Shown here: piece by piece, positions 1-64,000 of the stretch
How positions within the stretch are numbered: the first letter of the stretch is position 1
How the letters are laid out: each line of letters starts with the position of its first letter
Source of the DNA: a virus
DNA length: 64,000 nt
IMG/VR virus record: IMGVR_UViG_3300025930_000141
Coordinates: 16,712-80,711 of that record
Direction: 5' to 3' (one strand)
Position numbers and translations under genes: made by a program
Notes under the pieces: generated by a model
Seen by the model: the letters and a program-made list of their open reading frames with translations, nothing else
What the model was told of the DNA's origin: nothing
Database searches by the model: none

Positions 1-125
1 GTCGTCTGCTTAGCATGTCTACCGGGCATCAGGATTGTTACGTTAGGATACGGTTCCATGGAAAGGCTTTTTACTTTGCCGCCCATGGCATACGGTATCA
101 GGTTATTAAGTTCTTCGAATCGCAT
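1..125 (-). CDS. Hypothetical protein, N-terminal part only
   Basis: An open frame begins with ATG at 125 (MRFEELNNLIPYAMGGKVKS) and runs off the window edge without a stop after 41 codons. It starts five bases after the stop of the preceding gene, as expected in this compact operon. Nothing in the visible part identifies a family. Confidence 0.6.
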   Translation of the reverse strand, partial: MRFEELNNLIPYAMGGKVKSLSMEPYPNVTILMPGRHAKQT

Positions 126-129
126 AATG

Positions 130-396
130 TCAATTCCATGTACTGCTAAAGCAGTTTCCTTCACACCCGGCAATCATCACAAGCAGATTGGGTCTGCCAG
201 CATAAATCGCGTTACCGTCGCTCAGGGGTCGGATTACGTCTTCTATCGCAAGCCCGAGAGCGGGGTCGGCCAGGTGTCTGGCAATATTGTAGTATGTTAC
301 CGATGCGTCGGATATATGGTTTATAATCACATTACCGAATTCTGTTCCATCTGCCGAACGCATCCATACATGGTAATGTGCCAATTTGGTTTTCAT
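130..396 (-). CDS. Hypothetical 88-aa protein
   Basis: I chose the ATG at 396 (MKTKLAHYHVWMRSADG) because it overlaps the stop of the upstream zinc-ribbon gene by four bases, the usual coupling here; the frame opens further upstream but would then overlap that gene heavily. Mixed soluble sequence with no signal peptide or membrane segment. No family recognised. Confidence 0.65.
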   Translation of the reverse strand: MKTKLAHYHVWMRSADGTEFGNVIINHISDASVTYYNIARHLADPALGLAIEDVIRPLSDGNAIYAGRPNLLVMIAGCEGNCFSSTWN

Positions 397-569
397 GCCG
401 GGACCTTGGCACCAATTTTCTCTAGGCCAGCGGCGTCCCAATCGAATACCCATCCTTGCGCGGCTAGGGCATCCTTAACTTCTGTTGCATGATGCCCACA
501 GAAGTTAAGTTCAAGGTCACCCTTGAAAACGCGCAGATAGGCTCGCTTGCGGCATCTGTCACACAACAT
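393..569 (-). CDS. DUF7455-like zinc-ribbon microprotein, 58 aa
   Basis: Starts MLCDRCRKRAY and carries a CxxC pair at residues 3-6 plus a FCGHH segment near residue 24, the arrangement of the small DUF7455 zinc-binding proteins common in actinobacteria and their phages (established family; assignment from motif only). Function unknown; the zinc site suggests a protein or nucleic-acid contact role. Coupled by overlap to the next gene. Confidence 0.65.
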   Translation of the reverse strand: MLCDRCRKRAYLRVFKGDLELNFCGHHATEVKDALAAQGWVFDWDAAGLEKIGAKVPA

Positions 570-573
570 TCTA

Positions 574-945
574 TCACACCCCTCTAGGCGGGTCAATGTC
601 CGGCGCGGCCCTGCGGGCAGCCTCATCGGCCTCTGCCTTAATCTTCTCTAATGCGATTAGATATTCAGTATTAAGTGTAGCATATTTGTCTCTGAGGTCG
701 TAATAGTCTTTACGCCATTTATCAACTTCGCTTTCGAGAGCCTTTACTTCTTCTCTAAGAGCAACAATTTCGATGCGCAATTCGTTTCTGATATTGGCCG
801 CTTCATCAATTCTAACCTTGGAGCGGCCAAGCCATACCTCCAATAGTTTTAGTCCGGTACCACCCAGGATGGTACCGATGAGCGCTAACCATGCCGGGTC
901 CACATGGATTGCCAGGGCTACGGGTATGAATATTAATACGGTCAT
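574..945 (-). CDS. Membrane-anchored coiled-coil protein, 123 aa
   Basis: One or two hydrophobic segments in residues 1-35 (MTVLIFIPVALAIHV, then WLALIGTILGG) precede a long heptad-rich stretch (residues about 50-110, rich in E, K, L and R). The gene overlaps the stop of the upstream four-helix membrane protein by four bases. The pair resembles phage lysis or membrane accessory pairs (holin plus spanin-like or chaperone), but no diagnostic motif is present, so the role is open. Confidence 0.7.
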   Translation of the reverse strand: MTVLIFIPVALAIHVDPAWLALIGTILGGTGLKLLEVWLGRSKVRIDEAANIRNELRIEIVALREEVKALESEVDKWRKDYYDLRDKYATLNTEYLIALEKIKAEADEAARRAAPDIDPPRGV

Positions 946-1352
946 GCTTGACCCCGCTTAACAGCAGACCGTAGCACCAGGCATATCAGGCCCAGCGTTA
1001 GCGGAGCGAGCCATTGCAGCGGTATAGGACCAGCCACAATGAAGATAGCAATTACCTGATATAGTCTCGCCAAGAACAGCAGAAAGAACCCTGCCGAGCG
1101 GAACTGAGTCAGATTTCTATACAACCCGTAAAGGATTAGTATGGCCCCCACAGCCAGTACCGCCGCCCATAGCCAGGACATGGCCGCGCTCGTCAAAACC
1201 ATTGTAAGCGGGGTAGGGTGAATCGCCCTACCAATAGCATATAGTGGGGTAAAAAAGTATGCAGCACTGATTAGACTAGTCACGGCTATGACTGTTTCAA
1301 GCAATCGTAGCGGTGTACTATGAAATGTTCTAAATACTCCTGTGCCCTTCAT
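942..1352 (-). CDS. Integral membrane protein, about four transmembrane helices, 136 aa
   Basis: Hydrophobic segments lie around residues 20-40, 48-72, 88-108 and 112-130, with a basic C-terminus (RSAVKRGQA). Coupled to the coiled-coil membrane protein downstream. Holin-like topology is possible, but a separate r1t-type holin is encoded at 60615-60848, so I do not call it a holin. Confidence 0.7.
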   Translation of the reverse strand: MKGTGVFRTFHSTPLRLLETVIAVTSLISAAYFFTPLYAIGRAIHPTPLTMVLTSAAMSWLWAAVLAVGAILILYGLYRNLTQFRSAGFFLLFLARLYQVIAIFIVAGPIPLQWLAPLTLGLICLVLRSAVKRGQA

Positions 1353-1390
1353 ATCCCCAATTTTAAACTACTACGGGCTCTAATGCGAAG

Positions 1391-1651
1391 TTATGTTTTA
1401 ACTAAGTCGGCGGCTAGAATATCTGGTCCCCAATAAGCGTGCTTCAAAAGGTATTGGTCTACCGCTTGGATGCCGTCGCGGCGTCCAACCAGTATAACTA
1501 ACCAACGAGGTTCCTTTTTGCCAATCATACAGGCACCGCACACAAACATTTCTAAGTCCGGTTTAAGTGCTGACTTACGACGGTGTAATTGTGCTTTGTG
1601 CTTCTGACAAACTGTGCAGGTCATTGTTACCTGCCCCGTGGTTTCAGTCAT
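1391..1651 (-). CDS. Zinc-finger protein with two CxxC pairs, 86 aa
   Basis: CTVCQKH near the start and CGACM about 35 residues later form a four-cysteine zinc site, followed by a conserved-looking EPRWLVILVGRRDG block. I prefer the ATG at 1651, next to the stop of the upstream 56-aa gene, over the longer open frame from 1690, which would overlap that gene. Function unknown. Confidence 0.65.
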   Translation of the reverse strand: MTETTGQVTMTCTVCQKHKAQLHRRKSALKPDLEMFVCGACMIGKKEPRWLVILVGRRDGIQAVDQYLLKHAYWGPDILAADLVKT

Positions 1652-1814
1652 CGTCGTGGTCATCGTCTCCAACAATTTCGTATTCGTCATTTTCCAATTC
1701 TAGTTCAAAGCGCTGTCCCTCTTCGTCCCAATAGACGACGGAGTAAAAAGCGTTACGTTGAGAAAGTATAGCATACCTATGGTATGCGGGCAACCACACA
1801 ACTGTTTTAGGCAC
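1644..1814 (-). CDS. Small acidic protein, 56 aa, GTG start
   Basis: The frame starts with GTG at 1814 (MPKTVVWLPAYHRYAILS) behind an AGGAGAG ribosome-binding site and ends in a run of aspartates (VGDDDHDDD). The start overlaps the stop of the upstream gene, and the end overlaps the start of the downstream zinc-finger gene. The acidic tail is typical of small phage inhibitors or DNA mimics, but this is only a compositional hint. Confidence 0.6.
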   Translation of the reverse strand: MPKTVVWLPAYHRYAILSQRNAFYSVVYWDEEGQRFELELENDEYEIVGDDDHDDD

Positions 1815-2076
1815 TGTCTCTCCTAGAGGGTTTCACCACCGGCCTGATTGGAATACCGTTCTTATTCAATTCTGCCAGGCCCATGAGCAGAACTTTTAGT
1901 TGTTCCTTTGCGTCACCACTGAATGAATCAATGTTGTCCTGGAACATTACAAACGTCAACGTTTGGTCATTCTCGTACACATCATAGTCAAAACCTCTGG
2001 GCCAGGGGCGGGTACGAATGTAATCACCCACAAGGTCATATAACGAAGGTGGCCCACCACTATATAAACTAGCCAA
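1807..2076 (-). CDS. Hypothetical 89-aa protein
   Basis: Begins MASLYSGGPPSLYDLVGDY and overlaps the stop of the WhiB gene by eight bases, so it is probably co-translated with it. Soluble, mixed-charge sequence with no recognised domain. Confidence 0.65.
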   Translation of the reverse strand: MASLYSGGPPSLYDLVGDYIRTRPWPRGFDYDVYENDQTLTFVMFQDNIDSFSGDAKEQLKVLLMGLAELNKNGIPIRPVVKPSRRDSA

Positions 2077-2356
2077 TGTCTGCCCTAATCTGCTTCCAGA
2101 TATCTGGTGTTTTATGCTCGTTCTTCTGTGGGTCTATCTTCCCATTATTCAAGAACACTCCACCCCATGTTCCATATTCCCCGCCCTCGACCCCGGCCTG
2201 ATAGCACAGGGCTCTCACAGGACAGGATAAACATATTGAATCGGCTACCTTAGCCGTGCGAGGGTCGGTCTCGTATTCCTCAAACCACATGCCGGGGGTG
2301 AAGTGCTGGCACAGGGAGTAATCTTGCCAACGTACCTCTGTTGGCTCATCTGACAT
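2069..2356 (-). CDS. whiB: WhiB-family iron-sulfur transcription regulator
   Basis: The four WhiB cysteines are present at residues 16, 42, 45 and 51 (CLSCPVRALC), followed by a GTWGG turn at residues 62-66. These are the [4Fe-4S] ligands and the G[V/I]WGG signature of the family. WhiB proteins bind the primary sigma factor (SigA/HrdB) and redirect or inhibit host transcription. At 95 aa it has the usual length; the normal basic AT-hook tail is short. Restricted to actinobacteria and their phages, it is strong evidence for host type. Lies in a run of small early-type genes. Confidence 0.92.
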   Translation of the reverse strand: MSDEPTEVRWQDYSLCQHFTPGMWFEEYETDPRTAKVADSICLSCPVRALCYQAGVEGGEYGTWGGVFLNNGKIDPQKNEHKTPDIWKQIRADIG

Positions 2357-2567
2357 TTCGCTTATCTACTTTCCAGGTTCCGTCGTCGCCCACCGGGAAC
2401 CGGTTGGCGTATCCCCACTTGCCATTACGGTAGATACCCTTCTTCGAATAAATAGCCTTGGCTTGAGGGTTAAAGAAAACAATGGTGTACCCGTCCCAAA
2501 AGGCGTCAACTCCACGAGCGCGCTGGGTACGAACGAGGCGGTGCGCCTCACTAATGTTCAACTGCAT
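2346..2567 (-). CDS. Hypothetical 73-aa protein upstream of whiB
   Basis: MQLNISEAHRLVRTQRARG, then an FWDGYTIVFFNPQAKA segment and a basic tail (KVDKRNVR). Overlaps whiB by eleven bases. First gene after a strong hairpin at 2609-2640. No family recognised. Confidence 0.65.
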   Translation of the reverse strand: MQLNISEAHRLVRTQRARGVDAFWDGYTIVFFNPQAKAIYSKKGIYRNGKWGYANRFPVGDDGTWKVDKRNVR

Positions 2568-2608
2568 GACATAGCCTTTCCAGTTATAGTCATTCTAGGC
2601 GGGGATGC

Positions 2609-2640
2609 GGGAGGGACGGTAACAAGTTACCGTCCCTCCC
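2609..2640 (-). terminator. Perfect 15-bp hairpin, probable terminator
   Basis: Fifteen paired bases (GGGAGGGACGGTAAC and its complement) around a two-base centre lie just after the stop of the 2663-2965 gene. No U-run follows, so termination may be incomplete, or the stem may protect the 3' end of an abundant transcript. Confidence 0.7.
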
Positions 2641-2662
2641 TATGTTTGGTGCTACGCGATTA

Positions 2663-2965
2663 TCAGGCGGATGAGCCTGAGCCAGCGGCTCCACTTACAG
2701 TACGCATAAATGATGCGTCCTTGAAGTCGTTAGGCTGGTCACGCGCATTCTTGCGAGCCAACGATTCAACATCGGAACGTGCTGCGTATGCGTCCAGAGC
2801 AACATCATAGTTAATGAAAGAAGCCCGTAGTACGCCAGCGGCAGCGGCGTGCGCGGCGTTTTCAACGTCGTTGGCCTCAGGACCGAGGCCCTGTAGGTTA
2901 TCGCTAGCAGTCTTGGCGGTACCACGACCACCAACGACCATTGCGTCCAAATCTGACTGTGCCAT
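2663..2965 (-). CDS. Ala/Ser-rich small protein, 100 aa, expressed as its own unit
   Basis: Preceded by a strong GGAGG ribosome-binding site and its own promoter (3016-3044) and followed by a perfect hairpin, so it is probably highly expressed alone. The sequence is rich in Ala, Asp and Ser (MAQSDLDAMVVGGRGTAK), with a GSGSSA tail, looking like a small virion or decoration protein. No family recognised. Confidence 0.7.
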   Translation of the reverse strand: MAQSDLDAMVVGGRGTAKTASDNLQGLGPEANDVENAAHAAAAGVLRASFINYDVALDAYAARSDVESLARKNARDQPNDFKDASFMRTVSGAAGSGSSA

Positions 2966-3015
2966 ATTGTTTACCTCCCAGTTGTACTAGAATATGCTCT
3001 GTCACGAACAATACC

Positions 3016-3044
3016 ATAGTATCTTGAGAGACATTTAATGTCAA
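3016..3044 (-). promoter_or_regulatory. Promoter, TTGACA-17-TACTAT
   Basis: -35 TTGACA at 3039-3044 and -10 TACTAT at 3016-3021 with a 17-base spacer. Overlaps the end of the phosphoesterase gene and serves the 100-aa gene at 2663-2965. Confidence 0.8.
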
Positions 3045-3853
3045 ATCAGATTGTGCAATAAGATACTGGTCCATTCAACCTTACCGGTTTTCAGGTCCAG
3101 CACCATGGCCGACCACATGTCATCGTTGCACTCAAGTCCGTAGGTGTAAACCCAGTGCGGGTCACCGTCCCGAGGAACGAGGTTTCCCCACTCGTACTTT
3201 TCATGCATGTGACCGTGGAAGTGGAAGTCCGGCCTAATACCGTCAATAACCCGGTCGACACGCTGCCGGTGAATCTGGCTGTCGATATCGGGCTTAAGCC
3301 GGTGACCGAACGGAGTGCGATTGGAGCAGTCGTGGGTTAGCAGGTAATCCACGTGAACACCATTACCGAACCGGGTAGCCAGAAGGGCGTCTACCTCAGC
3401 GTCGGTTAGTTGCTCGTCAGGGCTCCAAATACGCTTACCCTTGGTGCGCCGGTACTCTTCCCTGTAGTCCCTGTCAATTGACACGGCACCACCGGCCACC
3501 ACGAATTGTTTGCCGCCCCACATGAAGTCGTGGACCCGTGGAGACAGCAGCACATTGGAGGCGACGTATGCCCAGCCGTGAGCCTTAACAGGCCCGTGCT
3601 CGACAACGGCGTTCCACCACTCGTAGTTTTCGTGGTTACCAGGAATGGCAAAGACCTGGACATTATTGGCCTTAGCGTAATCGTTAATCTCTTCGATAAA
3701 CTTTAGGCCCTCCATGCCCCACCACAGACCGAAGTCACCGAGCACAACAATGCGCTCGATGCCACCAATCCGCTTTGCCACGTCAATCTTACGCTTAACA
3801 GTTAGGGCGTCTCCATGAGTGTCACCCACGAGCATGACCTTAATTAGACTCAC
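3041..3853 (-). CDS. Calcineurin-like metallophosphoesterase, 270 aa
   Basis: All metal-binding motifs are visible in order: GDTHGD (residues 10-15), GDFG (39-42), GNHE (72-75), TH (173-174) and GHMH (214-217). These coordinate two metal ions for phosphoester hydrolysis. Substrate is not evident; phage members of this group act on nucleic acids, cyclic nucleotides or nucleotides. It follows an endonuclease VII-like gene with a four-base overlap. Two other phosphoesterases of this fold occur at 11443 and 60911 but are only distantly similar. Confidence 0.88.
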   Translation of the reverse strand: MSLIKVMLVGDTHGDALTVKRKIDVAKRIGGIERIVVLGDFGLWWGMEGLKFIEEINDYAKANNVQVFAIPGNHENYEWWNAVVEHGPVKAHGWAYVASNVLLSPRVHDFMWGGKQFVVAGGAVSIDRDYREEYRRTKGKRIWSPDEQLTDAEVDALLATRFGNGVHVDYLLTHDCSNRTPFGHRLKPDIDSQIHRQRVDRVIDGIRPDFHFHGHMHEKYEWGNLVPRDGDPHWVYTYGLECNDDMWSAMVLDLKTGKVEWTSILLHNLI

Positions 3854-4254
3854 CCCCTAAGGTAATTGATTGCTTTGTCCAACAGGTCAACAGAGTCTCG
3901 GAATTGTCCGAGCCCCCAATTACACGATTTACACAGCAGTCCCCGAACCTTGCGCGTCTCATGGCAATGGTCTAGGTGTGCTGTCAGGTAGTCTAGCGGA
4001 GCGGAACAGATTGCGCAAGCATGAGATTGTGCGTCAAGCATTCTGTTTACATCTTCTCGCGCGACACCGTATTTGTATTTTCTATTCGCAGATACTCTAA
4101 TTTCGGCTAGACGTGAGGGATTACTTGCGTATCTTGATTTGAACTTTAATAAGACACACGACTTACAATCTCCCCGCCGTCTTCCGACACTCTTGTCCGC
4201 AAAATCAAATTCTGTCTCGGGCTTTTCTAAATGGCAATAAGTACACTTCTTCAT
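3850..4254 (-). CDS. Recombination endonuclease VII-type HNH nuclease, 134 aa
   Basis: Two N-terminal CxxC pairs (CTYC, CKSC), a second zinc pair (CAIC ... CKSC) and the DHCHETRKVRGLLC core with NWGLGQF match the endonuclease VII / HNH fold. Such enzymes cleave branched DNA or act as homing endonucleases. The ATG at 4254 lies six bases after a TACAAT -10 box (4261-4266), so the transcript is probably leaderless; the open frame upstream is not needed. A close relative is at 43242-43655. Confidence 0.87.
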   Translation of the reverse strand: MKKCTYCHLEKPETEFDFADKSVGRRRGDCKSCVLLKFKSRYASNPSRLAEIRVSANRKYKYGVAREDVNRMLDAQSHACAICSAPLDYLTAHLDHCHETRKVRGLLCKSCNWGLGQFRDSVDLLDKAINYLRG

Positions 4255-4287
4255 ATGAGAATTGTACCACAGCAATCTTCACAAACC

Positions 4288-4629
4288 TTAGTGGTTGAGT
4301 TGGCGGTCCAGAATTCTGTTCTCTTGTTCAAGTATCTTGGCAACCTGTAGCCGGTGCTCGGCTTCGGCAATCTCCCGCTGTCTGCGCTTAAGGTCCTTGT
4401 CCTCACGCTTCGGCAACTTGAACTTTAATCCCAGGTCACCTCGACAAGTCATAACTGCTAAAACGATTGGAAGAATCACCGGCCAGGCCAGACAAGTAAG
4501 TCCGGCAGCAGGTTCGGGCTCAAACATGCCGCAGCGACGACCATATGAGGCCATTACTTGATATGAAACTCCGGTCATAGCCAGATACAGCATAGAAGAG
4601 AATATCCAGATGAATGCCACCAGCATCAT
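4288..4629 (-). CDS. Membrane protein with cytoplasmic coiled coil, 113 aa
   Basis: Two hydrophobic segments (residues about 2-25 and 43-62) are followed by a charged helix (KREDKDLKRRQREIAEAEHR) likely to form a coiled coil. No family recognised. Confidence 0.65.
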   Translation of the reverse strand: MMLVAFIWIFSSMLYLAMTGVSYQVMASYGRRCGMFEPEPAAGLTCLAWPVILPIVLAVMTCRGDLGLKFKLPKREDKDLKRRQREIAEAEHRLQVAKILEQENRILDRQLNH

Positions 4630-4635
4630 GTGCTC

Positions 4636-5178
4636 CTACAGTACGAATTTATCGGTGAACTTATCGGCCAGACTGTACTTGAGACAGTCCTTTGCTGGAA
4701 CGAACCAGCCGTCGTCCAGGATTTCCTGGTCAATGTTTGGAATATTAGCGTATTTCTTGTAGTGTGCGACCGTTGACTTAAAGTAACGGTCCTTCCACTT
4801 ACGATACCGCTCGACCTGTTGCGGTGTGGACTCAAACGAAGCAATCTGTCCATAGTGGATAAGATGCTCTGCATTACGTCCGATGTACCGCTCGCCAGGC
4901 GAGCCGGTAATAGCAAGAATAGAACCAGCACTGAACGCCATATTGGGAACAATAGTTCGCACTATAACTCCGTTGGCCTTTGCTAGTTCTACCAGTTCTA
5001 CCAAGTGTCCTACCAAGTGAGCATAACCACCCATGGAATTAATCCACAGGTCAATATACCCCTCGGCGTGCTCGGCTTGCTTATTGATTTCTCTTGTGAA
5101 GGGAACAACAATTGACGCCTCTAGTTCGTCGTCAAAGTCCCCGATGAAAAAGGTGTTACCCTTATGACTTCCAGGCAT
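4636..5178 (-). CDS. ClpP-like serine protease, 180 aa
   Basis: Shows the ClpP/crotonase fold signatures: INSMGG (residues 46-51, oxyanion region), NMAFSAGS (79-86) with the candidate nucleophile Ser83, and EHLIHYG with candidate His108. Length fits a single ClpP-type domain. Phages use such proteases for capsid maturation or for host protein turnover; distance from the structural genes argues for the latter, but this is inference. Confidence 0.82.
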   Translation of the reverse strand: MPGSHKGNTFFIGDFDDELEASIVVPFTREINKQAEHAEGYIDLWINSMGGYAHLVGHLVELVELAKANGVIVRTIVPNMAFSAGSILAITGSPGERYIGRNAEHLIHYGQIASFESTPQQVERYRKWKDRYFKSTVAHYKKYANIPNIDQEILDDGWFVPAKDCLKYSLADKFTDKFVL

Positions 5179-5181
5179 GTA

Positions 5182-5367
5182 TTACTTTTCTGTTTTGTCA
5201 GCGGGGTCTAGATTGTGGTCCTTCATGATGCGCTGTACATCTTCTAAATCCTTGGACCGCTGACCCTTAGCGTGGAGTAGGCAGGCTAAAATCACTGCCT
5301 CTCCATAGTGCATTAATTCTTCGTCTCGTATGTAGGCTATCTGGTTCATACGCCAACCATTGTTCAT
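5182..5367 (-). CDS. Hypothetical 61-aa protein, leaderless candidate
   Basis: The ATG at 5367 (MNNGWRMNQIAYIRDEELMH) is seven bases after a TACAAT -10 box, fitting a leaderless message; MNQ at 5349 is the alternative start. C-terminal part is charged (DLEDVQRIMKDHNLDPADK). No family recognised. Confidence 0.6.
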   Translation of the reverse strand: MNNGWRMNQIAYIRDEELMHYGEAVILACLLHAKGQRSKDLEDVQRIMKDHNLDPADKTEK

Positions 5368-5374
5368 GTCAACC

Positions 5375-5412
5375 ATTGTAGCAGAGCCGGGGTGGGTCTG
5401 TCCACCCCGGCT
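5375..5412 (-). promoter_or_regulatory. Terminator hairpin fused to a promoter
   Basis: An 11-bp hairpin (5385-5412, AGCCGGGGTGG arms) ends the rIIB transcript, and a TACAAT -10 box (5375-5380) with a TGGACA -35-like element 18 bases upstream is built into the same DNA. The stem overlaps the promoter spacer. Confidence 0.6.
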
Positions 5413-5419
5413 TTGCCGG

Positions 5420-6292
5420 TCAGCCGAACGGAGTATAGCCAGCCGGGACCGCCGCAGCAGCCTTGGCCTTAGTCTTATCCATGCTGAATACAATTGGCCC
5501 GTCGTCAGGCTTGGTTACTACCGCTAAGACCTCAAGGCGGCAGCACCGCATCTTGCGGCTGTCGTCGTTAGGGATAGAAACCACGTCGCGTGGGTTAACA
5601 CGAACCTTGACCTTAACGTTACCGCTGAATCCCTGTGCGAAGGTCCAGTCGCCCACGTGCAGTCCGGTCGAACAACCCTTATTGTGGTTGTCGTCACATT
5701 CCTTACGAGGCATGGTGACCACCGAGCCGACCGGGTACCTAACGTAGTCGTTAACTACCTCTACGCCGTCCACAAAAGCGTGGCCTTGGTGAGTCGAGCG
5801 GTAGACAGGGTTTTGCGGGTCAGTGTTGTCTGAATAAACAGACTTATACCCGATGATATAGCCCTCGTCGTCAATGGCGAATTCGTGCTTAGCCAGCCAG
5901 CGGTGCAAAGCCTCGCGGCTGTGAGCGCTCGGGTTGGTTTCTACCAATTCCCAGAACTTGACAATTGGCGAATAGTCGTCGGTGCCAGTCTTGATTACTC
6001 GTACTAGGTGGTCCGCGAGCGGACCGGTACGAACCTCTCCGTCGAAACGGATAAGTCCGTGGTCATAGGTGAAGCGCTCTGAGAGCACCATCAACTTAGC
6101 GGCTGCCGCACCGATTGGGTCAAACAGGTCGAACACCGACTTATCGTTGTTCTTTAGCAATTCTACAATCCGGTCCCAGTTAGGGTGGTTTGAGTCTGCC
6201 TGGTGCAGCGGCGAATCTGAATCAGGGTCAAGGGCGACTACAGAGTCAACCTTGTCTCCCCGATTAAAGATAAAGGAAATCTTTTCAGACAT
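5420..6292 (-). CDS. rIIB: RIIB-like protein, 290 aa
   Basis: Lies directly downstream of the GHKL-ATPase RIIA gene and overlaps its stop, as in T4-type rIIA-rIIB operons. It contains the long conserved block from ALHRWLAKHEFAIDDEGYI through CSTGLHVGDWTFAQ and VNPRDVVSIP typical of phage RIIB proteins. I chose ATG 6292 (MSEKISFIF), preceded by AAGGAAGGA, over the longer frame from 6376. RII proteins are membrane-associated and associated with lysis inhibition and resistance to exclusion by prophages in T4; the role in actinophages is not established. Confidence 0.85.
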   Translation of the reverse strand: MSEKISFIFNRGDKVDSVVALDPDSDSPLHQADSNHPNWDRIVELLKNNDKSVFDLFDPIGAAAAKLMVLSERFTYDHGLIRFDGEVRTGPLADHLVRVIKTGTDDYSPIVKFWELVETNPSAHSREALHRWLAKHEFAIDDEGYIIGYKSVYSDNTDPQNPVYRSTHQGHAFVDGVEVVNDYVRYPVGSVVTMPRKECDDNHNKGCSTGLHVGDWTFAQGFSGNVKVKVRVNPRDVVSIPNDDSRKMRCCRLEVLAVVTKPDDGPIVFSMDKTKAKAAAAVPAGYTPFG

Positions 6293-8264
6293 TTCCTTCC
6301 TTTCTTGCTGCAATGGCAGCGTATTTTGCATTAATATAAATGTAAAGGTCTTCGGTATGACGAGCCCATCGGCCATAATTAATGCCGCTGAGTCCGTATT
6401 CTATGATGGGATACCGCTTCTCAACCTCGGTATACTCGGTATGAGATTCCAGTACCTTGAACTTAAGCCCCAACATCGAGGCCCGCTGTAGGTTCTTATC
6501 ATACCCGTCAGGCTTGACGATATCCGTTCTCTTGGATATCCTAATTAGGCGCTTAAAGTCCGGGTCATCAATCTTGGTTTCGTCATACTTGGCAAGCACA
6601 CGACGTTGACTCACGTCTAGACCGAAGTATTCTTTCTGCTCCCCATTGTACATGGATTCGCCGTCCAAGTCAACCTGTGTCTTGAAGTGTTGTATGATAT
6701 GGGTGGCATTGGGAAATGCCTTGGTGAAGGTATTGATTCGGTTATACGGAACAATTACCACGGAGTTGTCAAGGCCGAATTCAGCGGTAATTCTGTGCCA
6801 GTCACCGCGTCGCTCCCATTGCTTGATTTCGTCAAGGTGAGCCCAATACTTAGCCTTCTTTAATGGCTTTCCATATACCCGGCTGCCGTCAGGCTTGAAC
6901 AGGTCCCAGGACCCCTTGATGCGTCCAGCAGCACGAGCCACACGGGCAGGGGGCGGCGTCTGAGCCTTTAGGTCGTCCCAGGAAATTACCAGCGAGGGGT
7001 CAACCCACTCTGAATTCCACGAGGCGTCAGAGGTCGCGTAGACGACGTTGGGGAGCCTGCCTGTGGCCGGTCCATACTTGGTCAGCGCCCATGACTTGAG
7101 GCGTTCCTTTTGGTAAGAGCCAATAGAGTTTACTCCGGTGACAACCATAAAGTCCGAGTCCAGGTCAATGTGGCTCTTATGACGATGCTTGCCAATTTGC
7201 TCTACAGGATACCGGCGATAGTGCGTCTTCCACTCGTAGCCCTCAAACTCCAATTCGCCAGGAATCTTTTCACCCTTATAGGGAATGCGAACGCGGAGCA
7301 GGTTATACCACTTGCGAGAGAACTTCAACGCCTCCCACTTTGTCTTTGCGTGACCGACTTCCTTCTCGGCCAGGTTGCGGCGCTCAGTAATGTAACCATC
7401 CACAATAGTCTGAATAGTCTTCGTGGTCAGGTCGGTGTACTTAAGCGCTTCACGGGCCGGAACGAACTCTACGTCGCCAATGTTGACATAGGCAACAAAT
7501 GGCACATATGAGTCGTGGCTCGGGAATAGGCTGGACGGGTTGTTGACCGGATAAGGAACATTACCCATAACCACATAAGAGTCGCGGTCCACGGTATTGC
7601 GATAAAGATTCTTGCCCAGTTTGTTATCCTTATTGATGAAAGGATTCTCGACGGGACCACCATTGATGGTTACCGTTCCTTCCTCCCAGAACTTGTAAAA
7701 CCGGTAGGCGATGCGGTTAAACTCATCAACGTTTGAAACCGGAACCTCAACGGATACCCCGTCGCGCTCGTCGGTGACCCGAGAGATTACTTCCTTCAAG
7801 ACCATGCGACCATCGTCCTTGCGGGTGATGACCGCGTAAACCTTTTGGCCGTCCTTGACCGAGGTAACCGTGAACGAGTTTGTGTAGGCCAGAGCCGACT
7901 TACAACCATAACCCAGCAGACCGTTGGTGTCCTTGCTGGCGCGCTTATTGGACTTACCGAAAGAGGTGTAAAGTTCCTTCAACTCAGTTGAGGTTAGCCC
8001 GACACCGTGGTCGGTGACCCTAAAGAATGGGTGCAGGTCATCGGGGCTGGGCAGCGTCACATCAATAGGGTCTGTAATGCCTGCCATGATGTGGGAGTCC
8101 ATAGCATTTGTGCTATATTCTCTGATTACCGCCAGTGAGCGGTTGGAGTAAAGGTCCGACAGTGAATCCATGATAAGATGGAACGCTGTCGGGTCAATCG
8201 TAAACTCTACCTCTTCGCCGGGTAGGGTATCAATAACTTCGCCCTGGTGCTTGACCGGAATCAA
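6285..8264 (-). CDS. rIIA: RIIA-like GHKL ATPase, 659 aa
   Basis: The N-terminal domain has the Bergerat ATP-binding motifs: EYSTNAMDSH (N-box, residues about 49-58), DHGVGLT (G1, about 83-89) and a GLLGYGCKSALAY lid/G2 segment (about 112-124). A long C-terminal region of unknown fold follows, as in T4 RIIA. Partner is the downstream RIIB. RBS and ATG at 8264 are well placed after the preceding membrane-protein gene. Confidence 0.87.
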   Translation of the reverse strand: MIPVKHQGEVIDTLPGEEVEFTIDPTAFHLIMDSLSDLYSNRSLAVIREYSTNAMDSHIMAGITDPIDVTLPSPDDLHPFFRVTDHGVGLTSTELKELYTSFGKSNKRASKDTNGLLGYGCKSALAYTNSFTVTSVKDGQKVYAVITRKDDGRMVLKEVISRVTDERDGVSVEVPVSNVDEFNRIAYRFYKFWEEGTVTINGGPVENPFINKDNKLGKNLYRNTVDRDSYVVMGNVPYPVNNPSSLFPSHDSYVPFVAYVNIGDVEFVPAREALKYTDLTTKTIQTIVDGYITERRNLAEKEVGHAKTKWEALKFSRKWYNLLRVRIPYKGEKIPGELEFEGYEWKTHYRRYPVEQIGKHRHKSHIDLDSDFMVVTGVNSIGSYQKERLKSWALTKYGPATGRLPNVVYATSDASWNSEWVDPSLVISWDDLKAQTPPPARVARAAGRIKGSWDLFKPDGSRVYGKPLKKAKYWAHLDEIKQWERRGDWHRITAEFGLDNSVVIVPYNRINTFTKAFPNATHIIQHFKTQVDLDGESMYNGEQKEYFGLDVSQRRVLAKYDETKIDDPDFKRLIRISKRTDIVKPDGYDKNLQRASMLGLKFKVLESHTEYTEVEKRYPIIEYGLSGINYGRWARHTEDLYIYINAKYAAIAARKEGNV

Positions 8265-8267
8265 AGT

Positions 8268-8714
8268 TTAATCCTTTCGTTTAAGTCGTTCTATGTCTCG
8301 TCTAAAGTGATTCGGATTGACGTATTCCGTCTTGAACTTCCATCGTAGCCATAAACCACCCACTACGATAAAGCCTATCGCATTGCCGACCCACATTGTG
8401 GGGTCACCGGCATAGGCTATGAAATTAAGGATTGCTGCGAACAGGTAGCATAGGTAAACTGAGAACAGACCTCGACCCACGAGTTTACGGTTGCGTCGTA
8501 TTTTACCCCAAAACAGGGTGGCCCCCGAGGCAAAGATAATAAGTCCAATTATTGCCAGGGACAGGTGACTGGTATAAAGAGAATGCAACGCGCTAACCGA
8601 CGGGTCTCCATGACTAAAGACAGTAACAACACCGGCTAGCATCAGGTAGACAGCAATGAGATATTTAAACGCGCCTATGGCGCGCTCTGCCCATGCTTCA
8701 TAGGTTCTCTTCAT
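8268..8714 (-). CDS. Integral membrane protein, four helices, 148 aa
   Basis: Starts MKRTYEAWAERAIGAFKY; hydrophobic segments near residues 15-35, 48-66, 78-98 and 105-125, then a basic cytoplasmic tail (RRDIERLKRKD). Sits between tRNA-Leu(GAG) and rIIA. Possibly part of the same membrane function as RIIA/RIIB. Confidence 0.7.
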   Translation of the reverse strand: MKRTYEAWAERAIGAFKYLIAVYLMLAGVVTVFSHGDPSVSALHSLYTSHLSLAIIGLIIFASGATLFWGKIRRNRKLVGRGLFSVYLCYLFAAILNFIAYAGDPTMWVGNAIGFIVVGGLWLRWKFKTEYVNPNHFRRDIERLKRKD

Positions 8715-8754
8715 AACCATATTGTATGACTAATTGTTCAACAAAGCAATGTGT

Positions 8755-8827
8755 GTCCGCGAAGGGATTTGAACCCTTACTGGATAGGCCCTCAACCTAT
8801 TGCCTCTACCTATTGGGCTACGCGAAC
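8755..8827 (-). tRNA. tRNA-Leu(GAG), lacking the long variable arm
   Basis: Seven-base acceptor, D-arm, anticodon stem ATAGG/CCTAT with loop TTGAGGG, five-base variable loop and T-arm are all present; A73. Bacterial tRNA-Leu is normally class II with a long variable arm, so the class I body with a Leu anticodon is unusual. Confidence 0.85.
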
Positions 8828-9099
8828 GAACGGTCTAACTCTTCCTGGCTAACAATATCAGGATTGGCAATCCGTCTGACTATTTTAGACTTTACGAAAT
8901 ACATGTCACTGGGGTCACCGCAATGCTTTGCGTCCAATACCTCGGCCTCGGCGTGACCATAGTTTGTTTTCCAAACTAAGGTGTCACCAACGGAAACACC
9001 ACCACTGACCCAACAAGGTCCATAATAAGTGCCGTCGTCCTTAGCCTCAAAATAGTGGTTGTGTCCCCACCTTGTGGAACGAAAGTCAATTGTTCTCAT
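8818..9099 (-). CDS. Hypothetical 93-aa protein
   Basis: MRTIDFRSTRWGHNHYFEAK, then GVSVGDTLVWKTNYG and an SKIVRRIANPDIV region; resembles a small beta-rich domain. Its TAG stop lies inside the first ten bases of the tRNA-Leu(GAG) gene, so RNA processing and translation share this stretch. Start overlaps the upstream gene's stop. Confidence 0.7.
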   Translation of the reverse strand: MRTIDFRSTRWGHNHYFEAKDDGTYYGPCWVSGGVSVGDTLVWKTNYGHAEAEVLDAKHCGDPSDMYFVKSKIVRRIANPDIVSQEELDRSFA

Positions 9100-9238
9100 A
9101 TCTTACCTCATGCATCCAGGGAACAATGTTATTAGCGGAGTATGGATTAAAGTATTCCAGTACCGGCCCGCACCATACACCCGGCTCGGCGTGACAGCGT
9201 GGACACTCTTTGGCTAATGCCTGTTCATGGTCACTCAT
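9086..9238 (-). CDS. Zinc-ribbon microprotein, 50 aa
   Basis: MSDHEQALAKECPRCHAEPG with the CPRCxAxPGxxC pattern seen in short actinobacterial zinc-finger proteins. Four-base ATGA overlap with the upstream gene. Too short for routine ORF cut-offs, but codon structure and coupling support it. Confidence 0.65.
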   Translation of the reverse strand: MSDHEQALAKECPRCHAEPGVWCGPVLEYFNPYSANNIVPWMHEVRYENN

Positions 9239-9369
9239 AGCATTTCCACCTTGTCTACTGGGAAGCCCAGACGGTCCAGGGCATCCATGAATTCCTTAAC
9301 GTCAGCCTCGGGCACGGTCCGGTGGACCTGAGCCTCAAAGGCCGGTATTGTCCAGTAAATTGCGTACAT
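9235..9369 (-). CDS. Hypothetical 44-aa protein
   Basis: ATG at 9369 behind AAGAAGGAA (MYAIYWTIPAFEAQVHRTVP), ending VDKVEML. Couples by overlap to the zinc-ribbon microprotein. No family recognised. Confidence 0.6.
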   Translation of the reverse strand: MYAIYWTIPAFEAQVHRTVPEADVKEFMDALDRLGFPVDKVEML

Positions 9370-9371
9370 GA

Positions 9372-9458
9372 TTATTCCTTCTTGCGGAGAGCAGAGTATT
9401 CGAAACCCAGACCTTTCGGTCCAACTCGGCTAGCAACCGGTTCCTGCGCGCCTGTCAG
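9372..9458 (-). CDS. Possible 28-aa peptide with CTG start
   Basis: A frame encoding TGAQEPVASRVGPKGLGF and ending SALRKKE begins with CTG, six bases after an AGGAGAG site, and its CTGA overlap with the upstream stop copies the ATGA/GTGA coupling used elsewhere here. Non-ATG start and shortness make it tentative. Confidence 0.4.
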   Translation of the reverse strand: MTGAQEPVASRVGPKGLGFEYSALRKKE

Positions 9459-9652
9459 GTTTGCTCTCCTGGTATGATTTCAATATCCCCGTAGATGAGG
9501 ATATTGATTGTTCTGTCATTTACTCGTTCATAAGTATATCCGTGAACCTGTGGGTAATCGGTCATGAGTCTATCCATGACCTCTTCAACAAAGGCGTCGT
9601 CGTCAAGGTCACGGTTATTATGTGTTTTTACCCTTAGTAAACAATGCTGCAT
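9455..9652 (-). CDS. Hypothetical 65-aa protein
   Basis: MQHCLLRVKTHNNRDLDDDA, then a KTHNN..DVF-like alpha-beta pattern ending IYGDIEIIPGEQT. Starts six bases after the tRNA-Val(GAC) 3' end, so it is read from the processed tRNA transcript. Confidence 0.65.
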   Translation of the reverse strand: MQHCLLRVKTHNNRDLDDDAFVEEVMDRLMTDYPQVHGYTYERVNDRTINILIYGDIEIIPGEQT

Positions 9653-9657
9653 AACGT

Positions 9658-9729
9658 TGGCGGTACTGGATTTGAACCAGCGACCTCATCCGTGTCGAGG
9701 ATGCATTCTGCCAGACTGAACTAACCGCC
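9658..9729 (-). tRNA. tRNA-Val(GAC) with C33
   Basis: Cloverleaf with acceptor GGCGGT/ACCGCC, stem CATCC/GGATG, loop TCGACAC. Position 33, almost always U, is C. A73; CCA not encoded. Confidence 0.82.
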
Positions 9730-9870
9730 AGGGTTGCGGTACGAAGACTGGTTAAGTTCTTTACCGCGCCGGTAACCTTTATACCGAAATTTAGTGGAGT
9801 CTCTAACCCCGTCTCCACAAGGGCCAGATGTTGGGAGGCTCTGAAACCTCTTAGGCCACCACAGCCCAAG
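9730..9870 (-). other. tRNA spacer with small hairpins, no gene seen
   Basis: Between tRNA-Leu(TAA) and tRNA-Val. It contains a GTGGAG/CTCCAC hairpin (about 9793-9818) and a TTACC/GGTAA hairpin. The segment 9795-9865 faintly resembles a decayed tRNA but does not fold with a credible anticodon arm. Confidence 0.35.
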
Positions 9871-9944
9871 TGCCCCTAGTGGGATTCGAACCCACGACAC
9901 CTTGATTTTAAGTCAAGTTCCTCTAGCCGCTGGGATATAGGGGC
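9871..9944 (-). tRNA. tRNA-Leu(TAA), lacking the long variable arm
   Basis: Acceptor GCCCCTA/TAGGGGC, stem CTTGA/TCAAG, loop CTTAAAA, five-base variable loop, A73. Decodes UUA, a codon whose only host tRNA in Streptomyces is the developmentally regulated bldA product. Class I body is atypical for Leu. Confidence 0.87.
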
Positions 9945-10011
9945 ATTGAACCGTGTGAGCATTGAGGCCGGTATCCACGCCCCTCACTACGCCGCTAAGC
10001 GTATACACTTG

Positions 10012-10086
10012 TACCCTCGGTGGGAGTTGAACCCTACTGTCGTCACGTTATAAGCGTGCTGCATTTACCACTCATGCTACGAGGGC
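10012..10086 (-). tRNA. tRNA-Ile(TAT)
   Basis: Acceptor GCCCTCG/CGAGGGT, stem CACG/CGTG, loop CTTATAA giving anticodon TAT (AUA). Bacteria usually read AUA with a lysidine-modified CAT tRNA, so TAT is uncommon. The T-stem has only three good pairs. Confidence 0.72.
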
Positions 10087-10091
10087 GTGAC

Positions 10092-10152
10092 AGGACCGTT
10101 AACGTAAGCGGGGTTGGAATCCCACCCAAGACTCATTATCCGGCACGGTCCT
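10092..10152 (-). ncRNA. Hairpin RNA with T-arm-like core, unassigned
   Basis: An 8-bp perfect stem (AGGACCGT/ACGGTCCT) encloses a 45-base interior with a GGG..CCC T-arm-like hairpin. It lies between two tRNAs, five bases from tRNA-Ile(TAT). It may be a decayed tRNA or a small structured RNA; it lacks the Y RNA motifs. Confidence 0.35.
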
Positions 10153-10196
10153 ACACCGGGTGTCTTGTGCGCCCGGTTTATGGTTACGGGCTGTTG

Positions 10197-10271
10197 TAGC
10201 CGTAGCGGGATTCGAACCCGCACTGTAGTGGTTTTGAATCACTCGCCTCCTGCCAGTTGGGCTATACGGCC
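10197..10271 (-). tRNA. tRNA-Leu(CAA), lacking the long variable arm
   Basis: Acceptor GGCCGTA/TACGGCT, loop TTCAAAA, A31-C39 mismatch closing the anticodon loop, five-base variable loop, A73. Reads UUG. Confidence 0.82.
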
Positions 10272-10417
10272 ATGTGCCCTGCTGCCTAAGGGGCCGCGCG
10301 TCTCGGCATGTCTGGCAGTCCAGGGACTTGGTGTTTTAACGTCCTTCACCCGACGACACCCCACCGTGCGATTAGTGGTTAGTGGGATTGGTTACCCCAG
10401 CACCCTTAAGTGCCTCG
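10272..10417 (-). other. tRNA spacer, no gene seen
   Basis: 146 bases between tRNA-Leu(TAG) and tRNA-Leu(CAA). I found no open frame with a ribosome-binding site, no T-arm consensus and no Y RNA motif. Confidence 0.4.
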
Positions 10418-10491
10418 TACCCGTAACAGGAGTCGAACCTGCAACCTCTTGGACCTAAACCAAGCGCCTCTACCAGTTGGGCTACACGGGC
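10418..10491 (-). tRNA. tRNA-Leu(TAG), lacking the long variable arm
   Basis: Acceptor GCCCGTG/TACGGGT, stem CTTGG/CCAAG, loop TTTAGGT, five-base variable loop, A73. First gene after the promoter at 10533-10561. Confidence 0.87.
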
Positions 10492-10532
10492 AAGGACGGT
10501 AAGGCCCGTGAGATTGCCCCACCGTCACCTAC

Positions 10533-10561
10533 ATTGTACAGGGTAGCCTAGGGTGTGTCAA
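10533..10561 (-). promoter_or_regulatory. Promoter, TTGACA-17-TACAAT, for the 8.7-10.5 kb tRNA cluster
   Basis: -35 at 10556-10561, -10 at 10533-10538. It overlaps the end of the 10548-10871 gene and faces the six tRNAs. Confidence 0.82.
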
Positions 10562-10871
10562 GTGGTGGAAAGCCACCCATTTCCTCGGCTACCCGGCGAC
10601 CCTCTTCGGTAAGCATGAAAACCTCTTCAAGCCCACCGTTCTCAGTCTGCTGAAAACTCATCTGCAAAAGACCCTTATCCATGAGCGAACGAATGCTTTC
10701 GTCAATGTCTCGCTGAATGTCTTCCCAGACAAGTTCATAAAGACCGGGGTGTAGGATTTCTAACTTTGCGAGGTCGAACTTAATCAACCCCTCTTCGTTA
10801 ATGTCGATAATGGACCCGTCATCCTTCATCGACTCTAGTTCACGCTCAAACTGCTCGTCAAAGTCATCCAT
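10548..10871 (-). CDS. Acidic, possible winged-helix protein, 107 aa
   Basis: Highly acidic N-terminus (MDDFDEQFERELESMKDDG), then helices and a VFMLTEEGRRVAEEM segment that resembles the C-terminal wing of winged-helix DNA-binding domains. Start coincides with the stop base of the upstream gene. No firm family. Confidence 0.55.
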   Translation of the reverse strand: MDDFDEQFERELESMKDDGSIIDINEEGLIKFDLAKLEILHPGLYELVWEDIQRDIDESIRSLMDKGLLQMSFQQTENGGLEEVFMLTEEGRRVAEEMGGFPPLDTP

Positions 10872-11446
10872 TACTTGTATCCAACCTCATTCCCAATTCT
10901 TGGTGCAGCGATAATGCTGCCCGGTCCTTCGATAACATTACTGTCGGGGCCTGGGTGCCTGGTACGTAGATAAACTATTTGATTCCGATAGTCAACGTCA
11001 ACCTTGATAATGTCCATGCCCATGAACTTTTTAGGCTCTCCGAACAAACCCTTTCTTGGCAGTTCCCGGTACATTTGCTCGGTAATCTTAAACTGCAAAA
11101 ACCCCGGCCCTGCCGCGTCAATGCGATAAGAGCCCTGCAATGTAACATCTGGCTTAGTCGCATTGTCAATTGCGTCCTGGACCACACCCCGGCTTTTACG
11201 CTTTACCGGTTCGTTGCGAAGCATGACCGGATTATAGTGATTGGTGCAGTCTGCACACTCACACTCGGTTAAGTCGAAACCCAGAGTACGTTCTGACTCA
11301 CGTGTTTTGTGAATTAGTTTAACGTACTCTGGGTCCGACCACCGCTTGTCGTAGTTAAGCATCGGAGTAAGCATGCTCTCCAAGGCCTTTAGACCAACGC
11401 TCATTACAACGGTCATCACCAGAACGATGACCAGTGCAATAATCAC
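10871..11446 (-). CDS. Membrane-anchored hypothetical protein, 191 aa
   Basis: N-terminal transmembrane helix (residues 1-18, MIIALVIVLVMTVVMSVG), then a soluble domain with CECADC (about residue 62) suggesting a metal site. Four-base overlap with the phosphoesterase upstream. Confidence 0.65.
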   Translation of the reverse strand: MIIALVIVLVMTVVMSVGLKALESMLTPMLNYDKRWSDPEYVKLIHKTRESERTLGFDLTECECADCTNHYNPVMLRNEPVKRKSRGVVQDAIDNATKPDVTLQGSYRIDAAGPGFLQFKITEQMYRELPRKGLFGEPKKFMGMDIIKVDVDYRNQIVYLRTRHPGPDSNVIEGPGSIIAAPRIGNEVGYK

Positions 11447-12045
11447 ACCTGGACTCCATTCTTGAACATTTCGATGTAACCGATAACTTGGTCTTCGGAT
11501 ACCGGCGTGAAGTCATGGGCATCGGCTCCAACGTGCACCTGGGGCGTTCCTAGGCGGCTCTGAGACAGTACAGAATTGGAGTGGGTGTGACCATGCACCA
11601 GAATTGTTCCGTCGTCAGACAGGCGCTCAGAGGCGAACCGGTCGTCGCCGTGGCTGTCGCCGTCGTACGGGAAGTGGCTCAGATTAACAACTGTACCGTC
11701 TGCCAACCTAATGCCACGCTGAGCGGGAGCAATGGCAACAAACCACTTGCCGTATTCGGCAATCCAGCGCTCGCGCTGGGCTTCCTTTACCTGAAACAGC
11801 CGGTCGTGGTTGCCGACGACCAGAATCTTATGGCCGTTCAGCCGCGACAGCGACTTATCCCAGTCCACCCATGCCCCTAGGGCAACGTCGCCCAGGTGGT
11901 AAACGGTGTCGTCCTCACCAACGACGTTATTCCAGTTATGGATAAGCGTCTCGTTCATGTGGGACACGTCCTTGAAGGGACGACCACACAATTCAATTAT
12001 CCGCGCGTGCCCAAAATGGGTATCGCTAGTGAAGAATCTACTCAT
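11443..12045 (-). CDS. Metallophosphoesterase, 200 aa
   Basis: Motifs SDTHFGH (residues 7-13), GDVA, GNHDR, SHFPYDGD and HGHTHS match the compact phage and bacterial YfcE/MJ0936-like phosphoesterases that use two metals. RBS is the GGGAGTAAACA before ATG 12045. Likely acts on small phosphodiesters or nucleotides; substrate not evident. Confidence 0.87.
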   Translation of the reverse strand: MSRFFTSDTHFGHARIIELCGRPFKDVSHMNETLIHNWNNVVGEDDTVYHLGDVALGAWVDWDKSLSRLNGHKILVVGNHDRLFQVKEAQRERWIAEYGKWFVAIAPAQRGIRLADGTVVNLSHFPYDGDSHGDDRFASERLSDDGTILVHGHTHSNSVLSQSRLGTPQVHVGADAHDFTPVSEDQVIGYIEMFKNGVQV

Positions 12046-12048
12046 TGT

Positions 12049-12189
12049 TTACTCCCAATTTGCATAGATGATGTAGGAGAGCATTCCTACCAGAGAAATA
12101 ACCGTGACGTACCACGGCACCAAAGGAATGGATAATCCGATGCCGAAGCCGAGAAGACCGAGCCCGCCGATTCTGAAAACCTGTTCCAT
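12049..12189 (-). CDS. Small membrane protein, 46 aa
   Basis: MEQVFRIGGLGLLGFGIGLS, then PWYVTVISLVGMLSYIIY: two hydrophobic helices. Packs between its neighbours with gaps of only a few bases. Confidence 0.6.
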   Translation of the reverse strand: MEQVFRIGGLGLLGFGIGLSIPLVPWYVTVISLVGMLSYIIYANWE

Positions 12190-12190
12190 G

Positions 12191-12274
12191 TTACTTACCA
12201 ATCTCTCTCATGGCGCGCTTCCACGCCTTTAGCAATTGTCTCTCTCTAGAGTATACCAGCCAGCACAGGGTCAT
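12191..12274 (-). CDS. Possible 27-aa basic peptide
   Basis: MTLCWLVYSRERQLLKAWKR ending REIGK; start two bases after the stop of the secreted protein and stop one base before the next gene. Fits the packing but has no conserved feature. Confidence 0.42.
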   Translation of the reverse strand: MTLCWLVYSRERQLLKAWKRAMREIGK

Positions 12275-12276
12275 GT

Positions 12277-12915
12277 CTACCACCGCTTAATGATATTATG
12301 CCAGTCGTCCACTACGAGGTCTCGCAGCGGGTGAAAATACTTGAATGCTCGGCCACGAACCTTCCATACATAGATGGGGTCGCGCTGCAATCTCAAAACA
12401 ACGTTGCCCCTGGCGTTGGTTTCGGGGCTTTCGCCCATCTTGTACCAGTGACGCTGCTTAATCGGAATTGTCCGAGACGTGCAGTTTTGTCTGTTGCCGT
12501 TGTCCGGGGTACGCAAAGACGTGGTATTCCTGTGTACGTCACCACGGTATTGAACAATAGCCTTGGCTCCATCGAACCACACGCTGTTGCCGGTAATGAT
12601 TGAATAACACAGTTCGGTCTTGAACGGCGTCATCTTATCGGCATGGCCTCGGTCCGGCCACCAGTAGTACAGGGTATCGAGGTTAAGGCTGACGGTCATA
12701 AACCGATGCTCAAACATGCCGTCCGGCAGCACGGCAAAGGTCTTCTCTGCGCGCCAGGTGGTCAACTTGGTTTGAACGGTAATGATTCGACACTTTGTAC
12801 CGCAGCCACCGGGACCGCTAGGCTTGCCGCCTCGGTCGTCGGCGTGCGCCGGTACGCCTAGCATAGCCAGCGCCATAGCCAGCGCTGCCACGAGAACAAT
12901 TAGGCGACGCATCAA
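12277..12915 (-). CDS. Secreted protein, 212 aa
   Basis: Signal peptide (MRRLIVLVAALAMALAMLG, cleavage near AHA-DD), then a glycine-rich linker and a soluble domain with cysteines (CGTKC, ELCY, QNCTS) that could form disulfides outside the cytoplasm. One of several exported phage proteins in this window. No family recognised. Confidence 0.68.
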   Translation of the reverse strand: MMRRLIVLVAALAMALAMLGVPAHADDRGGKPSGPGGCGTKCRIITVQTKLTTWRAEKTFAVLPDGMFEHRFMTVSLNLDTLYYWWPDRGHADKMTPFKTELCYSIITGNSVWFDGAKAIVQYRGDVHRNTTSLRTPDNGNRQNCTSRTIPIKQRHWYKMGESPETNARGNVVLRLQRDPIYVWKVRGRAFKYFHPLRDLVVDDWHNIIKRW

Positions 12916-13097
12916 AGTACCGCCACAATTGCTGCGAGCGCCACAAAGGCTACCAGCAGGGCCAGGACGGGCAGTACCTCACGCTGGGCGAGCAGGTGCA
13001 CGTCCCAGCGTAGTTCGTCCTTAACACGCTCCCAGCGAGTCATGTTTGCTCGCTCTTCGGGAGTTGAATCTACGAAATCTGCACGATGGTCAGACAT
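12912..13097 (-). CDS. Tail-anchored small membrane protein, 61 aa
   Basis: MSDHRADFVDSTPEERANMT followed by a C-terminal hydrophobic helix (VLPVLALLVAFVALAAIVAVL region). ATG 13097 with AAAGGATTAAT upstream is preferred to the longer frame from 13130, which runs through a hairpin. Confidence 0.68.
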   Translation of the reverse strand: MSDHRADFVDSTPEERANMTRWERVKDELRWDVHLLAQREVLPVLALLVAFVALAAIVAVL

Positions 13098-13107
13098 ATT
13101 AATCCTT

Positions 13108-13305
13108 TCAAAGTAATGTACCCCGGCCACCTGGCGGGCCGGGGTACTCCGGGTACGTTTCGTCCAGGTCCCGGTTCCTCATTATTGGCATGCAGAGGAA
13201 GTCTTTATATGGAGGGGTTTTGTAGCCGTCGCTTTTGTCCCCCTTACAACGATAGTATAAATACCGTCGATACCTGGCGGTTGCATCCTGTCCGCAATCT
13301 CCCAT
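13108..13305 (-). CDS. Hypothetical 65-aa protein
   Basis: Frame MGDCGQDATARYRRYLYYRC to PPGGRGTLL; the DGYKTPPYKDFLCMPIMRN part looks protein-like, but its 3' end is also the hairpin at 13118-13147. Start uncertain. A TATAAT overlaps the ATG. Confidence 0.45.
   Translation of the reverse strand: MGDCGQDATARYRRYLYYRCKGDKSDGYKTPPYKDFLCMPIMRNRDLDETYPEYPGPPGGRGTLL
13118..13147 (-). terminator. 11-bp hairpin, possible terminator
   Basis: GTACCCCGGCC and its complement around an eight-base loop, between the 13108-13305 frame and the tail-anchored protein. No U-run. Confidence 0.45.
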
Positions 13306-13329
13306 TATAGTTGGGCGCATTCGGTGGTC

Positions 13330-13964
13330 CTAATGCTATCAGGCCTTAATCAGCGTAGTTTAGCAGCCCGACATACGCCATGGTCGTACCCCTGAGTCAC
13401 GTAAGGGGTGGGGGCGGTGACAGTCCCCGCGTTTAGTTGCCGGGAGAGGTAGGAGGAAGGTGGAAGGAGGTTAACCCCTCCCGGCAAGTTTTGTTACCGG
13501 CCCATCCCATCGCCACGTACAAGCGTAGGTCAATGGGCCGGTAAGTTAAATAAGGGTAGTGGCTTGCTTAAGACCACCGGAACACGGGCTAAGCGGCACC
13601 CTACCCTACTCCCACGGCACGATAGTTATTGTTTCAAACTACCAGGCATTCCACCCACGGCGGTGTTTTCGCGGATTATTCCATTCGACCGTTGCTTCAT
13701 ATCCCCGGCCCTTCGGCTTATCGGGGGTAACTCCACACTCTCGTCTTGACCCTTAAATTCTATTTAGTTAAGTAGTAACCGCGCCGGGGATTCGAACCCT
13801 GGTCAACTAGTATTGCCAATTCGCGGCATGTATGTGGTAGCAAGTTATCTCGTCTAAACCGAGGGAGCGGGTGCGCGTTGCGTTCGTGACCTCGGGGTAG
13901 GTTCTCTTATGCTTGCTAATAACGAGGCGGCTCCTACGTTGTCGGGACCTCGTGCTTCCCTGAT
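13330..13964 (-). ncRNA. Structured non-coding RNA locus, about 630 bases
   Basis: A consensus promoter (13971-13999) starts transcription near 13964, yet there is no convincing reading frame until 13305. The RNA holds a T-arm-bearing mini-helix (13778-13827; stem GCCGCG/CGCGGT enclosing GGTTCGAATCC), an 11-bp stem at 13495-13543 (TACCGGCCCAT arms), a 10-bp stem at 13437-13487 (TTGCCGGGAG arms), and short stems ACGAGG/CCTCGT and CCGAGG/CCTCGG near the 5' end. It could be one RNA or several. I could not fit tmRNA, 6S or the Y-type motifs. Identity unknown. Confidence 0.5.
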
Positions 13965-13970
13965 AGGGAG

Positions 13971-13999
13971 AGTCTAGCACGGCCACAAAGCCGTGTCAA
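13971..13999 (-). promoter_or_regulatory. Promoter, TTGACA-17-TAGACT, with dyad spacer
   Basis: -35 at 13994-13999, -10 at 13971-13976. The spacer contains CACGGC/GCCGTG arms. Drives the RNA locus below. Confidence 0.82.
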
Positions 14000-14006
14000 C
14001 CCCAAT

Positions 14007-14528
14007 TTAACTTCGTTCTGCCAGAGTCTTATTCTCTTCTGTGAATCGCTCTTCCAGGCTGTTAATCTCTTCAACCATCTTTTCCACGTGTGGACTGCGC
14101 AGCAACTTTTGCTGTCGCTCCCAGGCGTTATTAAGATTGTTAAGTGACCTATACAAGTCCATGGTCTGGTCTTCGCCCAGTGGCTCTAGGTCTTCCATGG
14201 TTACCGGCGTTACCTGAGACTTTAGTTCGTCTGGCATGTTTTGATACTGACCCAGGGCAAGGCGATGATAATATGGCATCGCTTTCAAACGCTCTTCGGC
14301 GGCTTTTTCAGAGGCCATTACCTTTCGTACCGGGTGGAACGTAATGGTAGCAAAAACAATGGCCCACAACAGCGGCACTCCAATCAGCGTCCAAAAACTA
14401 ATGGCAACGTACGGAGGAACCAATGAGACGAGCCACCCGATGCCGGTGATTACGGCCAGGGCAATTGTAGAAATGTTTGCCGCATTTGCGTCCCCGCCCA
14501 GCAAATCTCTGATATATCTTTCAATCAT
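14007..14528 (-). CDS. Membrane protein with coiled coil, paralogue A, 173 aa
   Basis: Two helices (residues about 22-42 and 45-65), then a long cytoplasmic helical part with MPYYHRLALGQYQNMPDELK and a C-terminal coiled coil. Its layout matches the upstream gene 14525-15004, and the two overlap by four bases, pointing to a duplicated pair that may work together at the membrane. Confidence 0.68.
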   Translation of the reverse strand: MIERYIRDLLGGDANAANISTIALAVITGIGWLVSLVPPYVAISFWTLIGVPLLWAIVFATITFHPVRKVMASEKAAEERLKAMPYYHRLALGQYQNMPDELKSQVTPVTMEDLEPLGEDQTMDLYRSLNNLNNAWERQQKLLRSPHVEKMVEEINSLEERFTEENKTLAERS

Positions 14529-15004
14529 GCTAGTTCCTTATTGCTCATTCGGTACTGCTGGATTAGTGTCTCGGCCTCGTCTAGATGCTGCTGGTGACGG
14601 GGCTGACGCAAAATGGCTTCCTGCTTTTGGTACTCGTCCCTGAGGTCCCGAATCTTATCGTGGTACACCCGGACCTCATCCCTAGTAAACTCACTAATAA
14701 CGTCCACGCTCATGGTCGGCAGTTGCCGACGTAGGTCGTCAGGCAGACTCAGGTATGTCTTATATGCTTCTGCCATAAGTATGTCCTCATGACGCAACTG
14801 CCTAAACGAGTTAGTGCAAAACAGATAGATGATTATTGCCCAGCCAAGTATGGGCAGCAGTGCTACGAACTGCCAAAGCGCCCAAGGAAAACACAGGATG
14901 ATGATTTCAACCATAACGGTAAGGATTGTACCCATCGCCATTAAAGGCCCGTCGGGTACGTCATCGAAGTCGTACTCGGCAATCCACTTAATGTTATTGC
15001 TCAT
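14525..15004 (-). CDS. Membrane protein with coiled coil, paralogue B, 159 aa
   Basis: ATG 15004 (MSNNIKWIAEYDFDD) overlaps the upstream stop by four bases, so it is preferred to the longer frame from 15103. Two helices near residues 27-70, then TYLSLPDDLRRQLPTM and a coiled-coil tail parallel to paralogue A. Confidence 0.68.
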   Translation of the reverse strand: MSNNIKWIAEYDFDDVPDGPLMAMGTILTVMVEIIILCFPWALWQFVALLPILGWAIIIYLFCTNSFRQLRHEDILMAEAYKTYLSLPDDLRRQLPTMSVDVISEFTRDEVRVYHDKIRDLRDEYQKQEAILRQPRHQQHLDEAETLIQQYRMSNKELA

Positions 15005-15543
15005 GGTGTCCATAATCCAAACAGTGAGTCGGGCTCGCCATTGCTGAACGCGCCTCCATAAAAGGTTTCTTCTCGCACCCCGAATCCGTGATAAGTCAGC
15101 CACGTGGGCTGAATTGCCACGACGTGCGTCGGGTCCATGCCTAGCACGTCAGTAGTGCGAGGATTGGGGGTGGAGATAACCACCCCTTGGGTAGCCTTGT
15201 GCTTCATTTGCTGTAAAAGGAATTCCCAACGTGTTAGGTGCTCTAGCAGTTCAAGGGCAACAAACCAGTGGGCCTCACGGGGAGGCGTCCAGTAGTTAAG
15301 GTCCGTTCCGTCGATACCGCCGTCAACCGGAATATACCGGCCACGCCAGCCGTACTCGGCCCGCAGGGTATAGTCGAATTCCGTCATACCGGCACCCACG
15401 TCGAAAATGGTCATGGAGTCGTCCAGTCCATTTAGGTACATTGTGTCGATAGCGTGCCGGTAGCGAACGGCGCGGTATTCATACTTACCGCTGCGCTCGT
15501 CCATGTAGTTATCGCAATTCTGAATCGTCGGCGTCCAAGTCAT
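15001..15543 (-). CDS. SAM-dependent methyltransferase-like protein, 180 aa
   Basis: IFDVGAGMTEFDYTLR (residues about 46-61) matches the glycine-rich motif I, IPVDGGIDGTDLNYW fits the acidic motif II region, and FVALELLEHL fits motif IV of class I methyltransferases. Substrate unknown. It overlaps the neighbouring genes by a few bases on both sides. Confidence 0.72.
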   Translation of the reverse strand: MTWTPTIQNCDNYMDERSGKYEYRAVRYRHAIDTMYLNGLDDSMTIFDVGAGMTEFDYTLRAEYGWRGRYIPVDGGIDGTDLNYWTPPREAHWFVALELLEHLTRWEFLLQQMKHKATQGVVISTPNPRTTDVLGMDPTHVVAIQPTWLTYHGFGVREETFYGGAFSNGEPDSLFGLWTP

Positions 15544-15809
15544 CAGTAACCATATTCCGAAAGGTGATTACTGTAGCGACGCCACTCGGCCTCGTAAGCC
15601 CGAGTCTCGCGCTCGTACTCCCAGATTTCCCGCTCAATGTCTTCCCAGCGCATACCCTCAAAATCAGGGTCGGGCTCGGTATCGGGGTCGGGGGCATCTG
15701 CAAAGCGAGAATCCTCGCCGAACGCCGCCATGTGACCGGCCATGGTATATGCCTCAATAGCATGGCTGGCGTCGCCAGCGTCACTACCATCTACCTCGTA
15801 ATACATCAT
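15543..15809 (-). CDS. Acidic hypothetical protein, 88 aa
   Basis: MMYYEVDGSDAGDASHAIEA, a DPDTEPDPDFEG linker and a Tyr/Glu-rich helix (WEDIEREIWEYERETRAYEA). AGGAGGA ribosome site. No family recognised. Confidence 0.65.
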   Translation of the reverse strand: MMYYEVDGSDAGDASHAIEAYTMAGHMAAFGEDSRFADAPDPDTEPDPDFEGMRWEDIEREIWEYERETRAYEAEWRRYSNHLSEYGY

Positions 15810-15814
15810 TCCTC

Positions 15815-15949
15815 CTAGTAACTGTGACAGTCAAAGCAGCCAGCGGACTTGCCGCAGGACTCGCACTTACCATAACTCATGGAAAACCAGCCAAGAATCT
15901 GACAAATCTTGCACTTGGTCTTCTCGTGGCAGGGTTCACAAACAAACAT
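15815..15949 (-). CDS. Zinc-ribbon microprotein with four CxxC pairs, 44 aa
   Basis: MFVCEPCHEKTKCKICQIL, then CESCGKSAGCFDC: two four-cysteine zinc sites in a 44-residue protein. First gene after promoter 15974-16002, with AGGAG upstream. Confidence 0.7.
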   Translation of the reverse strand: MFVCEPCHEKTKCKICQILGWFSMSYGKCESCGKSAGCFDCHSY

Positions 15950-15973
15950 GACCGTCTCCTAACTTGTGCCTAC

Positions 15974-16002
15974 AGCCTACACGACTCAGGACTGCCTGTC
16001 AA
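15974..16002 (-). promoter_or_regulatory. Promoter, TTGACA-17-TAGGCT
   Basis: -35 at 15997-16002, -10 at 15974-15979, overlapping the 3' end of pncA. Confidence 0.72.
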
Positions 16003-16585
16003 GAGTGACTTTTGCCCTCTTGACCTCGCGCATCATGGCTGCCGTAGCCTCGTCTCCACCAACGCTTACCACGTATCCAGGCAGAACGTTAACGTCGTAT
16101 CCAAACCGTACCGCGTCGAGCGCGGTAGCCTTAACGCAGTGGTCACCGGCAATGCCCACAATGTCTACCCGGTCTACGCCATGGGCTAACAGGTATTCAT
16201 CTAAATCTGTCCCGTCCATGTTATAGCCCTGGAAGCCCGAATAGTCTGGCTTACCCTGGCCCTTGCGGAAAACGTGATGAGCGTCAAACGGCAGACTAGC
16301 ATTAAGCAGGGCTGGGTGCAATTGGGCACCCTCGGTACCGCCGACACAGTGCACCGGCCAGGTGCTTACAAAGTCTGGCTCGTTGGTTACCGCAAAGTGT
16401 CCACCGTTGGTGTCGGGCAGAGCATTGTGGTAATCCTTGGTGAACAGTACAAAGTCGTAGTCACGATGATTGCGGGTAACATAATCAGCAATTGCATTCG
16501 CAATCCGGTCACCGCCCTTGACTGCCAGGGCACCGCCCTCGGTAAAGTCGTTTTGTACGTCAACGATAATCAGTGCGTTAGTCAT
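15986..16585 (-). CDS. pncA: Nicotinamidase (isochorismatase family), 199 aa
   Basis: Catalytic triad residues are in place: Asp9 in VDVQNDF, Lys108 in FRKGQG and Cys150 in AGDHCVKAT, with metal ligands in the DYHNALPDTNGGHF segment (residues 51-64). The enzyme hydrolyses nicotinamide to nicotinate and ammonia, feeding NAD salvage by the Preiss-Handler route. It sits in the same transcription unit as NadR-like and PnuC genes, giving a NAD-regeneration module. Confidence 0.9.
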   Translation of the reverse strand: MTNALIIVDVQNDFTEGGALAVKGGDRIANAIADYVTRNHRDYDFVLFTKDYHNALPDTNGGHFAVTNEPDFVSTWPVHCVGGTEGAQLHPALLNASLPFDAHHVFRKGQGKPDYSGFQGYNMDGTDLDEYLLAHGVDRVDIVGIAGDHCVKATALDAVRFGYDVNVLPGYVVSVGGDEATAAMMREVKRAKVTLDRQS

Positions 16586-16763
16586 ATGTTTCCCACCTAA
16601 TTACAATCATTGGTTCCTGATGCTCATTGGGGCCATAACCAACCCACTCTGAGCCTATCTCGATATTAACTGTTGAACCGGGCGGCACCGAGTTGACAGC
16701 CGCCTTTAAGTCTTCGAAGTCTGAGCCGGTACGGACCTCAATTTCATGCGTTGTCTTAATCAT
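16578..16763 (-). CDS. Hypothetical 61-aa protein
   Basis: Start ATG 16763 (MIKTTHEIEVRTGSDFEDLK) overlaps the upstream stop. Alternating beta-like pattern ending MIVIRWETYD. No family recognised; in the NAD operon. Confidence 0.6.
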   Translation of the reverse strand: MIKTTHEIEVRTGSDFEDLKAAVNSVPPGSTVNIEIGSEWVGYGPNEHQEPMIVIRWETYD

Positions 16764-16939
16764 CAGAACACCTGTCTCCACCTAGGCGTCATCCCTGTCA
16801 CCGCGTCGGCTCTGATTTCTACAATCTCAAACAGGAGGCCGCACTGACACTCCCACACGCTGCCGAGACCTATTGCGTTGTTCAGGTTGCCTCTTGGATA
16901 ATCGTGTGCGTGCGGAGGCTTAACATCTTTCCAAGGCAT
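16763..16939 (-). CDS. Hypothetical 58-aa protein
   Basis: MPWKDVKPPHAHDYPRGNLN, a CQC pair and VEIRADAVTGM. Overlaps nadR and the next gene by one and a few bases, so it is part of the same operon. Confidence 0.6.
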   Translation of the reverse strand: MPWKDVKPPHAHDYPRGNLNNAIGLGSVWECQCGLLFEIVEIRADAVTGMTPRWRQVF

Positions 16940-17973
16940 CAGAAACCATTCCTATCATACTCTAGTAACATAGTGTGCTTTCGTGCCGCTTGCCGACTGG
17001 CACCCAGGGCGACCTGTAGTCGCTCATTATGGTTGCTTGGGTCAATGAGACGGTACTTAAGTCCGTACCGCTCGGCTACGTCAACCCAGTATTCGTCCGG
17101 CGACTCCCGGTGGTCACCGCCATAACGCAGCGGGTCCCGCTCAAAGTCAATATTCGACTTGGTAATGACATAAAGGTCGCTCTTTAGTTCCTCGGCGTCC
17201 TTTAGCAGTCCTTGCGGGACCGGGCCTAAAGCCTCACGCCAGTGTGGCTGTTCCCAATAACCAATAGTCGAATACAGGTCGGTGTCTTGGACCAGGAACG
17301 GCTTACCAGTAAAGAACTCCATGTGCCGCTGCGCGGCAGCCTGACCTCGCCAGATAGCCGTCATTGACGCAACAGTAATCTCGGGACCAACTGTTTCCAG
17401 ATAAGGACGTGCCCACTCGTACAGCCAGTGGCCGGGTAGGAATTCAGCCATATCCTGAGACAGCGTTGTCTTACCCGTGGACTCTGCACCAAATACGGTA
17501 ACCTTCGTGCGCATGCGGCCTTGGAACTCTGGAATCATCATATCAAAGTTCGCTAGCGTGTGCTCGCGCACATCGGTCGCCTTGGTGTAAAGCAGTTCAC
17601 GGCCAGGGTCGTATGGAATGAATACCCCGCCCAGCAGTTCGGCCAACTTTTGTCCGTACGGCTCACTGGACACGAATGTGTCATTAGGCTGTGCGCCGTG
17701 CTCGCGGAGGATGGACTGCCAAATTGTCCAGAACCCCTCAGTGTCCGGGTCCTGTGGCAGTTCCTTGTGGTAGTTACGCAGTTCTACGTCGTAGAGGCGG
17801 TCGTGCTTGATAGCCTCAAACATCGAGAAGTACCGCTCGTAGCGCATCGGCTCAGACGGTTGTGTGCAAAGCAGGACCACCGTGTGCTGGCCGAGCGAAG
17901 CCGCAAACCTTACTAGGTTCAGGTGGCCTCGGGTCGGCGGCATAGCCGTCATTAATACGAATGTGGTGGTCAT
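16939..17973 (-). CDS. nadR: NadR-like NMN adenylyltransferase / nicotinamide riboside kinase, 344 aa
   Basis: The N-terminal nucleotidyltransferase domain has TAMPPTRGHL (residues 9-18, GH nucleotidyl-transfer motif). The C-terminal kinase domain has the P-loop GAESTGKT (162-169) and WARPY and VQDTDLYST segments of NadR kinases. The pair would phosphorylate imported nicotinamide riboside to NMN and convert NMN to NAD. No N-terminal helix-turn-helix, so it lacks the repressor function of enterobacterial NadR. It overlaps pnuC by four bases. Confidence 0.9.
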   Translation of the reverse strand: MTTTFVLMTAMPPTRGHLNLVRFAASLGQHTVVLLCTQPSEPMRYERYFSMFEAIKHDRLYDVELRNYHKELPQDPDTEGFWTIWQSILREHGAQPNDTFVSSEPYGQKLAELLGGVFIPYDPGRELLYTKATDVREHTLANFDMMIPEFQGRMRTKVTVFGAESTGKTTLSQDMAEFLPGHWLYEWARPYLETVGPEITVASMTAIWRGQAAAQRHMEFFTGKPFLVQDTDLYSTIGYWEQPHWREALGPVPQGLLKDAEELKSDLYVITKSNIDFERDPLRYGGDHRESPDEYWVDVAERYGLKYRLIDPSNHNERLQVALGASRQAARKHTMLLEYDRNGF

Positions 17974-18683
17974 GCTGCTAACACCGCTTCCTGTGCTGGT
18001 TGCTTAACTTCATTGTCCATACCGCGCTTCCATGCGTACCAACCCCAGGCTGTGTTAGCGAGGAAGAATACGTACTGGAATGCTACCAGGAACAAACCGG
18101 CAGTGAAGTACGTGTAAATTGCAAACACGTTTACCAGCCCCCAGATGCCCCAGTTTTCCAACTTCTTGTTATCGAGCATGAACTGTGCCAAAATGGTACC
18201 GGCGAAGATTACCGAGTCCGTCCACGCCAGATGACCTCCGAGGGCGGTGGAAATTGCGACGATGACGAGGTAGCCCGCGAGTGCGACCGCAATTGATGCG
18301 GCCCACGAGGGGGCCGACATGCGGGTGACAGGCCGTGTGTCGGCATCTGACTTCCATCGAATCCAACCGTACACGAGATACACGGTGAGGAATGCGTTAA
18401 TGCCTGTTGATGCAAACAGCCCGAACTGGTAAAACAGCAGGCAGTAGGCGGCTGTCGAGACAGCGCCAATCGGGTAATTGATTCTACGCTCCATAACACA
18501 CAGAAACGTGCAGGAGTAGGAGGTGAATACAGCAAAAGCCTCAAGCCACGACAGGGTGGTAATCCAACCGACTGCCAGGCCAAGGCCATAGGAGAGCGCC
18601 GTGAGCGCCAATCCAATAACTACAGATTGAGCAATGTTTGTCATTGCGCCATGCTCACGACGCGGAATTGTAATAAATGACAT
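17970..18683 (-). CDS. pnuC: PnuC nicotinamide riboside transporter, 237 aa
   Basis: Seven to eight hydrophobic helices. The conserved ENWGIWGLVNVFAIYTYF and aromatic-rich C-terminal helix (YVFFLANTAWGWYAWKR) match PnuC. It facilitates uptake of nicotinamide riboside, which NadR traps by phosphorylation. First gene of the NAD operon, with GAAAGGGATG upstream. Confidence 0.9.
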   Translation of the reverse strand: MSFITIPRREHGAMTNIAQSVVIGLALTALSYGLGLAVGWITTLSWLEAFAVFTSYSCTFLCVMERRINYPIGAVSTAAYCLLFYQFGLFASTGINAFLTVYLVYGWIRWKSDADTRPVTRMSAPSWAASIAVALAGYLVIVAISTALGGHLAWTDSVIFAGTILAQFMLDNKKLENWGIWGLVNVFAIYTYFTAGLFLVAFQYVFFLANTAWGWYAWKRGMDNEVKQPAQEAVLAA

Positions 18684-18767
18684 TTGTTTTCATCCCTTTC
18701 AATTGTAGGGCCAAGCCGTCATGTCAACGCTTGAATAAGCCCTACGGGTCTTTTAACTTGTACCTAC

Positions 18768-18796
18768 ACTATAGCACGGCTATCGCCGTGTGTCAA
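18768..18796 (-). promoter_or_regulatory. Promoter, TTGACA-17-TATAGT, for the NAD operon
   Basis: -35 at 18791-18796, -10 at 18768-18773. The spacer carries the same CACGGC/GCCGTG dyad as the promoter at 13971. About 80 bases upstream of pnuC. Confidence 0.82.
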
Positions 18797-19161
18797 GGTA
18801 GACTTATTGGTACATTTATGGTGCCTGTGGTTATGCTTGTACCGGTCCCAATGGAGTACGGGCCGGTACTAATAACGTAGCCGCCGTTTTGACGCTTTGG
18901 CTTACGCTTTTTCTTCACACCAGACTTTGTACCCTTAGGCATGGTCCACTCAAAGTATACCGAGCCGTCCGGGTGGGTGTGCTGGGTACGGCGGTAATGT
19001 GCTCTCACCGTCTTGGGGGCAACGGTAGGATAAGTGCCGTCTGTATTCCAGTCATACATATGTAATTCGTCAGCCAGCGTCTCTGTTACCACCATTGTCT
19101 CGGTGGGGTCGAGGTCGAGAACCTTGCCGTCCTGCGGACCTCGATAAAGCCTAACCTTCAT
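18793..19161 (-). CDS. Hypothetical 122-aa protein with basic middle and Thr/Gly tail
   Basis: MKVRLYRGPQDGKVLDLDP resembles the start of small phage proteins that describe a label-like beta fold; then HPDGSVYFEWTMPKG, a KKKRKPKRQNGG basic stretch, and a repetitive GTGTSITTGTIN tail. Start ATG 19161 overlaps the macro-domain gene end. Confidence 0.65.
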   Translation of the reverse strand: MKVRLYRGPQDGKVLDLDPTETMVVTETLADELHMYDWNTDGTYPTVAPKTVRAHYRRTQHTHPDGSVYFEWTMPKGTKSGVKKKRKPKRQNGGYVISTGPYSIGTGTSITTGTINVPISLP

Positions 19162-19600
19162 AATGCCAAACCTCAAACTCAAACTCGGGGTAAATAGCCT
19201 CAGCGGCTAGTAATAGTTGCTCTACCTTCGGCCATTCCAGGCCCCCGATGCCTGAGCCGATTTCAGGAATTGCAATGGTGGTTCCCCACGCTTTTTCGGT
19301 AGGAGAGTAGAACCTAAAAAAGTCCATGACTGACGCAAAAACCCATTCATACCGGGCATTTGCTCCGGGATTGTCCTGGGTATAAAGATTAAGGATTACT
19401 ACGCCACGGTCAGGCACCCCAGTAAACTCACCGGGCACCGCAAGACCAACGTCGCACACATGCTTATAAAACTTGAAGTTGGCGGGGAACTTTTCCTTGA
19501 TAGTCTTCGCTACCCCGGCCCCCATGACACCTTTGATGTTGGCTCCGTGAGCAATAATCTTTGCGTCTGTTGTAAACAGGTCACCATTACGGTGCTGCAT
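19151..19600 (-). CDS. Macro-domain protein (ADP-ribose binding/hydrolysing), 149 aa
   Basis: Classic macro-domain pattern: NGDLF, IIAHGANIKGVMGAGVA (ligand loop, residues about 14-30), a middle LNLYTQDNPG strand, and the IPEIGSGIGGLEW loop. Such domains remove or bind ADP-ribose, and the single-domain type can reverse ADP-ribosylation or process ADP-ribose phosphates. ATG 19600 has a better ribosome site than the TTG upstream. It lies immediately upstream of the NAD operon promoter, suggesting a link between ADP-ribose handling and NAD repair. Confidence 0.87.
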   Translation of the reverse strand: MQHRNGDLFTTDAKIIAHGANIKGVMGAGVAKTIKEKFPANFKFYKHVCDVGLAVPGEFTGVPDRGVVILNLYTQDNPGANARYEWVFASVMDFFRFYSPTEKAWGTTIAIPEIGSGIGGLEWPKVEQLLLAAEAIYPEFEFEVWHYEG

Positions 19601-19634
19601 GTTAATTTCCAATCTGTTGACGGAACTTATGTTG

Positions 19635-19708
19635 CTCCCCGACTAGGATTCGAACCTAGAACTCACTGGTTAACGGCCAGTCACTCTGCCTGATTGAGTT
19701 ACCGGGGA
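19635..19708 (-). tRNA. tRNA-Asn(GTT) with C33
   Basis: Acceptor TCCCCGG/TCGGGGA, stem ACTGG/CCAGT, loop CCGTTAA, G73. The loop differs from the usual CTGTTAA only by C33. Confidence 0.86.
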
Positions 19709-19717
19709 ATGCATTTG

Positions 19718-19790
19718 CCGAGCATGTTTGTGTTAATCGAAATGCGGACAGGTCTTGCACATGGTTGATAAACGACCAACGTCGGCTCGG
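19718..19790 (-). ncRNA. Y RNA-like small RNA Y1 (short form)
   Basis: Terminal stem CCGAG/CTCGG, 5' strand CCGAC in place of G[U/C]CGA, second helix GTTGGTCG/CGATTAAC, and CGTTTATC motif: same plan as the other seven Y-like RNAs, about 73 bases. No T-arm. Lies between tRNA-Asn and tRNA-Gln with about 9 bases to tRNA-Asn. Confidence 0.68.
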
Positions 19791-19824
19791 ACTTGTTTTG
19801 TTGTATTTATACTGCCCATATCAG

Positions 19825-19897
19825 CAACCCCATTAGGATTCGAACCTAAACCATCTAGAACCAAAATCTAGCGTCCTGCCAATTAGACCATGGGGTT
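19825..19897 (-). tRNA. tRNA-Gln(TTG)
   Basis: Acceptor AACCCCA/TGGGGTT, stem CTAGA/TCTAG, loop TTTTGGT, G73. Confidence 0.92.
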
Positions 19898-20072
19898 GGG
19901 TTGCCGTCTTTCCGGCTGTCAGGCTTCCTGGGCCAGTGCCTTATATTTGTATACCGGTTATGACCGTGGCCGGTTGCAGCATCACCACTCGCATCCCACC
20001 CGTTTGTTGCAGGTTTTACTCTTAAGCGATACCCGCTCACCGGCCAAAGCCTTGTCCGTGTGCTGCGTGACC
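19898..20072 (-). other. Leader between promoter and tRNA-Gln, no gene seen
   Basis: About 170 bases from the start site near 20066 to tRNA-Gln. It can form GCCGG-type stems (GCCGGAAAGACGGC at the 3' side), but I see no frame with a ribosome site, no T-arm and no Y motif. Confidence 0.4.
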
Positions 20073-20102
20073 ATTGTACACCGGGTGTACCGGCCCTGTC
20101 AA
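20073..20102 (-). promoter_or_regulatory. Promoter, TTGACA-18-TACAAT, for tRNA-Gln/Y1/tRNA-Asn
   Basis: -35 at 20097-20102, -10 at 20073-20078. CCGG/CCGG arms in the spacer. Confidence 0.82.
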
Positions 20103-20104
20103 CC

Positions 20105-20431
20105 TCAGATGTTTCTGACCTCACATGGGTCAGAGTCACCCGGACACCATAACTTTAAACCGTCAGCGCGCCATACGCCGGACACGGGCTTATAGTCTAC
20201 CTCGGCATATCCGACCGGAGTCAGATAACGGTAAATCAGTGTGTTGTCGGCAGGGCGTAGGTCCAACCACAAGACACCAATACAGCCGCAAACGGTATTG
20301 ACCTTAGCACGGGTCATGCCACCCTTAACGCTTACCCACTCGGCGTGGGTCATCATCTGTGGGTCCTTGGCCTGAGCCGGTGCGGGTAACAGAACAAACA
20401 ATGCGGCCAAAGCCGCTACAATCTTTTTCAA
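20105..20431 (-). CDS. Secreted BLIP/SmpA-like protein, 108 aa
   Basis: Signal peptide (MKKIVAALAALFVLLPAPAQ, cleavage after AQA), then MTHAEWVSVKGGMTRAKVNT: the pattern 'x-x-E-[FW]-x-x-[VI]-x-x-GMT-x-x-x-V' is that of BLIP-like and SmpA/BamE-like small folds. Several cysteines (CGC, CPGDSDPC) suggest disulfides. Exported from infected cells; target unknown. A second exported protein of comparable plan lies at 26047. Confidence 0.68.
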   Translation of the reverse strand: MKKIVAALAALFVLLPAPAQAKDPQMMTHAEWVSVKGGMTRAKVNTVCGCIGVLWLDLRPADNTLIYRYLTPVGYAEVDYKPVSGVWRADGLKLWCPGDSDPCEVRNI

Positions 20432-20589
20432 CTTAATCCTTCTCGATAGTACGAAGCCACATCAAACTGCTGTGACCACGTTAGTGGGTAACCGGTCCAA
20501 TTGAATGAATCATATACCTGGCCGTCTACGAATACTCTGTAAAGGTACCGGCGCGGGTACAGTTTAATCTCGTCCAGGTATATATCCAC
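20428..20589 (-). CDS. Hypothetical 53-aa protein, GTG start
   Basis: GTG at 20589 follows GGGAGGACGAAG, better than the ATG at 20622, which lies inside the upstream gene. Encodes VDIYLDEIKLYPRRYLYRVF. Couples to the secreted BLIP-like gene by four bases. Confidence 0.55.
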   Translation of the reverse strand: MDIYLDEIKLYPRRYLYRVFVDGQVYDSFNWTGYPLTWSQQFDVASYYREGLS

Positions 20590-20716
20590 CTTCGTCCTCC
20601 CAAGTGTCGGTGTACTTTTCACATTCTAAACAAACATTGTTAATCACGATGTTGACAATATTGTGTGCGTCTTTATAAACCACATTACATGAAGGACACC
20701 GCATTACTACACACAT
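20564..20716 (-). CDS. Zinc-ribbon microprotein, 50 aa
   Basis: MCVVMRCPSCNVVYKDAHN with CPSC and CLEC pairs 19 residues apart. It begins five bases after tRNA-Thr(GGT) and overlaps the next gene in another frame. Confidence 0.65.
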   Translation of the reverse strand: MCVVMRCPSCNVVYKDAHNIVNIVINNVCLECEKYTDTWEDEGGYIPGRD

Positions 20717-20720
20717 GACG

Positions 20721-20795
20721 AGCCACCTATGGGATTCGAACCCATGACCTCAAACTTACCAAGTTTGCGCGCTAACCTAACTGTGCCAAGGCGGC
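20721..20795 (-). tRNA. tRNA-Thr(GGT)
   Basis: Acceptor GCCGCCT/AGGTGGC, stem CAAAC/GTTTG, loop TTGGTAA. Discriminator U, shared by all three Thr tRNAs here. Confidence 0.9.
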
Positions 20796-20855
20796 GGGTA
20801 GGGAGCGGTACGCTCTGCAAAGTTAGTGCAGTCTAACCACGCCCGCTTACCCCAG

Positions 20856-20926
20856 AGCCCCTAGCCGGGATTGAGCCGACTTCTCCTGTTTACAAGGCAG
20901 GTGCATCACCTTAATGCTTTAGGGGC
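20856..20926 (-). tRNA. tRNA-Thr(TGT)
   Basis: Acceptor GCCCCTA/TAGGGGC, loop CTTGTAA, C-A mismatch closing the anticodon loop; T-loop starts with C instead of T54. Confidence 0.85.
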
Positions 20927-21029
20927 GAGTGGTGTGTTTTATGTTTCAATACCGGGCTGCTCCGTCACCAGTCCCTAATGAAACAAATGTTCACCGTCCA
21001 TAGCGGCTGGGGGTTGCGCCGCCACCACG

Positions 21030-21103
21030 AGCCGATACGGGGAATCGAACCCCGGCTATTCTACATTACGAAAGTAGTACCATACCATTTAGGAGTTATC
21101 GGC
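21030..21103 (-). tRNA. tRNA-Thr(CGT)
   Basis: Acceptor GCCGATA/TATCGGC, loop TTCGTAA. Third consecutive Thr tRNA, so ACC, ACA and ACG are all covered. Confidence 0.88.
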
Positions 21104-21112
21104 AGAGGTACC

Positions 21113-21142
21113 AGGATAGCAGGCCCGGTACCAGATTGTCAA
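21113..21142 (-). promoter_or_regulatory. Promoter, TTGACA-18-TATCCT, for the Thr tRNA cluster
   Basis: -35 at 21137-21142, -10 at 21113-21118, ten bases upstream of tRNA-Thr(CGT). Confidence 0.8.
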
Positions 21143-21882
21143 ATGAACTTAAGCAGTTCAGACCATGGGCCGTGGTCAGAAGAATTATCGTCTATGTCCA
21201 CGTAGGCCGCTATTACTTTAAGTCCCTTTAATACTGCACCGTCGATAAGGCGACTACCATGTGTACCGCGCGACGGTAGCCGGTCAACAGCAGACCACAC
21301 CAGTTTCCACATTGGGAACTTAACCTTGATTGCCGCGCGAGCCCAGCGGTGCTTGAAGTTAATGTTCCAGTCACCGGCCAAGATAGAGGCGTCAGTCTTG
21401 AAATGTGTCTTTAGTTGATTACTGCGTCGGCGCAGGTTGTTTGTAGCCTGATGCCAGGCGACCACTCGGTCGGTATGACGGTGGTGGGCCAGGTCGCCCT
21501 CTACTCCCGAAGGGAAGTGACAAACCGAAACCACTACGCGCTTACCAGACTCAAGGTGTTCCAGTACCGCGTTTTGTGCATACAGCGGAGACGACAGGTG
21601 TCCACCCAACTTGAACAGGTGATGAGACACTAAGTACGACTCGTGGAAGATGACCTTAAATACTGACTTGTCATAAACAATGGCAGAGTCATCTTTGAGT
21701 CCCTTGTCGCCAACCACAACACCAAAGCCGGGTACGGCCAGGGCATCCTCGCGGCCCTCGGTAGCCACCTCTGTAAGTGTGATAACTTGTGCGGTTTGAG
21801 CGTACTTGAGTACGGCTCGATGCAATGCCTGAATACTACCCTTGTAGAACCCAGACGAATGCGTGTGCTTAAATCTAATCAT
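21139..21882 (-). CDS. Endonuclease/exonuclease/phosphatase (EEP) family protein, 247 aa
   Basis: Signature residues in order: TEV (residues about 37-39), VCHFPSG, AGDWNINF (about 166-173), GSRLIDG and SDHGPW near the C-terminus. EEP enzymes hydrolyse phosphodiesters in DNA, RNA or lipids with a catalytic His and a metal. ATG 21882 is six bases after TATACT (21889-21894), so leaderless. RNA or DNA repair/degradation is likely; substrate open. Confidence 0.83.
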   Translation of the reverse strand: MIRFKHTHSSGFYKGSIQALHRAVLKYAQTAQVITLTEVATEGREDALAVPGFGVVVGDKGLKDDSAIVYDKSVFKVIFHESYLVSHHLFKLGGHLSSPLYAQNAVLEHLESGKRVVVSVCHFPSGVEGDLAHHRHTDRVVAWHQATNNLRRRSNQLKTHFKTDASILAGDWNINFKHRWARAAIKVKFPMWKLVWSAVDRLPSRGTHGSRLIDGAVLKGLKVIAAYVDIDDNSSDHGPWSELLKFI

Positions 21883-21901
21883 GTGCTCAGTATATCACGC
21901 T

Positions 21902-22147
21902 TTAGGAGTCAGCGCCACTAACGTCGGTGCTCTTGGGCCTGCGAGCAAACTTCTCCTGGCGCTTGTCACGGCGCTTCTGGGCAGCCTTGTCCTTGCGGCG
22001 CTGGTACTTGCGATGCAGAGCAAAGATGGTAAGCACGTTACCCTTTAATTCGGTGTCCCAGTCGCCGTACTCGCGGTACTCTTTTTGGAGTTCTCGCAGG
22101 TAGTTAAGGTCGTCACTGATGATGTGCTTATTGCGTGGCCTAGACAA
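21902..22147 (-). CDS. Basic hypothetical protein, 81 aa, TTG start
   Basis: TTG at 22147 follows GAGGAAA and overlaps the upstream stop by eight bases; the ATG at 22165 would overlap more. Very basic (RKYQRRKDKAAQKRRDKRQE), so probably binds nucleic acid. Confidence 0.6.
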   Translation of the reverse strand: MSRPRNKHIISDDLNYLRELQKEYREYGDWDTELKGNVLTIFALHRKYQRRKDKAAQKRRDKRQEKFARRPKSTDVSGADS

Positions 22148-22487
22148 TTTCCTCTGCCTTTGCAATAGCCTTATCCATGACCGCGACTACCTCGTCTTCG
22201 GTGCGACCTGGGGCATCGTTCCAGTATGGAATGTTTAGCAGTTCGTCGGCACGCTTAAACTCGGGGTACTGCTCCTGAACAATTTCCTGAATAAACTGTG
22301 CGTACGGCATGGCCTCTTCACGAACGTAATCAAACTCTCCGGTTTCCTCACCCAGAGCCAAAGCAATGTGGCCGAGAGTACAATAACCATTTGTGTCTTC
22401 ATCATAATAGGCATCCGTGGTCCAGCGACCCGGAATGTTTGTGCGCATCTTGCGCAGTACACTTACATCAATCTTGTTATCGGACAT
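22140..22487 (-). CDS. Hypothetical 115-aa protein
   Basis: MSDNKIDVSVLRKMRTNIPG, then TNGYCTLGHIALALGEETG. The CxxGHIA segment recalls a family of small actinophage proteins, and the gene 29257-29631 (CVAGTVQW) has a similar plan. Role unknown. Good AAAGGAAAG ribosome site after tRNA-Arg(CCT). Confidence 0.65.
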   Translation of the reverse strand: MSDNKIDVSVLRKMRTNIPGRWTTDAYYDEDTNGYCTLGHIALALGEETGEFDYVREEAMPYAQFIQEIVQEQYPEFKRADELLNIPYWNDAPGRTEDEVVAVMDKAIAKAEEIV

Positions 22488-22506
22488 TAACTTTCCTTTC
22501 GTAGAG

Positions 22507-22578
22507 AGTCCCCAGCGGGACTTGAACCCGCGACCGGCAATTTAGGAAATTGCTGTTCTGCCACTGAACTATGGGGAC
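22507..22578 (-). tRNA. tRNA-Arg(CCT)
   Basis: Acceptor GTCCCCA/TGGGGAC, stem GCAAT/ATTGC, loop TTCCTAA. Confidence 0.91.
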
Positions 22579-22579
22579 G

Positions 22580-22656
22580 TGCGCCAGATGGGAGTCGAAC
22601 CCACATGTATCCATTATACTTTCAACTGCTTCGGGGGCAGGGGTAATACTAGCGCA
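22580..22656 (-). tRNA. D-armless tRNA-like RNA, Arg(CCG)-type anticodon loop
   Basis: An 8-bp acceptor (TGCGCTAG/CTGGCGCA) and a normal T-arm (GTGGG/CCCAT, TTCGACT loop) enclose an anticodon-type hairpin CTGC/GCAG with loop CCCCGAA (CCG anticodon, C33). There is no D-arm; instead about 20 bases with a GTAT/ATAC stem and a TGG loop lie between the anticodon arm and T-arm. The 34469-34544 RNA has the same plan. May be a non-standard tRNA or a tRNA mimic. Confidence 0.55.
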
Positions 22657-23103
22657 TTATGGTGGAGGTATTTCAATACCCCGGTCTACGTTATGTCTGT
22701 ACTCAAGAAGTCGCATGTGATGATATGCCCAAAAGACCAATTGAATAATCGCGGGTATAATTTGGAACCAATACCCGTGTGTTGAGTATACCACGACAGC
22801 ATAGAACCACACAAGGTAGCCGAGCAGCGGTCCAGCGCTAGAAATGGGCCTGTAGCGCATCAATAAATTCACGATGGACAGAACCACCGCTGCAATTGCT
22901 GCGACGCCCCAGAGGCTCACAGCGGGCACCAGGGCTATGTCTGTGGTCAACTGGTAGAGCACGCTGGCCTGCACCGACGCGGTGCTGGTGAAAAACACAA
23001 AGGCTATACCCATGTTCAGCGTATATGCCAACATAAGGTATAGCCAAAGAGGGAAGCGTTCACCCTCGCTTCGGTAGATTAATCTTGGCAAATACTTTCT
23101 CAT
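22657..23103 (-). CDS. Integral membrane protein, four helices, 148 aa
   Basis: MRKYLPRLIYRSEGERFPLW followed by helices near residues 18-42, 55-80, 92-108 and 112-132. Its stop touches the 5' end of the D-armless RNA. No family recognised. Confidence 0.68.
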   Translation of the reverse strand: MRKYLPRLIYRSEGERFPLWLYLMLAYTLNMGIAFVFFTSTASVQASVLYQLTTDIALVPAVSLWGVAAIAAVVLSIVNLLMRYRPISSAGPLLGYLVWFYAVVVYSTHGYWFQIIPAIIQLVFWAYHHMRLLEYRHNVDRGIEIPPP

Positions 23104-23175
23104 GTACTGATTTTACCACACTGTCCACAAAAAGCATTGAGTCTGCTACTCTATCCCAAAAGAAGTTAATCATCG

Positions 23176-23247
23176 AGGCACTTACCGGATTCGAACCGGT
23201 ATAAAGTAGGGTTGCAATCTACTGGATAGCCATTCTCCCAAAGCGCC
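23176..23247 (-). tRNA. tRNA-Cys(GCA)
   Basis: Acceptor GGCGCTT/AAGTGCC, loop TTGCAAC, U73 as required by CysRS. Confidence 0.9.
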
Positions 23248-23365
23248 ATAGACCGGGCGGGCTGACTCACGAATGCAAGAAGTAGGGTTGTTGCTAGCAC
23301 AGAGCCCACGGTACTTTCGGATAACCAGCCGGTACGCCGCACTATCACGTAGCGCCCGGTAAAGC

Positions 23366-23512
23366 CTATTTAATTTTAACGCCCAGTCTTTCGACGTTCT
23401 TATCGTTCTCTACACCGTCCTTACCGCGCTGACAGCGCGGCGAACAGTAAACTCTGTCTTCGACAATCCAAAGGTGAGTTGCAATCCTGCACTTGCATTT
23501 AGTACATTTCAC
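23366..23512 (-). CDS. Zinc-ribbon microprotein, 48 aa, GTG start
   Basis: KCTKCKCRIATHLWIVEDRV then CSPRC: a treble-clef-like zinc site. GTG at 23512 lies just after the stop of the upstream basic protein; the longer frame would overlap that gene. Confidence 0.58.
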   Translation of the reverse strand: MKCTKCKCRIATHLWIVEDRVYCSPRCQRGKDGVENDKNVERLGVKIK

Positions 23513-23525
23513 ATTGGGTTCATTT

Positions 23526-23759
23526 TTACGTGCCCTGTGGGCCACGCTTGCGAGCGCGTTGCCGCGCCTCGTATGGAGTCGGCTCCCCACGGTCTCGGTA
23601 TTGCTCGTTTACGAGCCACGCCTTATGGTTTGCCTCGATGTTTGCCTTTTTCCTGCGCTGTGCTGCTTCCCAGCACGCCTTACGCTTTGCTCTGCGGTTT
23701 ACGTTCATCGCACGCTTCGGCAAGTTCTTGCGCAGTTTGGCGTCGTTTTGTCCAGCCAT
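23526..23759 (-). CDS. Very basic protein, 77 aa
   Basis: MAGQNDAKLRKNLPKRAMNV and on; about a third Arg/Lys with ARQRARKRGPQGT tail, suggesting nucleic-acid binding. Codon pattern is Ala/Arg-rich. Preceded by AAGGGGGTGACT. Confidence 0.6.
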   Translation of the reverse strand: MAGQNDAKLRKNLPKRAMNVNRRAKRKACWEAAQRRKKANIEANHKAWLVNEQYRDRGEPTPYEARQRARKRGPQGT

Positions 23760-23840
23760 GACTTTTAGTCACCCCCTTAAGGTTTACCTAATCGTCATGG
23801 CTTGCTCCTATGTTGTTCAAACTTGTCTCCTGTTATGGAT

Positions 23841-23932
23841 ATACCGGCCCCTACGGGTCCAACGCCACCCACCCTCGGTAGGACGAGGTTAAGCGTGAAG
23901 CGTTCGGTAGTGATAGCACTCCCGACCGGTAT
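23841..23932 (-). ncRNA. Candidate structured RNA beside tRNA-Ala(GGC)
   Basis: A 7-bp terminal stem (ATACCGG/CCGGTAT) encloses about 78 bases and begins GGTCGGGAG, loosely like the Y family 5' strand, two bases from the tRNA-Ala 3' end. It lacks the CG[G/T]TTATC motif, so I do not count it as a Y RNA. Confidence 0.35.
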
Positions 23933-23934
23933 TG

Positions 23935-24008
23935 TGGAGGTAAAGGGATTTGAACCCTTGACTTCTAGTATGCCATACTAGCGTTCTACCTGGCTGAACT
24001 ATACCCCC
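23935..24008 (-). tRNA. tRNA-Ala(GGC)
   Basis: Acceptor GGGGGTA/TACCTCC with the G3-U70 identity pair of Ala; stem CTAGT/ACTAG, loop ATGGCAT. Confidence 0.92.
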
Positions 24009-24102
24009 AGGGCACCCTTTGTTAAAGCAGGTCTGGCGACTGCACCCCGCGCGCAGGGTCACGGCTTCTCGGCCCTTGTACTTTGGGTCTCATCCATCAT
24101 TG

Positions 24103-24175
24103 TGGAGGATACCGGAATCGAACCGGTGACTTCTACCTTGCAAAAGTAGCACTCTACCTGCTGAGTTAATCCCCC
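24103..24175 (-). tRNA. tRNA-Ala(TGC)
   Basis: Acceptor GGGGGAT/ATCCTCC with G3-U70; loop TTTGCAA. Confidence 0.92.
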
Positions 24176-24193
24176 AGGATTATTTAGTTAGCG

Positions 24194-24264
24194 TGGCGTA
24201 CGAGAGATTTGAACTCTCAGAGTAGGGATTTACAGTCCCGCTCCCTCAACCAACGGTGTACGCC
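24194..24264 (-). tRNA. tRNA-Tyr(GTA), lacking the long variable arm
   Basis: Acceptor GGCGTAC/GTACGCC, stem GGGA/TCCC, loop CTGTAAA, five-base variable loop. Bacterial tRNA-Tyr is normally class II. The D-arm (CGTTGGTTGAG) is irregular and shared with tRNA-Trp at 35105. Confidence 0.82.
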
Positions 24265-24274
24265 GTGTGGTCCC

Positions 24275-24303
24275 ATTGTACAGGTTGGGACCGTACCTGT
24301 CAA
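24275..24303 (-). promoter_or_regulatory. Promoter, TTGACA-17-TACAAT, for Tyr/Ala/Ala tRNAs
   Basis: -35 at 24298-24303, -10 at 24275-24280, with CAGGT/ACCTG arms flanking the spacer. Overlaps the stop of the 92-aa gene. Confidence 0.83.
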
Positions 24304-24578
24304 GCCTGTGTTATTGTGATTTGTAGGAAGTCGTTGGCGCTTCCCTCGACCGGCTTGTGGTCCTCGTTAAAGTGACCATTGATGTTTACTACCCAATCAT
24401 GGTCGGGCCAGTTACGACCAAAGACCATGGTTCTATCAAATAGGTCGTAAACCACTTCACTTGCTGCGTCGATTGCTCGTACCGCTGCCTCGTTGTCCTC
24501 GACATTTACCATGTCTTGGACCTCACCCGTGTGGCTGTCGCCAGTATTCTTTAATACTACCTTTGCTGAAAAACTCAT
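24300..24578 (-). CDS. Hypothetical 92-aa protein
   Basis: MSFSAKVVLKNTGDSHTGEV, central NEAAVRAIDAASEVVYDLFD helix, ending DFLQITITQA. Follows the endolysin-like gene directly, so it could assist lysis, but no motif shows this. Confidence 0.62.
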   Translation of the reverse strand: MSFSAKVVLKNTGDSHTGEVQDMVNVEDNEAAVRAIDAASEVVYDLFDRTMVFGRNWPDHDWVVNINGHFNEDHKPVEGSANDFLQITITQA

Positions 24579-25339
24579 TAGCCCGCCAATACAGCGTCAA
24601 TATAAGACCATACGTTGCGCGGTGTAGTCGTGCCCGCTGGTGTATAAAACTGTGGACGACCCTGGCTAATCCAACGGTCTGCTCCACCTAGGCCTAGATT
24701 ATAAGACGCTACCGCGTCGCCTAGAACGCCATAACGCTGGAACGCTTGGTCATTACCCTTGCTGTTCTTGAAGTGTGTTAATGCGTTGTTCATGTAATTG
24801 GTTACAAAGTCGAATGCAATCTTTGGTCGGAACCGCTCGATTGCATCTAAGTCCGGGTGCGAAGGACCATTGATTTGTGCTAGTCCTAGGTCTTCCGGGT
24901 CCACGAAGCCTACCGCGCCAGCGTCCCATGAGGACTCGTGACGGATAATACCAGAAACAACAACCGGGGTAAGCGGTGGCTTACCGCTGGCCTCGACCTC
25001 TGAGATAAGGTCGGGGTACAGCAATAGGAAAGAACTGTCTTCCCCAATGCCGCCCCAAGGCGTTACGAAGTCCTTATGCTTGTTCTGGAATGTTGTAACT
25101 GCATCGCTCGTGGCCTGGTCGAACTTACCAGTAACCTTAACCGTTCCCTTGCCAAGTCTACGGTTGAGTGCTCGTTGATATGCCTTAACTGCATGATGAA
25201 CAGCAAAGTTATCTTGATTTGTAGTTGGGTCTAGTTCACCAGACCCGAGATAGTAATACGGTCCAGGCTTGGTTGACTTATAAGCCTTGGTACCGCCTGC
25301 GCCGGAATTATTCCAAGCGCCTCTTCCATGAGTTGCCAT
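24578..25339 (-). CDS. Peptidoglycan-binding / lytic transglycosylase-like protein, 253 aa
   Basis: N-terminal part (residues about 45-95) has the YQRALNRRLG...VTGKFDQATSDAV helix pattern of PG_binding_1 domains. The C-terminal domain has GIIRHESSWDAGAVG (catalytic Glu near residue 138) and DLGLAQINGPSH, the SLT lysozyme-like signature. It likely cleaves the glycan strand of host peptidoglycan, as endolysin or virion hydrolase. No signal peptide, so a holin or the tail must deliver it. Confidence 0.82.
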   Translation of the reverse strand: MATHGRGAWNNSGAGGTKAYKSTKPGPYYYLGSGELDPTTNQDNFAVHHAVKAYQRALNRRLGKGTVKVTGKFDQATSDAVTTFQNKHKDFVTPWGGIGEDSSFLLLYPDLISEVEASGKPPLTPVVVSGIIRHESSWDAGAVGFVDPEDLGLAQINGPSHPDLDAIERFRPKIAFDFVTNYMNNALTHFKNSKGNDQAFQRYGVLGDAVASYNLGLGGADRWISQGRPQFYTPAGTTTPRNVWSYIDAVLAG

Positions 25340-25360
25340 AATATTATGTTCCCTTCGGGA

Positions 25361-25432
25361 GTGCTGATGCCGGGAATTGAACCCAGACCAAGTGGTTATG
25401 AGTCACTTCGGCTCGCCGTCGCCTCACCAGCA
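25361..25432 (-). tRNA. tRNA-Met(CAT)
   Basis: Acceptor TGCTGGT/ATCAGCA, stem AGTGA/CCACT with A-C closing mismatch, loop CTCATAA. U1-A72 pair and C73 are unusual; elongator Met or lysidine-type Ile cannot be told apart by eye. Confidence 0.78.
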
Positions 25433-25523
25433 ATGCTACAGTTCTTACTAACGCACCGCTCCGCTCCGCTGTAGCACCGTGCGGAATCCCATGCGAATGG
25501 GCTTAAGGTACCCTATCCCATTG

Positions 25524-25596
25524 TGCGGTAGACGGGACTCGGACCCGCAACTTCCACGTTGGCAACGTGACACTCTACCAATTGAGTTACTACCAC
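25524..25596 (-). tRNA. tRNA-Gly(GCC)
   Basis: Acceptor GTGGTAG/CTACCGC, stem CACG/CGTG, loop TTGCCAA. T-loop reads TCCGAGT (C55 instead of U55), shared with tRNA-Phe. Confidence 0.86.
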
Positions 25597-25669
25597 TGGT
25601 GGGGCTTGGTTCTTTTATTTATGCAGGTTAAGAAACACCCCGGCAATAAGCCCTGCGTTATCCGTACTT

Positions 25670-25726
25670 CGTCTTAAGCCGTTTCTGGACCTTCACGAGT
25701 AAAGTTTCGAACCTTTACTGCTTGTG
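25670..25726 (-). repeat. tRNA-Glu-associated hairpin repeat, copy 1
   Basis: Lies just 3' of tRNA-Glu(TTC). Shares CGTCTTAAGCCG and AAAGTTTCGAACCTTT blocks with copy 2; the RNA forms AGTAAAG/CTTTACT around a GTTCGAA T-loop-like loop. Confidence 0.65.
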
Positions 25727-25800
25727 ACGTGGACGGGAATCGAACCCGCAATGGCAAGAGATTGAAAGTCTCCGCTGCAACCGCCAGTGGACACCACGCC
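25725..25800 (-). tRNA. tRNA-Glu(TTC)
   Basis: Acceptor GGCGTGG/CCACGTC, stem GGAGA/TCTCT, loop CTTTCAA. Confidence 0.9.
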
Positions 25801-25871
25801 TGGTCCGAGGGTCAACACTTTGGATTAGACTGGAAAGTCCCTCGGGCGCTAAAACCAGTGTTACGGGGCCA

Positions 25872-25929
25872 CGTCTTAAGCCGCTACTACCGTCTTCACG
25901 AACAAAGTTTCGAACCTTTGCTGCTTGTA
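25872..25929 (-). repeat. tRNA-Glu-associated hairpin repeat, copy 2
   Basis: Second copy, just 3' of tRNA-Glu(CTC). Arms differ from copy 1 by paired changes (AGCAAAG/CTTTGTT), so the hairpin, not only the sequence, is preserved. Confidence 0.65.
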
Positions 25930-26001
25930 GCCCCTACGGGATTCGAACCCGTCATCACACAGATTGAGAGTCTGGTATCCTTGCCACAAGACCCAGAGGC
26001 C
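25928..26001 (-). tRNA. tRNA-Glu(CTC)
   Basis: Acceptor GGCCTCT/AGGGGCT, stem CAGA/TCTG, loop CTCTCAA. First gene after promoter 26013-26041. Confidence 0.87.
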
Positions 26002-26012
26002 GTATGTCACCA

Positions 26013-26041
26013 ATTATACAGGCTGGTGACCCACCTGTCAA
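26013..26041 (-). promoter_or_regulatory. Promoter, TTGACA-17-TATAAT, for the Glu/Gly/Met tRNAs
   Basis: -35 at 26036-26041, -10 at 26013-26018; full consensus in both boxes, with CAGG/CCTG arms. Probably the strongest promoter in the window. Confidence 0.88.
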
Positions 26042-26046
26042 GCCTG

Positions 26047-26451
26047 TCAGGGGACGCTGTTGCCGTAGCACTTATCAGGGTCACACCACAACTTATCAAA
26101 TACCCGCCACGGTGCCCCAGCACTAAACTGACGATACGTCAGGATAACGTTTACGTGAGGCGGCGCGCCGTTGTATTGGACATTCTTGAATGCGTGTCCG
26201 TTGTTATTCCAAGAAGCAATCTTTTCACCAGAGCAGTCACAAATGTTTTCTGCTTGAGTTTGGGTTGCTCCACTGGTGGAGTCGTCTCCCGGACACAACT
26301 GGCCTGCCTGAGCATCAATCTCAACAGTACACAAACCCGTGTACTCGCTCTTGGTCCAGGTACCCACAAAAGCGTGGGCCGGGGAGACGGTTGAAAGCAT
26401 TAGCGTCAGACCAGACAACAGCGTGGCGGTCAATAATAGCATTTTCTTCAT
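26047..26451 (-). CDS. Secreted protein, 134 aa
   Basis: Signal peptide (MKKMLLLTATLLSGLTLML, cleavage near AHA-FV) and a compact domain with paired cysteines (GLCTVE, QLCPG, ICDCSGE, LWCDPDKC). Domain size, cysteines and RVFDKLWC end recall the BLIP-like exported protein at 20105, though similarity is weak. Directly follows the sortase gene. Confidence 0.65.
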   Translation of the reverse strand: MKKMLLLTATLLSGLTLMLSTVSPAHAFVGTWTKSEYTGLCTVEIDAQAGQLCPGDDSTSGATQTQAENICDCSGEKIASWNNNGHAFKNVQYNGAPPHVNVILTYRQFSAGAPWRVFDKLWCDPDKCYGNSVP

Positions 26452-26461
26452 ATTATTCCTT

Positions 26462-27001
26462 TCAGGTCAACCTGGCACGAACTACGGTGCGATAGTCTGT
26501 GTGAACAAACCTCGACGCACATGTAATAAGTGTTAATGTTTCGTGCCTGTTGTTTAATACAGATACATTGGTGTAGTATACGTTGAACTTGTTTGTAACT
26601 TTAAACGTGTATTGGGTTCCACATTTTTCAATGACTACCCGGTCGCCGGGTGTCAATTCTGGGAGCCGCGCAAAGGGCTCTCCGTGCGTTACAACGTGTG
26701 CAGTGAGCGCATAGTTCCCCCTGCCCACCGGGCCGGTATGTGGGAAGTGCCCCACGACCCCTGAGTTTAGCACCTTTTCACTGACGCCATTCTCAATCGG
26801 CATTACGTAATGCCCCCAGGATGGAACCCGAATTAGTGCGCCGGGGCACTTGTGCAGGGCTACGCCCTGTCTAATCTTTGAAACCTCAGCCTTTTGATGT
26901 TGTTCAATGGCTACCGGGTCAGACCCGGTATGGGGCATTCCGAAGAATACAACCATACCGAGCCCGACCACAATCAGTGTCAGTGCGAATAACTTACGCA
27001 C
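26462..27001 (-). CDS. Sortase, class E-like transpeptidase, 179 aa
   Basis: N-terminal membrane anchor (residues 2-25), then the sortase barrel: NYALTAHVVTHGEPF (catalytic His), LTPGDRVVIE, TYTF-type strand, TLITCAS (catalytic Cys) and RTVVRARL (catalytic Arg). GTG 27001 overlaps the stop of the substrate gene, so both are made together. It would join LPXTG-like proteins to the host cell wall. Confidence 0.87.
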   Translation of the reverse strand: MRKLFALTLIVVGLGMVVFFGMPHTGSDPVAIEQHQKAEVSKIRQGVALHKCPGALIRVPSWGHYVMPIENGVSEKVLNSGVVGHFPHTGPVGRGNYALTAHVVTHGEPFARLPELTPGDRVVIEKCGTQYTFKVTNKFNVYYTNVSVLNNRHETLTLITCASRFVHTDYRTVVRARLT

Positions 27002-27944
27002 GCTTACGAGACAATAGCAGGAGACCGGAGCCAGCAATTAGCAGACCCAGACCAACAAACAAAGACGTGTTGGCGGTATCTGACAAACCAGCATTCGGTA
27101 GGGACCGTGCTACAGGTGGTGCAAGTGCAGCGGGCGGCTTATGCCCACTTGGGTTATGCGGGGTATTTACCGGAGGCTTGGGCGACGGGTTATCTACCGG
27201 TGGCGTAGGCGTCGGTGTAGGAGTCGGTGTGTCGGTCGTGCAGGTCACACCGTCCGTCCAAGCATAGAAGGTAACCTCGTCAGAGGCTTCCTGGTCAGTT
27301 ACAGTTTCATCAAATGCTTCCTGGTCAACGATAACTTCGTCATATGCCTCCTGGTCTACAACCGTTTCATCATATGCATCTTGGCCCGGAGTAATCAATT
27401 CTCCGTGCTCGCGGTGGAACCAAGAAGAGTTACCGCTATTTCCATTACTGGAATTAAACGTGCCGTAAGTATCTTGGTCAGGACCGCCGTTTTCGTGAGG
27501 CCCCTGCCATGTGCCACGCTCATCATTGGGGAATTCAGGGGTGTAATCTTGTGGTCCATGAGTATAATTCGGGGACCAATTCCACCACAGGTCGGGGCCA
27601 TAAACAGCCGGTACCGCGTCGTGATGGATAACATGTGTTACCGCGTCGTGATGTACTGTATGCGTCACAGCGTCGTGATGTACAACGTGGGTGACTGCTG
27701 GGTGATGAACTGTCAAAACCCACGAGCGTGTAGTATCACACTCGTTGTCGGTGACAAAGGTAGAAACCTCGTCCTCGATTGCACCTTGCGGAACGTCGTT
27801 AGGGCTTGCAACCACAATTGGGTTACTAGCAGACTCACCGGGGACACCGGTTGCGTTGGCGGTGCTGAGCATTGCGCCCGCACCCAAAACAATACCGGCT
27901 ACCATAAGTACGGTCGCCAGTATTGTCGATAAAATCTTTGTCAT
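26994..27944 (-). CDS. Cell-wall-anchored surface protein with sortase signal, 316 aa
   Basis: Signal peptide (residues 1-31), then His-rich ten-residue repeats (VHHDAVTHTV type, four copies near residues 82-118), a WNWSPNYTHGPQDYTPEF segment, acidic repeats (DQEAYDEVIV type, four copies near 200-240), a Pro/Thr stalk, and the C-terminal sorting signal SLPNAG + hydrophobic helix + RKRA. It is the evident substrate of the adjacent sortase. Display on the infected cell could alter adsorption or exclude other phages (inference). Confidence 0.87.
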   Translation of the reverse strand: MTKILSTILATVLMVAGIVLGAGAMLSTANATGVPGESASNPIVVASPNDVPQGAIEDEVSTFVTDNECDTTRSWVLTVHHPAVTHVVHHDAVTHTVHHDAVTHVIHHDAVPAVYGPDLWWNWSPNYTHGPQDYTPEFPNDERGTWQGPHENGGPDQDTYGTFNSSNGNSGNSSWFHREHGELITPGQDAYDETVVDQEAYDEVIVDQEAFDETVTDQEASDEVTFYAWTDGVTCTTDTPTPTPTPTPPVDNPSPKPPVNTPHNPSGHKPPAALAPPVARSLPNAGLSDTANTSLFVGLGLLIAGSGLLLLSRKRA

Positions 27945-27976
27945 TTATTTACTTTCTGTTGTGTGCCGTTAAAGCG

Positions 27977-28049
27977 TGACCCCTCTCGGACTTGAACCGA
28001 GGACTCTTGGTTTAAAAGACCAGCACTCTACCAACTGAGTTAAGGGGTC
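27977..28049 (-). tRNA. tRNA-Lys(TTT)
   Basis: Acceptor GACCCCT/AGGGGTC, loop CTTTTAA. Confidence 0.91.
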
Positions 28050-28052
28050 CTA

Positions 28053-28070
28053 GCGAGCCGGTCGGCTCGC
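28053..28070 (-). terminator. 7-bp GC hairpin
   Basis: GCGAGCC/GGCTCGC with a four-base loop directly upstream of tRNA-Lys(TTT) in the transcript; terminator or processing stem. Confidence 0.4.
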
Positions 28071-28077
28071 GTCTTTT

Positions 28078-28197
28078 CTAAATGATGCTCGTGACATAGC
28101 AACTGCCGCCCAGATTGGCAATCCAATCATTCCGGCGACGAGTGTAACGCTCTTTCATGTAGTTATTCATTTCTACATTATAATTTGCGTATCCCAT
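28078..28197 (-). pseudogene. Truncated HNH endonuclease fragment, 39 codons
   Basis: MGYANYNVEMNNYMKERYTR then RRNDWIANLGGSCYV matches the N-terminal helix and LGG-x-C start of HNH endonucleases, but the frame stops at once, without the HNH core. Sits between tRNA-Lys(CTT) and tRNA-Lys(TTT); likely a homing-nuclease relic. Confidence 0.5.
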
Positions 28198-28198
28198 G

Positions 28199-28271
28199 TA
28201 CCCCTACCGAGGCTTGAACTCGGAACTTTCAGTTTAAGAGACTGCTACTCTACCAATTGAGTTATAGGGGC
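28199..28271 (-). tRNA. tRNA-Lys(CTT)
   Basis: Acceptor GCCCCTA/TAGGGGT, stem GCAGT/ACTGA, loop CTCTTAA, normal class I body. Confidence 0.9.
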
Positions 28272-28375
28272 AAAGATTAAAGGCTTTGCAAGGTGACTTT
28301 CTGGTTTAACCGCCAGAGCACCTTGGCGGGGAACAGCCGCCTGGTCCTTGTTCAAGGGAACATATTTTGCCTAAG

Positions 28376-28458
28376 TGACCATGGTGGGGTTCGAACCCAC
28401 AGTACCCATTCGGGACAGGTTAAGGGCCTGTTAGACTAGCCAATTGTCAAACACGGTC
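28376..28458 (-). tRNA. tRNA-Lys(CTT)-like RNA with C33 and long variable arm
   Basis: Acceptor GACCGTG/CATGGTC, stem ACAGG/CCTGT, loop CCCTTAA, then a class II-type variable arm (CCC GAAT GGG) and a perfect T-arm (GTGGG/CCCAC). The loop equals tRNA-Lys(CTT) except C33; Lys tRNAs are normally class I. Identity and charging are uncertain. Confidence 0.6.
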
Positions 28459-28462
28459 ATGG

Positions 28463-28535
28463 GGTGACTAACGGGAATCGAACCCGCATATACTTGCACC
28501 ACAAGCAAGCGCATTACCAGTCTGCCATAGCCACC
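28463..28535 (-). tRNA. tRNA-His(GTG)
   Basis: 8-bp acceptor GGTGGCTA/TAGTCACC with the G-1:C73 pair needed by HisRS; loop TTGTGGT. The three bases after C73 are CCA, so this may be the only tRNA here with an encoded CCA end (28460-28462). Confidence 0.92.
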
Positions 28536-28538
28536 ATG

Positions 28539-28554
28539 GCCCGCCGAAGCGGGC
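28539..28554 (-). terminator. 6-bp GC hairpin with UUCG loop
   Basis: GCCCGC/GCGGGC around a UUCG-type tetraloop, between the 23-aa membrane peptide and tRNA-His. Confidence 0.45.
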
Positions 28555-28560
28555 ATTTAA

Positions 28561-28632
28561 TTAGAACCTACTTGCAATAGCAAGAATGATTACCACAATA
28601 AGGATAATCAATAGGATACCCCAAATACTCAC
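28561..28632 (-). CDS. Single-helix membrane peptide, 23 aa, GTG start
   Basis: MSIWGILLIILIVVIILAIA then SRF; GTG 28632 follows GGTGAGG. Resembles the short one-helix peptides often found in phage and Gram-positive genomes. Confidence 0.5.
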   Translation of the reverse strand: MSIWGILLIILIVVIILAIASRF

Positions 28633-28653
28633 GTACCTCACCACCTACCCTCA

Positions 28654-28682
28654 AGGGTAACAGGTGAGCGTTCAGTTGTCAA
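28654..28682 (-). promoter_or_regulatory. Promoter, TTGACA-17-TACCCT
   Basis: -35 at 28677-28682, -10 at 28654-28659, overlapping the end of the 48-aa zinc-binding gene; faces the His/Lys tRNA cluster. Confidence 0.68.
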
Positions 28683-28818
28683 GCCGATGTTTTGGGCTTT
28701 CACAACCACAAGCATATACCCCATAAGTGTCAGACCACATGAGGTCGGGACATTTATCGTGGTCGTCGTCTAGGCAAAATACACAATGGGGCATTTCACC
28801 TTCATATAATTCATACAT
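28672..28818 (-). CDS. Cysteine-rich microprotein, 48 aa
   Basis: MYELYEGEMPHCVFCLDDDH with CVFC, then KC, CGCE: probable zinc site. Begins four bases after tRNA-Arg(TCT). Confidence 0.62.
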   Translation of the reverse strand: MYELYEGEMPHCVFCLDDDHDKCPDLMWSDTYGVYACGCESPKHRLDN

Positions 28819-28821
28819 ACG

Positions 28822-28894
28822 CGCCCCCGGCAGGATTCGAACCCGCGACCACTAGAGTAGAAAACTAGCACTCTGTCCACTGAGTTACGAGGGC
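28822..28894 (-). tRNA. tRNA-Arg(TCT)
   Basis: Acceptor GCCCTCG/CGGGGGC, loop TTTCTAC, G73. Confidence 0.88.
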
Positions 28895-28895
28895 A

Positions 28896-29081
28896 TTACC
28901 AGCCAGCCCACTCTGCGCCCCCCCATTTGACCCAATCAATGTTTCCAGCCATTATGTCATCAACACAAGGCTTACATGCATCATAGGGAACGCGCTCGTT
29001 TTGTTTGTCTACCATTTCCAGTACACCGTCCGCTGGACGGGAATTGCAAATGTTACACCACTTAATTGCTCCTGGCATCAT
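28896..29081 (-). CDS. Zinc-ribbon microprotein, 61 aa
   Basis: MMPGAIKWCNICNSRPADGV with CNIC and CKPC pairs 24 residues apart. Overlaps the upstream gene by four bases; its stop is one base from tRNA-Arg(TCT). Confidence 0.68.
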   Translation of the reverse strand: MMPGAIKWCNICNSRPADGVLEMVDKQNERVPYDACKPCVDDIMAGNIDWVKWGGAEWAGW

Positions 29082-29230
29082 TTTCTTATTTGTCTGTATT
29101 CGACTTCTGTTACTTCTACCGCTCCCTCGGTGCCGGTGGCGAATACGTCTCGCAAGGCGTCCAGAGCGTCGTCGTCGTCAAATGCTTCAATCTCGCACCA
29201 AACGGAAACCTTAAACTTGTACTTTTCCAT
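29078..29230 (-). CDS. Acidic hypothetical protein, 50 aa
   Basis: MEKYKFKVSVWCEIEAFDDD; beta-strand then acidic helix, ending VEYRQIRK. No family recognised. Confidence 0.62.
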   Translation of the reverse strand: MEKYKFKVSVWCEIEAFDDDDALDALRDVFATGTEGAVEVTEVEYRQIRK

Positions 29231-29256
29231 GCTTCAATTGTAGCATAGATTGGGTC

Positions 29257-29631
29257 TTAGAGAAGTTCTCGACGCAAATCGTGGAACTTGTCTGCGTCAC
29301 CGTTGGCAATGGCGGTAAGCATGTCAATGGCCTGCTCGTTATTTGTGTCGTAAAACAACGACGACCATTCGTACCGGTCCAGACCAAGATAATCTCCCGC
29401 AGCGTAGTCAACGGCACTGAGAACAATTTGACCTTCCTGCTGCCATTGAACCGTACCGGCTACGCACATGGTCGTGTCACACAGATTTACCTGACCAGTG
29501 AAGTGTCGCAAATCTTCTACAGATGCGTCTTCCCAACTAACGAAATTGTTCTGGTCGTGACGCTCTGGGTACATACGAAGGTAATCGAGAGCCTGCTGGG
29601 CAACGCGCTTGGTGTTTTCTGTTACGTCCAT
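29257..29631 (-). CDS. Hypothetical 124-aa actinophage protein
   Basis: MDVTENTKRVAQQALDYLRM, WEDASVEDLRHFTGQ, a CDTTMCVAG pair and a C-terminal IDMLTAIANGDADKF helix. Plan resembles 22140-22487. This type is common near actinophage tRNA clusters; function unknown. Confidence 0.65.
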   Translation of the reverse strand: MDVTENTKRVAQQALDYLRMYPERHDQNNFVSWEDASVEDLRHFTGQVNLCDTTMCVAGTVQWQQEGQIVLSAVDYAAGDYLGLDRYEWSSLFYDTNNEQAIDMLTAIANGDADKFHDLRRELL

Positions 29632-29718
29632 TACTTACTCCTAGATAGGCCGAACCAACGTGGTCCGTGTTTGTAACAATACTTTTCTGGATATGCGATA
29701 AAGATGTTAATGTTCATG

Positions 29719-29791
29719 TACCCTCGACAGGATTCGAACCTGCGACCTCTTCGTCCGTAGCGAAGCGTTCTATCCACTGAACTACGAGGGC
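29719..29791 (-). tRNA. tRNA-Arg(ACG)
   Basis: Acceptor GCCCTCG/CGAGGGT, stem CTTCG/CGAAG, loop CTACGGA. A34 needs host TadA to become inosine. Confidence 0.92.
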
Positions 29792-29796
29792 ATGTA

Positions 29797-29900
29797 TTCG
29801 GATATGGTACGAAGTCGATAGGACACCAGTCCCAAATAGGCAGGAATCGAACCTGGCCTCGCTAACTTTGGCAACGATAAACGACTATCATCGACCCGAA
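29797..29900 (-). ncRNA. Y RNA-like small RNA Y2 (with T-arm)
   Basis: Terminal stem TTCGG/CCGAA; 5' strand GTCGAT; second helix GA(T)AGTCG/CGACTTC with one bulged base; CGTTTATC; a tRNA-like module with CCAAA/TTTGG stem and GGTTCGATTCC T-arm; 3' strand GTACCATAT. About 104 bases, starting five bases from tRNA-Arg(ACG). Confidence 0.78.
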
Positions 29901-29912
29901 TTAAGTATTAAA

Positions 29913-30029
29913 TTAGCAGGAATGGCAAGGCCAGTTTGTGTCTACCCTGGCCTCAGATGGAGCGGCGACAGCGCCGACCAGTCCAAGTGCCATTACAGCG
30001 GCGGCAAGCGCGCCAGCAATTCTCTTCAT
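29913..30029 (-). CDS. Short secreted peptide precursor, 38 aa
   Basis: ATG 30029 after GGGAGGTTGCA: signal peptide MKRIAGALAAAVMALGLVG, cleavage near SEA-RV, leaving a mature peptide of about ten residues ending WPCHSC. It lies between Y2 and Y3. An exported cysteine peptide could act as a signal or toxin; unproven. Confidence 0.58.
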   Translation of the reverse strand: MKRIAGALAAAVMALGLVGAVAAPSEARVDTNWPCHSC

Positions 30030-30050
30030 TGCAACCTCCCGTGATAAGGT

Positions 30051-30156
30051 TGGGCATAATTGTAATCGGAATTTAAGTCTACTTTGCGCTTGGAGGCGCA
30101 CGTGCTATTTACACCAATAGGGAAGTCCCCATAGATAACCGATATACTTCGGCCCA
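30051..30156 (-). ncRNA. Y RNA-like small RNA Y3
   Basis: Terminal stem TGGG/CCCA (short), 5' strand CCGAA, second helix GTA(T)ATCGG/CCGATTAC with a bulge, CGGTTATC, 3' strand AATTATG. One base from tRNA-Gly(TCC). The interior (about 65 bases) has no T-arm. Confidence 0.68.
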
Positions 30157-30157
30157 G

Positions 30158-30228
30158 AGCGGGTACGGAGAATCGAACTCCGGTAATCTGATTGGAAGTC
30201 AGGAGCACTACCATTGTGCTATACCCGC
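30158..30228 (-). tRNA. tRNA-Gly(TCC)
   Basis: Acceptor GCGGGTA/TACCCGC, stem CTGA/TCAG, loop CTTCCAA, U73. Confidence 0.9.
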
Positions 30229-30229
30229 G

Positions 30230-30301
30230 TAGCGCCACTGGGACTTGGACCCAGTTTTCTCGGGCTTCAACCGAGCGCATATCCATACATGCTCTGACGC
30301 C
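30230..30301 (-). tRNA. tRNA-Phe(GAA)
   Basis: Acceptor GGCGTCA/TGGCGCT, stem CTCGG/CCGAG, loop TTGAAGC, A73. T-loop TCCAAGT has C55. Confidence 0.86.
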
Positions 30302-30350
30302 TTGGCTGTACCCGGCCCCACATTTGCTCGATGAGGCCGGGTACAATGCA

Positions 30351-30379
30351 ATTGTAACAGGTCAGACTGAGCGTGTCAA
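30351..30379 (-). promoter_or_regulatory. Promoter, TTGACA-17-TACAAT, for Phe/Gly tRNAs, Y3 and Y2
   Basis: -35 at 30374-30379, -10 at 30351-30356, inside the last codons of the 47-aa gene. Confidence 0.84.
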
Positions 30380-30505
30380 GTCTACGACCCACTCTTCTAA
30401 CTTGCTGTCAATGTAATAAAGAACTTGGTCCTTTATCTCAAATTTACCGTCACGATGGTCGTACAGGTCGCCCTGTCTGACACCCCAATAAACCGGGACC
30501 CTCAC
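30362..30505 (-). CDS. Hypothetical 47-aa protein, GTG start
   Basis: MRVPVYWGVRQGDLYDHRDG; GTGA overlap with the membrane peptide upstream. The promoter for the next RNA cluster lies inside its 3' end. Confidence 0.6.
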   Translation of the reverse strand: MRVPVYWGVRQGDLYDHRDGKFEIKDQVLYYIDSKLEEWVVDLTRSV

Positions 30506-30597
30506 AAAAGTGCTCCAATTACTAGTGCACACAAGAGCAATAGCACAAACAGGAATAATCCGAAGTCTGCTAGAAACTCAATTATGTTGTCTATCAT
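30502..30597 (-). CDS. Single-helix membrane peptide, 31 aa
   Basis: MIDNIIEFLADFGLFLFVLL with one transmembrane helix to the end. ATGA overlap with the vWA gene suggests co-translation. Confidence 0.6.
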   Translation of the reverse strand: MIDNIIEFLADFGLFLFVLLLLCALVIGALL

Positions 30598-31589
30598 GCC
30601 TTGATAAGCAGTCTCGTGTTTGGCATCAGGTTACGGTTAATCGAGGTTGACTGAACGAAAATGTCGTAGTCCGGGTTGTAATCGGGCTTTACCCGTACCG
30701 TGTGGCTTGGTAGGCCAATAAGGTCACGAGCATTCTGACCACCATAAGCCTTACCGGTAGACTTCTCTACTACGATAATAGACTTCTGTGGCTGAATGTT
30801 TTCAGTCTTTGTCAACTGGTAGTAACCCATACCCTTGGAGTAGGCGTAACCCAGGCGACGAACAAAGTCGTCAATGCGGGTCTTGGAGTCTACGTTGTAG
30901 AACTCATAACCATCCAAAGGCTGTAGGTTCTTAACCGTTGCCTTGTTTACCGCATCTGCGCCTGTCGAGAAGACGGCGCGCGAGCCACGTACACCGCTGG
31001 CACGGTTTGTCATGAAGTTGTCTGTGGCCGTACGGATGGTGCTGACGGCCTCAACAATTCCAGTGGCACTAGTGGTGTCCCAAATTGCTACGGAGCCTGC
31101 ATCGGCCCCCAGACGGCTCACATAGGCCTGTCCTGACCTGTCAGGCACCAGCCAACCGATGGTCCAGTTGTCTGCTGCGCGGTTTAGCATGTTTGCCAGG
31201 TCGTGAGCGCTGTGACGCGAGCGGTTTTCCTGTCCGTCGGTTAGGACGAATGTCAGGAATGCGTGGTCACCATAAAGTTGGCTGGTCGTAGCCAAGTCCT
31301 GCTGGCTCTTGATGGTTGCGTCAATAAGGGCGGTAAGTCCTCGGACGTTGTAAAGGTCACTAATCGACGGTAGACGCATTACGTCCATATCGAAGATTAG
31401 GCACTCTACGTTATCGTGGAACAGATATACGCTGACTCGCGTCTCTTGTTGCAATTCTTCGCTTCTCAGAGCGAGGTAACGAATCTGTTCGTCGGCTACC
31501 TGGATTAACTTGCTTCTGTGGCTCGTCATGCTGGAACTACCGTCCAGCACGAGCGCCACGTGATTAATTAGTCGTTGTGCTTTGTGCAT
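30594..31589 (-). CDS. von Willebrand factor A domain protein, 331 aa
   Basis: MIDAS metal site DGSSSM at residues 16-21, with RGLTAL (Thr position) and LTDGQEN (Asp position) further on; the vWA fold covers about residues 8-200, followed by a C-terminal domain of unknown type (DGYEFYNVDSKTRIDDF). Cytoplasmic vWA proteins mediate metal-dependent protein contacts. It lies two small genes below the Ro60 gene, which also ends in a vWA domain. Confidence 0.82.
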   Translation of the reverse strand: MHKAQRLINHVALVLDGSSSMTSHRSKLIQVADEQIRYLALRSEELQQETRVSVYLFHDNVECLIFDMDVMRLPSISDLYNVRGLTALIDATIKSQQDLATTSQLYGDHAFLTFVLTDGQENRSRHSAHDLANMLNRAADNWTIGWLVPDRSGQAYVSRLGADAGSVAIWDTTSATGIVEAVSTIRTATDNFMTNRASGVRGSRAVFSTGADAVNKATVKNLQPLDGYEFYNVDSKTRIDDFVRRLGYAYSKGMGYYQLTKTENIQPQKSIIVVEKSTGKAYGGQNARDLIGLPSHTVRVKPDYNPDYDIFVQSTSINRNLMPNTRLLIKA

Positions 31590-31598
31590 TAATTTCTC

Positions 31599-31685
31599 CT
31601 ATGGCCCCTTCGACAAGAGGAACATTACTAGAACGAGCGCCACTGTCAGCAGATATGCGACAACAGCAATTTCCGTGCCGCTCAA
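31599..31685 (-). CDS. Single-helix membrane peptide, 28 aa, TTG start
   Basis: SGTEIAVVAYLLTVALVLVM then FLLSKGP. TTGA overlap with the stop of the upstream membrane protein supports the TTG start. Confidence 0.52.
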   Translation of the reverse strand: MSGTEIAVVAYLLTVALVLVMFLLSKGP

Positions 31686-31861
31686 AACTTGAGCGCAACA
31701 CCAACAATTACTGCTAGTACACACAGAATGGGGAAGAACGGAATGAAACTGGCTAGAAACAGAAACAGTAACGAACCGCCACCCGCAACCATAAGGCCGG
31801 TGCCGACCCCTGACTTTGATGACTTCTCGACTTCATAAGAGTCTCGCTTGGTAATTGACAT
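31682..31861 (-). CDS. Small membrane protein, 59 aa
   Basis: ATG 31861 (MSITKRDSYEVEKSSKSG) follows AGGAAAGCA; an upstream in-frame ATG at 31903 lies inside the -10 box. Two hydrophobic helices joined by PFFP. Confidence 0.65.
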   Translation of the reverse strand: MSITKRDSYEVEKSSKSGVGTGLMVAGGGSLLFLFLASFIPFFPILCVLAVIVGVALKF

Positions 31862-31901
31862 TGCTTTCCTAACTATCGAAGTTGCATTGTTTTGTACACT
31901 C

Positions 31902-31941
31902 ATTATACCAGAAGAGGGGCACTTTTTTCAAGTGCCCCTCT
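31902..31941 (-). terminator. Ro60 terminator hairpin overlapping a promoter
   Basis: 12-bp stem (AGAGGGGCACTT arms, 31913-31941) ten bases after the Ro60 stop; TTGAAA in its loop side and TATAAT at 31902-31907, 18 bases apart, form a promoter for the next genes. Confidence 0.65.
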
Positions 31942-31950
31942 CTGGATTTG

Positions 31951-33549
31951 TCAGACTCGACCAGCGAAGAAGTTAGCCATTACGCTAGGCGTAGATGAGT
32001 CGAAACCTACTACGTCGAGCATACCGGCGTCCTTCGGGTCTGCCACGGTGAAGCCTGTTGAGACCATACCTACAGAAACTAGGCGGGCGTTGCGGCCACG
32101 AGAGTCGCGGTACTGCTTAAGTGCGACATTTGGCTTAACGCTACCGGCCCACGTCTCGTTGTCGGTGTAAACCGCGAAAGCATCAACATCAATACCCTTG
32201 CTCTTGGCGTAAACCATTGGCTGGGCAATGTCGGTGCCACCGAACGACAAACCGCTGACCTTACGGAGCACGGTTTCGAACGAATCGGCGTCACCGATGT
32301 TCAGGGTTACCAACGAAGTCGTGAAGGCGTTAACCACAACGTAAGGCTCGGTGCGCACGGTGACCATAGCCATGAGCGCAGCGGCCTCTCGACAGTTAAG
32401 ACCAACGAGGCCAGCAGGGGCGTACATGGTCATAGAACCTGAAACGTCAAGGCTTACCATGGTTGGAACACCGGCAGGCTCGACGGTCTTGAAGGACTCA
32501 TAGAATCCAGACTCAAGAGCGCCCAAAACCTTAGCGTTCATACCACGGTGCTGCTTACCGAGGATACCGCGAGCGTTGGCGTACTGGACTGGGTGTACCC
32601 GGCCCTTTACGATACGCTCGCCGTCAGCAAGAGCAATAGCCACGTCGCCTGCGAACTTAACGTCCTTGAAAGCACCAATCTCTTCGAACCGCTTGAGGTT
32701 ACGAATGAGAGCGGTCTGACCTAGAGCGCCGTTGTAGAAAAGCGTCTTCCATACGTCAGGGTCCTTAAGGAACTGGGTAGGAATGGTTTCCCAAGGAAGA
32801 GCCTTGTACGTGTTAAGAACGCGCACAACTTCCTTGGCGCTTGTGGTGCGCTGCATGGCCTTGAAACCGTCGATAATTTCCGGCGTGTTTTCAATCTCGG
32901 CACGGTCGGCCTTGATAGGCCCGCCAAGAACAAAGTCACCAATGCTAACGTTTACGCCCTTAGGGTGAGCAAGACGGAATACGTCGCGGTGCGTCCAACC
33001 GTCGCGCTGGCGGTACTTGACTACCTGATAAGCCAACTGGTTGTCGTCCTTAGACGTGTACCAGTCTGCAAGGCTACCGCGCTTTGCGCGACCAAGGCCA
33101 CCCAAGTCCTTAAGGTACTGTGCGTACTCGAAAAGGTGGGTACCGGTGCGGGCAACCTTAGGGACAAGCGCCCGAACGGCAGCCTTGTTCTCAGCGTTGT
33201 GCATGAGCAAGGCTAGCACGAAAAGGCTAGGGCTGTTCTTAGGTGCGCGGTTTTCGTCAGCGACAGCGCGGAGCGTGTCGATAACCAACTGCTCGTCAGA
33301 CTTGATAAGTGCGAGGACGAACTTAGCGTTGTCCTTGGTCAACTTACGCTCTGAGACGTAGTAGGTACCGCCGTCCGTACCAAGAATCAGGAATCGCTCA
33401 AGGCGAACCTGCGGCGTAACACCGAATACAAAACCTCCGGCGTTGTTACGTACCTCGTCGGTACGTCCAGGGGTACGCTTGTTCTGAGGCGTACCGTTGT
33501 AACGAGTGTTTGCGATTTCACCCGTTAAGTTCTTTAATGCGTTCTTCAT
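31951..33549 (-). CDS. rsr: Ro60/Rsr TROVE-domain RNA-binding protein, 532 aa
   Basis: N-terminal TROVE ring domain (residues about 35-355) with the family's helical-repeat features (RFLILGTDGGTYYVSERKLT, RKGSLADWYTSKDDNQLAYQ-like segment near 155-178, TIPTQFLKDPDVWKTL), then a C-terminal vWA domain with MIDAS DVSGSM at 368-373. Ro60 proteins bind Y RNAs on the outer ring surface and misfolded RNA ends in the central cavity, and in bacteria team with nucleases for RNA quality control. Full family length. Directly downstream of five Y-like RNAs and several tRNAs in one transcript. Confidence 0.93.
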   Translation of the reverse strand: MKNALKNLTGEIANTRYNGTPQNKRTPGRTDEVRNNAGGFVFGVTPQVRLERFLILGTDGGTYYVSERKLTKDNAKFVLALIKSDEQLVIDTLRAVADENRAPKNSPSLFVLALLMHNAENKAAVRALVPKVARTGTHLFEYAQYLKDLGGLGRAKRGSLADWYTSKDDNQLAYQVVKYRQRDGWTHRDVFRLAHPKGVNVSIGDFVLGGPIKADRAEIENTPEIIDGFKAMQRTTSAKEVVRVLNTYKALPWETIPTQFLKDPDVWKTLFYNGALGQTALIRNLKRFEEIGAFKDVKFAGDVAIALADGERIVKGRVHPVQYANARGILGKQHRGMNAKVLGALESGFYESFKTVEPAGVPTMVSLDVSGSMTMYAPAGLVGLNCREAAALMAMVTVRTEPYVVVNAFTTSLVTLNIGDADSFETVLRKVSGLSFGGTDIAQPMVYAKSKGIDVDAFAVYTDNETWAGSVKPNVALKQYRDSRGRNARLVSVGMVSTGFTVADPKDAGMLDVVGFDSSTPSVMANFFAGRV

Positions 33550-33599
33550 TTTGTTTCCTTTCGTCCCGGTCGTTTCGGGAATGTTATATTAACGACTGG

Positions 33600-33686
33600 C
33601 GGCTACTGTAGGATTCGAACCCACGGAAGGTTTTACCCTTCGCTTGTTTTCAAGACAAGTGCAATCGCCCACTCTGCCAAGTAGCC
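33600..33686 (-). tRNA. tRNA-Ser(TGA), normal class II
   Basis: Acceptor GGCTACT/AGTAGCC, stem CTTGT/ACAAG, loop CTTGAAA, long variable arm (GAAGG/CCTTC), G73. The only tRNA here that keeps the expected long arm. Confidence 0.92.
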
Positions 33687-33691
33687 GAGTA

Positions 33692-33832
33692 TGCTGGATA
33701 TAAGTGCGAAATCGGGGTTTAACGGCGGCTTTACCATTTGCCTATACCCCACATGAATTGGGTGGGGCAACAGGATTCGAACCTGCATTCACCGGCTCCA
33801 AAGGCGATAACCGATATTCAATCGACCCAGCA
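33692..33832 (-). ncRNA. Y RNA-like small RNA Y4 (with T-arm)
   Basis: Terminal stem TGCTGG/CCAGCA; 5' strand GTCGATT; second helix GAA(T)ATCGG/CCGATTTC; CGGTTATC; T-arm GCAGGTTCGAATCCTGT; 3' strand GCACTTATAT. About 141 bases, the longest; six bases from tRNA-Ser and ten from Y5. Confidence 0.82.
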
Positions 33833-33842
33833 TTAAGTTGTG

Positions 33843-33958
33843 TACCGAATATGTTATTGCAACGGAGTTTTTACTATATAGCATACAGCACACCGACAGG
33901 GCCGGTGTATTGGATTTGAACCAATGATTTCCGATAACCGTTAACATTCGACTCGGTA
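33843..33958 (-). ncRNA. Y RNA-like small RNA Y5 (with T-arm)
   Basis: Terminal stem TACCGA/TCGGTA; GTCGAA; second helix TG(T)TAACGG/CCGTTGCA; CGGTTATC; T-arm ATTGGTTCAAATCCAAT; a further ACACCG/CGGTGT hairpin; 3' strand AATAACATAT. Four bases from tRNA-Met. Confidence 0.82.
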
Positions 33959-33961
33959 TAG

Positions 33962-34035
33962 TAGCGGAGACGGGATTTGAACCCGCGTTGTCAGGATTAT
34001 GAGCCCTGTGTTTAACCGAACTAAACTACTCCGCG
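33962..34035 (-). tRNA. tRNA-Met(CAT), initiator-like
   Basis: 5' C faces U72 (unpaired 1-72, an initiator trait), stem CAGGG/TCCTG, loop CTCATAA, A73. Confidence 0.83.
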
Positions 34036-34037
34036 AG

Positions 34038-34110
34038 TGGGCCGTATAGGATTCGAACCTATGACTTCTTCGGTGTAAACGAAGCACTCTAACCACTGAG
34101 TTAACAGCCC
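34038..34110 (-). tRNA. tRNA-Val(TAC)
   Basis: Acceptor GGGCTGT/ACGGCCC, stem CTTCG/CGAAG, loop TTTACAC. Confidence 0.92.
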
Positions 34111-34114
34111 ATGG

Positions 34115-34225
34115 TACCGGACATAAGGTTGAAATCGAGCGTTTTGACTGGGGACCGCCCCATGCACGAGTCGAACGTGCCCGACCTTATATTCAGTAAG
34201 ATAACCGATTTCATTCGGCCCGGTA
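34115..34225 (-). ncRNA. Y RNA-like small RNA Y6 (with T-arm)
   Basis: Terminal stem TACCGG/CCGGTA; GCCGAAT; second helix GAAATCG/CGATTTC; CGGTTATC; T-arm GCACGTTCGACTCGTGC; 3' strand AACCTTATGT. Five bases from tRNA-Val, eleven from Y7. Confidence 0.82.
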
Positions 34226-34235
34226 TTTAGTTTTG

Positions 34236-34309
34236 AGAGGATATGTGGTCGGCATCGTGTTTATGGTTAATTGCAATATAATTAGATAAACGATACCGTT
34301 CGACCCTCT
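34236..34309 (-). ncRNA. Y RNA-like small RNA Y7 (short form)
   Basis: Terminal stem AGAGG/CCTCT; GTCGAAC; second helix GGTATCGT/ACGATGCC; CGTTTATC; 3' strand GACCACATAT. About 74 bases without a T-arm; four bases from tRNA-Asp. Confidence 0.8.
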
Positions 34310-34312
34310 TTG

Positions 34313-34387
34313 CGACCTTGAAGGGATTTGAACCCTCGGCTTCTAGCGTGACGGGCTAGCACTCTAACCAGACTGAGTTACAAGGCC
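34313..34387 (-). tRNA. tRNA-Asp(GTC) with C33
   Basis: Acceptor GGCCTTG/CAAGGTC, stem CTAGC/GCTAG, loop CCGTCAC (C33), G73. Confidence 0.88.
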
Positions 34388-34399
34388 ATGTTAATTTAG

Positions 34400-34464
34400 A
34401 GCGAATATGTGGTTGACCAACGGGGGTTCATTGTTGTAAGATAACCGTCAATCTTCGACTCGCT
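34400..34464 (-). ncRNA. Y RNA-like small RNA Y8 (short form)
   Basis: Terminal stem AGCGA/TCGCT; GTCGAA; second helix GATTGACGG/CCGTTGGTC (G-U pairs); CGGTTATC; 3' strand AACCACATAT. About 65 bases, no T-arm; five bases from the D-armless Ile-type RNA. Confidence 0.8.
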
Positions 34465-34468
34465 TGGT

Positions 34469-34544
34469 AGGGCAGACAGGAGTTGAACCTGCGTGTCACC
34501 AGTTACCCTTTCTACTCGTTATCAGCGAGAGGGGATACTGCCCT
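34469..34544 (-). tRNA. D-armless tRNA-like RNA, Ile(GAT)-type anticodon loop
   Basis: Acceptor AGGGCAG/CTGCCCT and T-arm (CAGG/CCTG, loop TTCAACT) enclose a hairpin CTCG/CGAG with loop CTGATAA, identical to tRNA-Ile(GAT). The D-arm is missing; a CCC/GGG extension and a GTAACTGGTGAC segment lie after the anticodon arm, as in the 22580-22656 RNA. Confidence 0.55.
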
Positions 34545-34550
34545 ATAAAG

Positions 34551-34682
34551 TCACTTTGGAGTGACTTCGGTGTGAGTGTCGCAACACTCCATATTCATAC
34601 CGCCGCCAGCAGATTCGCCGTCGCCGCTATGCGGCATTGGCTGTGGTGCTGGTCCTGGTATGCCATTACTATTGATTGCCAT
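34551..34682 (-). CDS. Possible 43-aa protein
   Basis: MAINSNGIPGPAPQPMPHSG to CCDTHTEVTPK, filling the gap between tRNA-Pro and the Ile-type RNA. No clear ribosome site; the longer frame is a shadow of tRNA-Pro. Confidence 0.35.
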   Translation of the reverse strand: MAINSNGIPGPAPQPMPHSGDGESAGGGMNMECCDTHTEVTPK

Positions 34683-34686
34683 AACG

Positions 34687-34760
34687 TCGGCGTGACAGGA
34701 ATTGAACCTGCGACCCCTTGGACCCAAACCAAGTGCGCTCCCAAACTGCGCCACACGCCG
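34687..34760 (-). tRNA. tRNA-Pro(TGG)
   Basis: Acceptor CGGCGTG/CACGCCG, stem CTTGG/CCAAG, loop TTTGGGT, A73. First RNA after promoter 34799-34828. Confidence 0.93.
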
Positions 34761-35102
34761 CTATGTAATTTCTATGACAGGAATCCCCATCGCCCTATAG
34801 TGTAGCACGACCTCAGGGTCGTTGTCAAGCGCCTCGACCACGCTGTAGACCTGTCGAATTTTCTCAACTAGTTCAACCTTGTAAAGTGGATTCTTTTTCC
34901 GGTCTGGTGAGAACGCCATACCTCGGAGTGGAATCACATCTTTAAGAGTGTTATAGATGAAATCTTCATTTGTCTCCTGCATACGGTAAGTTACTACATA
35001 TACCGGCAGCCCGCGTTCATTCAAGTAATCCACAGTGGGTTGAATAAGACCGTAGTATTTCTTGAATAATACACCGTCGAAATCGCTGACTATTATGTCC
35101 AT
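34761..35102 (-). CDS. HAD-like phosphatase, 113 aa
   Basis: Starts MDIIVSDFDGVLFKKYYG: the DxD nucleophile motif of the HAD superfamily, followed by VYVVTYR (motif II Thr) and EALDNDPEV (acidic motif region). Small, without a large cap; may act on nucleotides or RNA/DNA 3' phosphates. Begins two bases from tRNA-Trp. The Y RNA/tRNA promoter is inside its 3' end. Confidence 0.75.
   Translation of the reverse strand: MDIIVSDFDGVLFKKYYGLIQPTVDYLNERGLPVYVVTYRMQETNEDFIYNTLKDVIPLRGMAFSPDRKKNPLYKVELVEKIRQVYSVVEALDNDPEVVLHYRAMGIPVIEIT
34799..34828 (-). promoter_or_regulatory. Promoter, TTGACA-18-TACACT, for the tRNA/Y RNA/Ro60 unit
   Basis: -35 at 34823-34828, -10 at 34799-34804; GACC/GGTC arms in the spacer. 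All RNAs from tRNA-Pro to tRNA-Ser and the Ro60 gene lie downstream, up to the terminator at 31913. Confidence 0.83.
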
Positions 35103-35104
35103 GG

Positions 35105-35176
35105 CACGGGTGGAGGGATTCGAACCCATCGCACTAGAGTTTTGGAGGCTCTGTGACTCAACCAACGCTCACCCGC
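35105..35176 (-). tRNA. tRNA-Trp(CCA)
   Basis: Acceptor GCGGGTG/CACCCGT, stem AGAG/CTCT, loop CTCCAAA, G73. D-arm CGTTGGTTGAG is irregular and matches that of tRNA-Tyr; T-stem has only three good pairs. Confidence 0.78.
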
Positions 35177-35179
35177 ATG

Positions 35180-35253
35180 GAGCCCCCGGCCTGAAACGAC
35201 CAGACCACCTAAGACTAAATCAGAGTCCTTGTGCTAACTTACACCACGGGGCC
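35180..35253 (-). tRNA. tRNA-Ile(GAT), degenerate T-arm
   Basis: Acceptor GGCCCCG/GGGGGCT region with one mismatch, stem GACT/AGTC, loop CTGATTT. The T-arm stem is intact (GGTCTG/CAGGCC) but its loop GTCGTTT lacks the TTCRA consensus, so function is doubtful. Confidence 0.55.
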
Positions 35254-35261
35254 AGACAACC

Positions 35262-35290
35262 ATTGTATCAGGCTGTCGCCGGTTCGTCAA
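35262..35290 (-). promoter_or_regulatory. Promoter, TTGACG-17-TACAAT
   Basis: -35 at 35285-35290, -10 at 35262-35267; drives tRNA-Ile, tRNA-Trp and the HAD gene. Confidence 0.78.
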
Positions 35291-35591
35291 CCTGCTCGTT
35301 ATCGGTCTTTTCCTGACTCGACAACTCATGCTCTTCGTTTGCAGCATTTGCGACCTCAAGTTGGTTCTTAAGGTCGTCAATCTCTTTTTGTGCTTCGTCT
35401 AGTTTGGCCTGGGAATCGGCCAAGGCCTTTTCCTCTTCGGTCGGCTCGGGCTCGACTGGCGGGTGGGCATCATTATATGCCTCTACCCAAGAAGCGAATA
35501 CTTCCTTGCCGCTCGATAGGGCGACCTCGTTATCTACAACTAGTTCAGCCTCTTCGGCCTCTGGGTTGTAGCGTAGTTTTAGTTCTGCCAT
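35268..35591 (-). CDS. Acidic coiled-coil protein, 107 aa
   Basis: MAELKLRYNPEAEEAELVVD, a Pro/Glu linker, and a heptad region (ADSQAKLDEAQKEIDDLKNQ). Resembles scaffold or virion-associated small proteins, but context is accessory. TAATG coupling to the upstream gene. Confidence 0.65.
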   Translation of the reverse strand: MAELKLRYNPEAEEAELVVDNEVALSSGKEVFASWVEAYNDAHPPVEPEPTEEEKALADSQAKLDEAQKEIDDLKNQLEVANAANEEHELSSQEKTDNEQVDEPATA

Positions 35592-35770
35592 TACTTCCTT
35601 ACGTAAGTGTAAATCTCACCAGGAGAGTTTTTGAATTCGGCTTCAACATACTTTACGCCGTCTCGCTGGTATTCTCTAACAATATGTGCACCCTTGGGAT
35701 TATCCCAAACCTCATAGTCATCTGGGTTTGGGTCATCATCTGGTAGGATGCTGTCTAACGAAAACTTCAC
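35591..35770 (-). CDS. Hypothetical 59-aa protein, GTG start
   Basis: MKFSLDSILPDDDPNPDDYE; GTG 35770 is two bases from the tRNA-Gln(CTG) 3' end, and the only purine-rich stretch upstream is the tRNA's own GGGGGAG acceptor strand. If that is the ribosome site, tRNA maturation would switch off translation. Confidence 0.6.
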   Translation of the reverse strand: MKFSLDSILPDDDPNPDDYEVWDNPKGAHIVREYQRDGVKYVEAEFKNSPGEIYTYVRK

Positions 35771-35771
35771 G

Positions 35772-35844
35772 CTCCCCCATCAGGATTCGAACCTGAACTA
35801 AGTGGACCAGAACCACTCGTGCTGCCGGATTACACTAAGGGGGA
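35772..35844 (-). tRNA. tRNA-Gln(CTG)
   Basis: Acceptor TCCCCCT/TGGGGGA, stem AGTGG/CCACT, loop TTCTGGT, G73. Confidence 0.9.
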
Positions 35845-35846
35845 AT

Positions 35847-35921
35847 AACGCGCCAGATAACCCGTTCCTGCATACCACCCGTCGATGGTGCGGAGTCGAA
35901 CCGCTCGTGCTGCGCGCCGTT
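35847..35921 (-). ncRNA. Candidate tRNA-like RNA with T-arm near its 5' end
   Basis: First RNA after promoter 35928-35957. Ends can pair (AACG-CGC/GCGCGTT); a T-arm (GCGGTTCGACTCCGC) comes before a CCATC/GGTGG hairpin and a GGGTTATC segment. The order is not that of a tRNA or of the Y family. Unassigned. Confidence 0.4.
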
Positions 35922-35927
35922 ACAATC

Positions 35928-35957
35928 AGTGTAGCACGGCTATACCGCGCGTGTCAA
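35928..35957 (-). promoter_or_regulatory. Promoter, TTGACA-18-TACACT
   Basis: -35 at 35952-35957, -10 at 35928-35933, overlapping the end of the cysteine-peptidase gene; drives the candidate RNA and tRNA-Gln(CTG). Confidence 0.82.
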
Positions 35958-36880
35958 ACGTCTTCCTGCTGGGATAGCCAGGTGATTAGCGCCGCTTCAA
36001 GAATAGGGTGGCGAGGAAGTCCACCATGCCGTTTAAACCACCCTCTTAGGAACGTAGCCAGCGTTTCATCCGGGCTAACAGTAACATCAGAAGGTATAAC
36101 AGGCGGCTCTTCTGGAAAGGGATTTGGGTCACCAGTTAGGCTGTGGAGCCCGTCCCCCAAGGCATGAAGGTTTAACCCGGTCGGGCTCAAGCCACCTTCA
36201 TTAAGCCACTCGGGTCCGATTACTACCCAAGCCTCTTCTACATATTTATCCCAGAATGCTTGTGACATTTCCTGTACCGCGCCCCAGGTGACCAACTTAT
36301 AAGTGTTGGTGTCATAGAAGCCAACGTTAATTGCGTGGCCTCCCTCGACGCGAGCGCCGGATACGACCTCCCATGGTTCCTCGTTATTAAACTGGTCCAT
36401 GGCCGAGTCTGGAAAGTCAATGCCGATATAGACGGTACCGAAGATATAGCAAGCCGCCTTAACTTCTGCGATGTTTGTTACGTCTACCTCAGCAAAGGCT
36501 AGAATCTTGTGCCCGCCAATACCGTTCTTTCGCCAGTGGCCTAGTACCTCTTGCATTACTGCGCCATTGTCTGTGGAAGGGTCGTTCGGGTCGAACCCAC
36601 TAACCGCCTCATACGCGGCTAGTACGTCCATGTTTGAAATTGTTGCTGTTGAGCCCTGTCCATAGGTGGACCAGGCTTGAATCATGTGGCCTGCTGCTGC
36701 GCAGGTACAGTCTCCGTACCGGTCGTTTAGGTACATCGGCCAGTTTACTACGTCCGAGAGCCAGTCGGTCGTAGCCGGGTAACTCATCGGGGTAGCGGTC
36801 AGATAGTTCTTGAGCAAAAGACGAGGCTTTTTACCGTCGTTCTTCTTGCGTCCGTGATGGAATTCAATGTTTCGGGACAT
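35954..36880 (-). CDS. Papain-like cysteine peptidase candidate, 308 aa
   Basis: NDRYGDCTCAAAGHMIQAW (residues about 52-70) looks like the Cys-helix of C1-type peptidases, and VEGGHAINVGFYD (about 177-190) carries the catalytic His. The N-terminus is basic, the C-terminus a helical extension. Phage members occur as head or host-directed proteases. ATG 36880 lies six bases after TATTAT, so leaderless. Confidence 0.7.
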   Translation of the reverse strand: MSRNIEFHHGRKKNDGKKPRLLLKNYLTATPMSYPATTDWLSDVVNWPMYLNDRYGDCTCAAAGHMIQAWSTYGQGSTATISNMDVLAAYEAVSGFDPNDPSTDNGAVMQEVLGHWRKNGIGGHKILAFAEVDVTNIAEVKAACYIFGTVYIGIDFPDSAMDQFNNEEPWEVVSGARVEGGHAINVGFYDTNTYKLVTWGAVQEMSQAFWDKYVEEAWVVIGPEWLNEGGLSPTGLNLHALGDGLHSLTGDPNPFPEEPPVIPSDVTVSPDETLATFLRGWFKRHGGLPRHPILEAALITWLSQQEDV

Positions 36881-36883
36881 ACT

Positions 36884-36915
36884 CCGATAATAGCATTATC
36901 GGATTTAAGTGTCAA
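36884..36915 (-). promoter_or_regulatory. Promoter, TTGACA-17-TATTAT, with palindromic operator
   Basis: -35 at 36910-36915, -10 at 36887-36892; a perfect CCGATAAT/ATTATCGG palindrome (36884-36902) covers the -10 box and is a likely repressor site. Confidence 0.78.
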
Positions 36916-37174
36916 ACAGATGTAATTGGTCTGGGTCGGTCGGCGGCAGAGGCTCACCCAACTTGAATTTGGTGCATACCACGCCCTGGGCATCGAGGTC
37001 TATTAGTTCCTCTACTGGGTCTTCGGTTATAATCTTACCTTCGATTTCGAAGCACATCGGATACTCTTCGCGGTCTGAGCGGTATATGCAGACCTGGCAC
37101 TGACGCTCTTCGATATCGGCCATAAGGTCCCAGATATAATCGTATCTGATTTCACGGTGTGGAGTATAGACCAT
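36905..37174 (-). CDS. Hypothetical 89-aa protein
   Basis: Start ATG 37174 in a TAATG overlap (MVYTPHREIRYDYIWDLMAD). Central CQVCIYRSDREE and PMCFEIEG suggest a zinc site. No family recognised. Confidence 0.62.
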   Translation of the reverse strand: MVYTPHREIRYDYIWDLMADIEERQCQVCIYRSDREEYPMCFEIEGKIITEDPVEELIDLDAQGVVCTKFKLGEPLPPTDPDQLHLFDT

Positions 37175-37407
37175 TAGCCGTCGTAGTCCCAATTCTTGTA
37201 TCGCCACTCACTGTCGGGCGCGAGGTTCTTAGCCTCTTGTGCCTTTTCACGAGCATATTCGTCACGGTCGTCGTCCCATACCGGGTGAATGCCTAGGCCC
37301 ACAAGTTCGCAATCAAAGTTATCTTCGATAAGCGCAGCCAACTTCTCTAGAAAATCTTCGTGTCGGTCTTTAAATTCACCAGTAATGGTAATTTCTTGTA
37401 GTTTCAC
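37174..37407 (-). CDS. Hypothetical 77-aa protein
   Basis: MKLQEITITGEFKDRHEDFL, alpha-beta pattern with acidic tail (PDSEWRYKNWDYDG). Coupled to both neighbours. Confidence 0.65.
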   Translation of the reverse strand: MKLQEITITGEFKDRHEDFLEKLAALIEDNFDCELVGLGIHPVWDDDRDEYAREKAQEAKNLAPDSEWRYKNWDYDG

Positions 37408-37694
37408 TTCAAGTACCTTTCAATCATACCCTCTAGCCACTCGTAGCCTACGGGATTGGCGGTAAGGATAGTATACTTCTCAAACCGGAAGTTATTCTCA
37501 ATCATCCACAAGACTACCGGGCGGCTGGTGTCGTCACCGCCGAGGTCGTGGTCCAGGGCAATCTCAGTATGTGGGATAAGATACCACAACGGGTGGCTAG
37601 CCTTTTCAAGCAGTGCAATGGCACCCTTGGACGAATAGGCGCGCATCCAGCCAGCGTCAGGCTGAGGTCTTACGTCGTCTACCCAAATCTTCAT
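37404..37694 (-). CDS. Cyclic-phosphate processing receiver-domain protein, 96 aa
   Basis: MKIWVDDVRPQPDAGWMRAY followed by EIALDHDLGGDDTSRPV: the [KR]-I-[WF]-[LV]-DDxRP and LDHDLG signatures of the receiver-like family linked to processing of cyclic phosphate ends and RNA repair operons (family knowledge; activity not shown here). ATG 37694 fits the overlap; the longer frame is not needed. Suggests the phage handles cleaved RNA. Confidence 0.8.
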   Translation of the reverse strand: MKIWVDDVRPQPDAGWMRAYSSKGAIALLEKASHPLWYLIPHTEIALDHDLGGDDTSRPVVLWMIENNFRFEKYTILTANPVGYEWLEGMIERYLK

Positions 37695-37867
37695 CTGTAA
37701 TACCCCGGCTTGTCTATAGGAGTTGGTGTTATGGCCTTGTTTCCACAGTTCGCACAATACATTTCAAGCGAGTACATGGCAATCTCATAGTCATCGAATG
37801 ACGCAAGTATCTTCCACAAGTTGGAGCCGCACACGCACTCGTGGGTGATGACCCCTAGGTCTATCAT
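37691..37867 (-). CDS. Zinc-ribbon protein, 58 aa
   Basis: MIDLGVITHECVCGSNLWKI with CVCG and CANCG pairs 27 residues apart; ATGA overlaps on both sides. Confidence 0.68.
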   Translation of the reverse strand: MIDLGVITHECVCGSNLWKILASFDDYEIAMYSLEMYCANCGNKAITPTPIDKPGYYR

Positions 37868-38019
37868 AGTATCCTTACCAACTGTTCGTCGCCGCACCGT
37901 TCGCAGCACATAACTCTATAGTTAATCTGTATTATTACGTCGAAGGTGCCGATGTTTTCGGTCCGGTCTTCCAACATGTATTTGTGGAATCCGAGCCAGC
38001 AAAAGAATGGTCTACGCAT
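37864..38019 (-). CDS. Cysteine-rich 51-aa protein
   Basis: MRRPFFCWLGFHKYMLEDRT, then MCCERCGDEQL: CxxC-type zinc site. The FCWLGFHKY start recalls phage FCWxGxH zinc microproteins. Overlaps the next gene by four bases. Confidence 0.62.
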   Translation of the reverse strand: MRRPFFCWLGFHKYMLEDRTENIGTFDVIIQINYRVMCCERCGDEQLVRIL

Positions 38020-38063
38020 GAGCAATACTCCAACCACCAAGGTTTTGTATCACTTGAATAGTC

Positions 38064-38090
38064 GGGGTGCCAGCCCGAATCTGGCACCCC
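38064..38090 (-). terminator. 10-bp hairpin terminator after the vWA gene
   Basis: GGGGTGCCAG/CTGGCACCCC with a seven-base loop, eight bases past the vWA stop. Confidence 0.65.
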
Positions 38091-38097
38091 GTCATTA

Positions 38098-38739
38098 TCA
38101 GGACTTGACTGCGTTTTCTCGGTCTTCATCCGAAAAGGCTGCGGCTGCAACAGCGGCCTTATTGCCCTTGGCCTGTCGCACGGTACCTGCATAAGTGCTT
38201 AGGCTGCTCATGGTCTGACCGGTATTACTGGTGTTGTAGGTCAGAGACTTGTTCGGGTCGAAACCGAACGAGCGTCCTACGCTTACCGCGTCCATGTTGG
38301 CACCTAGGAACACAAAGTCCCAGTTCCACTTATCGGTTTGCTCACGAATGAGGTCTACTACGCCCTCGCGGGTCCAGTCATGGGAAGAGTTTTCGCCACC
38401 GTCTGTTACAACGGCAACCAAAACAGTACCCGGACGGTCGGCCTCTGCACGAGCGGCCAACTTCTCACCCAACTGGGTTACACCCTTACCGATAGCGTCT
38501 AGCAATGCGGTCATACCGCGCGGCTGCAAGACGGCCTTAGCCTCGCTAACGTCCTTATCTGTATAGACCAGTTCGTACGTGTCGTCAAACTGCACGTAAT
38601 CCACGACAGCGGTGCCGTCCAACTTGGCCTGTTCCTCAAAAAATGTGTCCAGTGCCCCGCGCATGTCCTGTTCACAGGAACGCATGGAGCCCGAACGGTC
38701 TACAATTACAAGCAATTGTGTTAAATCTTGGTTAGTCAT
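38098..38739 (-). CDS. vWA domain protein, 213 aa
   Basis: MIDAS site DRSGSM near residues 14-19, PRGMTALLDAIG (Thr) and VTDGGENSSHDW (Asp): a complete single vWA domain. LGANMDAVSVGRSFGFD is typical of the bacterial cytoplasmic vWA group. Third vWA protein of the window, with Ro60 and 30594-31589. ATG 38739 preferred to 38751 by its AAAGGAAAT site. Confidence 0.83.
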   Translation of the reverse strand: MTNQDLTQLLVIVDRSGSMRSCEQDMRGALDTFFEEQAKLDGTAVVDYVQFDDTYELVYTDKDVSEAKAVLQPRGMTALLDAIGKGVTQLGEKLAARAEADRPGTVLVAVVTDGGENSSHDWTREGVVDLIREQTDKWNWDFVFLGANMDAVSVGRSFGFDPNKSLTYNTSNTGQTMSSLSTYAGTVRQAKGNKAAVAAAAFSDEDRENAVKS

Positions 38740-38747
38740 ATTTCCTT

Positions 38748-39062
38748 TCATCCACCCATATCGGGGGAGTGATTAGAACGGTATGTCATCCATCGAGAGC
38801 CCTTGCCTGGCTTTTTACGCAAGGCCCGATGCTGCCAAAGAGTGTCACCGCTCTTAATCCGCGCCCAGGCGCGGTTGTTGTTTTTCTTAGGGGCTCGCCA
38901 GTGCTTGCCCATATATTCCATCCGACCCTTGCAGGAAGGACAAATCCCGTAATACGTGCTAATGTACCCGTACCGTGGATGCGGCACAGATGCCATTAAC
39001 CAGGAATCACGTTTGATTACCTTCCTGCAAGGGACACAGACGTACGTACCGTTACTCGGCAT
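38748..39062 (-). CDS. Zinc-ribbon protein, 104 aa
   Basis: MPSNGTYVCVPCRKVIKRDS and CPSCKGRMEYMG give one zinc ribbon; C-terminal half is very basic (KKNNNRAWARIKSGD). Probably binds nucleic acid. Overlaps the HNH gene by eleven bases. Confidence 0.68.
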   Translation of the reverse strand: MPSNGTYVCVPCRKVIKRDSWLMASVPHPRYGYISTYYGICPSCKGRMEYMGKHWRAPKKNNNRAWARIKSGDTLWQHRALRKKPGKGSRWMTYRSNHSPDMGG

Positions 39063-39618
39063 CCCACTCACCAGACTCGGACTGTAGTACAGCGGTGTCT
39101 ACGGCGGCAGGACGCATTTCAGGAGTAATCGAGCAGACCCAGCACCACAAAAGCGCGTGGTCACACTCATTGTACTTAACCTTGGCCCACTGAGGCATTT
39201 CCTTACCGGTCATACCACACGCAGCACAAACTTCGTCTGCGGCGAGATAGTTACCGTTGTAACACTCGGTACATGCCTCTGGACGGCTGGCTCGCTTCTC
39301 CCTACGGTACCTGAACTTTATCTTGTTAGGACGCTCCGGCAAGGTGCCGTCGTCATTAGGGATTCTTTCACCCTTCTTCGCGTTGTGGCGCTTACACATC
39401 AACTTAAGGTTGGGCAATGCGTTAATCTTGTCTTCTGACCAACCCAATTCCCGACCGTGCCACTTTGGCACCCAGTGGTCAATGGTGACCCTTGTAGGAC
39501 CATCATCAGCGGCAAAGTCCAATGTGTGCTCAGCGCCAGGGTATTGACAAGTATCGCCGTCACGCTTGCGCAGTGCGGCGATGGTCTCCACTCTTGGTCT
39601 GATGATAGTCGTAGTCAT
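39052..39618 (-). CDS. HNH endonuclease next to terminase, 188 aa
   Basis: RKRDGDTCQYPG, then VTIDHWVPKWHGR (first His pair), LPNLKLMCKRHNAKKG (HNH core), followed by two zinc-binding CxxC pairs (CTECYNG, CAACG). Many phages carry an HNH protein beside TerL that aids DNA packaging cleavage; homing activity is the alternative. ATG 39618 is six bases after TACCAT, so leaderless. Confidence 0.85.
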   Translation of the reverse strand: MTTTIIRPRVETIAALRKRDGDTCQYPGAEHTLDFAADDGPTRVTIDHWVPKWHGRELGWSEDKINALPNLKLMCKRHNAKKGERIPNDDGTLPERPNKIKFRYRREKRASRPEACTECYNGNYLAADEVCAACGMTGKEMPQWAKVKYNECDHALLWCWVCSITPEMRPAAVDTAVLQSESGEWDAE

Positions 39619-39624
39619 GGGTCC

Positions 39625-39653
39625 ATGGTAGCACGTCAGCGCGGAGGTGTCAA
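39625..39653 (-). promoter_or_regulatory. Promoter, TTGACA-17-TACCAT
   Basis: -35 at 39648-39653, -10 at 39625-39630; yields a leaderless HNH message. Confidence 0.78.
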
Positions 39654-39655
39654 CG

Positions 39656-41476
39656 TCAGATTAACTTGATATTCTCGACTGATACCCGGTCAATTGCTCC
39701 CCGCAGTTCAGCAGGCATAGCATGTTTTGGCGGGCGAATAACTCCATCGCGCTTCCAGCGCTCTTCCTTTTCTTGGTCTATTTTGGTTTGTAGATTGCTA
39801 AGGGTAACAATCTCTACCGTTCTGTTTTGTGGCTTGGCGGTGTTCTTAACCGCATCGTATACCGCGCCGCAGACCGCATCGGACAAGTCCTTATAACCTG
39901 AGCGCGGGTGGTCAATCTTACCGTTCGGCATATACCGAAGTTCTTTTAGTTCCTTAATCAACTTTTCATCCTTAGGACCGAACAGGCGACCTAGGTCATA
40001 TAGAAGGTTAAGGAAGTCATCGTAGTGCTTATTGTCTACCGAGAGCGTGTCAGTCTCAATACCCTGCCGCTCTAGGAAGTTCATTGTGTCGTTAGAGTTC
40101 CATCGGTCGAAGGTAACCAGTTTAATGTTGAATCCTCTGCGCCGAAGTGCGAAGATATAATCGGTTACCTCTTTGTAGTCCATGGGGCGCTCTTTGCTCG
40201 GCTCCCAGTAACGCAAAGCGTCTACCTGTACTACCGGCTGTAGTTCACCCAGGATACCACTTTCATACATTACCCACTTCTCGACGTGAGCCAGGCCGAC
40301 CGCACAACGGTCGTGGACCTTGGACAAGTCTACGTGGACATAGTATTCTTTATCTAGTTTAGGTGTGAAGTGGATATTGAATACCCCGGACTGGTCAACT
40401 CCGTTAGGCCCAGAGAATACCTCGTCCAGCACCAGCGGGCTCTTGATAAAGGCGTCTTCTAGCGACGTGCCCGGTACACAGGCAAAACGCCCAAGGGCGT
40501 CAGCCTTGTTGGCAAAGAATGCTCGTCTAAACGATTCAATTGGTTGTGTTGGATTAACGTCCCAGGTAGGACGCTTTTGTGCGTAATACCCCGGCTGGTC
40601 GTAACGAATAATGTGGTCTTCGGGCCACTCGATACGTACTTCGTTTTCAGGTATACCGTCGGGCAGGTCTTCATTCATCTTGAACACGTGGCTGCGCATG
40701 ATAACTTCTTTTTCAGCCACAACTTTATCGTACTTAGCGCTGATGAAGTCACCATCGAAGCGCGGGAACGATAGTAGGATTACCTTACCCACTTCGCTGA
40801 AACGAGAGTCTACCGAACCACGGTGCATTTCATAGATGAACTTACCGGTTTTGGCTCGGCTGTTGCCGGTGTTGGACTCAAGCATGAAACCGCTAATCTC
40901 GTCCAGTACAACAACCATAACGTTATAACCCTCAAGAGACTCTGACTCAGAGTGACCAGAGATAACGTTGATGTTCTTGTCGAAGTTGATTTCTCCCTGG
41001 GTTACGCGATACTTACCACGGAACCACGGAGACCGCTCTACACGCAGCACGAGGTTCTTGAAGAATACTCGGTTAGCCTGCTGTGCGTTAACAGCGATGT
41101 TCATAATGTCGATGTTGTCGCCCTGAGGACGACCCCAGTAGTCAGCCGGGTCCTTGAGACACATCAATAGGTATACGATGTAACAACACATGATTACAGA
41201 ACATGCGTCTTTACCGCTACCCTTGCCCCATTGGAGCAATACTTCGTTACAGGTTTCGTTGTACCGAGCCCAGCCCTTCTCTTCGCCATAAAGGGCGATG
41301 AGCGTTTCTAGTTTGTAAACCTGGGTACCGTGCTTAATTGCCTTGTACTGGTTCTCACTGAGCGGCTTGAAGCCGAGGTAATCTGGACTGGTGACAAAGG
41401 TCTCCACGTCAACGGGAATCTCGTCCCAGTCTGTACCTGATACTGCGCTAAGTGCGTCAGTGATAAAATCTGTTAT
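39656..41476 (-). CDS. terL: Terminase large subunit, about 606 aa, possible ATA start
   Basis: ATPase motifs: QWGKGSGKDAC (Walker A, at residues 61-68 counted from the GTG at 41407), VVVLDEISGF (Walker B), then an RNase H-like nuclease domain with HVDLSKVHD, VTFDRWNS and a late DLSDAVCGAVYD acidic motif. It packages DNA into the prohead and makes the cut. The GTG at 41407 is the first standard start, but the frame continues upstream as TDFITDALSAVSGTDWDEIP from ATA 41476, which overlaps the small-subunit stop (ATAA) at a good distance from GGAGG. Confidence 0.93.
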   Translation of the reverse strand: MTDFITDALSAVSGTDWDEIPVDVETFVTSPDYLGFKPLSENQYKAIKHGTQVYKLETLIALYGEEKGWARYNETCNEVLLQWGKGSGKDACSVIMCCYIVYLLMCLKDPADYWGRPQGDNIDIMNIAVNAQQANRVFFKNLVLRVERSPWFRGKYRVTQGEINFDKNINVISGHSESESLEGYNVMVVVLDEISGFMLESNTGNSRAKTGKFIYEMHRGSVDSRFSEVGKVILLSFPRFDGDFISAKYDKVVAEKEVIMRSHVFKMNEDLPDGIPENEVRIEWPEDHIIRYDQPGYYAQKRPTWDVNPTQPIESFRRAFFANKADALGRFACVPGTSLEDAFIKSPLVLDEVFSGPNGVDQSGVFNIHFTPKLDKEYYVHVDLSKVHDRCAVGLAHVEKWVMYESGILGELQPVVQVDALRYWEPSKERPMDYKEVTDYIFALRRRGFNIKLVTFDRWNSNDTMNFLERQGIETDTLSVDNKHYDDFLNLLYDLGRLFGPKDEKLIKELKELRYMPNGKIDHPRSGYKDLSDAVCGAVYDAVKNTAKPQNRTVEIVTLSNLQTKIDQEKEERWKRDGVIRPPKHAMPAELRGAIDRVSVENIKLI

Positions 41477-42015
41477 ACGTCAACAACCTCCGAAGAAATG
41501 ACCTCAGCCTTTCCAGAGATTTGCGACAACTTGTAGGCAACCTTTTGCTTACAGTCTGTGCATAGGTCATTTCTCAAAATGTCCATAACAATGTCTTGCT
41601 TTTCCTCCATCGCGGCCAACTCGTCTCCGAGGTCGCCGGATTCCAGCAGGCCAGCCTTTTGAATAAGGTCCAGTCGTCTGGCCTCTAGTTCGGCAATGGC
41701 CTTAAGCGCGGCATTGATTTGTCCTGCAACCTGATGGTTAAAGTTAATATCTTCTAGGTCACGGACCAGGCTATAGAATTTCCTGATTAGTTTATCGTAG
41801 TGCGTGATGAGTTTTGCCAGGTGGTCACGAGCCATGTCACGAGCCATGGGGTCGGTTGCCAGGGCAGCGCGGTAGTCACCCAATAATTCAAGAACTACCT
41901 TACGCTGTATACCGAGTTCCCTAGCGATTTGGAGTTCGGTCTTACTTTCAGACCATAGGTCTACAACCTTCTCCATTAGTTCGAAGCGGCCAGACTCTAC
42001 CGGAACAATTGTCAT
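41473..42015 (-). CDS. Terminase small subunit candidate, 180 aa
   Basis: N-terminal helix-turn-helix (LWSESKTELQIARELGIQRK), long central helices and a C-terminal CTDC pair. Position just upstream of terL with overlapping stop/start fits TerS, which recognises phage DNA and regulates packaging. No direct sequence signature beyond the HTH. Confidence 0.65.
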   Translation of the reverse strand: MTIVPVESGRFELMEKVVDLWSESKTELQIARELGIQRKVVLELLGDYRAALATDPMARDMARDHLAKLITHYDKLIRKFYSLVRDLEDINFNHQVAGQINAALKAIAELEARRLDLIQKAGLLESGDLGDELAAMEEKQDIVMDILRNDLCTDCKQKVAYKLSQISGKAEVISSEVVDV

Positions 42016-42179
42016 CTATATCCACCAGCGGTCGGAGCCCACGTCAGACCCTTGAAGGTGTACTTTCTGTCTAATTTGAGTCCACAGTTATGGCAACATT
42101 GTCGGTCGCGTTCCGAGATTGGGACGTTCCGCTCTTGTGGGTCATCGTCACAGTGCGGACATGTGTACTCATATATCAT
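42012..42179 (-). CDS. Zinc-ribbon (FmdB-like) protein, 55 aa, leaderless
   Basis: MIYEYTCPHCDDDPQERNVP with CPHC and CCHNC pairs, the FmdB-type regulatory zinc ribbon shape (YEYxCxxC). ATG 42179 is six bases after TATACT (42186-42191). Confidence 0.72.
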   Translation of the reverse strand: MIYEYTCPHCDDDPQERNVPISERDRQCCHNCGLKLDRKYTFKGLTWAPTAGGYR

Positions 42180-42191
42180 TAGTTAAGTATA

Positions 42192-42788
42192 TCATATCTG
42201 TTGAATTAATGTGGTAGCCTCTAAATGCTTGTCTATTTTCCAGTGTAGTTCGTCTACCGTACCGTCGTTTTGCAGCACATGGTCGAACGGCCAGTGGTCC
42301 AGAGAAATTTCACTGGGGTGGTCACCCGCAGGCCTAATTCCTGGGCGCTCTACGCGCCATGTGACGCCTCCTGGGCTACCTCCAATGGCGACCGCCTCAT
42401 TGGGGAATCGCATGTCGGTGATTACTATGTCGTCGCGGAGGTCGAGATTACTGAACAATGCGTCTACCCAGACGTTTTCACCCATTGTTTCTCTACCGGC
42501 TTCGGTGCCGAGGCGTTGCATCAGGCCCCGTATCTCGTCTTTGTAAGCCGTGACCTTTGCACCTTCCCAGCCGAACTTGTCGATAACGTCGCGCAGGCGC
42601 ACGGGGTACGAGTCGATGTGGTAATTGATATTGGTCCAACCATACTCATGTATTACTGGATTAACTTGATAGAGAAACTCTCGCATCTTGTCTGCAAAAG
42701 CCATTTTCTTGAATCCATACTCTTCTACTAGGTAATCACCAATGGTGTCTTTACCTGCGCGAGCGTAACCGCTTAGTCCAATTATCAT
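42192..42788 (-). CDS. Deoxynucleoside monophosphate kinase, 198 aa
   Basis: P-loop GYARAGKDT (residues 7-15), KKMAFADKMREF and ITDMRFPNEA match phage dNMP kinases (T4 gp1-like). Converts dNMPs to dNDPs for phage DNA synthesis. Confidence 0.87.
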   Translation of the reverse strand: MIIGLSGYARAGKDTIGDYLVEEYGFKKMAFADKMREFLYQVNPVIHEYGWTNINYHIDSYPVRLRDVIDKFGWEGAKVTAYKDEIRGLMQRLGTEAGRETMGENVWVDALFSNLDLRDDIVITDMRFPNEAVAIGGSPGGVTWRVERPGIRPAGDHPSEISLDHWPFDHVLQNDGTVDELHWKIDKHLEATTLIQQI

Positions 42789-43060
42789 TAAGCCAATGTA
42801 CCGTCCGGGTTACGCCTGCCACTCTTGAAATACACAAGAATGTCTTCCCACCTGTCGCTTTTGTTAAAACTGGACTGCACCACGTCGCATGTAAAGGTCT
42901 TGCCCAAAAAGAACTGCTTGGGAAACGTGACCGGCTTTGAAACTACCCTTAGGTAGTCCCCATCTTCGTCGGGGCTGAATCCCTCTTCGGAAGTGCCCAA
43001 TAGGGCAACTATCTCTCTGGTTACCTCGCCGGGGCGTACGTCAAATACTAAATAAGTCAT
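42788..43060 (-). CDS. Hypothetical 90-aa protein
   Basis: MTYLVFDVRPGEVTREIVAL; soluble alpha-beta. Stop/start shares one base with the kinase gene. Confidence 0.65.
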   Translation of the reverse strand: MTYLVFDVRPGEVTREIVALLGTSEEGFSPDEDGDYLRVVSKPVTFPKQFFLGKTFTCDVVQSSFNKSDRWEDILVYFKSGRRNPDGTLA

Positions 43061-43245
43061 TCGCTATCCTCTCGCTTGTCGTAACTGTGATGTGTTACGA
43101 GCCAAAATACTACGTCTTCGTGCCGCGCGCCCTCTTCGCACACGGGAATACATTCGCACCCGGCGCTCAGCCGATGCTCTTTTAAGTCATCTTCGGGTAC
43201 GATATGTACCGCTGTCGGTGTGTCAATTACCGCCCACATTGTCAT
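43057..43245 (-). CDS. Hypothetical 62-aa protein
   Basis: MTMWAVIDTPTAVHIVPEDD with CECIPVC cysteines; small possible zinc protein. Four-base overlaps. Confidence 0.62.
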   Translation of the reverse strand: MTMWAVIDTPTAVHIVPEDDLKEHRLSAGCECIPVCEEGARHEDVVFWLVTHHSYDKREDSE

Positions 43246-43655
43246 TCCTCCAAGTAATCTATCATTGATTTAAGTACGCTAGCACTTTCTTCTACTTGAC
43301 CAATGATAGTATTACAGCGACGACAAAGCAAACCACGAATACACTTACCGCAAGATATCTCACCGGGACAGCAGGAGTGGTCATGGTCAACATCTAAAGT
43401 CTTTCCACTCCAATCAATGCGTTTGCATATCTTGCATACGCCGCCTTGAGCATCCAAAAGTTCTTGATATTTTTCTGGTGTCAGACCATAGCGATATCTA
43501 AGTTTATAGACCCGACGTACGCCGCGACTTCTCTCAGAACGATTATACTTTGCCTGACATGACCGACAACTACTTTGCAGTCCATCTTTTGTTCGTTTTT
43601 GCTTGTTGAATTCGGTGTAATACTTTAGTTCCTGACAACTTGAACAAGCCTTCAT
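43242..43655 (-). CDS. Endonuclease VII-type HNH nuclease, 137 aa
   Basis: CSSCQELKYYTEFNKQKR, CRSCQ, then CKIC, VDHDHSC and CIRGLLCRRCNTIIGQV: full endonuclease VII-like arrangement, as at 3850-4254. Start ATG 43655 overlaps the glycosyltransferase stop. Confidence 0.86.
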   Translation of the reverse strand: MKACSSCQELKYYTEFNKQKRTKDGLQSSCRSCQAKYNRSERSRGVRRVYKLRYRYGLTPEKYQELLDAQGGVCKICKRIDWSGKTLDVDHDHSCCPGEISCGKCIRGLLCRRCNTIIGQVEESASVLKSMIDYLEE

Positions 43656-44326
43656 GGCTCTAAAACTCTTTGGCCCCTCTGGTTTGTTCTGTGGCCCCAC
43701 TCGTGAACCGCCACCGTTTCCTTTGGATAGTCGATATCAATTTCAGGATATTCTCCGTAGTTGAAATCGCTAAAGTGGATTGGATTGAATACCTGTCGTG
43801 GGTACAGTCTAACATACCCAGGCCATTCACTCAAACTTTGCATCAATAGTTGCACACCGGTCGTAGCGTTCATAAACGCACCCGGCATTCCGAAGTATCG
43901 CATCGGGAGGTTTCTAATTACTCGTTCAAAGAAGGTGCAATTCTTCGGTGCGTACATTGCCATGTTAACAGCGTGTACGTCGTCTTCCATGGCAAGGGCG
44001 GGAGTGTTGATTTGGTAATTAAGGGTGCTAAGAGGCTTGAGCGGCTTTAGGTCCGTATTGAAGTACCAGCCGCCAATTTGATAGATTATCTCATAGTCTA
44101 CCACGTCGGCTACATGGGTGTAATAGGCAATCATGTCAGCCCCCGGCTGCTTAGACTGCTTGTACATGTCGTGCAGCACGCGAGTGTTAATCCACTCGGT
44201 GTCCATGATTTCTTCCTCGGTCCAGTCCCACAGGGTCAGGTCGGGATTCAACTTCTCCCAGAGCAGGCCGTAGTCGCGGTATCGTTCGGGCATTTCACCG
44301 CCCATCCAAATTCTATGCATGTACAT
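43652..44326 (-). CDS. Glycosyltransferase (sugar-binding DXD type), paralogue 1, 224 aa
   Basis: MHRIWMGGEMPERYRDYGLL and GGWYFNTDLKPLKPL (DxD-like motif near residue 95) fit OCH1/TcdA-like GT-A glycosyltransferases. Paralogous to the adjacent 44328-45005 gene. ATG 44326 chosen; the longer frame overlaps that gene. Probably decorates host surface or phage parts. Confidence 0.8.
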   Translation of the reverse strand: MYMHRIWMGGEMPERYRDYGLLWEKLNPDLTLWDWTEEEIMDTEWINTRVLHDMYKQSKQPGADMIAYYTHVADVVDYEIIYQIGGWYFNTDLKPLKPLSTLNYQINTPALAMEDDVHAVNMAMYAPKNCTFFERVIRNLPMRYFGMPGAFMNATTGVQLLMQSLSEWPGYVRLYPRQVFNPIHFSDFNYGEYPEIDIDYPKETVAVHEWGHRTNQRGQRVLEP

Positions 44327-44327
44327 T

Positions 44328-45005
44328 TTATTCGTATTTTCCTTGGTCTTCTCTGTGTGACCAGTGGTGGAGACCGAACGCTCCCACAGCCACAGCCTGG
44401 TCCCGCCAATCATCTGCATTTCCTCCTACTGGTATACTGCCATGATGCACATAGTTAAACGTTTCTCTTGGCAAGGCCAACAGGTCGTCTCGTTCGTGCC
44501 ACACTCGGGTAAGCAGGTGCGGCCCGGTTTGATGTTGCATGTATTCATTATACCTGGCGTAATAGTTTTCTGGAAGTACGTCGTTGAGACGCTTCCAGAA
44601 CGGATGCCCCTTTGGTCCACCATAAGCACAGTTAACCAAGTAGTAGTCGTCTTCAAATGTGGCCCAGGCATTCTCGCCCGTAATTTCCATTAGGTCATCT
44701 AGAGGTCGAAGAGGCTCAATGTCTACATTTAAACATACCCCGCCGAACCGCTCCATTAGTTCATAATAAATTACATCACTTGACTGCACCGCTACGGCCC
44801 TGTCAAAGTCCATCGGAATGCTCGACCTTGGCCGACGAGCAATGTCATCTAACACGGATTGATTACGCATGGGCGGCAGGTCTTTTCGAGTCCATTCGAT
44901 AACTTGCCAATTGGGATTTAGGTCTTGCCACTGTTGACCGAACTCTATATAGCGCTCTGGCATAGGTTTGGGACCGAGCCAAAGTCTATGAACCAGTCTT
45001 TCCAC
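44328..45005 (-). CDS. Glycosyltransferase (sugar-binding DXD type), paralogue 2, 225 aa
   Basis: MERLVHRLWLGPKPMPERYI, then FGGVCLNVDIEPLRPL (DxD). Same plan as paralogue 1 with clear similarity at the N-terminus and DxD motif, so a tandem duplication. Confidence 0.8.
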   Translation of the reverse strand: MERLVHRLWLGPKPMPERYIEFGQQWQDLNPNWQVIEWTRKDLPPMRNQSVLDDIARRPRSSIPMDFDRAVAVQSSDVIYYELMERFGGVCLNVDIEPLRPLDDLMEITGENAWATFEDDYYLVNCAYGGPKGHPFWKRLNDVLPENYYARYNEYMQHQTGPHLLTRVWHERDDLLALPRETFNYVHHGSIPVGGNADDWRDQAVAVGAFGLHHWSHREDQGKYE

Positions 45006-45930
45006 GCAGTTTCCTAAAGTAGTCTACGGTTTCGTGTACCCCGTCTTTCAGGGTCTTGAATGGTCGCAGGTCCAGGCCGTCGAGCGTGGACGGGTCGCCC
45101 AGCACAATACTGTGCTCCGGTTCGCCAGGACGCATTGGTTGGTAAGCCAGCCTTGCAAAAGACTTCTCCTGTTGCTCGCGGGCGCGCCAGTATGGGTCTA
45201 CCTCATTCCACACCGTTTTGGCAATCTCATTAACAGTGGTGTCAACTCCGCTGCCAGCCTCGTAGATGTGAGTAGACGGGAAACCGGACTCCACGTGACG
45301 CTCTAGGGCGGACACCAAAGTCTGTGCTACGTCACCTACGTAAATCATGTCCATAATCTGGCTGCCGTCTCCATAGATTTCAATAGGCTTACCGTCGAGA
45401 GCCAGGTTCACGAACGCAGGCATAATCTTCTTTACCTTGCTAGGGCCGTACGGTGGCGCTGCCACCTGGCGGGGGCCGTAGGCATTGAGCGCACGAACAA
45501 TGGTAATGTTGGTGTTCTGTTCGGCGTTGAACATGTGAGCAAACCGCTCCATCGTAGACTTGGTGATGGAGTAGGTGTTATTCATCCAGTGATTGCCCAC
45601 TGCAATGTTTACGCCTGGGACCTTATACTGAGCGGCTGCTTTGAAGAGATTGAGTCCACCCAGAATATTAGTGTGCGCTGCTGGAATGGGATTGACAATG
45701 GTTTCTTGAGTACCCAAGACACCAGCCAAATGAATCCATGCGTCAGCATGCGCCACCGCTTCGGTGACCGCTGTGGAATCTGTGATATCTCCCAGGAATA
45801 ACTCGCTTCCGTCAGGGAGAAATCCCTTGTTGTGACGGTCAAATGCAATCGGCGTGTGACCACGGCGAATCAACTCTTCTTGTACGTACCCGCCGATGAA
45901 ACCGGAGGCACCTGTTACTAAAACTTTCAT
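44986..45930 (-). CDS. NAD-dependent sugar epimerase/dehydratase (SDR), 314 aa
   Basis: Rossmann motif VTGASGFIGG (residues 4-13), DITD and HLAGVLG, the YSITK catalytic pair, and NAYGPRQ substrate loop, all typical of extended SDR nucleotide-sugar enzymes (GalE/RmlB group). It would supply an activated sugar to the neighbouring transferases. Confidence 0.88.
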   Translation of the reverse strand: MKVLVTGASGFIGGYVQEELIRRGHTPIAFDRHNKGFLPDGSELFLGDITDSTAVTEAVAHADAWIHLAGVLGTQETIVNPIPAAHTNILGGLNLFKAAAQYKVPGVNIAVGNHWMNNTYSITKSTMERFAHMFNAEQNTNITIVRALNAYGPRQVAAPPYGPSKVKKIMPAFVNLALDGKPIEIYGDGSQIMDMIYVGDVAQTLVSALERHVESGFPSTHIYEAGSGVDTTVNEIAKTVWNEVDPYWRAREQQEKSFARLAYQPMRPGEPEHSIVLGDPSTLDGLDLRPFKTLKDGVHETVDYFRKLRGKTGS

Positions 45931-46643
45931 CAATATCTTTCGGTCTTCTGTACATGTGTTTCTGCCTGCCAATCATAGGTGACTATATCGGCAAAATGTG
46001 GGTGCGGTGCATATCCCGCAGCAAGTCCCATATGTGCTACTTCATAAATCCAACAGTCTACCGGCGTGGTGATGCCGTAGGTGCGGGCTCGGCGTACGAG
46101 CCGTCGTCCACCGGCAGGGCTATATACCAATGATACCATACCATAGCCCTGATAGACCTTGGCCGCGATGTTTCGCTCGTTGACCCGGTAGTTACTTAAC
46201 TCGTCTGGAAGGTGATTACCATGCTGATACTGTTTCCAGTTGTGCCAACGGACGTTATAGTGATAGTCGGCACGCTGGTTCTCCGGTACCCATAAAGCAG
46301 CAAAGTCCCAGTCGGGCGGTAGTTCGTCCAAGAACATGTCTAACTTGTCCTTGAACGTGTAGTCGATTACCGCGTCGTCCTCAAACACAATTAGTGGCTC
46401 ATCCAGTTCGCCCGCCAGTTCCCAGCGGTCAAAGTTGGAAAGCCACACTCCCAGTTCACCTCGCTTGGGATTGGTCCATATGTCTTTTCGCAAGTACAGG
46501 TCGCGCTTGCGGAAGTCGTCTTCGGTAATCTTGTTACCGTCCACTGCGGGCCAGCAGATTTCACCATCAGCCCCGACGTACTTGCGAATGTTTCGCTTAT
46601 ATGCCAGTCGTTCGTCGTTCAGGCTGATAATCGTAAACATCAT
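45930..46643 (-). CDS. Glycosyltransferase family 25-like protein, 237 aa
   Basis: FTIISLNDERLAYKRNIRK, GELGVWLSNFDRWE and VFEDDAVIDY match the GT25 (LPS sugar transferase) signatures. Fourth gene of the sugar cassette. Start at ATG 46643 or 46640. Confidence 0.83.
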   Translation of the reverse strand: MMFTIISLNDERLAYKRNIRKYVGADGEICWPAVDGNKITEDDFRKRDLYLRKDIWTNPKRGELGVWLSNFDRWELAGELDEPLIVFEDDAVIDYTFKDKLDMFLDELPPDWDFAALWVPENQRADYHYNVRWHNWKQYQHGNHLPDELSNYRVNERNIAAKVYQGYGMVSLVYSPAGGRRLVRRARTYGITTPVDCWIYEVAHMGLAAGYAPHPHFADIVTYDWQAETHVQKTERY

Positions 46644-46786
46644 CGCGTCAGGCCGTGTTTCTTTAACCACCTGTTAATGGTTGCCTGGTCGCAACCTGCA
46701 ATACGAGCAATCTCTTGCTCGGTCATCCTGTCAATCACATACCGCCGATAGCACCAAGCGTATGACGTATAGAGTTTATCCGACAA
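46640..46786 (-). CDS. Helix-turn-helix DNA-binding protein, 48 aa, TTG start
   Basis: MTEQEIARIAGCDQATINRW followed by LKKHGLTR is a homeodomain-like HTH. TTG 46786 overlaps the upstream stop region. Could be a small regulator or a recombination-type HTH. Confidence 0.62.
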   Translation of the reverse strand: MSDKLYTSYAWCYRRYVIDRMTEQEIARIAGCDQATINRWLKKHGLTR

Positions 46787-47018
46787 TTGGCTTAAACTCC
46801 GTACATACGTTCTTGCTGTGAGCGTCGGTGTCCCATACTAATGTGCCGCAACCTCGACGGCAACGATAAGCCTGCTGTTCTAGGCTCCAAACGTATCCTT
46901 GGGCTCGCTTGTCAGCACGATTCTTATAAGCCGAATAGTGCGGGTGGTTGTGGCAGTGTTCCTTGTGTCCGGGGAACCCGCCGCAGCAGGGTTGGTCCCA
47001 GTGGTCGTAGTCAGCCAT
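46776..47018 (-). CDS. Cys/His-rich protein, 80 aa
   Basis: MADYDHWDQPCCGGFPGHKE, HCHNHPHYSAYK and CRRGCGTLVWD: two metal sites likely. Confidence 0.65.
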   Translation of the reverse strand: MADYDHWDQPCCGGFPGHKEHCHNHPHYSAYKNRADKRAQGYVWSLEQQAYRCRRGCGTLVWDTDAHSKNVCTEFKPIVG

Positions 47019-47166
47019 GTTCTATAAGTCCTCGTTTTTCCATTTCATGCTCGATTTCGTTCAGGAACATTTGTGTTTGTTGGACCTTACGCTCGTATAC
47101 GTTCATATTGATTTTGTGCTGCTCCCAGTAATGAGCCAGTGATGCGTCGTCGGCACCCCGAATCAT
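47011..47166 (-). CDS. Coiled-coil 51-aa protein
   Basis: MIRGADDASLAHYWEQHKIN then a QTQMFLNEIEHEMEKRG helix. ATG 47166 preferred; the upstream part of the frame overlaps the SLOG gene. Confidence 0.58.
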   Translation of the reverse strand: MIRGADDASLAHYWEQHKINMNVYERKVQQTQMFLNEIEHEMEKRGLIEHG

Positions 47167-47182
47167 GCTCACCCACGTAGGT

Positions 47183-47656
47183 TCAGAAGGGCGGGTCCCA
47201 CCAGATGTTTGCAATTGGCTTACCTACTTCCTTAGCATATTTGTAAGCATTATACGTGCCGCCGAATTCCTTGTTGGGATTCCAGTAGGCGAGCACTAGG
47301 TCACCACGGTCAATCATGTATTCGTTACGCTTTCCATATACCCAGGGGCCGGGGTAGTCGTCGTAGTCAGTGACGTAAACTACTTCCTGCGCCACAGATA
47401 GAATGTGTGCGTATAGTTCTTCGTCTGCTTTTCGGGGCCTGTGCCCACGCCAGGGTACGGCACAAATAAGTCCAATATCTTGCCGGTAAGCCTCGTCTGC
47501 CGCCCAAAGGTCAAAGCCAGCGGCCATGCCAGTAATGAACGCATCAATAGTCTTCGGAGTATATCTGAACTTGGTTGCGACCTTAATTCGTACCGCCGCT
47601 TCGTCTTCTGCATCTTCTGGCCTATGCCCGGTCCCCGCTACAATTAATCCGCTCAC
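47183..47656 (-). CDS. SLOG/DprA-like nucleotide-binding protein, 157 aa, GTG start
   Basis: VAGTGHRPEDAED (residues 6-18), FITGMAAGFDLWAADEAY and KRNEYMIDRGDLVLAYWN are the DUF1273/SLOG Rossmann signatures. SLOG proteins sense nucleotides or modified NAD/ADP-ribose-like ligands in several conflict systems; here the role is unknown. Overlaps the upstream zinc protein. Confidence 0.8.
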   Translation of the reverse strand: MSGLIVAGTGHRPEDAEDEAAVRIKVATKFRYTPKTIDAFITGMAAGFDLWAADEAYRQDIGLICAVPWRGHRPRKADEELYAHILSVAQEVVYVTDYDDYPGPWVYGKRNEYMIDRGDLVLAYWNPNKEFGGTYNAYKYAKEVGKPIANIWWDPPF

Positions 47657-47759
47657 GGTGCTCCCGTTCTACTCGTTTAACCATTGAGCAGGGATATCCC
47701 TGCATGCATCCTTCGTGGTCTGGACAGTCCGAGCAAAAGGATTCTCCCGGCTCACGCAT
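47622..47759 (-). CDS. Cysteine-rich microprotein, 45 aa
   Basis: MREPGESFCSDCPDHEGCMQ then GYPCSMVKRVE: four cysteines. Overlaps the SLOG gene by 35 bases in another frame. Confidence 0.5.
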   Translation of the reverse strand: MREPGESFCSDCPDHEGCMQGYPCSMVKRVEREHRERINCSGDRA

Positions 47760-48102
47760 GTCCATTATCTCGCTCGACCCATTCTCCATTTTCACGGACC
47801 TCGGTTCTAATGTTTACCGGCCACATGGCTCGGTCTACTTCGGCAATCGTACGAGCATCCGCACCGCATTGCTTTCTAACCCATGCTTCAAACTCTGGGG
47901 TGGCTACCATTCTTTTCCAAGCAGCACGCTTGTTCTGTAACTGGCTGCGCTGGTCTTGGGAATAGCCAACCGCGCCGGAGGCGCGGTGTGTAATTCTAAC
48001 AGCGGTATCTCGCTTATTGCGATTCTGACCTCCGTTGCCATGGCCGCGCGTAGTCTCTACGTCACAGTCGGCAAGGGTCACGCTGAACGCTAGTTCTCTC
48101 AC
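47752..48102 (-). CDS. GGQ-motif release-factor-like (peptidyl-tRNA hydrolase) protein, 116 aa
   Basis: TRGHGNGGQNRNKRDTAVR (GGQ at residues 24-26), THRASGAV and RSQLQNKRAAW are the hallmarks of the RF-1 catalytic domain. Codon-recognition domains are absent, as in ArfB/ICT1-type ribosome-rescue factors, so it may free peptides from stalled ribosomes; the C-terminus is not the classic basic ArfB tail. GTG 48102 is six bases after TAGACT: leaderless. Confidence 0.86.
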   Translation of the reverse strand: MRELAFSVTLADCDVETTRGHGNGGQNRNKRDTAVRITHRASGAVGYSQDQRSQLQNKRAAWKRMVATPEFEAWVRKQCGADARTIAEVDRAMWPVNIRTEVRENGEWVERDNGHA

Positions 48103-48108
48103 CCGACC

Positions 48109-48138
48109 AGTCTACCACGGCTCAGCAGTAGAGGTCAA
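48109..48138 (-). promoter_or_regulatory. Promoter, TTGACC-18-TAGACT
   Basis: -35 at 48133-48138, -10 at 48109-48114; drives the leaderless GGQ gene from within the 3' end of the RuvC-like gene. Confidence 0.75.
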
Positions 48139-48685
48139 CACCCACTTGACTAATCGCTATTGCGTCAGCCTGGTTGTCGGTACCGACATTAAGTCCATAC
48201 TGTTCGATTACCCAATCCATGGTGCGCTGCTTGCGAATCTGTCTTTGCTTGTTTAGGTACCAGGCCTTGGACTTCGCCGGATACTGCTGTCGCAGTTCGG
48301 TCTTTTCTTGTGCCGTGAACGGTTTGTTTCCAATGGCTGGCTGCCACACGAGCGGAGTAATTTCTTCTACCCTCACGTGTGGCCGCATGAGCGGTGCTAT
48401 CACGGCACCGTATGCATAAGCCAGTTGGACGACGGTCTTTTTGTTCTGAATGTATACCGCCGATTCAAACAGAATCATGTCGTAGGTCATGTCTGGTAAC
48501 TCAGTGGCGAGCCGCTTCTGGGCGTCGGCAATTCTGTCGAATACCGTCGGCCCGATAAATGTAATCTCGCCCCATGTCTCAATACCGTTCTTGGTGTTCA
48601 GACAATAAGCAACCGAGTTAGTTGATATGTCGAGTCCTAGCAGACTTTGTGGCTTGTCATCTTGTAGCCAATCTTTCATTGCCAT
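48122..48685 (-). CDS. RuvC-like Holliday junction resolvase, 187 aa
   Basis: LLGLDISTNSVAY (first catalytic Asp near residue 18), ILFESAVYIQN (Glu near 74) and DNQADAIAIS (Asp pair near 171-174) give the four-acid RNase H-like active site of RuvC. Resolves recombination junctions before packaging. ATG 48685 six bases after TACAAT: leaderless. Confidence 0.83.
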   Translation of the reverse strand: MAMKDWLQDDKPQSLLGLDISTNSVAYCLNTKNGIETWGEITFIGPTVFDRIADAQKRLATELPDMTYDMILFESAVYIQNKKTVVQLAYAYGAVIAPLMRPHVRVEEITPLVWQPAIGNKPFTAQEKTELRQQYPAKSKAWYLNKQRQIRKQRTMDWVIEQYGLNVGTDNQADAIAISQVGVDLYC

Positions 48686-48689
48686 ACCT

Positions 48690-48718
48690 ACATTGTAAAC
48701 TAAATAGGTTCACAATGT
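48690..48718 (-). promoter_or_regulatory. Inverted-repeat operator over the resolvase -10 box
   Basis: ACATTGTAAAC and GTTCACAATGT form 11-bp arms (one mismatch) around seven bases; the left arm contains the TACAAT -10 box (48692-48697). Candidate repressor site. Confidence 0.6.
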
Positions 48719-48722
48719 AAAC

Positions 48723-49031
48723 TTAGCCTGCCAAAACGGACGAAAGCATCATCTTCGTATTCGTATTACGAATGGACTCATTTTCATTTAGACATGAATT
48801 ACACATGTTGGCATTATTGTATCTGGACAACTCGCTCTCGCATTTCATGCAAAAGCGCTTGTGGCCCAGGCGTTGCGCTCGGCGCGCGTAATACTTCTCC
48901 ATAATCTTGCGATTGGTCGCCAGTCGGCAGCACTCCGCGTCATGGTACTTCTGATTATGTGTCTTCGAAACAAACTCAATGTTGCAGCCGTCGTTTGCAC
49001 AATTCCTTACTTCTCCTATCAATACTGTCAC
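48723..49031 (-). CDS. Zinc-finger protein, 102 aa
   Basis: NCANDGCNIEFVSKTHNQKY, AECC, then CMKCESELSRYNNANMCNSC: two zinc fingers of the kind seen in phage nuclease-associated proteins (HNH relatives lacking the core). Confidence 0.68.
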   Translation of the reverse strand: MTVLIGEVRNCANDGCNIEFVSKTHNQKYHDAECCRLATNRKIMEKYYARRAQRLGHKRFCMKCESELSRYNNANMCNSCLNENESIRNTNTKMMLSSVLAG

Positions 49032-49034
49032 CTC

Positions 49035-49844
49035 CTATACCCTTGGTACCTCCAAGATTGGTAAGGTGACTGTACCCGGATTAGGGTCTGTGCCGTTCAC
49101 TGTGCCTCTGGTCCAGCCGTCCCAGCACTTATCTCGTACCGGGCAGCCCTTGCACTGGTAACTGGACTTATTGAACGGTCGTGTAGGCAGTTCACCGTTA
49201 TCGGCGTTTTCCTTGACCATTCGCATCCAGTCTAAAGTGTCTTCGACCAACTGCGTATTCTTTTCTGTCATCTTCACCGGGTACACGAACAACTGATTTG
49301 TGTCCTTGTTCTCGGTTAGCAGGAAACCTCTCTCGTGATTGGTTAGGTGCATGTAGATGAGCAACTGCAACAATTGATAACCGGGTACCGTATACTTCGC
49401 TACCCGGCTGTTCCATGTGTTTGTGTTTGTGGTCTTTACCTCGACCACGACCTCCTGGCCCTGCCAGTTGACAAGGGCGTCGATGAAACCACGAATCGGA
49501 GGGTCGTTCGTGGGGTTGGTAACCTCGACCTCACGGCCTGTCAGAATTCCAGCGGCCTCTAGGGTGTCTGCAATTCTTTCGCCCGCGCTGGTGCCGTTCT
49601 TCATGTTAGCCACGGCCAGCGGTTCGTTGTGATAAGCGAACTCCACGCCATTGAATGCGTAATACCAATAGCGTGGGCAGGTTCCCGAGTATCCTAGATT
49701 AGAGGGGGCGAACGATTCTTTAGTCCGCTCGCCACCCTCTCGCTCTAGAGTCTTTTCTAGTAATTCGTTGAATTCTCCGATACCGAATGCCCTGGCGATA
49801 GCCAGGTGGTCGTTGAGAACTACGAAAGTTTGCTTTTCTGTCAT
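49035..49844 (-). CDS. Cas4-like PD-(D/E)XK exonuclease, 269 aa
   Basis: SGTCPRYWYY near residue 54 (first Fe-S Cys), GFIDALVNW and VVEVKTTNT (catalytic D...E-x-K), QLLIYMHLTN, and C-terminal CKGCPVRDKCW cysteines: the Cas4/RecB nuclease plan with a [4Fe-4S] cluster. Likely processes DNA ends for recombination with the RecA-like protein. Confidence 0.85.
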   Translation of the reverse strand: MTEKQTFVVLNDHLAIARAFGIGEFNELLEKTLEREGGERTKESFAPSNLGYSGTCPRYWYYAFNGVEFAYHNEPLAVANMKNGTSAGERIADTLEAAGILTGREVEVTNPTNDPPIRGFIDALVNWQGQEVVVEVKTTNTNTWNSRVAKYTVPGYQLLQLLIYMHLTNHERGFLLTENKDTNQLFVYPVKMTEKNTQLVEDTLDWMRMVKENADNGELPTRPFNKSSYQCKGCPVRDKCWDGWTRGTVNGTDPNPGTVTLPILEVPRV

Positions 49845-50221
49845 CTAGTTAGGTACTTGAGTCCGTCACAAAGTCTCTCAATACCGCTCACCATGGAGTA
49901 GTAGTGATTCTTCTTTGCGTTCGATTCAGTAGTTCCTTTCTTATATGACATGTATGCGTTATATTGCATTCTAAACTTGACGGCGTATGCCTCAAGCCTG
50001 ACGATAATTGGTCCGACCTTTGAGGTGTCCGGTATGGTGCCGTCGATTATGTCGGTGACCAGTTTGAGTACATGGGAGAAGTCTTCATCGTCAACAAAGT
50101 CTTCGCACTCTTCTACCCATTCCGCTTTCGCCTCAGCCATGTTGCCCCGCAACCGGCTCACGATAACCAATGGGTTGTCTTGTATCTCGTTCCATTTCGC
50201 GTCTATCTGTTTCTTGTTCAT
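49841..50221 (-). CDS. Hypothetical helical protein, 126 aa
   Basis: MNKKQIDAKWNEIQDNPLVI and long helices; basic C-terminus. Between the nuclease genes; maybe a recombination accessory. ATG 50221 by overlap. Confidence 0.65.
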   Translation of the reverse strand: MNKKQIDAKWNEIQDNPLVIVSRLRGNMAEAKAEWVEECEDFVDDEDFSHVLKLVTDIIDGTIPDTSKVGPIIVRLEAYAVKFRMQYNAYMSYKKGTTESNAKKNHYYSMVSGIERLCDGLKYLTR

Positions 50222-50520
50222 TCGCCATATTTCTCCACCCATGCATCATACATTTCGTGGAACATGTTATCGTCAATAACCCACAGGCGTAGTTTGTCAG
50301 TTCGGCCTAGCACCAACTTTAGTGCTGGTACCTTGCGCATGCTGAGGGCGTCTTTAGTGGTCTTTGCCCATACCGCGCGGCTGACGCTGAACGACTCGGA
50401 ATATTCCTTGTAGTCCACGCAAAACTCGCCAAGCGAGGCGTCGCCCTTTTGAATCCATCCACGCCCTGAGTTACGGTGCAGGCTCGCGCCGTCTCGGGCG
50501 GCTTCGTTCTTTTCAGTCAT
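50218..50520 (-). CDS. PD-(D/E)XK nuclease / resolvase-like protein, 100 aa
   Basis: GRGWIQKGDASLGEFCVDYK (D ... D-x-K), SFSVSRAVWAKTTKDALSMR and KVPALKLVLG match small phage Holliday-junction resolvase-like nucleases. Short but with the core. Confidence 0.6.
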   Translation of the reverse strand: MTEKNEAARDGASLHRNSGRGWIQKGDASLGEFCVDYKEYSESFSVSRAVWAKTTKDALSMRKVPALKLVLGRTDKLRLWVIDDNMFHEMYDAWVEKYGE

Positions 50521-50651
50521 TCTCTCTCCCACATATGGGTTTCATCCTCATGGTCGCCCTTGTGTCCTATAGGCAAATAACAGGTTTGCTGTGGAAAATA
50601 ACGCCGGGGCTTGCCGCACAGAGGGGTTGTCGTTTCATTCTTTTCGGTCAC
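50517..50651 (-). CDS. Zinc-binding microprotein, 44 aa, GTG start
   Basis: LCGKPRRYFPQQTCYLPIGH then KGDHEDE: Cys/His motif CGKxxx...CxLPxGHxGDH common in actinophage microproteins. GTG 50651. Confidence 0.6.
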   Translation of the reverse strand: MTEKNETTTPLCGKPRRYFPQQTCYLPIGHKGDHEDETHMWERE

Positions 50652-50793
50652 GTCGTGCCTCTGCCTCGCGTGCGCGCCTGTATGCGCCCGTGGGATTATC
50701 GGGCCACGGCTCGCCCAACGCCGCGTCCTGTCGCGCCTTAGTTTCACTTAATGCATCGAGAGCATCTTGTATTTGTCGTTCTTCTCTGTTCAT
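50635..50793 (-). CDS. Charged helical protein, 52 aa
   Basis: MNREERQIQDALDALSETKA, ending RAREAEARRDRKE. ATG overlaps the upstream stop. Confidence 0.6.
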   Translation of the reverse strand: MNREERQIQDALDALSETKARQDAALGEPWPDNPTGAYRRAREAEARRDRKE

Positions 50794-50981
50794 CCGCCAA
50801 CCATGTCTTCCGCGTTGTATTTGGTGACGTGCCCATTAGAGCACTGCCACGCATAAATGTCTGACTGTGTAAAGTGCTTGGCTTCGTTTACCTCTTCGTC
50901 GCAATCATCACAATAGAATCGTCCCATGACCATGGTGTGCGCCAGGTCTTGTTTCTTTGGTAGGAAATACTTAGAGGCCAT
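50790..50981 (-). CDS. Zinc-ribbon protein, 63 aa
   Basis: GRFYCDDCDEEVNEAKHFTQ and WQCSNGH. Overlaps the recA stop by eleven bases. Confidence 0.65.
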   Translation of the reverse strand: MASKYFLPKKQDLAHTMVMGRFYCDDCDEEVNEAKHFTQSDIYAWQCSNGHVTKYNAEDMVGG

Positions 50982-51984
50982 TTAGTTCTGCCTCCAATTT
51001 CTCCTGTATTTGCGGATTGTCCTTGAGATATGTAACGGCACCCTTTCGGCCCTGAGCCTGTTGTCCGTAAACTTCATACCAAGCCCCTCGGCGGTGGACG
51101 AGGCCGTAGTCCACGCCCATGTCCAGCACTTCGCCGGTAAGGTCGAGGCCAGGGCCACGAGCAGCGTTGTTGCGGTAAAAGTCGAATGCTCCGGTTCCAT
51201 ATTCACCATTAATCTTGTTCTTGTCGATGTGCCAATTCACGGGTGCTCCGACAGCCTCTTCGACCAAGTTTTCGCCTCGCTGCACTTTTTCCTTAAGTTG
51301 CTTGTCGTCTGACTTGGTTGAAGAGAATCTAACTCGGAGCGCGTCGGTATGACGCACTTCCTTGCCGCCGATTGGCATGAATGGCTTTGTCATCGCGGGC
51401 GAGCCCACGTCGATACGGGCCTGTGAGATATGAACAATCGCGGTGGTCCAGTTAATTCCCTGAACCATCTTACACATCTGACCGAGGTCTTTAGCCATTT
51501 GGCCCAACTGTCTGGTGTTTTCGAAGTTCTTCAATACTCCGTCTTTGTCCACCAAGTTACTGGGCATCAGTGCGGCGGTGGAATCAATGAAAATCATGTC
51601 CACGCCGCTGTTAATCAATTTAACTTGTAGGTCTGTCAACTCTGATATGGTTGACACTTCTGTTACGAGCACTTTCTCAGGGTCGAGTCCTAGGGCTTCT
51701 GCCCACGCGGGGTCGAACGAATGTTCCGCGTCTACCCATGCAATGCTCTGGCCTTGTTTTTGATTGATACCGGCTGTCTGCAATGCGAATGCGGTCTTGA
51801 ACGAAATCTCCGCTCCCCAGAGAGTATGCTGCTTTCCTCTACGGAATCCACCACCGAGTAACTTGTTCATTTTGAACGAAGCGGTCGGCAGTTTCTCGCT
51901 GCTAATCTCTGACCCTATTTTGAGTTGTGCCCGTGTATCTTTATCTAAGGACGCTAAAATGTCGTCTAGTGTTACATCTGGCAT
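50971..51984 (-). CDS. recA: RecA-like recombinase with degenerate P-loop, 337 aa
   Basis: RecA core with SIAWVDAEHSFDP (Walker-like Glu strand), DMIFIDSTAALMP (Walker B), INWTTAIVHISQAR and PIGGKEVRHTDALR. The Walker A reads GAEISFKT (residues 57-64), so the Gly before Lys is Phe, where E. coli RecA has GPESSGKT. Strand exchange for phage recombination. ATG 51984 six bases after TATAAT: leaderless. Confidence 0.88.
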   Translation of the reverse strand: MPDVTLDDILASLDKDTRAQLKIGSEISSEKLPTASFKMNKLLGGGFRRGKQHTLWGAEISFKTAFALQTAGINQKQGQSIAWVDAEHSFDPAWAEALGLDPEKVLVTEVSTISELTDLQVKLINSGVDMIFIDSTAALMPSNLVDKDGVLKNFENTRQLGQMAKDLGQMCKMVQGINWTTAIVHISQARIDVGSPAMTKPFMPIGGKEVRHTDALRVRFSSTKSDDKQLKEKVQRGENLVEEAVGAPVNWHIDKNKINGEYGTGAFDFYRNNAARGPGLDLTGEVLDMGVDYGLVHRRGAWYEVYGQQAQGRKGAVTYLKDNPQIQEKLEAELNGL

Positions 51985-51990
51985 ACGTCC

Positions 51991-52019
51991 ATTATAGCAG
52001 GTTCAGGCGTCGTTGTCTA
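51991..52019 (-). promoter_or_regulatory. Promoter, TAGACA-17-TATAAT, for recA
   Basis: -35 at 52014-52019, -10 at 51991-51996; leaderless recA message. Confidence 0.75.
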
Positions 52020-52251
52020 CGTCCTCAATTGTTACTCCGATTGTGTGGTCGTGCGTAATCGGGTCTTCGTCAATGAACAATTGAGTACCCTCGGGCAGCC
52101 CCGCTGCGACGGTACCATGCAAAATGGTGACCGGCTCTCCTATCTCTAATAGGATGAATGCCAGGGTTTGTTGCAACATGAGAAATGACTTCTCTAGTTG
52201 GTCAACCTCATTTTCTAGTTTACGAATGTATACGTCTTCTGATACGGTCAT
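52003..52251 (-). CDS. Coiled-coil N-terminal hypothetical protein, 82 aa
   Basis: MTVSEDVYIRKLENEVDQLE coiled coil, then an acidic beta-rich part (DPITHDHTIGVTIEDVD). Confidence 0.63.
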   Translation of the reverse strand: MTVSEDVYIRKLENEVDQLEKSFLMLQQTLAFILLEIGEPVTILHGTVAAGLPEGTQLFIDEDPITHDHTIGVTIEDVDNDA

Positions 52252-52394
52252 TTATTATCTCCACATTCTGGACACACGGCTGTCACCCAGTCGCCGCCGA
52301 GACTAATTTCACGATACTCCATTCCGGGCGACAGTTCCTTGTTGCATTTATAGCAACGTAACCCGAAGGGATATTCAAGTTGTGTCACAATCAT
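52248..52394 (-). CDS. Zinc-ribbon microprotein, 48 aa
   Basis: RCYKCNKELSPGMEYREISL and CPECGDNK. ATGA overlap downstream; four-base overlap with the polymerase gene upstream. Confidence 0.67.
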   Translation of the reverse strand: MIVTQLEYPFGLRCYKCNKELSPGMEYREISLGGDWVTAVCPECGDNK

Positions 52395-55300
52395 AGTATT
52401 CTTTCCACGGACAACTTGCCGTCGTCCATTTCCTTTAGTTCAATGTCTACCACGTTACCCGGCTTGCACAGCGTGTGTACCTGCGGATAGGTGGACGGCC
52501 ACACAATGGCCCCAAATAGATTCTTCTCGTTGTCTACCAGCACAATGTCACCCATCCGCTTACCGGCCTTGGTGATGCGGGTATTAAGAGACAGCACCTT
52601 GTACATGGCATCGGGTACGTCGGACATATCGTTCTTGCCCAAGAACTTACCGATGATAGAGGAATCCAGTTCCTCTACCCGGCACTTCTCGATAACGGTG
52701 TTGTTCGACACCAGCAGTACATAGATTTGTCCTGTTTCGTATTCTTCCCCGAAGGAAGTGAATATGCCCTTTACGTCGGTCTCGTCCAGGAAGTCCACGC
52801 GCTGCCAGTTGTCCTTACGGGTAATCTGCTGACACATTGCCATGGTGACATAAGTGGCTGACTCGTCGTGCTCGTCCAGCGTAGCAAACTGCGCCTTAAT
52901 GTCTGGTGGCAGGTCGTAGGCCAGCGACGGCACGTTAAGGTACTTGTAGTAGTTGTCTGGCTCGTTGCCGGTACGAGGGTTGTCTTCGAATGCCGCTGCT
53001 CCCACGGCATTCAGGGCCGCTAGGACGCCGGAAGAAATACCGCTGTACTTCTGCTCCGCTGCAATTGTCAGAGCCTCATACGAGGCGTACGGAGCCCCGT
53101 CCAGGATGCGCTTGGCCGTCTTCGGACCGATGCCCTTGACGGACTCCAATCCGAATCGAATATAGTCGCCCTCTTCGTCGGTCTGAATGCTGATATGAAT
53201 ATCAGACTTGTTGACGTGAGGCATCCTTACCCGAATACCGAGTCGCTTGACTTCCAACAAATAAGTGAGCATCTTCATGCGGTCGTTCTTGTTGGACGAC
53301 TTGAGTCGGCTCAGCGCCGAGGTGATGTATTCGATTGGGTAATAGTATTTAAGGTATGCCGTAAGTAGCGTAAGCATAGAGTAGCCAACGGCGTGTGCCT
53401 TTGCGAATGCGTAGTCGGCTGAGGCTTCAAGGTCTTTCCAGACCGCTGCGGCCTTTGTTCGTCCAAGTTTGTCACTGGCACCATTAATAAATTCGTCCTT
53501 CCAGACGGCGAGGTCTTGTGGAATCTTCTTGGAAATTGCCTTACGAACCTTGTTAGCGTGTGCCGGGGACATTCCGGCAATCTCCTGGCAGAGCAACAAC
53601 TGCTGCTCCTGGTAGAGTATAGCACCATAGGTTTCGCGCGTGAACCACTCGGCGTCCTTGTGAATATACTTGATGTTACCGGTCTTCTTGCCGCGCATGT
53701 AAGTCGAACCTACAGTGGAGTTGGCGGCACCCGGACGGACCAGTGCGTTAGAGGCTACCAGTTCGTCAAAGTTGTGTACGCCACCCATGTTCAAAATGGT
53801 GCGCGTCGAGGCCGACTGCTCTGCCTGGAAAAGCAGGGAAGTGTGACCGGCAGAAATCATGTCGTAAATGTTCTTGTCGTCAAGCGGAATTTGCTCAATG
53901 TCAATGTCAATGCCGTGGCGCTGCTTAATCAACTTCAAGGCGTCGTCCACGATAGACAGCGTGCGCAAGCCCAGCAGGTCGTACTTAACGAATCCAATGT
54001 CGGCCAGTTCGCGCATGTCTGCACCGGCCACCGGTACGCGACCGGCACCCTCGTCGGATGGGTCGTTGGCGCTCTGAATTGGGACATACCGCTCGATAGG
54101 CTCAGCCGACAGGATGACGCCGCCAGGGTGCACGCCGGTAGACTGAATACGGCCAACCAGAGCCTTAGCCAACTTGGCTAAGTCCGGGTATTGCTTTCTG
54201 ACATTAGCCAGGTCAGGGTGGCGCTGGTAAGCGTCAATAGTTTCAACTGTCTTACCAATCTTTGCTGCCACGGCGAACGGTACGCCGACCACCTTGGCCG
54301 CAGCCTTGAGCGCAGACTTGTCCTTGTACTCGGTAATGGTCAAAATGTTGGAGACATTACCGTATACGTCTACCACGTGCTTCTTAACCTGATACCGACC
54401 ATCAATAGCAAAGTCGGTGTCAATGTCTGCCGGGTCGTCACGGTCCACGCTCAGGAAGCGCTCGGGCAACAGGTTATACGGCATAGGGTTAATCTTGGTT
54501 AGCCGTAGGGCGTAGTTGGTTAGATACGATACCGCCGAGCCTCGTCCGTAGCCAGTGAAAATGTCATTGTCGGTTGCCCATTGCACATATTCCTTGGCAA
54601 TGAGGAAATAGTTGCTGAGGCCCAGAGAGGTGATTGTATCGAGTTCGAAATTCACACGGGCCAGGTTCTCTTCTGTATTTATTCCGCGCTCCTGTAGGCC
54701 TCTATAGGTCTCCTGGCGCAGTTCCTCGTCCGCTTGCTCGCTGACAACCGGCAACAGGTCCAGCCGCTCGTGGTAGGTGTATTCTTCTACTGTGTTAGCG
54801 ATAACCATGGTGTTAGTTAGGGCCTCTTCACCTATACCGTGCTTTTCCAGATTGGCCTTATGCTCGTCGTAGGTGTGCAGCCACAGTTCAAAGTCCTTGA
54901 AACTCATCGTGCGGTCCGGGTACAGGTAATTCAACTTCTCGACAAACTCTGCCTGAGCCAACTTGGAACGGTCGATTTCCTTGACCAACTTCGGACTCGT
55001 GTTAATGATAAGCATGGATTCGGCCAGCCACAGGTCGTCCTTTGAGGCCATGTGGCAGTCGCTCGTGATGACGACCGGAATGCCGTGTTTCTTAGCCAGG
55101 GAGGCCAGGGCCTTGTTGAGTTTCTTGTCGTTAGACTCCATGACCTCCATGTAGAAGCGGTCACCGAAGATGCGCTTGAAATCTTTTGCCAATTGCTCCG
55201 CTTGTGGCTTGTCACCGGCCTCAATCGCCTTAGCAATCATACCGCTCATGCACCCCGAGAGCGCAACGATTCCCTCGTTATGCTCTTCTAGTACCTCTAG

Positions 55301-55672
55301 GTCGATTCGTGGCTTGAAGTAGTAACCCTCGGTCCAGCCGATGCGGCTCAGGGTATCGAGGTTTTCCAGCCCTTGCTGGTTCTGTGCAAGCAGAGTAATG
55401 TGGTTGTACACGCTGGTGCCGTCCTGACGGGCAGCCTTGCTGCGCCGGTCGAAACGGTCCAGGGTAATGTAGGCTTCCTGTCCCAGAATAGGGATGATAC
55501 CGGCCTCGCCAGCCTGACGTAAAAACTCACGGTGACCAATGTTGGTCCCGTGATTTGTCTGAGCCAGGTGTGTGATGCCAATTTCCTTGGCTCGCACCAT
55601 GTATTCTGCTGGGGTAGAGGCACCGTCCAGAACGGAGTAACCGTCGTGGACGTGTAGTTCTGCGTGCTGCAT
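52391..55672 (-). CDS. dnaE: DNA polymerase III alpha subunit (DnaE-type), 1093 aa
   Basis: N-terminal PHP domain (LHVHDGYSVLDG, residues 6-17; TNHGTN; TSDCHM), then the polymerase palm with GYGRGSAVSYL and DPADIDTDFAID (catalytic acids near residues 410-420), a YQEQQLLLCQEIAGMSPA fingers region, helix-hairpin-helix ESVKGIGPKTAKRIL and an OB-fold C-terminus. Full-length replicative polymerase. Two-base overlap with the Cys peptidase-like gene. Confidence 0.95.
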   Translation of the reverse strand: MQHAELHVHDGYSVLDGASTPAEYMVRAKEIGITHLAQTNHGTNIGHREFLRQAGEAGIIPILGQEAYITLDRFDRRSKAARQDGTSVYNHITLLAQNQQGLENLDTLSRIGWTEGYYFKPRIDLEVLEEHNEGIVALSGCMSGMIAKAIEAGDKPQAEQLAKDFKRIFGDRFYMEVMESNDKKLNKALASLAKKHGIPVVITSDCHMASKDDLWLAESMLIINTSPKLVKEIDRSKLAQAEFVEKLNYLYPDRTMSFKDFELWLHTYDEHKANLEKHGIGEEALTNTMVIANTVEEYTYHERLDLLPVVSEQADEELRQETYRGLQERGINTEENLARVNFELDTITSLGLSNYFLIAKEYVQWATDNDIFTGYGRGSAVSYLTNYALRLTKINPMPYNLLPERFLSVDRDDPADIDTDFAIDGRYQVKKHVVDVYGNVSNILTITEYKDKSALKAAAKVVGVPFAVAAKIGKTVETIDAYQRHPDLANVRKQYPDLAKLAKALVGRIQSTGVHPGGVILSAEPIERYVPIQSANDPSDEGAGRVPVAGADMRELADIGFVKYDLLGLRTLSIVDDALKLIKQRHGIDIDIEQIPLDDKNIYDMISAGHTSLLFQAEQSASTRTILNMGGVHNFDELVASNALVRPGAANSTVGSTYMRGKKTGNIKYIHKDAEWFTRETYGAILYQEQQLLLCQEIAGMSPAHANKVRKAISKKIPQDLAVWKDEFINGASDKLGRTKAAAVWKDLEASADYAFAKAHAVGYSMLTLLTAYLKYYYPIEYITSALSRLKSSNKNDRMKMLTYLLEVKRLGIRVRMPHVNKSDIHISIQTDEEGDYIRFGLESVKGIGPKTAKRILDGAPYASYEALTIAAEQKYSGISSGVLAALNAVGAAAFEDNPRTGNEPDNYYKYLNVPSLAYDLPPDIKAQFATLDEHDESATYVTMAMCQQITRKDNWQRVDFLDETDVKGIFTSFGEEYETGQIYVLLVSNNTVIEKCRVEELDSSIIGKFLGKNDMSDVPDAMYKVLSLNTRITKAGKRMGDIVLVDNEKNLFGAIVWPSTYPQVHTLCKPGNVVDIELKEMDDGKLSVERIL

Positions 55673-56025
55673 TAGTCCTTCTTACGGATAACGTCGAAGT
55701 GAAGTTCTTCGTTTAACCCGAAGCCGTCGGGATGCGGGTCGTGTACCATTTTACCATTACGGTAAATCACGACATGAGCCAGATTCTTGTACCGGGGCGA
55801 TGGGCCGCTCACCAGATAATATTCGTCGGTATCCAGGTGACCCCAGACCGGCTCAATTTTGTAACCTCTCTCATCCAGCCAGGTTACGGTTTGCAACCAC
55901 CAGTGGGTGGGTCCGTCATTTACGAAGTCTGGTACCTCGTCCATCGGTAGGTCCATTACCGAAGCAATGGCCGTCTGCCAGCAGTTTCCCTGCTTGCCAA
56001 AAGCGTTCTGGTGGTGTGGTGTCAT
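55672..56025 (-). CDS. Cysteine peptidase-like protein, 117 aa
   Basis: KQGNCWQTAIASVMDLPMDE (catalytic Cys helix, near residue 15) and LAHVVIYRNGKMVHDPHPDG (His/Asp) form the short papain-like fold found in many phage genomes. Role unknown. Confidence 0.7.
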   Translation of the reverse strand: MTPHHQNAFGKQGNCWQTAIASVMDLPMDEVPDFVNDGPTHWWLQTVTWLDERGYKIEPVWGHLDTDEYYLVSGPSPRYKNLAHVVIYRNGKMVHDPHPDGFGLNEELHFDVIRKKD

Positions 56026-56306
56026 TTCCTGCTTTGTATGTATTCCATTGTGACTCGTCTGAGCCCTCGTCGCCTATTGCGACGGTAGATGCGAGTAACG
56101 TCTTTATGACAAGACACGCACAGTGGAATCAAGTCGTATCTAGCCGACTCTCTTCCTAGTCGAGTATAATCCATGTGGTGAACTTGAATCGGCCCACTGA
56201 CAGAGTTACACGCCTTGCATCGCTTTCCGTGGATTGCGAAACACTCATTGCGCTTGTTCTGCCAGTGGACCGACTTGAGGTATGCGCGGTACGCATTTGA
56301 AATCAT
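56022..56306 (-). CDS. HNH endonuclease, 94 aa, leaderless
   Basis: CKACNS, IQVHHMDYTRLGRE and LIPLCVSCHKDVTRIY: complete compact HNH. ATG 56306 six bases after TATAAT (56313-56318). Confidence 0.85.
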   Translation of the reverse strand: MISNAYRAYLKSVHWQNKRNECFAIHGKRCKACNSVSGPIQVHHMDYTRLGRESARYDLIPLCVSCHKDVTRIYRRNRRRGLRRVTMEYIQSRK

Positions 56307-56322
56307 ACCGCCATTATACCAT

Positions 56323-57006
56323 TTACCAGTCTACGTCAACCTTTTCAGCGGTGACCGGTTCCTTTGCAGACTCCTGCTTTGGTGTGTCACCATCTGACTT
56401 GAGGTTACCAGTCGTGTAGTAGCGCTCCTGCTTCTCAGGCTCTACCTTGAATGGTGCTTGCTCAAGGTCCCAAAGGTCGTACTCTTCTACGTTTACCTTC
56501 TTGGCCTTAGGCAATTGCTGAATGCTGTAAGAGGTCTTCTTGTCCGAACCGGTACGAGTCAACTTGAACGTCTTGTCGGTAATCGAGTAATCGAAGTCTT
56601 CGTCAGCAGCAATGGCACGAAGGTCATTAGCAATCGAGCCCTTGGTTGAGAAACCGCGCGATAGCACGGCTACGTATGGCTCTTCGCCAGCCTTTTCTAC
56701 AAGCACATTGATGTAGAGTACGCGCTTTTGCCACCAGCCCTGCTCGCAGCCGTAGCACGAGCCCTCGTCAGCGGTGCACGATGCGTGATACTGAAAGTGG
56801 TCTGGGTTTGCGTGTTCTAGGTTCGTAACGGCCAAGCCGTTCTTCTCCGAGTAATTCGGGGAACCTGTGTCAAACTCTTGAAGTGGTGTAACCTTGACAG
56901 ACTCGCCGTCTGCCAACTTTACCCATACCGTCTTCTGACGGTCTGGAAAGTCGTTGCTTTCCGCCAAACTCTTATCGAGTTCAGCCAATCCTGTAATGAA
57001 TCCCAT
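56323..57006 (-). CDS. Single-stranded DNA-binding protein, gp32-like, 227 aa
   Basis: Phage SSB plan: OB-fold with VWVKLADGESVKVTPLQEFD, a CTADEGSCYGC zinc-type loop, RVLYINVLVEKAG, and a strongly acidic C-terminal tail ending KVDVDW that would bind partners. Sits between polymerase and primase. Confidence 0.78.
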   Translation of the reverse strand: MGFITGLAELDKSLAESNDFPDRQKTVWVKLADGESVKVTPLQEFDTGSPNYSEKNGLAVTNLEHANPDHFQYHASCTADEGSCYGCEQGWWQKRVLYINVLVEKAGEEPYVAVLSRGFSTKGSIANDLRAIAADEDFDYSITDKTFKLTRTGSDKKTSYSIQQLPKAKKVNVEEYDLWDLEQAPFKVEPEKQERYYTTGNLKSDGDTPKQESAKEPVTAEKVDVDW

Positions 57007-57057
57007 TTAGTCTCATTTCTCCTAGTGTGTGGTGCTGGGCACATGCCCATCCACCTA

Positions 57058-58122
57058 TCATTGTACCACGGCGATGCGGTCGTAGTCAAGTTGTCTGTAC
57101 TCTAAACTGCCTATCGGGGCAACCAACATTTTGGATATTTCTGCATCGGTTAGGTCGGTTGCATCTTTCTTTCCGTTAGGAAATACTTCCTGGTCGGAAT
57201 ATACCGCCCACTTGACCCGTTTGTTGGGTAATGCGTCATGAATCTGCCAAGCCAAGTCCCTACCGGGCCGGTGGCCCTTGCAGGGACCGCCACACTTATG
57301 ACAGCGACCCTTCTGGAAATGCAGGTCAAAGTCAGTCATAAGGATGATGGTGGAAAAGGTTCTGTCCAGTTGTTGGATTTGTAGCGTGCTCAGTGAGCCA
57401 CCCAGCAGGGCCACCACGTTAGGGTAGCCCGCCTGATGAATTTTCATGGCGTCAAAGGATGACTCCACGATTATCACCGTGTCCCCGTGCCGCTTGGCCC
57501 GGTGGAAGTTCCATACTGTTTTAGACTTTGGTAGGTGGTCAGAGTTTTTGAAGTCTTTGCCCTCTATGCTCCGACCTATGAATCCTATCAGCATACCGCT
57601 CGGGTCGTGCATGGGCACGATAACCATGTCCTGCTTGACCGAGTAGCCGACACCAAAATGTTCTAGAGTATCTGTATCAAATCCTCTTTTACGCATATAC
57701 AGTAAGCCACGGGTATCAGTCCACAAAGCCTGTCGCATGCGCAATACCGGCTCTTCTGGAAACTGCACAAACTCGGCGGGTGCCGAGTCACGCATGCGCT
57801 TCATTAACTCCCAAGCGGGTCTGCGCCCGGATTGCACGAGCCGTGCAAATTCGAACACGTTAACGTCCTTGAGCCTGGCAGCCAAATTGCTCAGCGTACC
57901 GGCAGCAGCACACGATGGGTTGAAGCAACAATACAAACCACTCAACTTATCGACCACAAATGCCGGGTCGTTGGAGTTCGGGTGGAACGGACAAAACCCT
58001 ATGAAGTGCGTAGAGGTTTGCGACTCGATAGTTACTCCGCAGTGCTCAAGGACTGCTGCGACTTGCTCTTCGGAGTATACTTCGGTATTTCTTTGCCGCT
58101 CAGGATTCCACCTACGGTCCAT
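57058..58122 (-). CDS. DnaG-like primase, 354 aa
   Basis: Zinc-binding domain (FCPFHPNSNDPAF, CFNPSC, residues about 43-75), RNA polymerase core, and TOPRIM motifs VIIVESSFDAMKI and ILMTDFDLH. An extra CHKCGGPC zinc site lies after the TOPRIM. Makes RNA primers with the DnaB helicase. No start exists after 58032, so the 5' end overlaps the upstream gene by 91 bases in another frame. Confidence 0.9.
   Translation of the reverse strand: MDRRWNPERQRNTEVYSEEQVAAVLEHCGVTIESQTSTHFIGFCPFHPNSNDPAFVVDKLSGLYCCFNPSCAAAGTLSNLAARLKDVNVFEFARLVQSGRRPAWELMKRMRDSAPAEFVQFPEEPVLRMRQALWTDTRGLLYMRKRGFDTDTLEHFGVGYSVKQDMVIVPMHDPSGMLIGFIGRSIEGKDFKNSDHLPKSKTVWNFHRAKRHGDTVIIVESSFDAMKIHQAGYPNVVALLGGSLSTLQIQQLDRTFSTIILMTDFDLHFQKGRCHKCGGPCKGHRPGRDLAWQIHDALPNKRVKWAVYSDQEVFPNGKKDATDLTDAEISKMLVAPIGSLEYRQLDYDRIAVVQ
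57060..57089 (-). promoter_or_regulatory. Promoter, TTGACT-18-TACAAT, for ssb
   Basis: -35 at 57084-57089, -10 at 57060-57065, at the end of the primase gene. Confidence 0.75.
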
Positions 58123-58349
58123 GTCTTTTCCTTGTCAATCTTTACACCATAAACAGACAGAGCGAATGTGTACCGCTCTTGTGCTGCGTCGTAGTCCACG
58201 GTAAACTGCGGCTCGATATCGAGCGCCGGGACATACCCCTGTTCGCGCATCATGTTCTCAACAAAGTCAACTAACCTTTCGCGCGTCTTGGTTACTTCTC
58301 TATCGGCAATCTCGCCATTGAGATTGAATCGCTGAATCTCGTCATGCAT
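58032..58349 (-). CDS. Hypothetical 105-aa protein overlapping primase
   Basis: MHDEIQRFNLNGEIADREVT, QFTVDYDAAQERYTF, basic/Ser tail. Shares one base with the helicase stop and 91 bases with the primase start. Confidence 0.7.
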   Translation of the reverse strand: MHDEIQRFNLNGEIADREVTKTRERLVDFVENMMREQGYVPALDIEPQFTVDYDAAQERYTFALSVYGVKIDKEKTWTVGGILSGKEIPKYTPKSKSQQSLSTAE

Positions 58350-59563
58350 TAGAATACTTCCTGATATGTGCCGTTGTTAATGTCCCAGTCTATGGAGCCC
58401 GAGAACAACGGTCCGTTTCGATTCTTTCTTCCTACCGCGTCCACGAGGTTGGATTCATCGTATCCGTGTACCGCGATTGCCAGGTCAGAGTCATAAGCCA
58501 ACTGCTTGGAATATGCTACCTGTTCAACCATCGGTGGTCCGTCTACGCTGGTACCACTCTCGGGAGTGGCCGAAGAAATTGCCACTACTCCCAACTCATC
58601 CTGCACAGCAATCGTCTTGAACTCATTAGACATGTTACGCATCTTCGAAGTCATGTCGTTCGACTGTGCGTTGTCTGAGCCCAATTGGCAGTAATCAAAG
58701 AAAACAATGTCCGGCTGGTATCTGTCAATCTTACCTCGCACGACGTTGGGCGTCATGGTACCGAGGGTATCGTTGGATACCACATGAAACTTATTGTTCA
58801 TGCCGTCCATTCTGGCTTCCAGTTCCTTCATACCCGCCTCCGGGTATTGTCCCAGTTCCAAGTCAGAATTCTTGAAAAGACCTGACCCCATAATCGTATA
58901 GGCTCGGTTCTGAACCTTGAGCACTGGCATTTCCAGGCTCACAATCATAGGGGTGTATCCCTGGGTGAAGGCATTAACTGCCATGAGCGTTGCTAGAAGC
59001 GACTTTTTGCGTCCTGTGAATCCCAGGATAACAACGAAGTCGCCAGGAGAGATACCGGCAGTGTACGACGCATCAATGAATGATACGCCTGTCGGAATAC
59101 CCGGCTGCCCACCACGGGCTTCGGCGCGGGCTCGTAATTCGTCTAGACTCTTACGTGCTGCCTCTACGTCCGAAATGTCTACGTCGTGGGAGACGGTTGC
59201 GATTCTGTTTAATCTTGAGAATTCCGCCTGTAGGTCGGCCAGGACTCGTGCTGAATTCATTCCATTACTCAGGGCTGCTGACTTCTGGAATAGCAACTGG
59301 TCCAGCCGGTTGCTTAATACCTCTTCTCGCAACTGGTCAATATAGAATTGTGTTGGTAGTTCTGTCTTAACATATTCTAGGGCATCGAATCGGCCCTTGA
59401 TAGTGTTAAAGTCTGGTACTGTGTGATACTTTGTGTAAAAGGCCTTAATGGACCTCCACACGTCGCCATAGGTTTGTAGTAGGTCGTCTACGCCGTTGGC
59501 GAACAGGGTGCCTATATCCTTGCTCTCTAATACTGCGTTGATAACAAGTAGTTCTTTATTCAA
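58349..59563 (-). CDS. dnaB: DnaB-type replicative helicase with degenerate P-loop, 404 aa
   Basis: N-terminal helical domain (1-125), then the RecA-like ATPase: DFVVILGFTGRKKSLLAT (Walker A at 181-188 reads GFTGRKKS, Lys in place of Gly), MIVSLEMP (helicase motif 1a/2), DIVFFDYCQL (Walker B) and AYDSDLAIAVHG. Unwinds the fork with the primase. Confidence 0.9.
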   Translation of the reverse strand: MNKELLVINAVLESKDIGTLFANGVDDLLQTYGDVWRSIKAFYTKYHTVPDFNTIKGRFDALEYVKTELPTQFYIDQLREEVLSNRLDQLLFQKSAALSNGMNSARVLADLQAEFSRLNRIATVSHDVDISDVEAARKSLDELRARAEARGGQPGIPTGVSFIDASYTAGISPGDFVVILGFTGRKKSLLATLMAVNAFTQGYTPMIVSLEMPVLKVQNRAYTIMGSGLFKNSDLELGQYPEAGMKELEARMDGMNNKFHVVSNDTLGTMTPNVVRGKIDRYQPDIVFFDYCQLGSDNAQSNDMTSKMRNMSNEFKTIAVQDELGVVAISSATPESGTSVDGPPMVEQVAYSKQLAYDSDLAIAVHGYDESNLVDAVGRKNRNGPLFSGSIDWDINNGTYQEVF

Positions 59564-59910
59564 CCTATTCCTTTCTTACCGGATGCCAACCACTCTTCGG
59601 TGCGACGCTTGGTTTCCTCTCGGAGCCTCTGTTGTAGGGCTGCATCCTCGTTGTGCTGGCGCATCGCTTCCACCAGTCTATCATACCCGTAGAACAGGTC
59701 ATTGATTTTATGCTTATTACTTGACTGAGTTGTTAAGAAGAAGTCTATGACCTCTCTCAGTTCATCGGACGTAAAGTCCATCAGCATGTTTTGAAAGTAT
59801 CCCTTAGCAATGTTCCTGTTCACTACCGGCGCTTTGCCGTACTTCGCAGTATACTGCTTGATGAAGTAACTAGTCAGCGCATGGCACTGGGCGGCGGTAG
59901 GGGTAGCCAT
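59560..59910 (-). CDS. Helicase loader candidate, 116 aa
   Basis: Helical protein (TSYFIKQYTAKYGKAPVVNR, GYFQNMLMDFTSDELREVI) directly upstream of dnaB with a four-base overlap; position and all-helix plan suggest a helicase-loading accessory. No catalytic motif. Confidence 0.6.
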   Translation of the reverse strand: MATPTAAQCHALTSYFIKQYTAKYGKAPVVNRNIAKGYFQNMLMDFTSDELREVIDFFLTTQSSNKHKINDLFYGYDRLVEAMRQHNEDAALQQRLREETKRRTEEWLASGKKGIG

Positions 59911-60107
59911 TACTTGGCCTTGTTGGCTGAGTCGATTTCGTCAAACTTAGCGTCGGTCCACTTCTGGACCGTGGCCTCTACGCGGGCCTTGGCATCGTCT
60001 TCGTTTTCTCCATCACGGACCTCAGAGGTCCAAGAGTAGAACGCCGTTGCGTTGTTGTATCCCATGTTGTACTTAAAACCTAGGGATACGGTTACCGTGT
60101 CTGTCAT
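59910..60107 (-). CDS. Hypothetical 65-aa protein
   Basis: MTDTVTVSLGFKYNMGYNNA beta-rich, then a charged helix. Coupled to the loader candidate. Confidence 0.64.
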   Translation of the reverse strand: MTDTVTVSLGFKYNMGYNNATAFYSWTSEVRDGENEDDAKARVEATVQKWTDAKFDEIDSANKAK

Positions 60108-60113
60108 TGTTTC

Positions 60114-60614
60114 CTATTCTCGGGCGCGCCAGGTCGGCACAAATTGCCCGTCTTTGTTCTTCACATATAGCACGTCTTCGTCGTGTATTAATGCCCGCAG
60201 TTCTCGCGGGGTGGGAAGATTCCACGCGGTGGACTCGCCGTCGCGGCGGGGTCGGCCTCGGTGGACGCTCGCAAAGTAGTCTAGCAGACCCAACAGTGCT
60301 TCCTCATTCCACCAGTGCTCTTTCTTGCGACCGGTATTAAGCGAATAAGAATGTGGTGGCTCGGGGATATCTCCCCGCTGTACTGCTAGTTGTACTGATT
60401 CTCGCGTACGGTTGACCATGGCTGCGGCCTCTTTTGTGGTAAAGGCCTTTTGCTTGTGTCGCTGTACGTACGTATAATTGAGAGAGACCTTCTTGTGTTG
60501 TGGAAAATTCCACGCGACAAGAAGGTCCTTCCCGCGATGTATCCTAAGTAGTTGGTGAAGTTCACCATCTAGGAACCAGTGAATATTAGTTCTCCACTGT
60601 CTGGTACCTCGCAC
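60114..60614 (-). CDS. HTH DNA-binding regulator, 166 aa
   Basis: KAFTTKEAAAMVNRTRESVQ is an excisionase/MerR-type helix-turn-helix with wing (GDIPEPPHSYSLNTGRKKEH), flanked by extra domains. Could control the replication operon. Confidence 0.72.
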   Translation of the reverse strand: MRGTRQWRTNIHWFLDGELHQLLRIHRGKDLLVAWNFPQHKKVSLNYTYVQRHKQKAFTTKEAAAMVNRTRESVQLAVQRGDIPEPPHSYSLNTGRKKEHWWNEEALLGLLDYFASVHRGRPRRDGESTAWNLPTPRELRALIHDEDVLYVKNKDGQFVPTWRARE

Positions 60615-60848
60615 TTAGAAACCTCGCTTTACTAGTGATGCTGGGCTCACGGTGTTGCTTGAGCCTACACTGACAAAAGAGGTAAGCAGTGAGATTACCG
60701 CTGCTGTTGCTCCTGTCAACAGGATTGTAGGCCAGTCGAAGCCCGTTACGGGTGTCGTTGCTGCTACACCGATGACCGCCAAAACGGCCTGAGCGAATGT
60801 CTTTAGAGCACGCTCAAGGGCGTCTCTCCAAAATAACTTGTCGAACAT
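60615..60848 (-). CDS. Holin, r1t type, 77 aa
   Basis: FWRDALERALKTFAQAVLAV, then FDWPTILLTGATAAVISLLT and an S-rich tail: the two-helix r1t holin family signature of actinophages. Permits endolysin release. Own promoter at 60879-60907 and GGGAGG ribosome site. Confidence 0.88.
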   Translation of the reverse strand: MFDKLFWRDALERALKTFAQAVLAVIGVAATTPVTGFDWPTILLTGATAAVISLLTSFVSVGSSNTVSPASLVKRGF

Positions 60849-60878
60849 ATGTATCCTCCCTTGTAGTGAGATACATTC

Positions 60879-60907
60879 ATTCTATCACCTTGGAAGTCTA
60901 AAATCAA
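60879..60907 (-). promoter_or_regulatory. Promoter, TTGATT-17-TAGAAT, for holin
   Basis: -35 at 60902-60907, -10 at 60879-60884, 24 bases or so upstream of the holin ribosome site. Confidence 0.62.
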
Positions 60908-60910
60908 AGT

Positions 60911-61777
60911 TTAGCCCTTGAATATGTGGCCGTCAACCACACAGACGTAATCCCTAATCGGAATGAACTGCAAGTGTGCTTTGTCATCTACTACGTGAGC
61001 AATGCCGAAGCCCTGCTCCCATCTAGGATTATCTGCATAGCGCATACCATAGGCATCTACGTCAGAAAGGTGCCCCGTTCCCATACCGGCCAAACTGCGG
61101 CCAGGCATCATGTAGGAACGATAAACAACGCCGCCACGGTGGTCGTGGCCGCGCACGAGGCTTACGCCGTACTCTTCGATATCGTTCTTAACTGCGAGGC
61201 CGGTAACCGTAGAGGTAATCCCGTGATGTACGTGGATACCTCCAAAGCGTTCAAATGGTCGCTCGTGATACCAGCGCCAGGACATGCCCTGGTCGTCCAG
61301 TCCCCATAACAGGTCTGGCGTCAGCAGGTCTATGACCTCTGGTGCCTTACGGTCAATGTACTTGAACACTCTAATGTCGTGGTTGCCCAGCGAAACGTGT
61401 ATGTCGGCTTTCTTGGCTATGCTCCGTACGTCGGCATAGAATCTCTTAGCCTCGTCTGCGTATTCCTTTATCATTGGCAGCGGGTCTATGTCTTCCAGTA
61501 CCGGCTTCTCGGCTTCATCGCCGTTGGCTAATTTCTTCTCATATTCTATTGTTAACTTCTCGTTGTTCTTGGACTTAGCCTTTAACTGATTAAAGAACTC
61601 ATCTGTTGTACCGTCGGAATACGTCGAGTATTCCAACTGGTCGTCAATGTCTCCAACTATGTCAATCGCGTCGGGCTTCCACGTTCTGATAACGTCCATA
61701 ACCAGTGATACCGCTCGTACATCGTGATAGGGTATCTGTAGGTCGCCCAAGAACAACCATTTAATGTCGGTTGTCAA
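60911..61777 (-). CDS. SbcD/Mre11-like metallophosphoesterase, 288 aa
   Basis: FLGDLQIPYHD (residues 9-19), VGDIDDQ, SLGNHDIRV, VHHGITST and RGHDHRGG give the two-metal site. An inserted charged helical stretch (about 70-105) follows the second motif. Probably a nuclease subunit or a nucleotide phosphatase. Confidence 0.82.
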   Translation of the reverse strand: MTTDIKWLFLGDLQIPYHDVRAVSLVMDVIRTWKPDAIDIVGDIDDQLEYSTYSDGTTDEFFNQLKAKSKNNEKLTIEYEKKLANGDEAEKPVLEDIDPLPMIKEYADEAKRFYADVRSIAKKADIHVSLGNHDIRVFKYIDRKAPEVIDLLTPDLLWGLDDQGMSWRWYHERPFERFGGIHVHHGITSTVTGLAVKNDIEEYGVSLVRGHDHRGGVVYRSYMMPGRSLAGMGTGHLSDVDAYGMRYADNPRWEQGFGIAHVVDDKAHLQFIPIRDYVCVVDGHIFKG

Positions 61778-61786
61778 TATTACCTT

Positions 61787-62506
61787 TCAATCCTTACGTA
61801 GCAGAGCGCGGATGAACTTGGCTTCATTCTTGCCAGCGTCCTTATATCCGATGTAATAACCACTATACATACCGGCCAGCGCCACTGCCATTCCTGCCGC
61901 TAGAACACCAACTCCCAAAGCGGCCTTTCCTACCGTCGTCTCCGGGGTCAGGTCTGGCGCAGGAATGATGCTGTCGTCGTCAGAATCTCTCGGTCTAAGC
62001 GTACCACGATGGGGCTTGTTCTGTCCAACGGCCACAGTCTTTGTCACTGTTGCTGTGGGCCGTGGTGCTGCCGACTGGGTAATGGTGGTCGTCGGGCCGA
62101 TTGTACGGGACGTTCCAGGGCCGCTAGAAATTACTGTGCGGGTGGGTCCCGGTACAATTCTGGTAGGCCCAGGAACCTGCACTGTAGCCGTTGTACGGAT
62201 GACTCTAGGCGGCAGCGTGATAGGCGGCAGCGTAATGGTCGCCTCGACATGAGGTCGAGCAGTTATGGTAATAACGGGCAGCGGTATGGTCAGGTCCAAT
62301 ACGACGATGCCTGCGGCCTTGCATTCGACTCTTTCGTTGTTTCCGCTTCGTGAGCCTTTACAGGCTACTACACCACCGGGCGCAGTTGACTCGATACTTT
62401 CGCTTCCGCCGCTGTCACCGTGGTCGGCTGACGCATTGGACATAATGGCAATAGGTATTAGAAATATCGTAGCCAACAGCATAATTGCGGCAATGATTCT
62501 GCTCAT
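61787..62506 (-). CDS. Exported Thr/Pro-rich membrane-anchored protein, 239 aa, leaderless
   Basis: Signal peptide (residues 1-27), two-cysteine region, a long Thr/Pro/Val-rich stalk with TRIVPGPTRTV repeats, and a C-terminal transmembrane helix with charged tail. ATG 62506 six bases after TATAAT (62513-62518). Likely presented on the infected cell surface. Confidence 0.72.
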   Translation of the reverse strand: MSRIIAAIMLLATIFLIPIAIMSNASADHGDSGGSESIESTAPGGVVACKGSRSGNNERVECKAAGIVVLDLTIPLPVITITARPHVEATITLPPITLPPRVIRTTATVQVPGPTRIVPGPTRTVISSGPGTSRTIGPTTTITQSAAPRPTATVTKTVAVGQNKPHRGTLRPRDSDDDSIIPAPDLTPETTVGKAALGVGVLAAGMAVALAGMYSGYYIGYKDAGKNEAKFIRALLRKD

Positions 62507-62513
62507 GCAAGCA

Positions 62514-62795
62514 TTATACCGCGTGCGGCATTCTGTTGCCCTTTTCCAAGTTGCAACGGAGGTGCGCCGGGGCTACGTTTTCCCATGTATGGGTGCCGCC
62601 CTCGGCCAGCGGAATCACGTGGTCAATGGTGGCTGCCCACCAATTTGGAACGCGCAGGTACTTATTAATTTGCTTCTGGCAAATATTACAAATCCAGCCG
62701 TGAGCCTCAAACACATCGAGCGCAACAATACTATCGCCCTTAGCATATAATGCTCTTCTCTTTGGGCTGTAGTATTTGATTTTGCGTCTAGCCAC
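62514..62795 (-). CDS. HNH endonuclease, 93 aa
   Basis: CNICQKQINKYLRVPNWWAA, TIDHVIPLAEGGTHTWEN and HLRCNLEKGNR: standard HNH with zinc pair. Probably a homing or packaging nuclease. Confidence 0.87.
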   Translation of the reverse strand: MARRKIKYYSPKRRALYAKGDSIVALDVFEAHGWICNICQKQINKYLRVPNWWAATIDHVIPLAEGGTHTWENVAPAHLRCNLEKGNRMPHAV

Positions 62796-62842
62796 GTTAG
62801 CCTCTTAGGGCTAATTATATGGCTTATTAAATTATAAAACCA

Positions 62843-62864
62843 AATGTAGTCGTTCGACTACATT
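62843..62864 (-). terminator. Terminator hairpin with U-rich tail
   Basis: AATGTAGTCG/CGACTACATT stem followed by TTTTATAATTT, 20 bases after the structural gene stop: a normal rho-independent terminator. Confidence 0.78.
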
Positions 62865-62885
62865 CACGAATGTCGTCGTACTACG

Positions 62886-63326
62886 TCACGTGCCCATTGC
62901 AATCCAGTTGATGCACAGGGTGTTCTTGATTTTGTCCTTCTTAGCGGAGTCGTAGTATAGGTTTACCTTGGCCTCAAAGCCTTGGTGGTTAGGGTGGAAT
63001 GCTCCAATACCATTGATGGTGTGGAATATCTTTACCTTGTTACCCGAGGTTACCGAGGTGGTGACCACCGGAGCGGTACCCGTGGTAAACATGCTGGCGA
63101 AGTGGATTCGCAGGGTGGCCGAGTCGGAGTTACGTGGCGTGATTAGTCCACGCCCACATAGCAACTTAATACCGGTATCGGTGACACCGGAGGTCAGATG
63201 CATGTATTTGCCGTCAACCATTTGGTTACGCAAGAATATTAGGTTGTTGCTAATCTGGTCCAGGGTGTCTTCGTCTAGAAGTTGATTGGGTTGCCAGGTT
63301 ACTGCAACGAACTCGGTGCTAGCCAT
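62886..63326 (-). CDS. Virion structural protein candidate, 146 aa
   Basis: MASTEFVAVTWQPNQLLDED and LDQISNNLIFLRNQMVDGKY open like phage tail-fibre or head-fibre proteins; beta-rich remainder (LRIHFASMFTTGTAPVVTTS). Last gene of the virion operon. Confidence 0.62.
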   Translation of the reverse strand: MASTEFVAVTWQPNQLLDEDTLDQISNNLIFLRNQMVDGKYMHLTSGVTDTGIKLLCGRGLITPRNSDSATLRIHFASMFTTGTAPVVTTSVTSGNKVKIFHTINGIGAFHPNHQGFEAKVNLYYDSAKKDKIKNTLCINWIAMGT

Positions 63327-63732
63327 TTAGCGGGTTTCCCTTCTCATGCAAGTTGATTTCGTCCAGGGAGACGGTTACCACGTCCCAGGTTTGGTATCCC
63401 AAAGCATTAAGGATATCAGGGTTGGTGACCTGTCTTAGTTCCCCTTGTACGATTAGGTATATTCTACCGCTGGCTTGGCTACAAAGCAAACTGCCGTTTC
63501 TGAACTTTAAAGGTACCCCGACCCTCAGCCGCTTGACGGCTGGGTGGTCTTCGGAGGTTTCAATGACTCGGTGAGGATGCCACGAATCGAGGATTCGCCT
63601 GGTATTAATCGGTAGCCTCTTTACATCATTAAAGACGTAGTACCAACCCTTTTCGGTGTGGATGAAACTACCGGGCGGGTATGCCGAGATTTGAAAGTCA
63701 GTCGTCGCTTGCTTCTGTATCTTCCTTAACAC
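63319..63732 (-). CDS. Repeat-domain virion protein candidate, 137 aa
   Basis: Two similar units, GSFIHTEKGWYYVFNDVKR and GSLLCSQASGRIYLIVQGEL, with LRQVTNPDILNALGY, the short beta repeat found in phage tail and secreted wall-binding proteins. GTG 63732 start overlaps the upstream coiled-coil gene by 35 bases. Confidence 0.62.
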   Translation of the reverse strand: MLRKIQKQATTDFQISAYPPGSFIHTEKGWYYVFNDVKRLPINTRRILDSWHPHRVIETSEDHPAVKRLRVGVPLKFRNGSLLCSQASGRIYLIVQGELRQVTNPDILNALGYQTWDVVTVSLDEINLHEKGNPLNG

Positions 63733-63961
63733 TCTCTAACTCTCTGATACTGTTTTCTAGTTCTCTAACTCTAGCACTAAGTTCTTCATTCTCTTTACCT
63801 AGTAAAGTAATCTGAACTCTTCTATCAGCATCTTGGTCTTCGTAATTAGTAACCACATTACTTAGTCTTTCTCTAAGGGCTTGTAGTTTAAGTTCTAGTT
63901 TGAAGAAGTTTTGTTGTAGTTCGTCCTGGTTTATAAAGGGATTGGTCTCTGTCTCTGTCAT
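63698..63961 (-). CDS. Coiled-coil protein, 87 aa
   Basis: MTETETNPFINQDELQQNFF, heptads through LGKENEELSARVRELENSIR. First gene after promoter 63968-63996. Confidence 0.7.
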   Translation of the reverse strand: MTETETNPFINQDELQQNFFKLELKLQALRERLSNVVTNYEDQDADRRVQITLLGKENEELSARVRELENSIRELESVKEDTEASDD

Positions 63962-63967
63962 GATTCA

Positions 63968-63996
63968 AGTGTAACGGACCGAGCGCAATCTGTCAA
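63968..63996 (-). promoter_or_regulatory. Promoter, TTGACA-17-TACACT
   Basis: -35 at 63991-63996, -10 at 63968-63973; start of the small virion-protein operon. Start codon 63961 again lies about six bases after the -10 box, so possibly leaderless. Confidence 0.8.
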
Positions 63997-64000
63997 CCGA

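What the first reader, a model, noticed from the sequence alone, without database searches (positions are those of the whole stretch)
33692..34464. A family of at least eight Y RNA-like small RNAs, five clustered upstream of a phage Ro60 gene
Seen in sequence: eight loci (19718-19790, 29797-29900, 30051-30156, 33692-33832, 33843-33958, 34115-34225, 34236-34309, 34400-34464) share one plan: a terminal stem of 4-6 bp that differs in every copy but always pairs (CCGAG/CTCGG, TTCGG/CCGAA, TGGG/CCCA, TGCTGG/CCAGCA, TACCGA/TCGGTA, TACCGG/CCGGTA, AGAGG/CCTCT, AGCGA/TCGCT), a 5' G[U/C]CGA strand (CCGA in two copies), a second helix with frequent single-base bulge (for example GAAATCG/CGATTTC, GGTATCGT/ACGATGCC), a CG[G/U]UUAUC motif and a 3' ...ACxxAUAU strand. 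Two independent covarying helices strongly support RNA function. Known: Ro60 proteins bind Y RNAs through a bulged terminal stem, and bacterial Y RNAs can mimic tRNA. An array of many divergent Y RNAs with one Ro60 in a phage is, to my knowledge, not a described arrangement.
Basis: partly seen in the sequence, partly recalled or inferred. Interest (0 to 1): 0.96.

Follow-up and report, generated by a model that had tools for sequence, protein, structure and literature searches.

The report
Eight Y RNAs with phage Ro60
This phage carries a gene for the RNA-binding ring protein Ro60 and eight small Y RNAs that very probably bind it, five of them beside the gene and some shaped like a rearranged transfer RNA; such sets turn out to be common, mostly unannotated, in Ro60-carrying phages and occur in bacteria too.

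Summary
Confirmed. All eight loci lie on the minus strand, the strand of the Ro60 gene (31951-33549). They share one plan: terminal stem, YCGA, second helix, UUAUC, variable upper domain, 3' linker. A strict descriptor finds exactly these eight; shuffles predict 0.03. Both helices covary. A covariance model built only from relatives ranks all eight first in the window (76 to 26 bits); 30051-30156 is the weakest and close to the level of tRNA artefacts.

They belong to the bacterial Y RNA kind. The same RNAs lie beside Ro60 genes in about half of 80 bacterial and 79 viral loci, almost only on the Ro60 strand. Four of the eight carry a T-arm; 33692-33832 is a complete circularly permuted tRNA module. 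All eight sit within 12 nt of a tRNA gene, so they are probably cut out with the tRNAs.

The arrangement is not unique. Sets of 2 to 11 occur in other phages and an uncultured virus; bacteria have up to five. Phage Y RNAs near Ro60 were reported in 2014. Verdict: new member of a known kind, unusually rich. What the RNP does is inferred: RNA or tRNA surveillance during infection.

The parts
19718..19790 (-). Y RNA 1, short type (no T-arm); 9 nt before tRNA-Asn
   Evidence: descriptor 32.4; R2 33.6 bits, E 2e-5
29797..29900 (-). Y RNA 2, T-arm plus GGGACUGGUGUCC hairpin; 5 nt before tRNA-Arg; upper domain shared with mycobacteriophage Gizmo
   Evidence: descriptor 32.6; R2 43.5 bits; E 2e-7 to L070:15962
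30051..30156 (-). Y RNA 3, no T-arm recognised; abuts the 3' end of tRNA-Gly; weakest member
   Evidence: descriptor 30.0; R2 25.8 bits, E 1e-3
31951..33549 (-). Ro60 (Rsr) gene, 532 aa: TROVE domain and Ro60 vWA domain
   Evidence: Pfam vWA_Ro60 1e-57, TROVE 1e-34; D. radiodurans Rsr 2NVO E 4e-102, vertebrate Ro60 1YVP E 1e-84
33692..33832 (-). Y RNA 4, complete circularly permuted tRNA module (T-arm, closed acceptor stem, UA, D-arm)
   Evidence: R2 76 bits, E 1e-14; ARAGORN of 17 rotations; descriptor 36.4
33843..33958 (-). Y RNA 5, T-arm and acceptor-like hairpin; 2 nt after tRNA-Met
   Evidence: R2 58 bits, E 1e-10; descriptor 33.0
34115..34225 (-). Y RNA 6, T-arm and acceptor-like hairpin, no D-arm; 4 nt before tRNA-Val
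   Evidence: R2 53.7 bits, E 8e-10; descriptor 38.0
34236..34309 (-). Y RNA 7, short type; 2 nt after tRNA-Asp
   Evidence: R2 38.3 bits, E 2e-6; descriptor 36.0
34400..34464 (-). Y RNA 8, short type with UUAUCUU-C-AUGA loop similar to other phages; begins right after ...CCA of the tRNA at 34468-34544
   Evidence: R1 29.1 bits, E 1e-4; R2 41.3 bits, E 5e-7; descriptor 33.0
34799..34828 (-). promoter-like site TTGACA-18-TACACT with TG before the second hexamer, upstream of tRNA-Pro, the five-Y-RNA array and Ro60
   Evidence: consensus scan; no minus-strand terminator-like site between it and the end of Ro60; scan counts are near shuffle level

Best explanation
The eight loci are Y RNAs of the bacterial kind. 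Their shared base (terminal stem, YCGA, second helix, UUAUC, 3' linker) is the docking module for the phage's own Ro60 ring. Their upper domains differ: one complete permuted tRNA, three partial ones, and shorter or other loops. They are transcribed within the tRNA array and probably released by tRNA-processing enzymes. The likely role is a set of exchangeable adapters on one Ro60 that gate the ring and tether it to different partners, such as host PNPase or enzymes that recognise tRNA, for surveillance, decay or repair of structured RNA during infection. Shown: family, structure, covariation, permuted tRNA in 33692-33832, position next to tRNAs, conserved Ro60 residues, genome-specific docking signature. 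Inferred: expression, binding, processing route and function. The confidence below is for the identity and the Ro60 partnership; for the surveillance or repair role I would say about 0.45.
For: Descriptor and shuffles. Covariation in the window and in 31 relatives, where all 12 pairs have compensatory changes (those relatives were chosen partly by pairing). Model R2, built without window sequence, ranks the eight first. Same RNAs on the Ro60 strand in 41 of 80 bacterial and 42 of 79 viral Ro60 loci, other strand 3 of 80 and 0 of 79. Five-helix permuted-tRNA alignment with 23 of 26 pairs covarying. Ro60 K178, R182 and H195 align with vertebrate K170, R174 and H187; the first two are invariant in 16 Ro60s; that these residues bind Y RNA is from memory. 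Docking module more alike within than between genomes, 0.675 against 0.545, 0 of 2000 permutations, while upper domains hardly are, 0.299 against 0.268. tRNA adjacency: a tRNA end or start within 12 nt for 8 of 8; random positions have a tRNA end within 8 nt upstream in 1% of cases.
Against: No expression or binding data. Copy 30051-30156 is weak. Only one copy passes as a complete tRNA mimic. No RNA ligase or RtcB gene was recognised among the window genes scanned (not all were scanned). The genome record is a fragment of 80.7 kb. PNPase tethering and tRNA mimicry were worked out in bacteria, not in phages.
Confidence: 0.85

Rival explanations
1. Decoys: the tRNA-like Y RNAs are bait or competitive inhibitors for host anticodon nucleases or other tRNA-targeting defences, with Ro60 keeping them stable; the phage's 30-odd tRNAs and RNA-end-healing genes belong to the same counter-defence.
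For: Y RNAs lie inside a large tRNA array; nearby genes resemble a polynucleotide kinase/phosphatase (34761-35165) and a cyclic-phosphate processing cREC domain (37404-37757); the decoy idea was raised for Salmonella YrlA (PMC7790460); phage tRNAs and TROVE proteins are discussed as RNA-repair adaptations (PMC7824862).
Against: In the permuted module the anticodon arm is replaced by the Ro60-docking stem, so an anticodon nuclease would lack its target; four of eight copies have no T-arm.
Confidence: 0.2
2. Degenerate tRNAs: the loci are decaying or rearranged tRNA genes in a tRNA array, not Y RNAs.
For: They sit between tRNAs and four contain a T-arm.
Against: Conserved covarying docking module absent from tRNAs; conserved next to Ro60 on the same strand across phages and bacteria; permuted order with acceptor stem closed by a loop.
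Confidence: 0.03
3. Cis elements: the hairpins are leader or processing signals of the tRNA-Ro60 transcript, for example autoregulation of Ro60 by binding its own leader.
For: Five copies lie in the presumed leader of Ro60.
Against: Three copies lie 1.8 to 12 kb beyond the Ro60 gene, downstream of it; in Gizmo two copies lie about 35 kb away from Ro60. Autoregulation as a side effect is not excluded.
Confidence: 0.05

Closest known systems
Bacterial Y RNAs (Yrl/YrlA, YrlB) with Rsr; Chen et al. 2014 RNA 20:1715, Sim and Wolin 2018 (cited in PMC7790460, PMC12282133; not held)
   Same: encoded near Ro60, same docking module as found here beside bacterial Ro60 genes, tRNA-like domain in some copies
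   Different: eight copies, embedded in a tRNA array; only weak match to the Rfam YrlA model, which describes another branch
Y RNAs of Bxz1-type mycobacteriophages (Gizmo, NC_021346)
   Same: Ro60 plus five Y RNAs by this descriptor, two of them flanked by tRNAs on both sides; one shares the upper domain of 29797-29900
   Different: fewer copies, own docking signature (AGGC ... CAUGUCU)
IMG/VR 3300009147_000001 (110 kb)
   Same: one Ro60 and at least eleven Y RNA loci by descriptor, model and inspection
   Different: larger set, looser coupling to tRNAs
D. radiodurans RYPER (Rsr-Y RNA-PNPase)
   Same: phage Ro60 is closest in the PDB to this Rsr
   Different: PNPase tethering untested here; many Y RNAs, not one or two

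Membership tests
Bacterial Y RNAs (general kind) | encoded near a Ro60 gene | tested here: met
   five copies 0.14 to 0.9 kb upstream of Ro60, three farther away; general pattern in relatives
Bacterial Y RNAs (general kind) | conserved Ro60-docking module with covarying helices, same as beside bacterial Ro60 genes | tested here: met
Bacterial Y RNAs (general kind) | at least one copy with a tRNA-like domain | tested here: met
   33692-33832: R2 76 bits, ARAGORN on 13 of 17 rotations against 7 of 160 shuffled controls with any call
Bacterial Y RNAs (general kind) | stable RNA bound by Ro60 | not testable with these tools
   needs RNA sequencing and pull-down
Rfam RF02553 YrlA | score above the family's gathering cut-off | tested here: not met
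   18 bits against 69; no such Rfam hit either for bacterial and mycobacteriophage copies found here, so the model covers another branch; not filed under this Rfam family
Rfam vertebrate Y RNA | match in Rfam scan | tested here: not met
   no match; the YCGA-N10-UUAUC likeness to human Y1 is from memory only
Ro60/Rsr protein | TROVE domain plus vWA domain | tested here: met
Ro60/Rsr protein | residues equivalent to vertebrate K170, R174, H187 | tested here: met
   K178, R182, H195 by the alignment; role of the residues from memory

The most novel reading that the evidence does not exclude
Phages run a modular Ro60 particle: one ring with a set of up to about a dozen Y RNAs, made and matured together with the phage tRNAs, each upper domain recruiting a different partner, so that one protein serves several RNA surveillance or repair jobs.
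Probability: 0.3. Interest if true: 0.75.

Novelty: new member of a known kind. Interest (0 to 1): 0.5.

Why it matters
The function of bacterial Ro60 and Y RNAs is mostly open. Phages with many Y RNAs in culturable systems (Streptomyces, Mycobacterium smegmatis phages) would let one test what each upper domain does by deleting single copies. The RNAs are not annotated as Y RNAs in the phage records inspected here, and Rfam has no model that catches them; the covariance model R2 made here would.

Tried and rejected
A covariance model of the docking core alone (R1) found only copy 34400-34464 well and missed long copies, probably because of the large insert; R2 took its place. R2 also hits tandem tRNA pairs (for example 33963-34097, 9822-9928, 24026-24162), which were discounted. 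A relaxed descriptor hit at 31132-31296 lies inside a coding gene and was rejected. The conserved upper element of 29797-29900 was searched in IMG/VR: only one more contig, of 154 kb and the same sequence as in the Bxz1-type copy. Listeria phage P100, whose relative CKA15 makes abundant RNAs upstream of an Rsr-like protein (PMC12282133), has no Y core there and its protein is DUF2828/DUF7788, not Pfam TROVE. A search for the P100 motif in IMG/VR was too unspecific to use. A plasmid Ro60 search gave no enterobacterial YrlA to use as a positive control. Chen 2014, Sim and Wolin 2018, Sim 2020, Wolin 2013 and Burroughs and Aravind 2016 are not held.

Full report
Setting. The window is part of an uncultured virus record of 80,711 bases, a distant relative of Streptomyces phages of the Stanwilliamsviridae: its Ro60 is 59.5% identical to that of phage Blueeyedbeauty. 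ARAGORN finds 30 tRNAs, all on the minus strand. The Ro60 gene is 31951-33549, minus strand.

Observation. All eight loci exist as described and read from the minus strand. A descriptor with the shared core and two helices recovers exactly these eight at the right spacing, nothing in the rest of the record, and 0.027 hits per shuffled window. Pairs covary: 95.8% paired, 8 of 12 pairs changed on both sides, at most 46% paired when slid. The YCGA closing pair switches between U-A and C-G with its partner in all eight.

Relatives. Ro60 occurs in 343 of 50,697 phage records, mostly of Mycobacterium and Streptomyces phages. The descriptor finds the same RNAs beside phage Ro60 genes. In larger sets of loci, 41 of 80 bacterial and 42 of 79 viral Ro60 loci have at least one on the Ro60 strand, against 3 and 0 on the other strand (a few viral loci overlap the earlier set, and a few bacterial hits are clearly coding sequence). 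Two models were built from relatives only. R2 (25 sequences, five helices) puts the eight window copies first, 76 to 25.8 bits; the next hits, from 24.3 bits down, are mainly tandem tRNAs, so 30051-30156 at 25.8 bits rests mainly on the descriptor.

Permuted tRNA. In the alignment of long copies the helices fall out in the order T-stem, acceptor stem directly after it, two bases, four-pair D-stem, with the terminal stem where the anticodon arm would be; 23 of 26 pairs have compensatory changes. When the upper domain of 33692-33832 is rotated back to tRNA order with a generic anticodon arm, ARAGORN calls a tRNA in 13 of 17 rotations; shuffled controls that keep the T-arm give any call in 7 of 160. 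Copies 29797, 33843 and 34115 keep the T-arm and parts of the acceptor; the other four lack it.

Copy number. Counting plausible hits by descriptor and R2 in whole records: Gizmo (Bxz1 type) 5, Trina 5 to 6, StarPlatinum 3 to 4, Blueeyedbeauty 4 to 5, Comrade 2 to 3, Magritte about 3, BearBQ 2, an uncultured 110-kb virus at least 11. Bacterial loci reach five (Armatimonadetes, L148). So eight is rich but not unique.

Coupling to tRNAs. Every window copy has a tRNA end or start within 12 nt, and the Rfam-only tRNA at 34468-34544 ends in a CCA that runs straight into copy 34400-34464. In other phages the distance from the upstream tRNA, where short, is 0 to 3 nt; 19 of 99 viral copies are adjacent to a tRNA, while random positions have a tRNA end within 8 nt upstream in about 1% of cases; bacterial copies rarely are adjacent. 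A promoter-like site at 34828-34799 precedes tRNA-Pro, the array and Ro60, with no minus-strand terminator-like site before the end of Ro60. Release by tRNA processing is an inference from this.

Ro60 and its match to the RNAs. The protein aligns end to end with D. radiodurans Rsr and vertebrate Ro60. K178, R182 and H195 fall on K170, R174 and H187 of the vertebrate protein; the Y RNA role of these is from memory. Within a genome the docking modules are more alike than between genomes while upper domains are hardly so, as expected if all Y RNAs of a phage fit one Ro60 and differ in what they carry.

Context and function. Near the array are a polynucleotide-kinase/phosphatase-like gene, a cREC gene and, farther off, a Macro gene and NAD-salvage-like genes, the repertoire that PMC7824862 links to RNA repair and NAD counter-defence in jumbo phages, with TROVE proteins as an RNA-repair RNP. 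This favours RNA or tRNA surveillance or repair, but no step of it is shown here.

Verdict. Observation confirmed, Y RNA reading supported, novelty claim reduced: a new, copy-rich member of a known kind, with a testable and mostly unannotated distribution.

Noticed in passing
window 37404-37757 (-) and 34761-35165 (-): cREC cyclic-phosphate processing receiver domain (E 2e-17) and a polynucleotide kinase/phosphatase-like protein (phrog_415 1e-10): possible RNA-end repair genes upstream of the array.
   Followed up: partly
window 30594-31589 (-) and 38098-38751 (-): Two related vWA-like proteins (phrog_26613 and phrog_7371 hit both), one directly downstream of Ro60; a gene of similar size follows or precedes Ro60 in Blueeyedbeauty and Comrade. 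Homology of the neighbours not tested.
   Followed up: partly
window 15986-19612 (-): Isochorismatase-like, nucleotidyltransferase/AAA (NadR-like layout), NMN transporter and Macro-domain genes close together: possible NAD salvage or NAD counter-defence island.
   Followed up: no
window 26462-27944 (-): Sortase gene next to a protein with a weak LPXTG anchor match in a phage.
   Followed up: no
window 34468-34544, 20856-20926, 21030-21103, 24194-24264 (-): tRNAs above the Rfam cut-off that ARAGORN misses.
   Followed up: no
window 29797-29900; L070:15962-16070: Upper domain of one Y RNA shared with a Bxz1-type mycobacteriophage (77% over 74 nt), hinting at a specific conserved subtype or exchange.
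   Followed up: partly
L008:9637-9845 (Rhodococcus phage Trina): Annotated as tRNA-OTHER pseudogene; overlaps Y RNAs found here.
   Followed up: partly
L246, P100 record positions 123190-123430 (-): Three hairpins with variable closing stems and a shared ACAGCAAUUACUA-like motif upstream of a DUF2828/DUF7788 vWA protein in a Listeria phage: maybe an unrelated RNA family with an analogous role; may be the abundant RNAs of PMC12282133.
   Followed up: partly
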